The position numbers were made by a program, and so were the translations under genes. A stretch of DNA of 35,726 nucleotides from Opitutaceae bacterium. GTDB taxonomy: Bacteria; Verrucomicrobiota; Verrucomicrobiia; Opitutales; Opitutaceae. Below the pieces are notes generated by a model. The model was not told where the DNA came from and searched no databases. It saw only the letters and a list, made by a program, of their open reading frames with translations. The stretch's first letter is position 1. Every line of letters starts with the position of its first letter. The stretch is from positions 1-35,726 of the forward strand of contig JAIXRU010000282.1 of assembly GCA_027485045.1 (NCBI GenBank). The letters run 5' to 3'. Shown here one piece after another: positions 1 through 35,726 of this stretch.

Positions 1-85
1 TAATTCCCGTCACCGCGAACACAATCAAAGGAAAGGCGAGCCAGGGCGCGAGACGACGATGGAGCGGACGGGAAATGGGTTTCAT
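1..85 (-). CDS. PepSY-type transmembrane protein, N-terminal fragment (cut by window edge)
   Basis: A minus-strand reading frame starts with ATG at 85 and runs off the left edge; it is missing from the ORF track because it is open-ended. Only about 28 residues are visible: a basic start (KPISRPLHRRL) followed by a hydrophobic segment (APWLAFPLIVFAVTG). The pattern 'LHRxLAPWLAxPL...TG' is typical of the first membrane helix of PepSY-associated membrane proteins, often found with iron or zinc uptake genes. That family assignment is from memory and rests on one helix. It lies downstream of the WD40 gene on the same strand, separated by 64 bp, so co-transcription is possible. No Shine-Dalgarno sequence precedes the start. 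Any other membrane protein with a basic N-terminus remains possible. Confidence 0.5.
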   Translation of the reverse strand, partial: MKPISRPLHRRLAPWLAFPLIVFAVTGI

Positions 86-149
86 TTTAAAAAGATTTAA
101 TCAGGTCAGATACCCCTAAACTCAATTAGCCAGATGGTATTACGAGACG

Positions 150-1184
150 TTAGGTTTCGACCCGCAGCACATAAACAACACCCTTTTCGCTACCCACCGC
201 GAGGTAGGCATCATCGGGCGACCAGACGAGCTTGGTCGCGGTCGCAGGCATCCTGACCGTGGCACGCAAGGGTTGCGGCCGTTCGGGACTCCAAAGCTGC
301 AATACGCCGTCCTTACTGGCGGCGGCAAGCAAGCCGTGGCGATTTTGAAAGGCCACCGCGGTCAGTGGCGCATCGTGCGGCAACATCCCCGGTTCGCGTC
401 CCTCGGGCCCGGCTCCGGCGCAATCCCACACACACACATCTTGCCCGCCCGTGGTGGCGAGTTTTTGCCCGGTATGGTCGAAGCTAATCTGGCGAACCTT
501 GGTTTCGTAGCCACTCATGTGGAACTCCTGGTCTTCCTCCGGTAACCAAAGATGCACGCTGGGGTCGGCATTGCCCGAGACCAACCAGCGACCCGCAGGG
601 GGCGACCAGGCAAGCGTCGCGATACCGTTCGCGTAGGTGTATTCCTTTTGGGCCAGGTAGTCATCGGCGTCCCACAGGCAAACCCCGCCGAAGTAGGCGG
701 CAGCCAAAGCACCGCCTTGCGGATGCCAGGCCAGTGCGGTGAGGGTTTTGGGCGCGGGTTTGAAGCGGTGAAAGGTACTCGCGTCTGCGTGCAGGAAAAC
801 CAAGTCACGGCCCGAAGCGGCGGCCAGGAGCGGAGCACCTTTCGTCGTCGAGGGTCGCCACGCGAGTTGCTCGATCCACGCCGAGCCGAGTTCGGCAGTG
901 GCGAGGTGTTGCGCGGCACCGGCGTCCCAGAGTTTCACCGCGCCATCCTGTCCGCCTGTAGCGAGGAGGAGAGCGGTATCCGCGCCGGAGCGAGGGGCAA
1001 AGGCGAGGGCGTTGGTGCCGTCGACGTGGCCGGGTAACTCGCGGCGATTCTCGCCGGTAGGGCCGGAGAAAAGATACATGGGGCCTGCCTGGGACGCGAC
1101 GGCGAGAAACTGGCCGTCTGGCGACCAAGCGAGATCGATTACGTAATCATCGAGGGCTGAGGCCCAGACTTTGTGCAACTGCAT
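150..1184 (-). CDS. WD40 repeat beta-propeller protein
   Basis: A 344-residue protein made almost entirely of WD40 repeats. Recurrent signatures include LAWSPDGQFLAVAS, LATGGQDGAVKLWD, LAWHPQGGALAAA, LAWSPPAGRWLVSG, ISFDHTGQKLATTG and LVWSPDDAYLAVGS, enough for about seven blades of a propeller. It has no signal peptide or membrane segment, so it is probably a cytoplasmic protein-binding scaffold with unknown partners. The ORF track extends the frame to 1421, but the extra 79 residues have no WD40 character and look non-coding. The ATG at 1184, directly before the first blade (LDDYVIDLAWSPDG), is preferred. From memory, similar proteins sit next to CobW/PepSY metal-homeostasis genes in related bacteria, and the PepSY-like start just downstream fits that. 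The function is otherwise unknown. Confidence 0.8.
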   Translation of the reverse strand: MQLHKVWASALDDYVIDLAWSPDGQFLAVASQAGPMYLFSGPTGENRRELPGHVDGTNALAFAPRSGADTALLLATGGQDGAVKLWDAGAAQHLATAELGSAWIEQLAWRPSTTKGAPLLAAASGRDLVFLHADASTFHRFKPAPKTLTALAWHPQGGALAAAYFGGVCLWDADDYLAQKEYTYANGIATLAWSPPAGRWLVSGNADPSVHLWLPEEDQEFHMSGYETKVRQISFDHTGQKLATTGGQDVCVWDCAGAGPEGREPGMLPHDAPLTAVAFQNRHGLLAAASKDGVLQLWSPERPQPLRATVRMPATATKLVWSPDDAYLAVGSEKGVVYVLRVET

Positions 1185-1567
1185 GTGCGCGCAGGTTGAG
1201 AGGACGCGTGGGCATTTGTCGAACGGAACTCGTGCGCTTACGGTGGATGCTGCGGACCCAAGGCTGCCCCAAGGAGGGTATGATCGAGTGACTTCAGCGA
1301 GAGAACGTAGGTTGCATTTTGGGGCTATGCCCTCCGTCGATTCGGGGTAACCCTCAAACCGCACACAAAAGATGCTTTGTGAAGCTTTTGTGGCGACAGG
1401 CGACTTCGGTCCTTGAGGCATTAGCTGGAGGTGACGCAGTAGGGGATGCCATCCGGCAAAATATTCCTTCGTTTGAGACGTGAACTTAGATAGGGAATTA
1501 AAATTTATTTAAATTATGATAAATAGCTGTTTACGTAAGTGGCATTGGCTTTGCTTAAAGTGACGGC
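1185..1567. other. Non-coding or unexplained block, AT-rich at right end
   Basis: About 380 bp between the preferred WD40 start and the next gene. A minus-strand frame stays open over 1185-1421 but does not look like protein. An inverted repeat CACAAAAG/CTTTTGTG lies at 1364-1392. The segment 1475-1545 is markedly AT-rich, with TATGAT at 1515-1520, and probably carries the promoter of the plus-strand gene at 1568. No -35 match at the right spacing was found. Confidence 0.4.
1364..1392. repeat. Inverted repeat (8-bp arms, 13-bp loop)
   Basis: CACAAAAG at 1364-1371 is the exact reverse complement of CTTTTGTG at 1385-1392. It lies in the gene-poor block upstream of the WD40 gene. No T-run follows on either strand, so it is not an obvious terminator. 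It may be an operator or part of a dispersed intergenic element. Confidence 0.35.
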
Positions 1568-2086
1568 ATGAGCTTGCTAACTGCTAAAACCGCTGCCTTT
1601 GCCGAGCCGACGGATATGCGTTGGTCGGAGTTGGAGCGGTGGACCTTGGAGGCGTGCGTCCTGCGTGCCGAGGGGCGCGAAGCAGAGGCGGTGCGGGTTT
1701 TGCAGGAGCGCATGCCCGGGCTAATCCGCGAGTGGAGCGTGCACTGCCGTTTACCCAAGCCTGTCATCCAAGAGCGGCTGCGACGTATGTTTGCCGAGAA
1801 GCAGGATTTTGTGGCCCGCGGGCTCGCCCAGCGGCGTCTGATCACCTCCGAGCTCATCGCCCGTGGTCGTGACGTCCCGGCGGGCACGAATACCGCCGCA
1901 ACCGTATCTGCCGCCCGTCAGCCCGTTGCCTCTCTACCGCCCGGCCCCGTCGGCCTGCGCCAACGCGTACCACTGAGCGATGTCGTCGGGATGCTCGATG
2001 GCCTGGCTGAGGCCGAGCGTGAGGCCCGTCGCGAGGCCATCTGGCCCTTGCGGTCTCCGGCAACTTTTGCCGCCGCCCAACTTTGA
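1568..2086 (+). CDS. Hypothetical protein, partner of the MamK-like actin
   Basis: A 172-residue protein of no family I recognise. The N-terminal 100 residues are rich in charged residues and predicted to be helical (ELERWTLEACVLRAEGREAEAVRVLQ, IQERLRRMFAEKQDF). A Pro/Thr/Ala-rich linker follows (residues about 103-130), then a short amphipathic C-terminal segment (LSDVVGMLDGLAEAEREARRE). There is no signal peptide or membrane helix. It starts with ATG after an AT-rich stretch and ends 52 bp before the actin-like gene on the same strand, with a terminator only after the second gene. The two are therefore probably one transcription unit. By analogy with filament systems that pair an actin with a small adaptor, it may regulate or anchor the filament; that is inference. 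Confidence 0.7.
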   Translation: MSLLTAKTAAFAEPTDMRWSELERWTLEACVLRAEGREAEAVRVLQERMPGLIREWSVHCRLPKPVIQERLRRMFAEKQDFVARGLAQRRLITSELIARGRDVPAGTNTAATVSAARQPVASLPPGPVGLRQRVPLSDVVGMLDGLAEAEREARREAIWPLRSPATFAAAQL

Positions 2087-2138
2087 TTTTCCCGTTCGAC
2101 CCATCCATCCCAACCAAAACCTAAGAATAGTTCCCGTC

Positions 2139-3272
2139 ATGTCTAAGCTCACCTCCACCCAAGCTTCCGCCCGCGTCACCTCCTCCGCTATCATTCCCTC
2201 CAACTCCACCGATACCTTGCTGGTCGGTCTGGATTGGGGCACCAACCTTTCCAGCCTGCACGCCGCCAGGCGCGAAAGCACCGAGCTGGTGGTGCAGGAG
2301 CAAATCCCCACCGTAGTCGGCTACGCTCAGGAAAATATTCTTGATGGCGTGCTGCCCGGAGATGCCCGCGTGCTTTTCGGCAAGCAGGCGCAGAAGCACC
2401 GCCAACACGTACGTCTAGTGCGGCCGTTACAAGGCGGAGTGATCGCTGACCGCGAGGCCGCCAAGGACTTCGCGCGTCACCTGCGCACCCGCCTTCCTGA
2501 AAACTCCGGCGATATCCGCGCCGTTATCGGCATGCCTGCCAGTTCCGACCTGGCCGCCCGTGAAAACGCCCGCGCCGCAGTGCAAGGTGTTTTCCAAAAA
2601 GTCATTTTCGTGCCCGAGCCCTTCCTGGCCGCACTTGGTTATCGTGATGATGATCGCCTGACCGACTCCGAATACCAGGACCCGGTGCTAAATTCCCTCT
2701 ACGTGGATATCGGTGCCGGTTCGACCGATGTCTGCATCGTGCAAGGCCGCTACCCCACGGTGGACGACCAGCTAAGCGCTCCCTTCGCCGGTGATGCGGT
2801 TGACCAAATCATCCTGGATGCCGCGCAGATCGCCTACCCCGACGCTGGACTCACCCTGGCGAAGGTTCGCGAGGTAAAGGAAAAATATTCCTGTGTAATG
2901 GAAGATGAGGGACAGCAACCCGCCATCGCTACGGTGATGGTCGCGGGCAAGCCGGTGAAAATCGATCTTACCGCCCAAATCGCCGCCGGCTGTGCCGCTC
3001 TGCTGCAAAAAACCTTTGAGATGACGAGCGAGCTGGTCGGCCGCGCCGATCCCGATTCAGTCGGCGAGCTGCTGCAAAACGTGATCGTGACCGGAGGCGG
3101 CAGCCTCATCCGCGGCTTCGGCGTGGCCCTGCAGACCAAACTGCTCGAGGAAGGATTTGAGATCCCCCGAGTGCGCGTGCTGGGCCAAGGCTACAAGGAA
3201 TATGTCGCGCGCGGAGCCTTGAAGACCGCCCGTCAGGCTCAGGATCGTCACTGGCAAAACATCCTCGGCTAA
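2139..3272 (+). CDS. MamK-like bacterial actin (actin-fold filament ATPase)
   Basis: A 377-residue protein of the actin/Hsp70 ATPase fold that would polymerise with ATP into a cytoplasmic filament. It shows phosphate-1 LVGLDWGTNLSSL (28-40), the PLQGGVI segment (97-102), VIGMPAS (129-135), the putative catalytic glutamate in VPEPF (E160), phosphate-2 YVDIGAGSTDVCIV (188-201), VREVKEKYS (243-251) and adenosine motif VTGGGSLIRG (317-326). The order and wording, especially PLQ-GV, SEPF/PEPF and VKE-YSxV, resemble MamK of magnetotactic bacteria more than MreB or ParM, from memory. An extra Ser/Thr-rich tail of about 25 residues precedes the fold. The ORF track begins at 1980, inside the upstream gene; the ATG at 2139 is preferred. 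No other magnetosome gene is visible, so its job is unlikely to be organelle alignment as in MamK. Positioning or segregation of another structure is possible. Confidence 0.85.
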   Translation: MSKLTSTQASARVTSSAIIPSNSTDTLLVGLDWGTNLSSLHAARRESTELVVQEQIPTVVGYAQENILDGVLPGDARVLFGKQAQKHRQHVRLVRPLQGGVIADREAAKDFARHLRTRLPENSGDIRAVIGMPASSDLAARENARAAVQGVFQKVIFVPEPFLAALGYRDDDRLTDSEYQDPVLNSLYVDIGAGSTDVCIVQGRYPTVDDQLSAPFAGDAVDQIILDAAQIAYPDAGLTLAKVREVKEKYSCVMEDEGQQPAIATVMVAGKPVKIDLTAQIAAGCAALLQKTFEMTSELVGRADPDSVGELLQNVIVTGGGSLIRGFGVALQTKLLEEGFEIPRVRVLGQGYKEYVARGALKTARQAQDRHWQNILG

Positions 3273-3303
3273 ACCCCGAAACCCCTTTGGTTTGGATTGG
3301 ACG

Positions 3304-3340
3304 GAGGGCCGGTTCGCCTAAGCGGACCGGTCCTCTTTTT
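3304..3340 (+). terminator. Rho-independent terminator after MamK-like actin gene
   Basis: GAGGGCCGGTTCG at 3304-3316 pairs with CGGACCGGTCCTC at 3323-3335 as a 13-bp stem (two G-U pairs) with a six-base loop, followed by TTTTT. It lies 31 bp after the stop codon. It closes the 1568-3272 transcription unit. Confidence 0.85.
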
Positions 3341-3351
3341 GTACGCCGAAG

Positions 3352-4197
3352 TCAGGTCGAGAAGGGATTAAATTCCCGTTCGTGGGCGATGGTGCTCAAC
3401 GGACCATGGCCGGGCGCGATTACGGTATCTGGCGGGCAAATACGCAGTACCCGGGCGACCTGCTCGCGCAGACGTTTGCAACAAAAGTAGCCGCCACCGA
3501 CCGAGCCGGCGAAAAGCAAGTCGCCACTGATGAGCAAAGGGGCGGCATGGGGGGCGCCCGGCGCGCGCACGAGGTAGGAGTTATGCGCCTCGGCGTGGCC
3601 CGGAGTCGCAAGGGTTTCGATCGTATATCCGGCGCACTCCATGCGCGTGCCGTCAGCCAGCCCGGCGGCGCCGTTCACCTTGGACCCGGAGGGCGCAAAC
3701 ACCGGGGCGCTAGGATAGAGGCGGCGGACTTCGGGCAAACCACCTGTATGCTCGGTTTCGGCATGGGTAAGGAAAACCGCCGACACTTGATCCACCCGCG
3801 CAGGCCATGCGCGTCGCAGGCGCACGGCGTCCGGACCGGAATCGAAGAGCACACCCTCGCCGCTGCGGCAATCCGTGACGAGATAGGCGTTGGCCGTACC
3901 CAGACCGTGAGGAGCGCGCAACGGGAAGAGGCAGAACGGCAACCCGGAGATCACGGGCAGAGGATAACGATTGGCGGCCAGCGCATGCACGCCTCGCGGA
4001 TTAAGGCCAAGCTCGGTGGCAAGACGATCAAGCTCGGGTGTGGTAAAATCATACCGGTAATCGATGGCGTCACGGATACGCTCTGCGCTCACCGCGGTTC
4101 GAGCAGCCAAGCCCTCGGGCGTTAGGTCGGCCTGACAGAGCGCCTTTTCGAGCACATCTCCCAACTCGTCCTCCAGCAGCGTCTGTTCAATAACCAT
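3352..4197 (-). CDS. Metallo-beta-lactamase-fold protein with helix-turn-helix-like N-terminus, metal site degenerate
   Basis: A 281-residue protein. Residues about 1-80 resemble a short XRE-type helical domain (LTPEGLAARTAVSAERIRDAI, LDRLATELGLNPRGVHAL). The rest is a metallo-beta-lactamase fold of the glyoxalase-II/hydrolase type. The normally invariant HxHxDH motif is altered to THAETEH, losing the second His and the Asp. The later metal ligands look intact (TPGHAEAHNSY, SGDLLFAGSVGG, APGHGPLSTIAHER). It is a paralogue of the protein at 13211-14266, which has the intact motif and the same domain order and tail (GHGPL-T-AHER-NPF). The start is placed at ATG 4197 (MVIEQTLLEDEL); upstream codons belong to the neighbouring gene. 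It follows the exosortase gene by 49 bp on the same strand. It may bind one metal, act on a different substrate, or be non-catalytic. Confidence 0.8.
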   Translation of the reverse strand: MVIEQTLLEDELGDVLEKALCQADLTPEGLAARTAVSAERIRDAIDYRYDFTTPELDRLATELGLNPRGVHALAANRYPLPVISGLPFCLFPLRAPHGLGTANAYLVTDCRSGEGVLFDSGPDAVRLRRAWPARVDQVSAVFLTHAETEHTGGLPEVRRLYPSAPVFAPSGSKVNGAAGLADGTRMECAGYTIETLATPGHAEAHNSYLVRAPGAPHAAPLLISGDLLFAGSVGGGYFCCKRLREQVARVLRICPPDTVIAPGHGPLSTIAHEREFNPFST

Positions 4198-4246
4198 AAA
4201 CGAGCAAAGCTCGGCTAAAACGAATGTCCAACGACCAAAATGCTGC

Positions 4247-5926
4247 TCAGCGTTTATTGGGCAGCAACCCTTCCGGGCCGAGTCGTTCCACCAGTTCGGT
4301 AAACAAGGGATCCTGGGCCAGCAGCGGCCAAGGAGCATTGCTGGAGATGCGCACAAAAAGCTGGGCCTGAGGACGCAGGACGCCCTGCTGTAAGACCAGC
4401 CGCATCAAACTCAGCGCCGAAGTCGGCTTGGCATAAGCAACGGGACGTTTATCCGCAAAATGCCAGAACCAGACATGGCGTCCGGCTTCACCAACCTGAA
4501 ACACCCTTTGTTGCGCCGGTGTCAGGGTGCGTTCGCCGATTTTCAACTCTACCGTATCCGGCACCCCTTCCGCCAGAGACCAACCCGCGCCCGGCCAACA
4601 AGCATCGGGGCTATGCGAAGCAACCAGACTCACCGGAGCCTGCCCCGGGGCCCATGATGCGAGATAAACCGTGACCGCGACCAAGCGCTCCGGAGGTCCG
4701 CTCACATAGGTGCGCTGCAGCAGGTCCTCCGTGCGTAGCGTGGAGGCGAAACGGTAAAGCTCGGAGTCCGACTCCATCCGCCACCCCGGCACGGATTTCG
4801 GTAAAAGGCTATCCAACCGTGAAGCGCCCTCCATCGAGATGGACTCTGATATCGGACGGAGCGCCCAAACAAAAAAGAGGGATCCCAAAACCACCGCTGT
4901 TAATCCAGTCGCCAGCCCGCCTACCCAAGGCCCCGGCAAGTGGAGCTGGCCCTTTATAAAAGAAACCGTGGCTGGCTTCGCCAAGAGGCTTACGAGAGGG
5001 CGGCGTCGCTGCTCGTGACGGGCCAGCATACAGGCCAAACCAGTGAGACAACCAGTGCCGGCCATAAGAATGCTGTAGCCCGTTAAATCGTGCCAGCGGT
5101 CCAAGTCATAACCCTCGACAGCGAGCAGCGTAAGGATGAATGAACGCGTGAAGTTCAGCGCGAGCGCCCCCGGCACCGCCGTTGCGAGCAGGATCATACG
5201 GGCGAACCAACCGCGCGGAAAAACGGCGGCAAGAAACACCGCAGCGTAAACACACGAGATCAGACTGCGCACCCCGCTGCAGGCTTCATCCACGCCGACC
5301 TGACCATTCGGCAGCTCGATAACCGCTCCCATGCGATGAGCGGCCAGGCCCGCGAAATCGAGACTTCGCACGACCAACTCCGTCACCCATAGCTGCAGTT
5401 CAAGGGTTAGGCGCATCTGCGTACCCGGCGGCAAGGGCGCACTCAAAAAAACGAGCAATAGAATGGCTCCGGCGCAAAAATTCAACGGCAGCAGGCGCAC
5501 CGCACGATGCGCCGCCACGAACCAAACCGCCGCCAGGGTTAAACAGAGTGCGACCGTGCCGAGCCAAAGGGATAACGCACTTTGTGCCGTGAGTGCGGCT
5601 ACACTCACTCCTGTGGCGCTAAGAGCGAGCAAGGCCAGCAGACCAGTGATAGAAGTAATCGTTAACCAAAGCCGTCCGCCAGAATGGTATCGTTGCGGGC
5701 CGCCCCGGGCTTCCACGATCAAAGCCACTACCGCAGGCAGAGTGAATAGCCCATGGGTCAGATCCGGATTGGCGCACCACTCGGGGCCCAACCATGCTAT
5801 CCAGCCAAGTGTGATGCCGACCAAGGCCAGACCCGAGAGCCAAAGCAAAGACCGGCATTGGGCCAAAACCGTAGCCGCGCCGGAAGCGGAGGTCAGGGAT
5901 GACCAGGTCATAATGAGGCGGCGCAT
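4247..5926 (-). CDS. Exosortase fused to an EpsI-type C-terminal domain
   Basis: A 559-residue polytopic membrane transpeptidase expected to cleave PEP-CTERM-type tails of exported proteins. The catalytic set is visible: Cys216 in DEACSGVRSL, Arg261 in NFTRSF and His279 in DRWHDLTGYS, within about eight to ten hydrophobic helices (residues 25-350). The C-terminal part (about 350-559) starts with one more helix and then a soluble region of the EpsI (DUF3485) type, with SVPGWR, VTVYLASWAPGQAPVSLVASHSPDACWPGAGW and FWHF. Fusion of exosortase and EpsI is known in several exopolysaccharide-linked lineages. The gene is divergent from a small PEP-CTERM-like gene at 6157, its likely substrate, and is followed by a metallo-beta-lactamase-fold gene. 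MTWSS (codon 6) is an alternative start; neither has a clear ribosome binding site. Confidence 0.9.
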   Translation of the reverse strand: MRRLIMTWSSLTSASGAATVLAQCRSLLWLSGLALVGITLGWIAWLGPEWCANPDLTHGLFTLPAVVALIVEARGGPQRYHSGGRLWLTITSITGLLALLALSATGVSVAALTAQSALSLWLGTVALCLTLAAVWFVAAHRAVRLLPLNFCAGAILLLVFLSAPLPPGTQMRLTLELQLWVTELVVRSLDFAGLAAHRMGAVIELPNGQVGVDEACSGVRSLISCVYAAVFLAAVFPRGWFARMILLATAVPGALALNFTRSFILTLLAVEGYDLDRWHDLTGYSILMAGTGCLTGLACMLARHEQRRRPLVSLLAKPATVSFIKGQLHLPGPWVGGLATGLTAVVLGSLFFVWALRPISESISMEGASRLDSLLPKSVPGWRMESDSELYRFASTLRTEDLLQRTYVSGPPERLVAVTVYLASWAPGQAPVSLVASHSPDACWPGAGWSLAEGVPDTVELKIGERTLTPAQQRVFQVGEAGRHVWFWHFADKRPVAYAKPTSALSLMRLVLQQGVLRPQAQLFVRISSNAPWPLLAQDPLFTELVERLGPEGLLPNKR

Positions 5927-6156
5927 GGAGAGGCGGGGAGGCGTGAGGATACCCTAGCTTGAGGAGAGACGACACGGACTGACCAGCCTGCACTAAGTCT
6001 GCCGCTTCGTTATAGTGCGCCATAGAAAAAATCCGAGCCCCCATACACCGAGTCTCGGAAACCATTTCCAATACCCCTACTCTCAATCGGGGATTAAGTA
6101 ATTATTCTAAGTCCGGCATCCTTGTCAGAGGTACGAATGATAGGTTAAAAAAACGT
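5927..6156. promoter_or_regulatory. Divergent promoter region between exosortase and its candidate substrate
   Basis: A 230-bp gap between two divergent starts, so it should hold both promoters. CCCC at 6074-6077 and GGGG at 6089-6092, flanked by partial AAT/ATT, make a weak hairpin. TTGTCA at 6122-6127, 17 bp before TTAAAA at 6145, is a marginal promoter-like pair for the plus gene. No firm site is claimed. Confidence 0.3.
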
Positions 6157-7014
6157 ATGCTACCCCGCAACAGATCACTGTATTTCGCAATATGCGGGCT
6201 TATACTTGCGTCAATCACCCGGCTGCTGGCGGGTTCTGCCACGGATGTAACGGGGTTATACTTCACCGGCGTAAACAGCAGTGGAAACGTTTTGGCGGGC
6301 GGCAGTGTAGACCCTAACTGGAACGTTAGCTACGCCTACGCCAATGGTAATTCAGCGAATTCCACCTACATGGGTTCGGCGTATGTGGCGACCACTACGG
6401 ATCCTGGATGGGTACCCAATTCGACCTCAGCCAAATGGATCGTTCCACCCGGCGGTTCAGGCGGCAACGGCGGTTACCAACTCCCGGGCAATGGCACCAC
6501 TGGAAGCAATCGCGCCTACTACATTTACTCGCTCGCCTTTAACATCGCGGGCACGGGCTCGGGCGCCGTCACAAATCAAGTTTCCATCGGCATCACAATC
6601 GCAGCCGACGACATCTACTCCATCTACATTAATCCCGCGTTGAGCAATAACGGTGACATCGCCAACGGAGTCACGGCCGCCGTGACCAATAACAACGGTG
6701 CATGGACCAACACCGGCACGGCCACGCTGGCCAATTTCGGAGCGAATAACAACTCAGTCTTCCAAGTGGGAACCAACTACCTGCGTATATTAGTTAGAAA
6801 TACAAATAGCGCCACCGGTTCCTCAAATAATAACTCGGTAAATCCGACGGGACTTTTGTTTTACCAACAAAATAACATGGTGACCATCGACGGAAGGGTT
6901 ATCCCCGAAGTCGGCACCGTTTTACCCCTGTTGGGCGCGGCGGCGGCTTACATGCTCTATGCCCGGCGTCGCCGTAATCACCCGGCTTCGGCGATGCTGC
7001 AAACTACGGCTTAA
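6157..7014 (+). CDS. Secreted protein with variant PEP-CTERM sorting signal (PEVGT)
   Basis: A 285-residue exported protein. It has an N-terminal signal (RSLYFAICGLILASITRLLAG), then a Gly/Asn/Ser/Thr-rich beta-type region of low complexity (SSGNVLAGGSVDPNW, NTNSATGSSNNNS). The C-terminus has the tripartite layout of an exosortase substrate: motif VIPEVGT, hydrophobic helix (VLPLLGAAAAYMLY) and basic cluster ARRRR. The usual PEP is replaced by PEV. The basic cluster is followed by 13 more residues, longer than usual. It is divergent from the exosortase gene, with 230 bp between the starts, so it is probably the dedicated or principal substrate. Its stop overlaps the convergent TPR gene by 11 bp. 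The function of the mature part is unknown; a surface or matrix protein is likely. Confidence 0.75.
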   Translation: MLPRNRSLYFAICGLILASITRLLAGSATDVTGLYFTGVNSSGNVLAGGSVDPNWNVSYAYANGNSANSTYMGSAYVATTTDPGWVPNSTSAKWIVPPGGSGGNGGYQLPGNGTTGSNRAYYIYSLAFNIAGTGSGAVTNQVSIGITIAADDIYSIYINPALSNNGDIANGVTAAVTNNNGAWTNTGTATLANFGANNNSVFQVGTNYLRILVRNTNSATGSSNNNSVNPTGLLFYQQNNMVTIDGRVIPEVGTVLPLLGAAAAYMLYARRRRNHPASAMLQTTA

Positions 7015-8821
7015 GACGATCTAAGGCTTCGGTCGCCAAAGCTCGTTCCGCCTTGGACAGCCCGCTGGCGGCAGAGAGCAGTCGTGTTAACCTAGGGAGC
7101 GCCTCGTCTTTTCGCCCTGCTTCGGCAAGGGCGAGCGCGAAGGTGAAATCAAAGCCGGGGGCAGGCTCGACTTCCTTGATCGCCCTACTGGCAATAGGAT
7201 CAAGCAACTTAAGGGCGAGCGCAGATTCACCACGCCGGAGTTCAGCTAGGGCGGCGGTGATTTGATAGGCCTCGCGAGTCGGAACTTTTTGTAGCGTTTG
7301 CCGGGATATCCTAACTGCTCCCATGCGGTCTTCTCCCGTCAAGGCGGCGAAATAGGCGAGATTGTTGGCCACATCGGTATCGTCCGGGCGAAGGTTATTG
7401 AGGCGTCGGAAAATCCTGTATTGGCTGATTGCGTCGTCAGTAACTTGTGCATGACGCAAGATTGCGCCGAGAGCCAGCCAAGCCGTCTCGGGTTGCTGCG
7501 CGGCCGTTTCCCAAAGCGCGAGGGCAGGCTCGACCCGACCCCAAGCGTAAAGTGTGTTGGCGGCGAACAGCGCGGAAGAGGTGCGCTGGCGCGCTTGGCT
7601 GTTCAAATCGCCCCAGGTTCTCGCCACACTCGCGGAATCACCCTGCTGGGTCGCAGCTTCCCAGGCATACACCATGCGCAAAAACTCCACGTCTTCACTC
7701 CAAGGTTCATTGGCGGTCCAAGCCGCAAGTTCAGCCCACTGTCCGCTCACGCGCCGAGCTTCGGCAAGATTGACCACTCCGGGTGCGCGACGTGTCACCG
7801 CCTCGGGCAGGGTTGCAGCCCAGGCGATTGCATCCTCGGCGCGACCAATCTGCACCAACCAGCCGAGGAGCAAGCTGGCGCGCATGGGCTCGCCGATGTA
7901 GTCGCGCTGCAGGCTGGTGAGCACCGCAAAGTAGCGCGTTTCGTCGGAGCGGAACAAGGCATTGAGCACCACGGGAACATCGGCAGTGGACGCCAGGGGA
8001 TGGATGAGCAGCGCGTCCGCCCAGCGCCGCAGCGCAGACCGGTCCGCGTCGCGCAAAGCTTCTGCAAGCAGAGGTCGCAAGGCCTCCACGCCCCACTCCG
8101 GATCCCCGGTCCACTTGCCGAGCAATGCCAAAGCCTCTTGGCGGGCGATTTCAGTGCCGATGCGCAACAGCACCAATCCGAGCGGAATCTCATTAACCGC
8201 GACGCCACCCCCGATTTTTTGCGCACGTGCGAAAAAATCCGCCGCTTCGAGCCAGCGTCCAGCGCGCCGGGCGATTTCCCCGCGCAGACGTAGAGCGTAG
8301 TCGGAAGTAGATACCAATTCAGGCGGCAGGGAATCGAGGGTGCGGGATGCGGAAATTTGGTCCCCGGCTGCGAGGTAGGCCCCACAGAGAGCAAGGGCAA
8401 GATCGAGCCGGGAGGGCGCAATTTTCGCCGCCTTTTGCGTGGCCCGTAGCACGGCGGCGGAGTCCTTGCGCAGACGCGCGAGGTCAGCCACAGCCTGCCA
8501 GGTGGCAACCGACTCCGGAGCGAGATCCACCAGCCGCTCGACCGCATCCTGCGCACGATCCGCCCGACCGGCCAAGATCCACTGCGTAGCGATGCGTTGG
8601 GCGCGATACGCAGACCAGCGGGGGTATCCCCAACCGACGAGGACGCCCCCGCAAACGATCAGGCTTACGGCAAGGTAAACGGTCCGGCGCAAACCGGGGC
8701 GTTCTTCCCAAAAATCCCCTATTGCCCAAAGTGCTTCGCGCAACTCGAACCGAGCCCAGAATCGACGCATAGCAGCCAGCCTGACGGATGCTTGAGAAGG
8801 GGTATCTGGGGGTTCATCCAT
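7004..8821 (-). CDS. Membrane-anchored tetratricopeptide repeat protein
   Basis: A 605-residue protein with a cytoplasmic N-terminus of about 45 residues, one membrane helix (TVYLAVSLIVCGGVLVGWGY, residues 47-66) and a long alpha-helical repeat region. TPR-like pairs include ATQWILAGRADRAQDAVERLVDLAPES, WQAVADLARLRKDSAAVLRATQKAAKIAPS and the clear NNLAYFAALTGEDRMGAVRISRQTLQKVP. The domain would lie outside the inner membrane and serve as a protein-protein scaffold. The layout (short N-tail, one helix, many TPRs) is like assembly or polysaccharide-secretion helpers associated with exosortase loci. The gene follows the PEP-CTERM-like gene tail to tail, with an 11-bp overlap of coding ends. No catalytic motif is seen, and a specific function cannot be given. 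Confidence 0.75.
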   Translation of the reverse strand: MDEPPDTPSQASVRLAAMRRFWARFELREALWAIGDFWEERPGLRRTVYLAVSLIVCGGVLVGWGYPRWSAYRAQRIATQWILAGRADRAQDAVERLVDLAPESVATWQAVADLARLRKDSAAVLRATQKAAKIAPSRLDLALALCGAYLAAGDQISASRTLDSLPPELVSTSDYALRLRGEIARRAGRWLEAADFFARAQKIGGGVAVNEIPLGLVLLRIGTEIARQEALALLGKWTGDPEWGVEALRPLLAEALRDADRSALRRWADALLIHPLASTADVPVVLNALFRSDETRYFAVLTSLQRDYIGEPMRASLLLGWLVQIGRAEDAIAWAATLPEAVTRRAPGVVNLAEARRVSGQWAELAAWTANEPWSEDVEFLRMVYAWEAATQQGDSASVARTWGDLNSQARQRTSSALFAANTLYAWGRVEPALALWETAAQQPETAWLALGAILRHAQVTDDAISQYRIFRRLNNLRPDDTDVANNLAYFAALTGEDRMGAVRISRQTLQKVPTREAYQITAALAELRRGESALALKLLDPIASRAIKEVEPAPGFDFTFALALAEAGRKDEALPRLTRLLSAASGLSKAERALATEALDRLKP

Positions 8822-8975
8822 AATCTGGAATCAGATTAAAGAGAACTCCCTCACATTGCTAGAAACTGTTCATCAATTCCCGCCAATCGCTGAAAAACTG
8901 CGGGGGATTAAGCACCACCCTTCCGGCTGCCTCAGCTTTTGGCTAAGCTTCGACTAAAAAAGAAAACAGGGGGAC
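8822..8975. other. Intergenic gap, nothing recognised
   Basis: A 154-bp gap upstream of the TPR gene and downstream of the RidA-type gene on the minus strand. It probably holds the TPR promoter. Only an imperfect hairpin (GCCTCAGC/GCTAAGC) near 8929-8949 was noticed, not good enough to call a terminator. Confidence 0.3.
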
Positions 8976-10343
8976 TTAGCGACCAACGGCAACGACCTCG
9001 ATTTCGATCAGGGCTTTTTGCGGGAGCGTGCTCACCGGAAAGGAGGTGCGGGCGGGTTTTTGAGGATTAAGTTTCGCGTGATTAAAAAACCTTCCGTAGG
9101 CCTCGTTCCACAGGTCGATGTTTTTACGAAAAGCATCACCGACCACGGGATAGGCGCGCAGTTGCACCACATCGGAAGGCTTTAGACCAGCGGCCGAAAG
9201 ACGGTTACGCAACGTGAGCAAAGCGGTGACACCCTGATCATGCACATCGCCCCCTGGCGTGCCTATCGCACCCGCAAACCAAGTCACGGGCCGCAACCGG
9301 GCTACGGTGCCGGTGCTGCTAATTTGTGCTTCCGGAGTGCCAGTCATTTCAATCCAGGGATTAGTCGCAGCGGTGAGGTCATGGCCATCAAAAGGACCGC
9401 GTGGATCGGCGGCGGCAGCGTAGACTTCGATTTCGATCAACTGACCGTTGGAGCTAAAACCCGGGCCGGTAACCACAGCGAGTGCCGGGCGCAGGTCGGC
9501 GTGCTTGGCCATAAATGCTTTTTCAAATTCGACTCCGAATCCGTTGAAATCGACCTCCTTGCTCCCGGGCGCAGCCGATAAAAGCACACGAACATAGAAA
9601 ACATCCTCCCACCGAAACCCTTGGGCGGCGATGGATTGTTCGAGTTTCTTGAAAATCGAGCGGCTTTGTTCGGCGACCGAGCCATAACGCTCCACCGTTC
9701 GTTCAGGCTTGGTGAGATCGGCCGGATCAGCGAGCACGCCGGCTGAAAAAAGCATCGGTGAACCGGGCAACACCAATACGGCACCCGAAGAACCAAAAGG
9801 GCCCTCACCAACCATGCGAATAAAGGGATTGAACGGTGAGGCTTTGCCCGGAATCACGCCGGAAGCGGGGGTAAAGAAGGCGGCGACCGCCTCGGCTTGA
9901 ATGGTTGAATTGAGCCCCCCGAAAAGGGCATCCGCGGCAATCGTGGTTCGGGTGGGCGTGCGTCCAGCTGGAGCGAAAAAATCACGCCAAGCCGCATTCC
10001 ACGGCTCCATATCGAGGGTGCCATCGGTGCGCGGGGTCAGGCTGGCCCGAACGTAAGCAATATTTTTGCGGTCAAGGCCAAGCAGGGCGAGATTCCGCTC
10101 CAAACCGGTGAGTGCGCTGGCGCCATCGGGAGCGGGCTGGCCAGCGACGAAAACCTTGGTGGCATAGGGCGATACAGTGGCTGAAACCGAGTAGGCCAAA
10201 TTATCCAAAGTTTTGAAAACGATGGGTTCGGTTTGGGCAAAGGCAGTGCCAGTAAGTGCGAAACGGGCACCAAAAAACACCAGAAGACCGAGGACACGAG
10301 GAAGGGAAAAGGAGGGCATGGCAGCGCCGACAGCACATTTCAT
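8976..10343 (-). CDS. Exported protein with three RidA (YjgF/UK114) domains
   Basis: A 455-residue protein with a signal peptide (LPRVLGLLVFFGARFALTGTAFA, cleavage near AFAQ), followed by three RidA-type domains at about 40-165, 180-315 and 325-455. Each ends in the family pattern of an Arg after Pro-Ala/Thr and an E-rich last strand: PTRTTIA...IQAEAVAA, RPALAVV...IEIEVYAAA and PARTSFPVS...IEIEVVAVG. RidA enzymes hydrolyse reactive enamines/imines to 2-keto acids and ammonia, with an Arg holding the carboxylate. All three domains keep this Arg, so each could be catalytic. RidA proteins are usually about 130-residue cytoplasmic trimers, so a single-chain exported triple is unusual. The gene is divergent from a Tat-exported amino-acid-oxidase-like gene, whose product would be an imine. 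A second start (ATG at 10319) would remove eight residues and still leave a signal peptide. Confidence 0.85.
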   Translation of the reverse strand: MKCAVGAAMPSFSLPRVLGLLVFFGARFALTGTAFAQTEPIVFKTLDNLAYSVSATVSPYATKVFVAGQPAPDGASALTGLERNLALLGLDRKNIAYVRASLTPRTDGTLDMEPWNAAWRDFFAPAGRTPTRTTIAADALFGGLNSTIQAEAVAAFFTPASGVIPGKASPFNPFIRMVGEGPFGSSGAVLVLPGSPMLFSAGVLADPADLTKPERTVERYGSVAEQSRSIFKKLEQSIAAQGFRWEDVFYVRVLLSAAPGSKEVDFNGFGVEFEKAFMAKHADLRPALAVVTGPGFSSNGQLIEIEVYAAAADPRGPFDGHDLTAATNPWIEMTGTPEAQISSTGTVARLRPVTWFAGAIGTPGGDVHDQGVTALLTLRNRLSAAGLKPSDVVQLRAYPVVGDAFRKNIDLWNEAYGRFFNHAKLNPQKPARTSFPVSTLPQKALIEIEVVAVGR

Positions 10344-10411
10344 GCAAAAAAGAACGGATTATAAAAAACTTTCACCCCGCTGGGCGCGCCGACTGCTAAT
10401 ATAGTCTCACG

Positions 10412-11611
10412 ATGCAAAGACGTGATTTCCTTCGGCGTTCAACTGCGGTAGTGGGTTTCGGTGCCATTCTGGGCGGTTCCCGCCTCTTGGCCGCGACGAC
10501 CGAAAAGGCTCCGCCGCCGCCCTTACCCTTGGTCACAGACAAAATTGGTCCATTGGCACCGGTCCGGGCCAACATCGACCGCATGATCCGGGTATCGGTC
10601 TGCCTTCGACCGTTTCGGTCCCAAGGTCCACGCATAGAGGGTGAGCGGATTGGCGAAAAAGTGGTAATCCATAACTATGGGCACGGTGGAAGTGGCTGGT
10701 CCTTAGCCTGGGGCTCGGCCGCGATTGCAGTGCGTGAGGCACTCTCTACAGGTGAGAAAAACTATGCGGTAATCGGTTGCGGAGCCATGGGGCTCACCAC
10801 CGCACTCCTGCTTCAGCAATCCGGGGTAAACGTGACGATTTACGCCAAAGACAGGCCAAACGAAGCGCGCTCGGCCTACGCCACCGGGGTGTGGTCGCCC
10901 GATTCACGAATCTGTTCGGAAGAAGGAGCGACGCCGGCCTTTGCCGCACTCTGGGAAAAAATGTGCCGAGACTCCTTCCGGAAATACCAGACGCTGCTCG
11001 GCGTCGCAGGCACGCCGGTCGAGTGGCGCGATCGGTACTCGGTGTCCTCAATCCCGTTTGAGGAACTAAAGAAAAAGCGCGAAGCGGAAGAGGGACCGTA
11101 CAAATTCGGCAAGTTTGGCGACCTCGTAAAAAATCTTACTCCCGGCGCCGAGGAACTCGCGCCTGGCACTCATCCCTTCGGTGTGCCCTACGTGCGACGC
11201 GCCACCTCGATGGTATTCAACATCGCCTCGTTTCAACGTATTTTAATGCAGGATTTTCTCGCCGAAGGCGGGCGCATGGTACGCAAGGAATTCAACACCG
11301 CCGCGGATTTCGCCACCCTGCCGGAAAAAACCATCGTGCACGCCACGGGTTACGGTGCGCGCGCCTTGTTGGGCGACGAATCAGTGATCCCAGTGCGTGG
11401 ACAGCTCGCGTTGCTCATCCCTCAGCCGGAAGTGAACTATAGCCTAAGCGGCGAAGATGTCTCCATGGTCTCGCGCTCGGATGGCATCGTAGTTCAAACC
11501 AGTAAACCGACTGACTTTAACAATACCGACGAGATCCCCAACCGTGCCGACTCTGAAGCCGGGGTTCAGGCCCTGGCAAAGATCATGGTGCCCCTCTGGC
11601 GCGCGATTTGA
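10412..11611 (+). CDS. Tat-exported D-amino-acid-oxidase-like FAD oxidoreductase, circularly permuted
   Basis: A 399-residue protein with a twin-arginine signal (QRRDFLRRS, then a hydrophobic stretch to about residue 28), so it is exported folded with its cofactor. It belongs to the D-amino-acid oxidase/D-aspartate oxidase family, but in swapped order. The block that normally ends such enzymes (CLRPFRSQGPRIEGE, then VIHNYGHGGSGWSLAWG) is at residues 64-101. The FAD-binding start (AVIGCGAMGLTTALLLQQSGVNVTIYA, GxGxxG at 122-127) comes after it. The polypeptide ends where the usual family would lead into the first block. The expected reaction is D-amino acid + O2 to imino acid + H2O2; the substrate is unknown. 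The divergent gene encodes three RidA domains that could hydrolyse the imine. No frameshift is seen; the permuted order looks intact and deliberate. Confidence 0.85.
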   Translation: MQRRDFLRRSTAVVGFGAILGGSRLLAATTEKAPPPPLPLVTDKIGPLAPVRANIDRMIRVSVCLRPFRSQGPRIEGERIGEKVVIHNYGHGGSGWSLAWGSAAIAVREALSTGEKNYAVIGCGAMGLTTALLLQQSGVNVTIYAKDRPNEARSAYATGVWSPDSRICSEEGATPAFAALWEKMCRDSFRKYQTLLGVAGTPVEWRDRYSVSSIPFEELKKKREAEEGPYKFGKFGDLVKNLTPGAEELAPGTHPFGVPYVRRATSMVFNIASFQRILMQDFLAEGGRMVRKEFNTAADFATLPEKTIVHATGYGARALLGDESVIPVRGQLALLIPQPEVNYSLSGEDVSMVSRSDGIVVQTSKPTDFNNTDEIPNRADSEAGVQALAKIMVPLWRAI

Positions 11612-11660
11612 ACTGGGTGAGTTATCACGAATCCCAGCGGTTTATCAGGGTCAGGCTAGG

Positions 11661-13148
11661 TTAATGATGGCTGCTCGCTCCGGCCGGGGTGGGCGCTACC
11701 GTGTGCTCGTTTTCGGCGATTAATTGAATGTGAAACCGGAAAGTGGAGCCATGGCCCGGTTTGCTTTCCAGTTCGATCCCCCCGCCCATGAGCTCACAGA
11801 GTTTTTGGGAGATGACGAGACCGAGCCCGGTCCCGCCGTGACGTCGGGTTGATGTGGTGTCGAGCTGACTGAACGCCTTGAATAACTTGGGCCGGTCGGC
11901 AGCCGATATTCCGATGCCTGTATCAATGACTTCAACACGCAGGATATAGCGACGCACACCCTTATCATCCGTAGGCTCAGACGGCTGGAAAGCCCCCCCG
12001 ATCCGCAAGCTCACTCCACCCTTTTCGGTGAACTTGACTGCGTTCCCAACTAGGTTGGCGAGTATTTGCCGCAGGCGATTCTGATCGCCCACCAAGATAT
12101 CCGGAACATCAGGCGAAACCTCGGTGAGCAGAGTCAGAGCGGCGGCCTGAGCGGGTGCGGAAAAGAGGCGGTTGATCTCTGCGGCGCACTCTCGCACCGA
12201 AAAGGGGGCGGAAAGGATTTCCAGTTTCCCAGCCTCGGTTTTGGAAAGGTCCAGTATGTCGGAAACGAGACTCTCCAAGTTATGTCCGCACCGCTGAATC
12301 GTTTCGGTGTAGCCTATTTGCTCCTCCGTGAGGGCGGTGCCGCGCAACAGGCGAGTATAACCCAAAACGCCGTTAATGGGCGTGCGGATTTCGTGGCTAA
12401 CCACAGCGATAAATTCGCTTTTGGCCCGGTCGGCGGACTCGGCGGATTCCTTTGCGTTACGTAAGGCCATTTCGGCTTGTTTACGCACGGAAATATCGTG
12501 GCCGACCGCCTGGTATTCGATTATCTGGCCATCGCGGTCTTTGATCGCGCGGTGCGCCCATTGGTAAACATGTCGTTTACCGCTTGGATCGAGGAGCACG
12601 GTTTCAAAGCTGTAAGTCTCAGGCCAGGGATCAAGTGCGCGCCAGGGAGTGAGTCCCGCAGCCAGAATCGGCCAGACCGAACCGACGAGCTCGGGGCGCT
12701 TACGACCGAGAAACTGAGCGTAAGCCCCGTTTACGAAAGTAAGGCGACCGTCTGATTTATACCGGCAGATTAAGTCGGACTGATCCTCTACTATGGCACG
12801 GTAACTGGCCTCGGTTTTTTGCAAGCTGCGGGCCATATCCTCTATTTTTCGGGCCAGACCCATAATCTCGTCGGGATCGTCTAAAGTGCTGGGAGACTGG
12901 TCAGGATGGCCGCGATTACCACCAGCGTGATTGTTTATCTCTTTGAGTTTGGCGATAAGAGTTCGGTCAAAAACGTAGCCTGCCAGCACGAGCAAAATGG
13001 CCCCGATTATAGCCAATCCGAGCACCCAGTAGGTGTCGCCAAGGCGTTCGCGGAGCTCGGTATCGCTGGCAATTACGACGAGGGTGATACTAAGGCTAAG
13101 AGCGAGCCCGAGGATAAATACCGTCTGACGTCGAATGGAGCCGATCAT
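11661..13148 (-). CDS. PAS-domain sensor histidine kinase (orphan)
   Basis: A 495-residue membrane kinase. Two helices (about 9-27 and 41-59) enclose a very short outside loop, so sensing is probably not through a periplasmic domain. A linker is followed by a PAS domain (115-225; YRAIVEDQSDLICRYKSDGRLTFVN). The HisKA dimerisation domain has the phospho-acceptor His252 in VVSHEIRTPINGVLGY. The ATPase domain has an N box (LRQILANLVGNAVKF), G1 (DTGIGIS), an F-box-like KLFKAFSQLD and G2 (GGTGLGLVISQKL). It has no receiver domain, and no response regulator gene lies in the window, so its partner is elsewhere. The HEIRTP and G2 style match kinases of hybrid or phosphorelay systems. The gene is last in a minus-strand run with the metallo-beta-lactamase-fold gene, 62 bp apart. 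Confidence 0.9.
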   Translation of the reverse strand: MIGSIRRQTVFILGLALSLSITLVVIASDTELRERLGDTYWVLGLAIIGAILLVLAGYVFDRTLIAKLKEINNHAGGNRGHPDQSPSTLDDPDEIMGLARKIEDMARSLQKTEASYRAIVEDQSDLICRYKSDGRLTFVNGAYAQFLGRKRPELVGSVWPILAAGLTPWRALDPWPETYSFETVLLDPSGKRHVYQWAHRAIKDRDGQIIEYQAVGHDISVRKQAEMALRNAKESAESADRAKSEFIAVVSHEIRTPINGVLGYTRLLRGTALTEEQIGYTETIQRCGHNLESLVSDILDLSKTEAGKLEILSAPFSVRECAAEINRLFSAPAQAAALTLLTEVSPDVPDILVGDQNRLRQILANLVGNAVKFTEKGGVSLRIGGAFQPSEPTDDKGVRRYILRVEVIDTGIGISAADRPKLFKAFSQLDTTSTRRHGGTGLGLVISQKLCELMGGGIELESKPGHGSTFRFHIQLIAENEHTVAPTPAGASSHH

Positions 13149-13210
13149 ATTGGGGTAAGCCAGTGTATGTTAACAGAGCAGACAGCGCGCAAACCAAGTT
13201 ATGCGATCGT

Positions 13211-14266
13211 TCATTTAGAGCGCGAACGGCGGGATTTAAAAGCGACCTGACCTTCCCGACCGGGGCGGGCGGACTTGGAGGGTTTCTTGGCAGAAGATCC
13301 CGGTTTCGCTTGATTGACATCGGTCCGACCAGCCTTTCCGGCACGAAGCTTGGCGGGCAGGGGAACGGCGCGCGCGGGTTTCTGGGGCGTGGCGTCGGCG
13401 GTGGCTCCAGTTGGGTCGGCGGGGTCGATTTTAAAAATACGATCCGGCGCAAAAAACGGGTTGTATTTCCGTTCGTGCGCGAGGGTGGTGAGCGGTCCGT
13501 GGCCGGGGCCGATGACGGTGTCTTTGGGAAGACTGAAAATGCGGGCCCGGGTGTTTTTTATCTGTTCGCGAAAGTGAGTGGGGCTCCCGCCAATCGAGGC
13601 TGAGAAAAGTGCGTCTCCACAGAGCGCGAGAGGCCAGCTAAGTCCTTGCACGTAAAAGGTGGTGAGCCCCGGCGAATGCCCCCAAGTCGCGAGTGCTTTG
13701 ATTGCGATCGTGCCCAGGTGAAAGTAATCATTGGCCGCAAAGGTCCGCGCGCCGGGAAAATCCACCGGCTCACGCTCGCCGGACCAGACCTCGGCACCGG
13801 TCGCCTTGACCAGAGCCGGTAGCGCCGCGATATGATCTTCGTGCGTATGCGTAAGAAGGATACACTTTACCCGGAGTTTTTCGGCGGAGATGAAATCGAT
13901 CAAATCAGTGGCGTCGGTGCCGGTGTCGATGACTGCGGCCTCGCGGGACTTGGGGTCCCAGACCAGATAGTTGTTCACCGTCTGGGTGCGAAAGGGCGTG
14001 TTGAACATGGCCAGCCCGCGAGGGAAAATCGGGGCCTTCGGGTAGGCTTCTTTTTTGGCCAGAACCTCCAAGGCGTCGGGGGAGAGTTTGAGGTGGCGGG
14101 CAAGGCGGCGGATTAAAGGCAGCCGGGCATCGCCTGCCTTGATGGCGTCGAGCTCGGCAGGGGTGATTTCGGCGCGGGCGGCGAGCTCTTCATCCGTGAT
14201 GCCATAGCCACGCTGGGCCTTGGCGATTACGTCGGCAAAATTATCTTCGATAGGAATAAGCGGCAT
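13211..14266 (-). CDS. Metallo-beta-lactamase-fold hydrolase with XRE-like N-terminus and basic tail
   Basis: A 351-residue protein. Residues 1-75 form an XRE-type helix-turn-helix-like domain (GITDEELAARAEITPAELDAI, LIRRLARHLKLSPDALEVL). Residues about 80-285 form a glyoxalase-II-like metallo-beta-lactamase fold with the complete metal motif THTHEDH, then GHSPG, CGDALFSASIGG and GPGHGPL. A lysine/arginine/proline-rich tail of about 65 residues ends the protein (KPSKSARPGREG, KSRRSRSK) and may bind nucleic acid. The domain order and the GHGPL-T-AHER-NPF ending are shared with the degenerate copy at 3352-4197. The substrate is unknown; thioester hydrolysis is the closest family role. The HTH-like domain may bind DNA or may be a dimerisation module. 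Confidence 0.85.
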   Translation of the reverse strand: MPLIPIEDNFADVIAKAQRGYGITDEELAARAEITPAELDAIKAGDARLPLIRRLARHLKLSPDALEVLAKKEAYPKAPIFPRGLAMFNTPFRTQTVNNYLVWDPKSREAAVIDTGTDATDLIDFISAEKLRVKCILLTHTHEDHIAALPALVKATGAEVWSGEREPVDFPGARTFAANDYFHLGTIAIKALATWGHSPGLTTFYVQGLSWPLALCGDALFSASIGGSPTHFREQIKNTRARIFSLPKDTVIGPGHGPLTTLAHERKYNPFFAPDRIFKIDPADPTGATADATPQKPARAVPLPAKLRAGKAGRTDVNQAKPGSSAKKPSKSARPGREGQVAFKSRRSRSK

Positions 14267-14313
14267 GTAAAAAGAGGGGGAAGCTAACGGGGCACCAGGG
14301 AAGTGCGACCAAC

Positions 14314-15399
14314 CTATAAACGCACAGGCAGACCGGAGCGCGAGGATTGATAAATGGCCTGAATCAGCGCGACAGCAGCGCGGCCAGCCTCGCCATCCAC
14401 CAAGGGCGGACGATTATCCTGAATCGCCGCGATAAAATCCGCGAATTGCTCCCGGTGAGCGCTTCCCCACTTCTTGTTCGTTTCTCCTGCGCCAGCAGTC
14501 GCCTGCTCGGTGGCCAGGCGGGTGCCCCCGGTGGCGACTTGGCAAGCATCGGACGTAGCGGGCGGCCCCTTGACCACCGGCTGGCCCTTCAACGCCAAAA
14601 CGTGGAGCTCATCCCCTTCCAAAACGAGTGAGCCTTCGGTGCCATGCAACGAGAGTCTTGCAGGAAACCCCGGATAAGTGGCAGTGCTGACAAACAGGTT
14701 GCCCAGCGCGCCATTGGCAAAACTCAGTGTGGCGCAAACCAAGTCTTCGACCTCGATTCGCTCATGGGCAACGGTCACCGCGCGTGCATACACCTCGTGG
14801 ACCGGGCCGCAAAACCAGAGTAACAAATCCAAGGTATGGATGCCTTGAGTCATCAAACAACCACCGCCGCACATTGCCCAAGTTCCGCGCCCCGGCTCGG
14901 AGTCATAATACTCCTGCGTGCGATACCAGGCGACTCTCACATCGGCAGCAATGAGACGTCCCAAGGCTTGTTTTTGCAGCAAGGCATGGATCGTTCGACT
15001 GGCAGGATCGAAACGATGCTGGCAGATGATCGCAAGCTGTCGGCCGGACGCCTTCTGCGCGGTGATGAGCTCGGTGCACGCGGCTACGGAGACCTCCATC
15101 GGCTTCTCGATAATCACGTGTTTGCCAGCCCGCAGCGCCGCAGCGCCCAAGCGCGCATGCAGGCTAGCGGGCACACAAAGCGCGATTGCATGGATACGCG
15201 GGTTGGCGAGCACTTCATCCCAGCTTGCCACCGTGGTTGGAAACTTTGCGGCGAAAGCCGCGGCCCTGGCCGGATCTAGGTCTACGCAATGAGTCAAGCG
15301 GGCCAATGCTGGTAGCTCTGACAAAGCCTGGGCTTGCGTGGGAGCGATGGCACCGCAGCCGACCAGGGCGAAATTCAACGGCTCGGGACTCAAAGACAT
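14314..15399 (-). CDS. Gfo/Idh/MocA family NAD(P)-dependent oxidoreductase
   Basis: A 361-residue soluble dehydrogenase. An N-terminal Rossmann domain has FALVGCGAIAPTQAQAL (residues 10-26), an acidic position DLDP at the end of the second strand, and the family's EKP motif in HVIIEKPMEVS, whose lysine is catalytic in relatives. The C-terminal alpha/beta domain holds GGGCLMTQGIHTLDLLLWF, including the conserved His of the family. Substrates are typically sugars, inositols or sugar-nucleotide derivatives; none can be chosen here. The start is set at ATG 15399 (MSLSPEP), because the upstream extension overlaps the cysteine desulfurase gene and has no family character. The gap to that gene is 46 bp, so the two are probably co-transcribed. 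Confidence 0.88.
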   Translation of the reverse strand: MSLSPEPLNFALVGCGAIAPTQAQALSELPALARLTHCVDLDPARAAAFAAKFPTTVASWDEVLANPRIHAIALCVPASLHARLGAAALRAGKHVIIEKPMEVSVAACTELITAQKASGRQLAIICQHRFDPASRTIHALLQKQALGRLIAADVRVAWYRTQEYYDSEPGRGTWAMCGGGCLMTQGIHTLDLLLWFCGPVHEVYARAVTVAHERIEVEDLVCATLSFANGALGNLFVSTATYPGFPARLSLHGTEGSLVLEGDELHVLALKGQPVVKGPPATSDACQVATGGTRLATEQATAGAGETNKKWGSAHREQFADFIAAIQDNRPPLVDGEAGRAAVALIQAIYQSSRSGLPVRL

Positions 15400-15445
15400 A
15401 AGCGTGGGAGAATCATGAAAAATCCACCCGGCTGCAAACGTAAGG

Positions 15446-16576
15446 TTATTGACCCAACTCCGCCGCCACCTCGCGCAAGGCGACAAGCAGGTTAGACCAA
15501 TGCGCCTCCGTAGTCCCCCACCCTGAGCTTATCCGCAAAGCCCGGCGTGCCTGCTCGGCCGGCACGCCGAGCGCCGCCAGCACGTGCGAGGGGCCGTCTT
15601 TGCCTGTCGTACACGCCGCGCCAGTGGAAACTTGAACGTCGCGCTTCTCCAACCGCGCAATCCAGCGTGCGTGATCTCCGTGCGGCATGAGCGCAAAAAC
15701 GGTGTTCCATAAACGGTCCGCCCCGGCCGCCACGATGCTCGTGCCCGGCAAGCTCGCCAACAATTCCCGCTCGAAGGCGCGCCGCCACCCTTCACGTTGA
15801 GACTCCCAGATAACGTGCTTCTGCTCGCACTCCACCAAGGCCGCCGAGAACGCGGAGATACTGGCCACATCTTCCGTTCCTGCGCGGTGCCCACCTTCCT
15901 GCAAGCCCCCACCCTGCGAACAAAAATCCGGCGCAGACCGACCCGTCGGTAACTTAAGAATACCTACCCCTTTGGGCGCGCCGAACTTGTGCCCGCTCGC
16001 GATCACCCAAGCCCCGCTAGCCCCCAATCCCGCGCCAGGCAACTTCCCCAACCACTGCGTCGCATCGCACAAGTAAGGGACCGAAGAAACACGACACGCC
16101 GCCGCAATTTCCGACCAGGGTTGCACGACACCGGTTTCGTTATTCGCCGCCATCACCACCACTCCCGCAACGCCATCAAGAATAGCCGCCTGCACTGTGG
16201 CGGCTGACACCACTCCGGCGGAATCATGAGCCAGCCAATCAATGCGCCCCGGGAAAAAACGGCCCGCCGCCGCGAGTACCGCGCTATGCTCCGTCCTGGC
16301 CACCGCGATCCTCGCGACCGCAGGCAGCCGCTCCGACCAATACCGCAGCACCGCGTGCGCGCCCTCGGTCGCACCCGAGTTAAAAACATACTGGGCCGGC
16401 TCGCCTCCCAAAAGGACCGCCACTGCCTCACGATAAGAATCCAACCGGATACGGGCACGGGCCGCCGCCCGCGTGGGACTCGAAGGATTTTGCCAATGCT
16501 CGGCCTGCACGCGCAGCCACGCCTCGCGGGCGCAATCGGCAAGCGCGGTCGTGGCGTTATGGTCGAAGTACGGCAT
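15446..16576 (-). CDS. Cysteine desulfurase (NifS/IscS-like, class V aminotransferase)
   Basis: A 376-residue PLP enzyme releasing sulfur from cysteine as a persulfide for Fe-S cluster or thio-cofactor assembly. Visible are the start MPYFDHNATT, the PLP-stacking His97 in RTEHSAV, NNETGV (145-150), the Schiff-base Lys197 in ASGHKFGAPKG, RAGTEDVASI (231-240) and the sulfur-carrying Cys322 in STGAACTTGKDGPSH. In the commoner form that loop reads SSGSACxxG. No iscU, sufU or regulator gene is adjacent, so isc, nif or a tRNA-thiolation role cannot be distinguished. The start is ATG 16576; the ORF track's 16690 start adds 38 residues that overlap the promoter region of the divergent cyclophilin gene. 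Confidence 0.9.
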   Translation of the reverse strand: MPYFDHNATTALADCAREAWLRVQAEHWQNPSSPTRAAARARIRLDSYREAVAVLLGGEPAQYVFNSGATEGAHAVLRYWSERLPAVARIAVARTEHSAVLAAAGRFFPGRIDWLAHDSAGVVSAATVQAAILDGVAGVVVMAANNETGVVQPWSEIAAACRVSSVPYLCDATQWLGKLPGAGLGASGAWVIASGHKFGAPKGVGILKLPTGRSAPDFCSQGGGLQEGGHRAGTEDVASISAFSAALVECEQKHVIWESQREGWRRAFERELLASLPGTSIVAAGADRLWNTVFALMPHGDHARWIARLEKRDVQVSTGAACTTGKDGPSHVLAALGVPAEQARRALRISSGWGTTEAHWSNLLVALREVAAELGQ

Positions 16577-16692
16577 CGCAAGTAAGGAAACGGCCAGAGC
16601 CCTAAGGGCCAAACCCCAAATCATGCTGGCGTGCCGCAGTGCAGGCTTGCACGAGCGAACTACGAGCACGACGCTGCACCTTTTATTCACCT

Positions 16693-17193
16693 ATGAGCAC
16701 CACCAAAGAAGTCGCAGTCGTCACCACCACCAAGGGTGAAATCACCTTGGAATTCTGGCCCGATGTTGCCCCCGGCCACGTCGAAAACTTCAAGAAACTC
16801 GCCAAGCAGGGCTTCTACGACGGCACCGCGTTTCACCGCATTATCAAAGGCTTCATGATCCAGGGCGGCTGCCCCAACTCCAAACAGGGCGCGCGTGGCG
16901 TCCCCGGCACCGGTGGCCCCGGCTACCAGATCAAAGCCGAATTCAACTCGAAGTCGCACGTGCGCGGCGTGCTCTCCGCCGCCCGCTCCGCCAACCCTGA
17001 CAGCGCCGGCTCCCAGTTCTTCCTCTGCCACGGCGACGCCAAGTTTCTCGACAAACAATACACCGCCTTCGGCCAATTGATCAAAGGCGACGAGGTGCTC
17101 GAAGCCATCGCCACCGTCCCAACCGGTGGTCCCGAACGCAGCACCCCGAGCGAGCGCGTAGAAATCAAGAGCATCGCGTTCGTCACCGTCTGA
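16693..17193 (+). CDS. Cyclophilin-type peptidyl-prolyl cis-trans isomerase
   Basis: A 166-residue single-domain cyclophilin, about the length of cytoplasmic bacterial PpiB, with no signal peptide. Active-site segments are present: FHRIIKGFMIQGG (catalytic Arg in FHR), the Gln of QGG, AGSQFFLCHGDAKFLDKQYTAFGQLIKG and a short VPTGG loop. It speeds proline isomerisation during protein folding. The ATG at 16693 is preferred to the upstream GTG/ATG codons of the ORF track because the family start (VTTTKGEITLEFWPDVAPG) follows directly. A strong terminator stands 31 bp after the stop, so it is a single-gene unit divergent from the cysteine desulfurase gene. Confidence 0.93.
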   Translation: MSTTKEVAVVTTTKGEITLEFWPDVAPGHVENFKKLAKQGFYDGTAFHRIIKGFMIQGGCPNSKQGARGVPGTGGPGYQIKAEFNSKSHVRGVLSAARSANPDSAGSQFFLCHGDAKFLDKQYTAFGQLIKGDEVLEAIATVPTGGPERSTPSERVEIKSIAFVTV

Positions 17194-17224
17194 GTCAGCG
17201 ATTAGTAAACTCATCCAGGCGTTT

Positions 17225-17253
17225 AGCCCCGGCCCCGTCGCCGGGGCTTTTTT
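17225..17253 (+). terminator. Rho-independent terminator after cyclophilin gene
   Basis: AGCCCCGG at 17225-17232 pairs exactly with CCGGGGCT at 17241-17248 around an eight-base loop, followed by a run of T to 17253. This is a classic GC-rich intrinsic terminator. It separates the cyclophilin gene from the ABC transporter genes. Confidence 0.92.
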
Positions 17254-17333
17254 GTGCCGATTAATTAAGACGTAAACCGTTGCTCCTTGTGACACCCAAG
17301 CGAAGCACGTTATCACACCAGCTCCTCACCGGC

Positions 17334-19061
17334 ATGGCGCGCATCGAACCCAATCCTACTCCACGCCACCAGAGCCTGTGGAGTGACCTCTTGGTCATCG
17401 CCCTCTTTGGATCTATTTTGCTGGGGGCGCTTCACGTCGAGCAGGAGTGGCGCGCGCCGCTGCGCACCTCGGCCCCGATCGACCTCTCGCCTTCGGTGTT
17501 GCCGCTCTACGCGCTCTACTCCCTCGCCCGTAGTTGGATCGCCTACGCCCTATCCTTGGTTTTCACCATCCTAGTCGCTTCGTGGGCTTACTACGACCCC
17601 CGCGCCCGGCGCATTATTCTCCCCGCGCTCGACGTGCTGCAAAGCATTCCCGTGCTCGGGTTCCTGCCCGGCCTGGTCCTGGCCTTGGTCCGGATTTTTC
17701 CAAACAGCAACACCGGCCTGGAACTGGCGTGCGTGATCATGATTTTGACCGGCCAGGTCTGGAACATGGCTTTCAGCTACTACGACTCACTCCAAGGCGT
17801 TCCCGCCGAACATCGCAACCTGGCCCGCCTCTACGATTTTTCCCCGTGGCAACGTTTCTGGCGGGTGGAGCTGCCTTTCGGCGCACAGAGTCTGGTTTAC
17901 AACAGTATGGTATCGATGGCCGGCGGCTGGTTTTTCCTCAGCATCACCGAGGCGTTTCGGCTGGGAGACCAAGATTTTCGCTTACCCGGTATCGGTTCCT
18001 ACATGAGCGAAGCGGTTGCTCGCGGAAATGTACCCGCACAACTTTATGGCGTGGTAGCGATGGCAGTGGTCATCATCACCGTGGATCGACTGGTTTGGTG
18101 GCCTCTGGTCCGATGGGCGCGCAGGTTCAATTTGGACGACTTTGCCGGCGCCTCCTCCGACACCGGCGGCACGGGACGGCTCAGCCTGTGGCTGGAACGC
18201 TCCGCCGCCTGGCGACGCATCACTCTGACTGGCGCAAAAATAACCGATGCCCTGCTCCGCCGCCGCCACGCTCCCCACAGCCGCTCAGCAACGAAGCCCC
18301 AAAGTCGCCGCCCCTTCCGCACTTGGCTTGGCCATGCCGCGCTGGGCGGATTGATCCTCGTCGCCGGCTACGCACTCGTCCGCCTTGGCCTGCTTATCAT
18401 CCGCCTGGATGCCGGAGACTGGCACGACATCGCTCTCGCCACCGGTTGCACCAGTCTGCGCGTCTTTACCGCGCTCGCGCTCAGTGTGCTTTGGACCGTT
18501 CCCGCCGGCGTCTGGCTCGGCCTGCACCCCTCGCTTTCAAACCGCTTGCAGCCCTTGATTCAGTTCGCCGCGTCCTTTCCCGCCCCGATGGTTTACCCTT
18601 GGATTCTTGCCTTGGTAATCGCCGTGGGGGGCACCCTTAGCTGGGGGGCCATACCGCTGATCATGCTCGGCACGCAGTGGTATATTCTTTTCAACGTGGC
18701 CTCCGCTGCCTCCGCCATCCCCAACGATATCCGTAGTTGCGCCGCGCTCTTAAATCTCTCCGGCATGCGCCGCTGGACGCGTTATCTCCTGCCTGCCATA
18801 GCCCCGGGACTCGTGACCGGCTGCATCACTGCCGCTGGCGGTGCGTGGAATGCCACGATCGTCTCCGAATACATCCACTCCGGCACCGAAATCGTGCGCA
18901 CCACCGGTCTCGGAGCCTACATCAGCCACGCCACCGACGCAGGCGACTACCCCCAACTCGCCGCCGGAGTTATCGTGATGGCCGTGATCGTTGTAGTCGT
19001 TAACCGCTTTGTTTGGAAGAAACTCCAGACCCTCGCCAACGAACGTTGCCGCTTCGGCTGA
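17334..19061 (+). CDS. ABC transporter permease, two permease domains fused in one chain
   Basis: A 575-residue inner-membrane protein of the NitT/TauT (nitrate/sulfonate/taurine) permease type, with two complete permease domains (about 30-275 and 345-570). They are separated by a hydrophilic linker rich in Arg and Ser (RRRHAPHSRSATKPQSRRPFR). Each half carries an EAA-like loop that docks the ATPase: GVPAEHRNLARLYDFSPWQRFWRVELP in the first and IPNDIRSCAALLNLSGMRRWTRYLLPA in the second. Two halves in one chain would form the full channel. The ORF track starts at a TTG (17280); the first ATG, at 17334, is preferred. The ATPase gene follows after 13 bp. No substrate-binding protein is encoded in the window, so the substrate and even the transport direction are open. 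Confidence 0.88.
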   Translation: MARIEPNPTPRHQSLWSDLLVIALFGSILLGALHVEQEWRAPLRTSAPIDLSPSVLPLYALYSLARSWIAYALSLVFTILVASWAYYDPRARRIILPALDVLQSIPVLGFLPGLVLALVRIFPNSNTGLELACVIMILTGQVWNMAFSYYDSLQGVPAEHRNLARLYDFSPWQRFWRVELPFGAQSLVYNSMVSMAGGWFFLSITEAFRLGDQDFRLPGIGSYMSEAVARGNVPAQLYGVVAMAVVIITVDRLVWWPLVRWARRFNLDDFAGASSDTGGTGRLSLWLERSAAWRRITLTGAKITDALLRRRHAPHSRSATKPQSRRPFRTWLGHAALGGLILVAGYALVRLGLLIIRLDAGDWHDIALATGCTSLRVFTALALSVLWTVPAGVWLGLHPSLSNRLQPLIQFAASFPAPMVYPWILALVIAVGGTLSWGAIPLIMLGTQWYILFNVASAASAIPNDIRSCAALLNLSGMRRWTRYLLPAIAPGLVTGCITAAGGAWNATIVSEYIHSGTEIVRTTGLGAYISHATDAGDYPQLAAGVIVMAVIVVVVNRFVWKKLQTLANERCRFG

Positions 19062-19074
19062 CCTCCTAATCACC

Positions 19075-20412
19075 ATGCCTGTACCGATTCTTTCCCTCGA
19101 ACACGTCAGCCACGAATACGGCAGCGGCGCGCAACGCGATCTCATCCTCTCCGATGTGAGTCTGTCTGTTTGGGCCAACGATGTCGTCGCCCTGCTCGGT
19201 CCCTCCGGTTGCGGCAAGTCCACGCTCATGCGCATCCTGATCGGGCTCATCACGCCGACCAAAGGCACCGTGCTGCACCACGGCCAGCCGCTGACCGGCA
19301 TCGCTCCACGCGTCGCGATGGTGTTTCAAAACTTCGCCCTTTTCCCGTGGCTGACCGTGCGCGGCAACGTGCTGCTCGCCATCGAACACCTGCCGCCCGC
19401 CGAACGCGACGCCAAGGCCGACCGCGTGCTCGCGACCGTCGGCCTGAACGCCTACGAAAACGCCTACCCGCGCGAACTCTCCGGCGGCATGAAACAGCGG
19501 GTGGGCATCGCCCGGGCGCTGGTCGCGGATCCGGAGGTGCTTTGCATGGACGAGCCCTTCAGCGCGCTCGACGTCCTCACTGCCGAGACCCTGCGCAACG
19601 AGCTCGCCCGCCTCCTCGCCGACCAGACGAATCCCCTGCGCACGATGATCCTGGTGACCCACAACATCGACGAAGCAGTGGAACTCGCCACCCGCATCGT
19701 GGTGCTCGCGGCCAATCCCGGTCGCATCGGCCAGATCGTGCCCAACCCGCTCCCCTACCCGCGCGACCCGAAGTCTCCGGCCTTCGCCGCCGCCGTGGAA
19801 AACCTCCACCGCATCCTCACCCACGCCACGCTGCCCGACGTCACGCCCGAAGGGTCCGACGTCGGCAAGGTCGTGCTCAAAACCGAGACCGGCCCGCGCC
19901 GTATCGTTCCCGTCACCATCCCTGCGGTCACCGCCGGCGAAGTGCTCGGCTTGCTCGCGTTGCTGCCCGAACAGGTCTGCGATTTTTTTGAAATCGCCGC
20001 GCGCCTCAGCCGCGATTTCGGCTCGGCGCTCAACTTGGTAAAAGCCGCCGAACTCCTCGAACTCGTCCATACTCCGGGCCAGGACGTGATCATCACCGAA
20101 TTCGGCCGCCAGGTGCTGGCTGCATCGGCGGTCGAGCAACGCCGCCTGCTGCGCGACAAGCTGCTCAAGTTAAAAATCTTCGAGCTACTGGTGCGTTTGA
20201 TCAACGTGCAGGAGGAAAAAACCCTCACCGACGAGACCCTGCTGGCAGAACTCGCCGCACTGCTCCCGCACGAAAAGCCCCGCGTGATTTTCCGAACTTT
20301 AATCAGCTGGGGACGCTACGCCGAAATCATTCAACACGACCAACGCAAGCACCAGGTCCGGCTCTACGAACGCAAACGCCCGCGTCCGCTCGCCGGTCCC
20401 GGAGAGCTTTAA
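19075..20412 (+). CDS. ABC transporter ATPase with C-terminal AAA-associated domain
   Basis: A 445-residue protein. Residues 1-260 are an NitT/TauT-type ATPase: Walker A GPSGCGKST (42-50), Q-loop VFQNFALFPW, signature LSGGMKQRVGIARAL, Walker B VLCMDEPFSALD and switch His in VTHNIDEAVE. The remaining about 185 residues form an extra all-helical region with winged-helix character (EVLGLLALLPEQVCDFFEIAARLSRDFGS, LLRDKLLKLKIFELLVRLI), matching what I remember as the AAA-associated C-terminal domain of a subgroup of nitrate/sulfonate-type ATPases. It may regulate transport. The ATG at 19075 is preferred over the upstream start inside the permease gene. It is co-transcribed with the fused permease. 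Confidence 0.9.
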   Translation: MPVPILSLEHVSHEYGSGAQRDLILSDVSLSVWANDVVALLGPSGCGKSTLMRILIGLITPTKGTVLHHGQPLTGIAPRVAMVFQNFALFPWLTVRGNVLLAIEHLPPAERDAKADRVLATVGLNAYENAYPRELSGGMKQRVGIARALVADPEVLCMDEPFSALDVLTAETLRNELARLLADQTNPLRTMILVTHNIDEAVELATRIVVLAANPGRIGQIVPNPLPYPRDPKSPAFAAAVENLHRILTHATLPDVTPEGSDVGKVVLKTETGPRRIVPVTIPAVTAGEVLGLLALLPEQVCDFFEIAARLSRDFGSALNLVKAAELLELVHTPGQDVIITEFGRQVLAASAVEQRRLLRDKLLKLKIFELLVRLINVQEEKTLTDETLLAELAALLPHEKPRVIFRTLISWGRYAEIIQHDQRKHQVRLYERKRPRPLAGPGEL

Positions 20413-20433
20413 GACTTGCCCCCACCCGGCCGA

Positions 20434-21795
20434 CTAGACCGCGTGACGGTCCATGTAAGCACGGATGGCGGCGGCATCCGCCGGCAGCCTGTGCTTTAGC
20501 AGCGGCTTGGCCTTGAGCTTCTCCAAGCTGGGGTCGGTCGGCTCGATGCCGATCGCAGAGATGATCGTATCGGGGAATTTAGCCGGGCTGGCGGTGGCCA
20601 GCACGATGCTCGGGCGCTCCTTGGCCAAGCCCTTGAAACCGCACGCGGTGTGCGGATCGGCAATATACCGAAAATCCTGATACACCTGGCGGATCAAAGC
20701 CGGAATCTCGTCGTCGTTGCAACGCGAGGCGCTGAAACCATCGCCGTCGAAGTTCGCAAAGGTATAGGCACCAGTGCTTTTAAAAATCGCCATGATCTCG
20801 CGCACCTTGGCCGAATCTTGTCCGACACTGTAGTACAGAAAGCGCTCAAAATTGCTCGACACCTGGATATCCATCGAAGGCGCGAGCGACGGCGTGACCG
20901 TGCTGGTGCGGTAATCACCCGTCGTGAAAAGACGGTGGAGAATATCGTTTTGATTGGTCGCGACGCGGAAACCCCGCAGCGGCACCCCCATTTTCCGGAG
21001 CAGCCAGCCCGCGAGCACGTTGCCAAAATTGCCCGTGGGCACGACCCACTCGATCTCATTGCGCACCTCGGCCGGAAGTCGCAGATAGGCCCAAAGATAG
21101 TAAACGCACTGGGCGAGAATGCGGGCGAGGTTGATGGAGTTCACCGCGCTGAGACGGTGGCGGGTGCGAAATTCCTGGTCGGCAAAAAGCTCTTTTAACG
21201 CCGCCTGCGCGTCGTCGAAGGTGCCGTCGATGGCAAGCGCATGAACATTGTCCGCGCCGGTGCAAGCCATCTGGCGCTCCTGCAGCGGCGAGGTGCGTCC
21301 GTCCGGATAAGCGATAAAAATGGCGACGCCGGGCTTGCCTAGCAGCCCGTGAATCGCCGCCGAACCGGTATCGCCCGAGGTGGCGCCGAGCACGTTGATG
21401 GTCTGGCCGCGCACCTGACATTGATGGCCATAGAGATTGCCGAGGAGCTGGAGCGCGAAGTCCTTGAATGCCAGGGTGGGCCCGTGGAAGAGTTCGAGCA
21501 CATAAGTCTGCTCGTCGAGCTTCACCACCGGCGCGATGTCGGCGTGCGAAAACTGAAGGTAACTCTTGGCGATGAGCGCACGCAAAGTTTCGGCCGGAAT
21601 GTCGGTGGCGAAACGCGACAGAAACTCGAAGCACAGCTCCGGATACGAAAGCGGCGCGAAGCGCGCGAGGTCGGCGGCGGTGTATTGAGGGAGCGTCTCG
21701 GGCAGGTAAAGACCGCCATCAGGCGCAAGGCCGGTGGCGACGGCATCAGAGAAGCCGAGGGAGGGGGACTGACCGCGAGTGGAGATGTAGCGCAT
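20434..21795 (-). CDS. thrC: Threonine synthase
   Basis: A 453-residue PLP enzyme that converts O-phosphohomoserine to threonine, the last step of threonine synthesis. It shows the family start MRYISTRGQSPSLGFSDAV, GLAPDGGLYLPE, the PLP Lys111 in GPTLAFKDFALQLLG, and LGATSGDTGSAAIHGL plus VPTGNFGNVLAG, which hold the cofactor phosphate. Length and sequence fit the longer class (E. coli/yeast type) rather than the plant-type enzyme. It ends tail to tail, 21 bp from the ABC ATPase gene. The genes for the preceding enzymes, hom and lysC, are on the same strand about 4 kb upstream, beyond an accessory segment. No homoserine kinase gene is in the window. Confidence 0.95.
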   Translation of the reverse strand: MRYISTRGQSPSLGFSDAVATGLAPDGGLYLPETLPQYTAADLARFAPLSYPELCFEFLSRFATDIPAETLRALIAKSYLQFSHADIAPVVKLDEQTYVLELFHGPTLAFKDFALQLLGNLYGHQCQVRGQTINVLGATSGDTGSAAIHGLLGKPGVAIFIAYPDGRTSPLQERQMACTGADNVHALAIDGTFDDAQAALKELFADQEFRTRHRLSAVNSINLARILAQCVYYLWAYLRLPAEVRNEIEWVVPTGNFGNVLAGWLLRKMGVPLRGFRVATNQNDILHRLFTTGDYRTSTVTPSLAPSMDIQVSSNFERFLYYSVGQDSAKVREIMAIFKSTGAYTFANFDGDGFSASRCNDDEIPALIRQVYQDFRYIADPHTACGFKGLAKERPSIVLATASPAKFPDTIISAIGIEPTDPSLEKLKAKPLLKHRLPADAAAIRAYMDRHAV

Positions 21796-21823
21796 GGTGG
21801 CAAAAGGACAGTAGAGAGCCGCG

Positions 21824-22084
21824 TTAAAGAGAAAAGCGTTTGATGTCAGTTACCACCCATTCGCGGACGGCATGGTCGATCCAAAACTCAATCGCCACAC
21901 GACGAAGAAAAATCCTTAAAATCTCATGTCCGTCATCGTCGCGCATGGCAGAAGAACCGCTCGGGATCGGGTGTTTTTCAGCGTGGTTTATAAGCGCGCG
22001 GTGAGTGGTGGCGGCACCGCGTTTGGTTAAACCCAACATCCCATCCACCGCCGGAGCGGAATAGCGGATCGAATACGGACGCAC
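21824..22084 (-). CDS. Small RelE/ParE-like toxin candidate
   Basis: An 86-residue protein with GTG start. The layout fits the RelE/ParE toxin fold: an N-terminal strand (YSIRYSAPAVDGML), a helical middle (THRALINHAEKHP), then strands ILRIFLRRVAIEFWID and REWVVTDIKRF. Resemblance is at the level of length, strand pattern and basic C-terminus; I could not point to invariant residues. The stop of the small upstream gene (22088) and this start are three bases apart, the tight coupling usual for antitoxin-toxin operons. If it is a toxin it would cleave mRNA or poison gyrase. A plain hypothetical protein remains possible. Confidence 0.5.
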   Translation of the reverse strand: MRPYSIRYSAPAVDGMLGLTKRGAATTHRALINHAEKHPIPSGSSAMRDDDGHEILRIFLRRVAIEFWIDHAVREWVVTDIKRFSL

Positions 22085-22087
22085 GAC

Positions 22088-22288
22088 TTAACGAGGCATC
22101 GCGGCGATGAGCGCCTCTACCTGAGTCGCGGTATAGGATTTTCCCGCCTTGGCATCGCGGATGCGACGTGCCGTTTCCTTTTTCCAGGCTGGAGTGGCGG
22201 CACGAAGGCTGAGCAAATGAATCTCTATTTCACGTCGCTGCCGTGCGTTCATCTTAGTGATGGAATCTTTGATTTCGGCTATGCTCAT
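22088..22288 (-). CDS. Small antitoxin candidate
   Basis: A 66-residue helical, charged protein (MSIAEIKDSITKMNARQRREIEIHLLSLR, then ETARRIRDAKAGKSYTATQVEALIA). Length, order and spacing before the 86-residue gene are typical of addiction-type antitoxins. The C-terminal part resembles the short segment of RelB/Phd-type or 'addiction module component' antitoxins that wraps the toxin. The ORF track starts at a TTG; the ATG two codons later is preferred. A DNA-binding motif is not obvious. Confidence 0.5.
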   Translation of the reverse strand: MSIAEIKDSITKMNARQRREIEIHLLSLRAATPAWKKETARRIRDAKAGKSYTATQVEALIAAMPR

Positions 22289-22393
22289 GGACAAAAGCTT
22301 GCCGGGAAATCAAGGCGCGTCAACGGCGAGGGCAACGCGTGCATTTTCAATTTAAAATCCATTAAGATACAACCGGAAAACAACTTGCAGGAT

Positions 22394-22645
22394 TTAATCG
22401 GCGGGGTCGATTCGAGAAATACAAACCAAGCGCCCACCGTTATCGACCCAGTAAACGCTGGCGTATTTACACTGAATGACCACGGACATTGCGCGACCAT
22501 CGGCTTCGGCACGAATATAATCCGGCTCAAGGGCGGGACGCCGGGTGATGCTTTCGCATTCACTCTGCATTTTTCTCCGCTCGGGAACGCTCAATGCGAA
22601 CAGGGCGCGTAGCGCGTCCTCGTGGATTGTATGCGAGAAACGCAC
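22394..22645 (-). CDS. Small RelE-like protein, possible lone toxin
   Basis: An 83-residue protein with GTG start preceded by AGGGG, one of the few purine-rich leaders in the window. It has an N-terminal strand-helix (FSHTIHEDALRALFALSVPERRKMQSECESI), then short strands (YIRAEADGRAMSVVIQCKYASVYWVDNGGRLVCISRI). This is the size and secondary-structure order of RelE/ParE or HigB-type toxins. No antitoxin-like gene adjoins it: upstream is 46 bp and then the end of a large surface-protein gene. It may be a solitary or decayed module. Confidence in the function is low; coding potential is moderate. Confidence 0.4.
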   Translation of the reverse strand: MRFSHTIHEDALRALFALSVPERRKMQSECESITRRPALEPDYIRAEADGRAMSVVIQCKYASVYWVDNGGRLVCISRIDPAD

Positions 22646-22691
22646 AGGCCGACCCCTAAACGCCGAGTCGTTTGCGCGAGATTTCCATCAA

Positions 22692-25472
22692 CTACAGTCT
22701 TGACCGTCGGCCACGACGAACGGTTGCAAGGGCAAGGACTGCGGTGCCAATCAAAGCTGCGTAAGTGGAGGGCTCGGGAATGACAGTCACGAAGTTGGAC
22801 GCCTGCAGCGACACGCCTTCGGGCAAGCCTTCAAACCTGATTTCAGAAAAGGATCCCAGCAGGTTTGTCGCGTCCAGCAGTGGGAACATGAGCGAGGCCT
22901 CCGGCACATAGCCGTCGAGAAAACGGATCGTGACGAGTCCGTCGAGGGTGAGCGTGCCATCGACGAAGAGCTGATCGAAGAGGACAGAACTGGCGATTTC
23001 CATGAGCAGGTAGGACCCCGGCAGCATCGTGAAGTCGCCGTCGATCATGGCAGTTCCGGGCGAGTTGCCGAGATCGAATCCGGCGCCCTCGAGCAACGTC
23101 ACGTCGCCGAATGTGCCTGTGCCACCCAACGTGCCCCCAGTGACGATCCAGGCCACGTCTGGTGCGTGGCCGTTGAAGCGCAAGGTTCCCGAGCCCGATT
23201 TGGTCAGGGACGCACTCCCCGACGTGACTCCTGGTAAATACCAATAACGGGCATCTGGATCATGCTGAAGTGGCTCAGGTTGCCCGATACCGACTCTTTC
23301 GATCGAGACGTCCGAGCCGCCTGCGATATCGAACCCGGCGTCCAAGCCGCCGGAGCGAGGGCTGGAGATGTCGCCGACGATAGCGGTCGCAATCGCGAGT
23401 TGGCTTGAACGCTCCTCAAGCCTGAGGGTGGCCCCGGCGGCCATTCTCACGATGAGATCAGTGTGGTCGACGCTACCTGCGCCGATGATCGCCGCGTTGC
23501 CCGGTTCGATTCCAATCCGTCCACTGCGGAAACGGCGATCACTGTCTTCATCAAGCACATTTTCAGGTAAGTTATTGAGGATCAATTTGGAGGATGTGAC
23601 GAGGCGCCCGCCGTCACTGAAGTCAAGTGTGAGCGATGAGCCCTCACGCAGCACCATGGTGTCTTGTCTAAAAACGTAATCTGCCATACCCGCGAAACTT
23701 TGCCCCTTTCTTAAGCTAGTGAGATACTGTGCTAAGACAAACTCCATGGGTTGGGTTCCCCTCAAAACACCGTGCCCGTCCACGATCAGGCGCGTGCGCA
23801 TGCCCTCGTCGTAAGCCAAAGGAACGGTTACTGTTCCACCGTACGAGGTGGCAAACGTAACGTCGGACTTGAAAAGACTTAGGTTGCGTGTCGCTTCAAC
23901 CACACCGCCGCGGAGAACCAACTCCGATCCGGCTGCCTCGCGGGAGGTCAGATTCAACGTGCCGGATTCGATGGCGACACTCGGCCCTTCGGTGAATCCT
24001 GGACGCAGCACATCCCGTTGGTAAGTGCCTTCTGGTATGCCCGCGAGCGTGAGCACAACCTCGGCATCATTGCCTACATGATCCGCCAAACCGCCGACGA
24101 CGTCGACATTGCGGCCAAGCGTGACGTGGTTGTTGGCACCTGCGATCACAAGCGTACCCGTTCCGGATAGCTTGCCGCCGAAAGTGCTGCCGCCGAAGAG
24201 CGACGAGGCGGCTTCGACGCGCAGCGTGGCGTCGTGCAACTCCAGGTTGCCTTGATTCTGGATCGAGTTGAGCGCCGTGATCGTGTGCGTGCCTTCCCGG
24301 TATGTGAGACGGGGCTCGCTGAACGACGGCGTGTAGTCGCCGAGTGTGACCGTGCGCCCGCCGTTCGCGCCGGACAGGATTTCCACCGCGCCCTCGCGGA
24401 CCCAAAGGTTATCGAAATCGTTCGCGCCGTTCGCGATCTCGAGCGTGCCGGTCCCCGTCTTGTTCACACCCGGGCCGAGGATGCGCCCGTCCACGCGGAG
24501 GATATGCGTGTCCACCTGAAGCCCCAGACTGATGCCGCCGCCACCACCACCGGAGCCGCTGCCGCCGAAGGAGGGCAAGGGGAACGCGACGAGGTCGCGC
24601 CCGCTGTTGAGCGTGAGGCGCTGCGTAAGGCCGTTGTTCTCAACGAACCGTGCCGCAAGGACGGACCCGCGGAAGAGGCGCACGTCCCCGGATGCCGCGC
24701 CGAGGTTGGCGTCGTCGCGGATGGTGAGGGTGCCGTTGATGACGTTCACCCCTCCCGTGAAGGTGTTGGCGCCGGCCAGCTCGACACTGCCGCGGATACC
24801 GAGACCGCCGAACAAGTTGCCGGGCGTACCACCGAACAGCGCCTCGTCGATGTCCTGCTGGCTCGGTGCCAGCGTACCGGTGATCGGCATTTCCACCACC
24901 GGCGTGCGCTGGGCCTTGGTGCCGCCGGAATAACGGTTGTCGATGTGAACGGAGAAGACATCGGGTCCGGTGGCAAAAGTGTAGGAGTCATAGATGGCCT
25001 CAACGCGCCCGCGCCCGAACTCAAGCGAGCCGCCGGGCAAATTCGTGAAGCGGAGGCGCTGAGGCGTGGTGAAGACGTCAATGAGATCGCCATTGTGGTT
25101 GATGCCGGTGAAGGTCTGGTTGTCGAAGACCAGGCGGCGACTCTGGATCGGTCCGGAAACGGTGACCAGGGCCTCGACCGCAGCGTCTTCGCTGATGCCA
25201 TTTCCGGCGAAGTTGGCGACTTGGTTAAGGGAGTTGAGCCACGAGACCGGTGCGCCAGTCGTGCCGCTGTCGACAAGAACTTGCAGCCAGTTGTCGGAAC
25301 CAGCGGGTGGCACGGACCAGGTGCCGGAGCGGGGGTTTACGATGCCGGTGTTGCCAACCGGTGTGGGGCCGAACCAGAACAGGTCTCCGGAAACCGGTGG
25401 TAGGTCGGCGTGCAGGGAAGGGGAGCCACCAAGCACGGCGGCGATCATGATGAGCGAGTTGGTGCGCTTCAT
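22692..25472 (-). CDS. PEP-CTERM surface protein with autotransporter-type beta-strand repeats
   Basis: A 926-residue exported protein with a signal peptide (MKRTNSLIMIAAVLGGSPSLHA) and a long beta-helix-like body. Units typical of 'autotransporter-associated beta strand' repeats are present: ANTFTGGVNVINGTLTIRDDANLG, LTKSGSGTLRFNG, VTGGTLGGTGTFGDVTL and GTLVIAGANNHVTLG. It carries a canonical sorting tail, VIPEPSTYAALIGTAVLALATV followed by RRGRRSR. It should be anchored or released by an exosortase, perhaps the one at 4247-5926. The glycine-rich GGSGSGGGGGG stretch is a probable flexible linker. The last globular part (MIDGDFTMLPGSYLLMEI...FDQLFVDGTLTLDG) is common at the end of such Verrucomicrobia/Planctomycetes proteins. 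It is likely an adhesin or envelope protein. Its tail motif differs from the PEVGT tail at 6157-7014. Confidence 0.88.
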   Translation of the reverse strand: MKRTNSLIMIAAVLGGSPSLHADLPPVSGDLFWFGPTPVGNTGIVNPRSGTWSVPPAGSDNWLQVLVDSGTTGAPVSWLNSLNQVANFAGNGISEDAAVEALVTVSGPIQSRRLVFDNQTFTGINHNGDLIDVFTTPQRLRFTNLPGGSLEFGRGRVEAIYDSYTFATGPDVFSVHIDNRYSGGTKAQRTPVVEMPITGTLAPSQQDIDEALFGGTPGNLFGGLGIRGSVELAGANTFTGGVNVINGTLTIRDDANLGAASGDVRLFRGSVLAARFVENNGLTQRLTLNSGRDLVAFPLPSFGGSGSGGGGGGISLGLQVDTHILRVDGRILGPGVNKTGTGTLEIANGANDFDNLWVREGAVEILSGANGGRTVTLGDYTPSFSEPRLTYREGTHTITALNSIQNQGNLELHDATLRVEAASSLFGGSTFGGKLSGTGTLVIAGANNHVTLGRNVDVVGGLADHVGNDAEVVLTLAGIPEGTYQRDVLRPGFTEGPSVAIESGTLNLTSREAAGSELVLRGGVVEATRNLSLFKSDVTFATSYGGTVTVPLAYDEGMRTRLIVDGHGVLRGTQPMEFVLAQYLTSLRKGQSFAGMADYVFRQDTMVLREGSSLTLDFSDGGRLVTSSKLILNNLPENVLDEDSDRRFRSGRIGIEPGNAAIIGAGSVDHTDLIVRMAAGATLRLEERSSQLAIATAIVGDISSPRSGGLDAGFDIAGGSDVSIERVGIGQPEPLQHDPDARYWYLPGVTSGSASLTKSGSGTLRFNGHAPDVAWIVTGGTLGGTGTFGDVTLLEGAGFDLGNSPGTAMIDGDFTMLPGSYLLMEIASSVLFDQLFVDGTLTLDGLVTIRFLDGYVPEASLMFPLLDATNLLGSFSEIRFEGLPEGVSLQASNFVTVIPEPSTYAALIGTAVLALATVRRGRRSRL

Positions 25473-25689
25473 AACTTTCAGGTGCAGCGAATCGCCATAT
25501 GTGGCTAGCCAGAATCCACAACTTTACAGAAACTCCGCTCAATTTACTGTTATTTAATAAATCGCCATATTACGTCAATAGATGCAATACAATTACATTA
25601 AATAAATCTATTAAAGGCCTTTTAAGCGCACCTAGCAGCCCGTCGGACTTAGCTATAAACTTCGCCTACTAATTACTAGGAAGAGGTAT
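25473..25689. promoter_or_regulatory. AT-rich upstream region of the PEP-CTERM surface protein gene, with 11-bp direct repeat
   Basis: About 217 bp with runs such as TTATTTAATAA and TTAAATAAATC, clearly lower in GC than the genes around it. The 11-mer AATCGCCATAT occurs twice, at 25490-25500 and 25560-25570, 70 bp apart and both upstream of the start at 25472. It could be a paired regulator site. No confident -35/-10 pair was found. Confidence 0.35.
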
Positions 25690-25842
25690 ATGGTATAATT
25701 TGTGAACATTGACCGAGACACGCCGCTGTTGTTGCCACCGGACCTGAGGGACTGGGTGGCTAAAGATCACCGGGTACATTTCGTGATTGATGCTATGGAC
25801 GCGGTGGACACGAGCGTGGCGGTGGTCACCGAGCGCGCCCAG
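25690..25842 (+). pseudogene. Remnant of an IS1182-type transposase N-terminus
   Basis: Reading from ATG 25690 gives M-V-stop-FVNIDRDTPLLLPPDLRDWVAKDHRVHF, then VIDAMDAVDTSVAVV. From memory this is the conserved start of IS1182/IS5-group transposases (DRDTxxLLPPDLRDWVxxDHxVHFVIDAVD). There is an in-frame TAA as the third codon, and family similarity ends near residue 50, after VVTER. The rest of the transposase, about 400 residues, is absent; the ORF track's continuation is only antisense to lysC. No terminal inverted repeat was identified. It marks past insertion and loss of a mobile element between lysC and the surface-protein gene. Confidence 0.7.
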
Positions 25843-25971
25843 TCTAGGGGGTCGGGTCGTTACTTGTTACTATTGAACATAATCAAAAGCGGGCAGGACA
25901 CTGCTTTTGGATTCATCCACATTTATATCCCCAGCACACCAAACCCCCACATTCCTTCAGCGAAAACGCGC

Positions 25972-27189
25972 TTAGAGCGTCTCCAAGGCAAAGGCCTTGT
26001 GGGCTACGCGGGCGGCTTCGTCGGCCTTGGTCTTGTCGATGAGTACCGAGATTTTGATCTCGGAGGTGCTGATCAGCTCGATGTTCACCGCCGCCGCCGC
26101 CAGCGCGGTGAAGAGCGTGGCGGCCACGCCGCTGTGGGTCTTCATGCCGACGCCGACCACGGAGAGCTTGGCAATGTTATCATGGATCGCGACCTGCGCG
26201 CCGCCCAAGCTCGAGAGCACGGGAGCGAGGGTTTTTTCCACCTTGTGGGTGTCGGTCAGGGGAACGGTGAAGGTGAGGTTGGCTACGCCGTTGCGCCCCA
26301 CGTTTTGCACGATCATATCCACGATCACATTGGCCTCGGCCAGCGCGGTAAAGACCTTGGCGGCGGAGCCGGGTTGATCGGCGATGTTGGAGACAACGAC
26401 CTTAGCTTGGTCCTTGTCGACTGCGACGCCGCGAACGACGACTTTTTCCATGTAGGCGACTTCTTTTTTCACGATGGTTCCAGGGTTATAATTGAAAGAG
26501 GAGCGGACTTCGAAAACGACGTCATATTTATGCGCGAACTCGACCGAGCGCGACTGCATGACTTTGGAGCCGGACGAGGCTAGTTCGAGCATCTCGTCGT
26601 AGGAAATCTCTTCAAGTTTCTTGGCATCTTTCACGACGCGGGGATCGGCGGTATAGACTCCGTCCACGTCGGTGTAGATCTCGCACTTGTCCGCTTTTAG
26701 CGCTCCGGCAAGAGCGATGGCCGTAAGGTCGGAGCCGCCCCGGCCCAAGGTGGAAATGCGACCGTCCGTGGTGATTCCTTGAAAACCCGCCACGATGACT
26801 ACCTTGCCTGCCGCCAAATCAGCCTCGATGGCCTTGGCGTCGATGCCTTGGATCTTGGCCTTGGTGTGCACGCTGTCGGTGACGATGCCGGCTTGGGCGC
26901 CGGTGTAAGAAATAGCGGGCACGCCGACCCCATGCAGGGCCATGGCGGTAAGGGCGATGGTCTCCTGTTCGCCGATGGCGAGCAACTGATCCATCTCGCG
27001 CTCGTCGGGATTATCGCAGACGGCCTTCGCGCGGGCGATCAGTTCGTTGGTCACGCCGGAACGGGCGGAAACCACCACGACGACCTCATGACCGTCGTCG
27101 CGGTAACCCTTGATGCGGGCGGCGACTTTTTTAATGCGTTCAACGTCTCCGACGGAAGTACCGCCGTATTTTTGGACGATTCGGGACAT
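25972..27189 (-). CDS. lysC: Aspartate kinase
   Basis: A 405-residue enzyme that phosphorylates aspartate, the first step toward lysine, threonine and methionine. It begins with the family motif VQKYGGTSVGD. Further blocks are VVVSARSGVTNELI, the nucleotide-site segment TTDGRISTLGRGGSDLTAIALA and EIYTDVDGVYTADPRVV. Two C-terminal ACT domains (about 265-400: DQPGSAAKVFTALAEANVIVDMIVQN and THSGVAATLFTALAAAAVNIELISTSE) bind an end-product amino acid for feedback control. Length about 405 fits the monofunctional, lysine- and/or threonine-controlled class. The start is ATG 27189; the longer ORF runs into the hom end. It lies 53 bp after hom on the same strand. Confidence 0.96.
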   Translation of the reverse strand: MSRIVQKYGGTSVGDVERIKKVAARIKGYRDDGHEVVVVVSARSGVTNELIARAKAVCDNPDEREMDQLLAIGEQETIALTAMALHGVGVPAISYTGAQAGIVTDSVHTKAKIQGIDAKAIEADLAAGKVVIVAGFQGITTDGRISTLGRGGSDLTAIALAGALKADKCEIYTDVDGVYTADPRVVKDAKKLEEISYDEMLELASSGSKVMQSRSVEFAHKYDVVFEVRSSFNYNPGTIVKKEVAYMEKVVVRGVAVDKDQAKVVVSNIADQPGSAAKVFTALAEANVIVDMIVQNVGRNGVANLTFTVPLTDTHKVEKTLAPVLSSLGGAQVAIHDNIAKLSVVGVGMKTHSGVAATLFTALAAAAVNIELISTSEIKISVLIDKTKADEAARVAHKAFALETL

Positions 27190-27242
27190 AATGAATAATG
27201 AAGAAAAAAGGGGGAAATCGGGTGCTGAAGAACTGAAGACGC

Positions 27243-28544
27243 TCAAAAGTCGGCGATGCGCAACAGAAGCGGCTTGCCCAGCACGCAACTGTGGCGGGCC
27301 AGACGGGCCACGGTGAGACGGATCTGGGCCTCGCTGCATTCGTGGGTGGTGAGCAAGAGGGACGCGGCATCCGGCTTTTCACTCGGACGCTGCACCAGAC
27401 TGGCGATGTTTACTCCGGCCTTGGCAGTGCAGTTGGCGATCTTGGCCAGCACGCCGGGCTGGTCCTTCACGTCGAGACGCAGGTAATGCCGGGAGCGAAG
27501 CGCGGCGGGTGGCATGAGCGCGAGTTTGGTCGCGGGCGCGGGTGGCAGGAACGTGCCGCCGCGCACGAGCTGGGAGGCGGCATCGATGATGTCGCCGATC
27601 ACGGCACTGGCGGTCGGATCCTGACCGGCGCCGCGACCGATGTAAGTGGTCTCACCCACGATGTCGCCGGAAACCGAGATACCGTTGTAAACCTCGTTCA
27701 CGTTCGCGATGGCCTTGGCGAGGGGCAGCAAAGCGGGATATACCCCGACCGACAACACATCGCGCTCCAGGTCGCGCTCGATCACCGCCAGCAGTTTGAT
27801 CGCGTATCCATTTTCCCGGGCAAAGGTAAGATCGGACTGGGTAAGCTGGGTGATACCCTCGACGACCATTTGCTTGGTAGAAACCCAGGTGCCGTGGGCG
27901 AGGTAGGCGAGCACGGAGGCTTTGTGGGCGGTATCCCAGCCTTCGACGTCGAGCGATTCGTCGGCCTCGGCATAGCCCAGTTCCTTCGCTTCCTTGAGAA
28001 TCACCGTATAGGCCAGCCCCTCGCGCTCCATGCGGGTAAGGATGTAATTGCAGGTGCCATTCAGGATACCGTAGATGCGGCGAAACCGGTTGGCGACCAG
28101 GCCTTCGCGAAGGGCCTTGATAATGGGGATGCCGCCCGCCACCGAAGCCTCGAAAAAGAAACGTCCACCGTGTTTGCGGGCGGTGGAAAAAAGCTCGGGA
28201 CCATGAGCGCAGAGCAAGGCCTTGTTGGCGGAGATCACGGTCTTGCCGAGTTTCAGCGCGGCCAAAGTAACCTGGCGGGCGATATCGGTGCCGCCGATCA
28301 GTTCGCAAACGATCTGTATGGTGGGATCGGTGGCGATGGACAAGGGGTCGGTCGTGAGCTGCTCGGGCTTGAGCGAGACATCGCGCTTTTTCTTGAGATT
28401 AAGCACTGAGGCCCGGGCGAGTATGAGCTGGGCTCCGAGGCGGGCTTCGAGCTCGGGGCGGGCGCGTTCGATGTGTTTCCAAACGCCCTGCCCGACGGTG
28501 CCGAGGCCGCAGATGCCGATGCTGATGGTGGGAGCCGTTTTCAT
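27243..28544 (-). CDS. hom: Homoserine dehydrogenase
   Basis: A 433-residue NAD(P)H enzyme reducing aspartate semialdehyde to homoserine. It has the Rossmann motif GICGLGTVGQGVW at the N-terminus, the VVSANKALL-type segment (here TVISANKALLCAHG) and NGTCNYILTRM. The signature GYAEADESLDVEGWDTAHKASVLA contains the catalytic acidic and lysine residues. A C-terminal ACT domain (about 350-433; DQPGVLAKIANCTAKAGVNIASLVQRP) would give threonine feedback. It sits between plsY (20 bp upstream) and lysC (53 bp downstream), all on the minus strand, so it is probably co-transcribed. Confidence 0.96.
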   Translation of the reverse strand: MKTAPTISIGICGLGTVGQGVWKHIERARPELEARLGAQLILARASVLNLKKKRDVSLKPEQLTTDPLSIATDPTIQIVCELIGGTDIARQVTLAALKLGKTVISANKALLCAHGPELFSTARKHGGRFFFEASVAGGIPIIKALREGLVANRFRRIYGILNGTCNYILTRMEREGLAYTVILKEAKELGYAEADESLDVEGWDTAHKASVLAYLAHGTWVSTKQMVVEGITQLTQSDLTFARENGYAIKLLAVIERDLERDVLSVGVYPALLPLAKAIANVNEVYNGISVSGDIVGETTYIGRGAGQDPTASAVIGDIIDAASQLVRGGTFLPPAPATKLALMPPAALRSRHYLRLDVKDQPGVLAKIANCTAKAGVNIASLVQRPSEKPDAASLLLTTHECSEAQIRLTVARLARHSCVLGKPLLLRIADF

Positions 28545-28564
28545 AAGGAATTAAAAGACAGGTG

Positions 28565-29203
28565 TTAGGCCGATGGAACGGCAGACTTCTTAACGAACTT
28601 GTTTTCCGTGCCGTTACGCAGCCGGGTAATGTTGGCGCGGTGACGTAAGATCACGAAAACCCCTATCACCGTTGCCAAAACGGCAAAAGGTTTCGGGGTG
28701 CCCGGCCAGAACGAAGCGGCTGCGGGCAACACCACGGCGGCCACGATTGAGGCGAGCGAAACGTAACGGGAGACTTGAAAAACCAACACCCACGAAACCA
28801 AGCCGAGCAGCGTCGGGATGGGCAGCAACACGCACAAACCGCCCGCCGAGGTGGCCACACCCTTGCCGCCCTTGAAGCGAGTCCAGCAACTGAAACTGTG
28901 GCCGACGAGGGCGAAAACCAGACCGGTGAGTTGCATCGCCACGACGTGCTCGCCGCCAAATGCTAGCGGCCATCCGGCGGCGGCCGCGCCCTTGAACGCA
29001 TCGAGGAAAAACGCCAGATCGCCGGCCCGTTTGCCCTTGGGCCCGAATTTCTCGCCCAACACGCGCTTCACGTTGGTCGCGCCAGGGTTCTTCGAGCCGT
29101 GCTCGAAAATATTAATCCCAAATTTGCGCGCAATCAGCCAGCCGAAAGGCAATGCGCCCAGCAGGTAGCCAGCGATGGCGGCAAGCAGAAGCGATGTGGT
29201 CAT
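28565..29203 (-). CDS. plsY: Glycerol-3-phosphate acyltransferase PlsY
   Basis: A 212-residue inner-membrane enzyme that transfers an acyl group from acyl-phosphate to glycerol-3-phosphate, the first step of phospholipid synthesis. About five hydrophobic helices are seen. The three family motifs are clear: GSKNPGATNVKR, GHSFSCWTRFKGGKGVATSAG (usual form GHxFPxFxxFxGGKGVAT) and RHRANITRLRNGTENKF. An alternative start at 29224 adds MLGPLIL in front of MTTSLLL; both keep the first helix. Its place between serA and hom is not pathway-related and looks like operon hitch-hiking. Confidence 0.94.
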   Translation of the reverse strand: MTTSLLLAAIAGYLLGALPFGWLIARKFGINIFEHGSKNPGATNVKRVLGEKFGPKGKRAGDLAFFLDAFKGAAAAGWPLAFGGEHVVAMQLTGLVFALVGHSFSCWTRFKGGKGVATSAGGLCVLLPIPTLLGLVSWVLVFQVSRYVSLASIVAAVVLPAAASFWPGTPKPFAVLATVIGVFVILRHRANITRLRNGTENKFVKKSAVPSA

Positions 29204-29267
29204 GAGGATAAGCGGGCCGAGCATGTAACCGTGCCATTACAGGACGCGGTTACATGGAACCGAGAAC

Positions 29268-30857
29268 TCAAAGCTGGACGAACTTCGCCAGCTTGATGTT
29301 GGCGTTGGCCTTGATCGCTTCGCGGGCGGCCGCGCTGGGCTCGTGATCGACGCGCACCACCATGTAGGCGGTGCCGCCGGGGGTGAGGCGCGAGAGCGAC
29401 ATGTCGGCGATGTTCACGCCGTCGCCACCGAGCAAGGTGCCGACCGCGCCAACCATGCCGGGCTTGTCGCTGTTTTCGAGGACGAGGAGCGAGCCCTCGG
29501 CGGCGACTTCCACATCGCGGCCGTTGATGCCCACGAGGCGGGGCGCGTTGCTCTTGCCGATGAGCGTGCCGCTGGCGCTGTGCACAGTGCCGTCGCCGGC
29601 CGTGGCCTCGACTTCGATGAGGTCGGTGTAGTCGCCGGCGTCGGAGGATTTCACGACCTCAAACTGGAGGCCGAGGCGCTGGATGTAGGTGGGAGCGTTG
29701 ACCGCGTTGACGCCCTCGCCGCTGATGCGACGGAGGAAGCCGCACTGGAGCGCGCGGGTGATGGCGTTGACGTCGAGCTCGGCGACCTTGCCTTGGAAAA
29801 CTACGCGGAGCTTCGCGATCTGCTTGGGCGCGATTTGCTGAACGAGCGTGCCCAGCTTGGCGGCGAGATCGAGGTAGGGCGCGACGACCTTGGCGGCGGC
29901 GGCATCCATCGAGGGCAGGTTGACGGCGTTGCGGACCGCGCCGTGGAGGAGCACGTCGGCGATCTGCTCGGCGATCTCGATGCCCACGGTCTCCTGCGCC
30001 TCGGAGGTGGAGGCGGCGATGTGAGGGGTGAGCACGATGTTGGGCGCAGAGCGGAGCTCGCTGTCCTTGGGGAGGGGTTCGGTCTCGAAAACATCGAGGC
30101 CGGCGGCGCCGACCTGGCCGCTCTTAAGGGCAGCGACCAAGGCATTCTCGTTAACGATGCCGCCACGGGCGCAATTGACGATGCGGACACCCTTCTTGCA
30201 CTTCGCAAGCGCGGCCTCGTCGATCATGTTGTTGGTCTCGTCGGTCAGCGGCATGTGAACCGTGATGTAGTCGGAAGCGGCCAGAAGCGCGTCGAGCGAG
30301 ACAGACTCGACCTGCATGGCGGCGGCGCGGGCGGGCGTGAGGTAGGGGTCGTAGGCGAGCACCTTCATGCCAAAGGCCTGGGCGCGCTTGGCGACCTCGC
30401 TGCCGATGCGGCCGAGGCCGATGATGCCGATGTTTTTCCGGAGCAGCTCGACGCCGCTGAGCGTCTTGCGATCCCAGTTGCCGGCCTTCATCGAAGCCGC
30501 ACCTTGGGCGATAGGGCGGGCGCAGCAGAGGATGTGGGTAAAGGTGAGCTCGGCGGTCGAGATCGTGTTGCCGCCCGGGGTGTTCATGACGACGACGCCG
30601 CGCTCGGTGGCCGCGTCGACATCCACGTTGTCCACGCCGACACCGGCGCGACCAACCACCTTCAAGAGCGGCGCGGCGGAGAAAACCTCGCGCGTTATCT
30701 TCGTCTCCGAGCGGACCGCGATCGCGTGAACGTCCTTAACGAGATCCAGCACCTGGGCCGGCGTAGAACCGTAGGCCTCGATGACTTCAAAGCCCGCCTG
30801 CTGACGCAGGAAAGCGACGCCCTTGGGAGATATTTTATCGGCGACGAGGATTTTCAT
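29268..30857 (-). CDS. serA: D-3-phosphoglycerate dehydrogenase (long form)
   Basis: A 529-residue NAD enzyme that oxidises 3-phosphoglycerate, the first step of serine synthesis. It begins MKILVADKISPKGV. The nucleotide-binding motif is GLGRIGSEVAKRAQAFGMKVLAYDP. The substrate and catalytic segments include RSETKI (Arg), NCARGGIVNENAL and LTPHIAASTSEAQE (catalytic His with an upstream Glu). Residues about 320-450 form the intervening (ASB) domain, and the C-terminal 75 residues an ACT domain (DKPGMVGAVGTLLGGDGVNIADMSLSR) for serine sensing. It is first in the serA-plsY-hom-lysC run. It is divergent from the HD-domain gene, with 90 bp between the starts. Confidence 0.96.
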   Translation of the reverse strand: MKILVADKISPKGVAFLRQQAGFEVIEAYGSTPAQVLDLVKDVHAIAVRSETKITREVFSAAPLLKVVGRAGVGVDNVDVDAATERGVVVMNTPGGNTISTAELTFTHILCCARPIAQGAASMKAGNWDRKTLSGVELLRKNIGIIGLGRIGSEVAKRAQAFGMKVLAYDPYLTPARAAAMQVESVSLDALLAASDYITVHMPLTDETNNMIDEAALAKCKKGVRIVNCARGGIVNENALVAALKSGQVGAAGLDVFETEPLPKDSELRSAPNIVLTPHIAASTSEAQETVGIEIAEQIADVLLHGAVRNAVNLPSMDAAAAKVVAPYLDLAAKLGTLVQQIAPKQIAKLRVVFQGKVAELDVNAITRALQCGFLRRISGEGVNAVNAPTYIQRLGLQFEVVKSSDAGDYTDLIEVEATAGDGTVHSASGTLIGKSNAPRLVGINGRDVEVAAEGSLLVLENSDKPGMVGAVGTLLGGDGVNIADMSLSRLTPGGTAYMVVRVDHEPSAAAREAIKANANIKLAKFVQL

Positions 30858-30947
30858 AGTTGGGAAAAGGGTTTAGCGAATGCCCCGCATGCCCGGTCGG
30901 CAAGGAAAAGCTCGGAGAACCCGCACACCTTACTAAGTTGGCCAGTA

Positions 30948-31535
30948 ATGACCCGCCTCGAGCAACAATTCGCCTTTCTCGCCGAAACCTTAAAACTCTC
31001 GGAAATCCTTCGCCAAACGCTGCTCCCCACCAGCCGCCGCCGCGAAAACGACGCGGAACACTCCTGGCACCTATGCCTCATGGTGCTCGTGTTCGCCGAA
31101 CACGCCAACACCCCGGTCGATGCCTTACGGGTCTTAAAAATGCTCATCATTCATGACTTGGTCGAAATCGACGCGGGCGACACCTACGCCTACGACACCG
31201 CCCGTATGGTCGGGCAACACGAACGTGAAGCCCGCGCCGCCGACCGCATTTTCGGCCTGCTTCCCTCAGATCAGGGCGCGGAATTGCGCGCCTGCTGGGA
31301 AGAGTTCGAGACCCGCGCCACCCCCGAGGCCAAATTTGCCGCCGCGCTCGATCGCCTCCAGCCCGTCTTGTTAAACATCCTCACCGACGGCGAAAAGTGG
31401 CGCGAACACGGCGTCACCCTGCCCAAAGTCATCGCGCGCAACCAACACGCCCGCGACGGTGCGGCCACCGTGTGGGAACACGCGCTCAAACTGCTCGACG
31501 ACGCGGTGGCTCGCGGCGTCCTGCCCGCGCAATAA
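30948..31535 (+). CDS. HD-domain phosphohydrolase (YfbR/HDDC2-like)
   Basis: A 195-residue soluble metal-dependent phosphohydrolase. HD-domain ligands are in order: ENDAEHSWHLCLMV (first His), LIIHDLVEIDAGDTYAYD (the HD pair) and a late Asp in AALDRLQPVLLNI. Size and the AEHSWH...HDLVEIDAGD wording fit the HDDC2/YfbR-type 5'-deoxynucleotidase-like family, from memory. The exact nucleotide substrate is unknown. The ORF track fuses this to a 535-residue antisense shadow of serA beginning at 29343; the ATG at 30948 is the real start. It is convergent with the EIIA-cyclase gene, 32 bp apart. Confidence 0.88.
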   Translation: MTRLEQQFAFLAETLKLSEILRQTLLPTSRRRENDAEHSWHLCLMVLVFAEHANTPVDALRVLKMLIIHDLVEIDAGDTYAYDTARMVGQHEREARAADRIFGLLPSDQGAELRACWEEFETRATPEAKFAAALDRLQPVLLNILTDGEKWREHGVTLPKVIARNQHARDGAATVWEHALKLLDDAVARGVLPAQ

Positions 31536-31567
31536 CGCAACCCGCCCCGCCTGCTCGCTGAGACGGC

Positions 31568-32935
31568 TCAAGCCGCGCCGGGATTGAGCTTACGCTCGGT
31601 CAAAGGCAGCATGACACCGCGCCGGAAGAGCGTTACCTGGCCCGTGCTCGACGAGACCACGATGCTCACGCAATCAGTCGCCACGCTCACCGCCGCCGCC
31701 GCCGCGTGGCGACTGCCCAGACCGCTGGGCAGCACGTGATCGCTGTCGGCGGCCTGCAAAAGACTGCCAGCCGAAGCGACGGTGCCGTCGCCCCGAATCA
31801 CAAATGCCCCATCGATGGAGGAAAACTCCTTCACCGTTTCGTCCATGAACGGGTTTAAAATATTCCGGTCCTCATCCTTGTAACCGTAAAACGGATTCAG
31901 CACCAGCGGCTTGGTCAGCCGCTCGACCCGCGCGGTGTCGCCGACCACGAACATGCAGCCCACCGGCTTGCCCTCGCGACCCTCGACCCCGAGCTCCATC
32001 GCGATGCCGATCACGCGTTCCAGCACCTCGGGCTTCACATCGGCGGGCAGCAGATCAGCGTGCCCGCCCAGCAGGGTCTGAAACTCACGCTCCACATCCA
32101 CGATCACCACGGTGTCGAACTGGTTGCTGCCGGCCAAACCGCCGACGCAGCAGATACGGTCGTTAAAGGAGATAATGCCCCGTGTCAGCGCCACAAACAT
32201 CGCGCTGCGCAACTGGGCCATGCGCTGGGTCGAAAACGAGCGCACCTGAACCACCTGCACCGCCCGGTCGGCGGCGGATTCGTCGTCGAGCTCAACGTGG
32301 TTGCGCGTCACCAAGATGGTTTTGGCCTTGGGGAACCACGCACCGGGCTCGATGCCGCCCACAAAGGTGTCGCCAAAAACCATGATCGCCCGACACACCG
32401 CGCCGCGCGCCACGCGATCAGCTTCCCGAATCATCAGCCGGTTGATTCGATTTTGTTGCGCCTGCACTGGCCGGGCCAGAATTCCCCCCACACCCGCCAC
32501 CAAGCGGTCATATAAATCCCCCAAGGTCGGCGCACCCACCAAACTCGAAACCAATTCGGGCTCCTTCACCAAACGCGCCACTGTAGCCAGCACTTGCAGA
32601 TAATCCCGCGCACGTTCGTCGGCGAGCAGCAGGATGATCAGATGCGCACGCTCCCCCTCGAGCGTTCCCTCGTGTACGATGCCCTCGCGACTGCGCCCGA
32701 TCACCAAAACGTACCGGCGCGACATCTTTACCCGGACATGCGGCAAGGCCACGCCGTTTCCCAAATAGGTGGTCATCGTGCTCTCGCGCTGGAGTAAGCC
32801 CTTGAGCAAAGCATCCCTCCGTAAATCAGAAAAACACGCGGCGGCGTTTTCCAGCAGCTCGTTCAACGCACCTTTGAGATCGTGGGAATGCAACTCCACG
32901 AATCGATTGCGGGCGATGTGACGTTCGAGACGCAT
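31568..32935 (-). CDS. PTS EIIA domain fused to a diadenylate cyclase (c-di-AMP synthase)
   Basis: A 455-residue protein with no membrane helix. Residues about 5-150 form a PTS EIIA type-2/PtsN-like domain with phospho-acceptor candidate His66 in YLGNGVALPHVRV. Residues about 165-285 form a Rossmann-like region (AVCRAIMVFGDTFVGGIEPG...KTILVTRN), resembling the pyruvate-kinase C-terminal-like domain of archaeal DacZ. Residues about 290-455 form a DAC (DisA_N) domain with the DGA motif in SSIDGAFVIRGDGTV and RH motif GLGSRHAAAAAVS. The RHAAA wording is closer to DacZ than to the RHRAA of CdaA/DisA, from memory. It would make c-di-AMP from two ATP. The EIIA part suggests control by phosphoryl-transfer status. 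It follows nuoA by 61 bp on the same strand. Confidence 0.85.
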   Translation of the reverse strand: MRLERHIARNRFVELHSHDLKGALNELLENAAACFSDLRRDALLKGLLQRESTMTTYLGNGVALPHVRVKMSRRYVLVIGRSREGIVHEGTLEGERAHLIILLLADERARDYLQVLATVARLVKEPELVSSLVGAPTLGDLYDRLVAGVGGILARPVQAQQNRINRLMIREADRVARGAVCRAIMVFGDTFVGGIEPGAWFPKAKTILVTRNHVELDDESAADRAVQVVQVRSFSTQRMAQLRSAMFVALTRGIISFNDRICCVGGLAGSNQFDTVVIVDVEREFQTLLGGHADLLPADVKPEVLERVIGIAMELGVEGREGKPVGCMFVVGDTARVERLTKPLVLNPFYGYKDEDRNILNPFMDETVKEFSSIDGAFVIRGDGTVASAGSLLQAADSDHVLPSGLGSRHAAAAAVSVATDCVSIVVSSSTGQVTLFRRGVMLPLTERKLNPGAA

Positions 32936-32996
32936 GAGTTAAGCAACAGACGAGATAAAAACCGACAACGGCCAACCAGAGCCGCGAATGAGAACC

Positions 32997-33377
32997 TTAT
33001 TTCTCCCACTCCAACGCGCCTTTTTTCACTTCGTAAAAAAGACCCAAAACCAGCACGCCGAAAAAGAACCCGATGGGAGCCATGATCGCAATGTTGTTGG
33101 CCAGGAAATCCCGGTAAATAAACGCCCACGGAATTAGGAAGACCACCTCGATGTCGAAGAGGATAAACAGCATGGCGGTGACGTAAAACTTCACCGAAAA
33201 CCGCGTATGCACGATGCCCTCCGCCTTCACACCGCACTCGTAGGCAGTATCCGTGATCGCGGTTTTTTTCCGCGCGCGTTGGCCGAGTAAATGACTGACG
33301 CCGACGATCAAGCACGCCAAGCCGGCGGCAAGAATGAGCTGGATCAGAATGGGCGCGAAGTCAGCGGCGGTCGTCAT
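32997..33377 (-). CDS. nuoA: NADH-quinone oxidoreductase subunit A
   Basis: A 126-residue membrane subunit of complex I with three hydrophobic helices (about 9-31, 66-88 and 95-117). The signature TAYECGVKAEG, with the conserved Cys on the loop between helices 1 and 2, and VKFYVTAMLFILFDIEVVFLIPWAF are diagnostic. Normally nuoA heads a nuoA-N cluster, but here the next gene downstream is the EIIA-cyclase fusion, and upstream is a divergently unrelated DUF362 gene. The other thirteen subunits must be elsewhere. No frameshift or loss is seen, so it is probably functional. Confidence 0.96.
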   Translation of the reverse strand: MTTAADFAPILIQLILAAGLACLIVGVSHLLGQRARKKTAITDTAYECGVKAEGIVHTRFSVKFYVTAMLFILFDIEVVFLIPWAFIYRDFLANNIAIMAPIGFFFGVLVLGLFYEVKKGALEWEK

Positions 33378-33468
33378 AGGATACAGTAAATAAAAGTGTC
33401 ACAGAGCACATCGGACCCGTGACCTCCGCAAGGGTGTTTTTAGATCACGTCAAAGCGAGACAATCGGC

Positions 33469-34542
33469 TCACGGCACCGCCACCGGTTTTACCACCACCG
33501 GCACGTTCCCCAGGCGCGAGCCCACGCCCAAGGTCTCGGCGAATTCCAAGGTGCGGATCTCGGCGCTAATCGGGTCAAAGCCCTCCTCGCGGCGGGCCTG
33601 ATTGATACGCGTCAACATCAGCGCATCCATCTGCACCGGATCCGTGCCCAGCCAGAGCCGGGGATCTCCGCGAGTGTACAGCGCATTGTAGCCGGGCCCG
33701 CCCACAAATTGCCACTGCTCCAAGGTCGCCAGGGTAAACGCCCACGTCTGGCGCAGCTCGGGTATCGCCGCCATCTCCGCCACCGCCGCCGGCGCACTCC
33801 GCGTGCTGCGGAAAAAGCGCGAGGTGTTGGACGCGTTCCAAAGCGTGGCATTTACCAGCGCTCCGTTCACCCCGAGCGCCTCATGATCGGTGTAAACCGG
33901 GAGGTTGATCCAGAAATCCGCCTCCAAAAAGAGGGGAGTGGCGAGGAAACTCTTTCGGTCCGCATCCCGATCCGCCTTCGGTATCAGCGCCCCCGGCCGG
34001 TCCAAATCAAAATCCGGGGCCATATCCTGCCGCCCGGATAAAATCGGATCAAAACGAGAAGGCAGCGGGCTGTCATAAAACCAAACCGGGTCGTAGAAAC
34101 GTCCCGACTCGAGCACGAAAAAAGGATGTCCCGCAAACGGCGGTGCCAGGAGTGGATCGTTGGGCAGGTAACCGGTCAGGCGCAGTCGCAGTTGGTTCAA
34201 GCCGACCAAAAAGATATTCTCCCGCGTATAACCACGCCGCATCAGCGCCTCGATCACCGCCCGAACCAGAGGCTGCGGCGTAGCCAGGCCGGGACCGGAC
34301 TCGGCATAAATTTTAAGCCCCACCTTGGCCTTTTCACCCGGCGTGAGGCGACGTCCCACCTTGGTTTCGAATTCGCGAAAAAGCGACTCAACCGGACCGG
34401 CATAACGATCCGGGCTGGACATCGCCGCGCTAGCGCCCGCCTGCAAAGGCGGTAACGCGACCTCCCAAAGCGTCTGGGCGCGCAAGGCCCCGACACCGGA
34501 AAACCAGAAAACGAAAAGGGAGGTGAGTAAGCGAATAGACAT
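33469..34542 (-). CDS. Secreted DUF362-domain protein without cysteines
   Basis: A 357-residue exported protein with signal peptide (SIRLLTSLFVFWFSGVGALRAQ). The body fits DUF362: GLKIYAESGPGLATPQPLVRAVIEALMRRGYTRENIFLVG, then the family-typical INLPVYTDHEALGVNGALVNATLWNASNTSRF and DPVQMDALMLTRINQARREEG near the end. Many DUF362 proteins carry 4Fe-4S cysteines; this one has no cysteine at all in the mature part, so it does not bind a cluster. The biochemical role is unknown. The start is ATG 34542 before the signal peptide; the ORF track's 150 extra residues are antisense to dnaG. It is divergent from dnaG, with 60 bp between the starts. Confidence 0.8.
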   Translation of the reverse strand: MSIRLLTSLFVFWFSGVGALRAQTLWEVALPPLQAGASAAMSSPDRYAGPVESLFREFETKVGRRLTPGEKAKVGLKIYAESGPGLATPQPLVRAVIEALMRRGYTRENIFLVGLNQLRLRLTGYLPNDPLLAPPFAGHPFFVLESGRFYDPVWFYDSPLPSRFDPILSGRQDMAPDFDLDRPGALIPKADRDADRKSFLATPLFLEADFWINLPVYTDHEALGVNGALVNATLWNASNTSRFFRSTRSAPAAVAEMAAIPELRQTWAFTLATLEQWQFVGGPGYNALYTRGDPRLWLGTDPVQMDALMLTRINQARREEGFDPISAEIRTLEFAETLGVGSRLGNVPVVVKPVAVP

Positions 34543-34602
34543 AAAGAGCTGGCGCAGTCCTTGACAGAGCATGTGCCGGGCCGAAAGTGCAACCCCGCCT
34601 CG

Positions 34603-35726
34603 ATGCCGCGCATTAAAGATAGCTGCAAACAAGACCTCAAACTGCGCATTAACATCGTAGACGTGGTCTCCCGTGTGGCCACCCCGCGGCGGGCCGGCGG
34701 AAGTAAATTCAAGGCCCTCTGCCCGTTTCATCAGGAAAAATCGCCTTCGTTCCACTTCGATTCCGACAAGGGCTTTTACAAATGCTTCGGCTGCGGAAAA
34801 TCGGGCGACATTTTCACTTTTGTCCAGGAAACCGAGGGACTGAATTTTAGCGAGTCGATCGAGGCCCTCGCCCAGCGCTTTAACATCGCGCTCGAATATG
34901 AAGAAGGCGGTGGCGGCCCCAGCCGCGAGGAACGCTCCCTGCGCCAGGAACTTTTCGATCTGCACGAATTCGCCGCCGAACACCTCCACCAAGCCTTCAA
35001 AGGCGCAGGGGATGCCGCCACTTGGATGCGCGACTACTGGATTCGTGATCGTCGTTTCAGCCCTGAACTGGCCGATGAATTCAAAATCGGCCTGGCCGAC
35101 CCCACCGGCTCAGGCCTGGGCGGGGCTTTGATGCGAAAAAAGTTTTCCGAGGCAGCCCTGCGCCAGTGCGGGCTTTTTTTCATTTACGAGGACCAGCTCC
35201 TCACTGTTGGCGCGCTTCGCCCCCGCTTCCGCGGCCGTCTGATGATACCGATTCGCGACCATCAGGGCCGCGTAGTCGCCTTTACCGCCCGCCAGACCAA
35301 GCTCACCCCGGAGGATGATCCCGCCCGGGAAGCCAAGTACGTTAACTCGCCCGAAACCCCGATTTTCACCAAGGGAAACCTGCTCTTTAACCTCGACCGC
35401 GCCCGTGCCCACGTCGGCGACGGCAAACCCTTCGTGATGGTCGAGGGCCAGCTCGACGCCCTGCGCTGCTGGTCGGTCGGTCTCAAAACCGCCATCGCCC
35501 CCCAAGGCACCTCGATTACCGATGGCCAGCTTCACCTCCTGCGTCGCTACCACACCGAGCTGGAATGCTTTTTCGATAGCGACGGCGCCGGCCAAAAAGC
35601 CGCGCTGCGCCTGCTCCCCTTGGCCCTAAAAACCGGGATCGAAGTGCGTTTCCTCACTTTGGCCGGCGAAGGCAAAGTCGATCCCGACCTGCTCTTCTTG
35701 GAAAAAGGCCTGGCCGGCTACGACGA
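34603..35726 (+). CDS. dnaG: DNA primase, N-terminal part (runs off window)
   Basis: About 374 codons from ATG 34603 stay open to the right edge, so this is absent from the ORF track. It is the primase that makes RNA primers at the replication fork. The CHC2 zinc-binding domain is clear (ALCPFHQEKSPSFHF...YKCFGCGKSGDIF). Next comes the RNA-polymerase domain (RFRGRLMIPIRDHQGRVVAFTARQ; AKYVNSPETPIFTKGNLLFNLDRA) and the TOPRIM region VMVEGQLDALRCW...FFDSDGAGQKAALR. In most DnaG proteins the TOPRIM reads EGYMDV and xGTALT; here it is EGQLDA and PQGTSIT. The acidic residues E, D-x-D are kept, so activity is expected. No rpoD or rpsU gene is visible beside it in the window. Confidence 0.94.
   Translation, partial: MPRIKDSCKQDLKLRINIVDVVSRVATPRRAGGSKFKALCPFHQEKSPSFHFDSDKGFYKCFGCGKSGDIFTFVQETEGLNFSESIEALAQRFNIALEYEEGGGGPSREERSLRQELFDLHEFAAEHLHQAFKGAGDAATWMRDYWIRDRRFSPELADEFKIGLADPTGSGLGGALMRKKFSEAALRQCGLFFIYEDQLLTVGALRPRFRGRLMIPIRDHQGRVVAFTARQTKLTPEDDPAREAKYVNSPETPIFTKGNLLFNLDRARAHVGDGKPFVMVEGQLDALRCWSVGLKTAIAPQGTSITDGQLHLLRRYHTELECFFDSDGAGQKAALRLLPLALKTGIEVRFLTLAGEGKVDPDLLFLEKGLAGYD

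Follow-up and report, generated by a model that had tools for sequence, protein, structure and literature searches.

The window, i.e. the whole stretch of 35,726 nucleotides that was analysed, belongs to a contig of an Opitutaceae bacterium. It contains an unbroken open reading frame (10412–11611, + strand), which runs from ATG to TGA and encodes 399 residues; the intact ORF, the Pfam DAO match, crossed matches to PDB chains and an AF2 model mark it as a permuted flavoenzyme of the D-amino-acid oxidase (DAAO) family. Its N-terminus, MQRRDFLRRSTAVVGFGAILGG, is a leader of the twin-arginine type with the motif MQRRDFLRRS; leader and a Pro-rich linker comprise residues 1–37 (10412–10522, +). The block that forms the C-terminal part of canonical DAAO and D-aspartate oxidase (LRPFR...VIHNYGHGGSGW) follows at residues 44–114 (10541–10753, +; block profile, 1.9e-34). 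It contains Arg 66 and, at residues 87–93, the motif HNYGHGG; residues 64–96, which read CLRPFRSQGPRIEGERIGEKVVIHNYGHGGSGW, are occupied by CLRPFRSQGPRIEGE and VIHNYGHGGSGW. Between the two profile matches lie 9 bases (10754–10762, +), which constitute the new junction of the old C-terminus with the old N-terminus. Immediately after the moved block comes the main body (10763–11590, +; main profile, 1.1e-117), i.e. the canonical N-terminal FAD domain (Rossmann, GxGxxG) and the substrate domain. It covers residues 118–393, and AVIGCGAMGLTTALLL starts at residue 119. Thus, the last fifth of the canonical chain has been relocated to the front. The Pfam family DAO (PF01266, 1.7e-26) aligns residues 118–392 with profile positions 2–297 of 353; consequently, the last part of the profile has no counterpart at the C-terminus of the ORF. 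A preliminary description of this DNA had placed the blocks at residues 64–96 and the FAD motif from residue 119, had let the chain end before the canonical final block and had described a single frame not broken by a frameshift; on all these points it had read the ORF correctly.

Upstream, on the opposite strand, a protein of 455 residues with Rid-like repeats is encoded (8976–10343, − strand). It was assigned to the Rid family (PF01042, 6e-21, two stretches); its match to TIGR00004 (Rid hydrolase) of 8.6e-13 is under the cut-off of that family. According to its N-terminal sequence, the protein is apparently secreted. The two divergent start codons, as given by the ORF coordinates, are separated by an intergenic region of 68 bp (10344–10411), which may be a shared regulatory region. 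Elsewhere in the window, a protein encoded at 6157–7014 (+) has a C-terminus, VIPEVGTVLPLLGAAAAYMLYARRRR, that resembles a PEP-CTERM sorting signal.

In order to relate the block order to known structures, the protein was compared with the PDB. Using the single sequence as query, phmmer aligned it with DAAO 7ct4 in a crossed manner: Query residues 115–349 matched residues 23–256 of the chain, and residues 13–112 matched residues 269–377. The same pattern was obtained with A2, a profile of the alignment of 27 permuted homologues, both for 7ct4 (76–349 to 21–300, 20–76 to 319–375) and for 6rkf (75–348 to 9–265, 20–75 to 278–336). For profile A3, which consists of nine rows, the N-terminal block was shifted to the chain end. 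A3 aligned with 7ct4 in a single collinear stretch (2–334 to 27–375, 2.1e-45) and was likewise collinear with 6rkf (1–333 to 15–336) and with pig DAAO (1–333 to 3–332). Crossed matches that turn collinear after the block has been moved back are what a circular permutation should produce; the permutation-aware alignment proposed in the preliminary description thus converted a two-stretch match into one collinear match.

The copy number of the two parts was determined by six-frame searches of the window and of about 40 loci, with separate profiles for the block and the main part. Each gene contained one block and one main part, and the block profile detected no second copy of HNYGHGG in the window, including the C-terminal duplicate that had been named as a finding that would speak against a permutation. 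A weak additional block match (E 0.0009) in the Kozakia locus L137 lies within a different, upstream gene annotated as FAD oxidoreductase. As each block occurs in a single copy, a duplication is excluded; a frameshift of a canonical gene was rejected as well, owing to the intact ORF. The 399-residue ORF of the DAAO family is almost certainly circularly permuted.

For the prediction of the structure, two AF2 runs were carried out. The first one, with the full chain including the leader and nine alignment rows, gave a poor model (pLDDT 48.9). For the second run the leader was removed and two rows from IMG/VR loci were added; the resulting 11-row model of the mature chain reached a pLDDT of 87.7 and a pTM of 0.88. 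Residues 11–110 of this model, which include the moved block, have mean values of 86–97 per ten-residue block. All of the 33 best PDB matches found by Foldseek are DAAO or D-aspartate oxidase (DASPO) structures. Note that the TM values of 0.51–0.61 (query-normalised, about 300 columns) stem from an alignment in sequence order, to which the moved block cannot contribute fully. A fold search in BFVD gave general DAO-type matches only. The predicted DAAO-like fold is well supported by this model, and together with the profile searches, the single block copies and the order kept among permuted homologues, the confident model with its DAAO and DASPO matches bears out the permutation claimed in the preliminary description.

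With respect to the active site, we take Arg283 of pig DAAO to be the residue binding the carboxylate, and Tyr228 (Tyr238 in yeast) to be an active-site residue. According to a HMMER alignment, Arg 66 is the equivalent of Arg283; it is invariant in 27 of 27 rows of permuted proteins, as are His 87 and Tyr 89 to Gly 93 of the HNYGHGG motif. The block with these residues aligns with pig, yeast and fungal DAAO. At the position of Tyr228 the HMMER alignment places Ser 351 of the window protein; the rest of the subgroup formed by the window and alphaproteobacterial proteins has Ser, Leu, Ile, Phe or Gln there, and several other permuted subgroups have Tyr. In addition, the loop preceding Tyr228 is longer in the pig enzyme than in the window protein. 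Because the Tyr228 position is not conserved within this subgroup, the substrate may differ from a standard D-amino acid, and we rate the chance that it is one as slightly below even. Of the earlier designation as a D-amino-acid oxidase, membership in the family stands (PF01266, the HNYGHGG block and the carboxylate-binding arginine), whereas the activity is a prediction, with Ser in place of Tyr228.

The assignment to the Tat pathway is based on the leader. The two arginines of MQRRDFLRRS are invariant in alignment A1, and most permuted homologues possess a twin-arginine leader, after which a lipobox-like cysteine often comes (e.g. LAAC, LAGC, LSGC). Several deep permuted lineages (L074, L076, L088) lack the leader, which means that a permuted chain does not depend on Tat export. 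The TAT-signal family was absent from the Pfam hits at E-values up to 0.5 and from the NCBIfam matches listed. Thus, the earlier label "Tat-exported" is backed by a conserved motif but not by a profile match; given this motif, the flavoprotein of the window is likely to be exported via Tat. That the protein is an exported, amine-oxidising flavoenzyme appears to us quite probable.

Divergent pairs of a Rid gene and a permuted gene were found in five genera of the order to which the window belongs. Among 57 relatives, full-length Rid proteins (E < 1e-50) occur in exactly five genomes (G000, G003, G005, G033, G038), and precisely these five have an intact permuted enzyme belonging to the close group; since three of them are members of a single genus, they do not represent independent events. 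The distant permuted gene in genome G041 has no full-length Rid partner; the linkage was seen in one order of Verrucomicrobiota only, and the neighbours differ elsewhere. A second long Rid-like paralogue, which is unlinked, is present in G000 (contig C276, 5365–6504) and also in G003 and G005. Genes for Rid proteins are known to lie in clusters with FAD amine oxidase genes, and the imines that an amino acid oxidase generates are hydrolysed by RidA and Rid2 (PMC4433059); iminoarginine produced by DauA is a substrate of Rid2 and Rid3 (PMC5619798). Linkage and literature together make a partnership of Rid with the permuted enzyme fairly likely, in which the Rid protein would be the probable imine deaminase.

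Other neighbourhoods raise the question of whether the enzyme is an oxidase. In Komagataeibacter and Kozakia (Acetobacteraceae), a gene for cytochrome c lies directly 3' of the permuted gene (region 4001–5661 of the Kozakia locus L137; region 4827–6568 of L012), which hints at a dehydrogenase in these organisms. By extension, the family could consist of cytochrome- or quinone-linked dehydrogenases of permuted DAAO fold acting on a substrate other than a D-amino acid, e.g. an N-substituted amino acid or an amine. The variable Tyr228 position of the window and alphaproteobacterial subgroup would fit such a function, and Tat lipoprotein-like leaders would suit periplasmic dehydrogenases. However, the window and most other loci have no adjoining cytochrome c gene, and the nearest structures are all oxidases; we regard the dehydrogenase as the less probable of the functions, although one to be taken seriously. 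On two rhizobial plasmids, a gene for a thiamine-pyrophosphate enzyme accompanies the permuted one (L138, 2473–6699; L140, 3888–5636), suggesting a different pathway there.

A search for homologues, as proposed in the preliminary description, showed that the genus of the window and four other genera of its order retain the swapped order, as do further Verrucomicrobiota; it is likewise retained in Komagataeibacter, Kozakia, Erythrobacter, Rhizobium and additional Alphaproteobacteria, in one gammaproteobacterial MAG and in Nonomuraea (Actinomycetota). Relatives of canonical order exist too. HNYGHGG and GxGxxG are 32 residues apart in almost every permuted homologue; a few, for the most part the most distant, have a spacing of 33–38 (36 in L138 and L139). 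A permuted copy was present in 10 of 388 sampled genomes of Verrucomicrobiota and in 14 of 289 of Alphaproteobacteria; a search of 274 gammaproteobacterial genomes found the permuted gene in the seed genome only. The searches that recovered permuted copies also yielded a canonical-order relative in two genomes (G211 and G663), which means that the method sees both orders and does not force one. These two were the only genomes in which the re-permuted profile detected canonical relatives; note that this profile was built from permuted members and is biased towards them. Three viral contigs, all from IMG/VR, contain permuted loci: In L092 (1–5208) the gene lies between terminase-large-subunit-like and portal-like genes, and in L093 and L094 it adjoins recombinase-like and terminase-like genes. 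In Mesorhizobium onobrychidis, plasmid pOM4 carries two overlapping annotated genes, one for the N-terminal block and one for the main part (L140, 2774–3837); the break is almost exactly at the permutation junction and may be a frameshift or a natural split. A remnant broken over two frames (L006/L009, contig C336 of genome G022) is probably a pseudogene; this genome has no full-length Rid partner.

To trace the origin of the swapped order, a maximum-likelihood tree was computed from 31 permuted rows, which had been restored to canonical order, and 11 canonical ones, including fungal 7ct4 and yeast 1c0i. One branch, with support values of 100/96 and present in 100% of the bootstrap trees, separates the permuted from the canonical proteins; in an earlier tree with 8 canonical rows the values were 100/100. 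As the root is not fixed and the canonical sampling is thin, this split is consistent with a single origin but is no proof of it; a single ancient permutation event would seem to be the simplest reading of the tree. The patchy occurrence of permuted members over distant phyla and the weakly supported deep forks on their side of the tree might be taken to mean that the permutation arose repeatedly and independently in different bacterial lineages. This is improbable, since a single supported branch sets all permuted rows apart in every bootstrap tree and the junction spacing is nearly constant. Errors of assembly or annotation, a frameshift or a canonical gene that was partly duplicated are practically out of the question as causes of the swapped order: The source assembly is fragmented (334 contigs, 83.8% complete) and the relative L140 is split in two genes at the junction, but the ORF of the window is one intact frame with single block copies, and the identical order was met with in isolates as well as on complete plasmids (Komagataeibacter, Kozakia, Rhizobium), so that we count this explanation as already refuted by independent genomes.

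DAAO is a textbook flavoenzyme and a workhorse of biotechnology. The DAAOs of Rasamsonia emersonii (7ct4), Rhodotorula (1c0i) and pig (1an9) share with the permuted family the FAD fold, the GxGxxG motif, the carboxylate-binding arginine, the HNYGHGG loop and, after re-permutation, collinearity over nearly the full chain; the window protein differs by its swapped blocks, its predicted export leader and the serine at the Tyr228 position. The same fold, motifs and re-permuted collinearity are found in D-aspartate oxidase (6rkf, 9vpf), of which 6rkf is the second-best PDB sequence match; here, the difference is the block order. Canonical-order bacterial relatives, identified by means of the family profile or in searches that started from L089, are L075 (Verrucomicrobiota), L089 (Alphaproteobacteria) and L141–L147 (plasmids of Actinomycetota). 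They have the same two blocks in normal order and lie on the opposite side of the tree. In known systems, in which Rid works with FAD amine oxidases or with dehydrogenases such as DauA, a Rid gene likewise stands beside a gene resembling an FAD amine oxidase (PMC4433059), or Rid acts on the imine released by a flavoenzyme (PMC5619798); in contrast, the Rid protein of the window is long, multi-repeat and apparently secreted, and its neighbour is a permuted flavoenzyme that is probably exported as well. The relatives in the PLSDB plasmid records examined are annotated as "FAD-dependent oxidoreductase" only, in agreement with the generic labels mentioned in the preliminary description; the reordering is therefore invisible in ordinary annotation. 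No published permuted DAAO or permuted FAD oxidoreductase was found in the literature searched, which was mostly without subscription papers; a permuted sheet reported between monoamine oxidase and electron transfer flavoprotein is a different matter (PMC2916828). What is known, then, is the fold and the signature; what is new is the chain order and the genomic partner of the permuted family.

The simplest route to the permutation would have been a tandem duplication, after which a new start and stop arose. In the permuted chain, the C-terminal piece with the arginine that binds the carboxylate and with the flavin loop HNYGHGG precedes the FAD Rossmann domain, to which it is linked by a short junction. 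The permutation appears to have happened once, in the ancestor of a family whose members today occur in several phyla. The chain should fold, and its active site should assemble, as in ordinary DAAO, and the folded flavoprotein would probably be exported via Tat in the organism of the window. Residues and fold suggest that it would oxidise, with FAD and in the periplasm, a carboxylate-bearing amine (an amino acid or a similar compound) to the imine and pass the electrons to O2 or to a carrier such as a cytochrome; the imine would then be hydrolysed by the divergently encoded, secreted Rid protein, as linkage and literature indicate. We assign a probability of about 80% to this reading as a whole, i.e. 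a permuted DAAO/DASPO family member of single origin that is exported via Tat and converts an amine to an imine for hydrolysis by Rid.

A more far-reaching view is rather unlikely: The old and widespread permuted family might represent periplasmic amine-oxidising systems distinct from DAAO, in which a cytochrome or O2 accepts the electrons of a Tat-exported flavoenzyme, the imine is cleared outside the cytoplasm by a dedicated Rid protein that is secreted and multi-domain, and the substrate is one not known for DAAO. The conserved secreted Rid partner suggests that imines are hydrolysed outside the cytoplasm. The stability of the permutation over several phyla indicates that the DAAO chain can be reopened before the block with the substrate-binding arginine and the flavin loop, and a natural permuted protein of DAAO fold is a ready scaffold for engineering.
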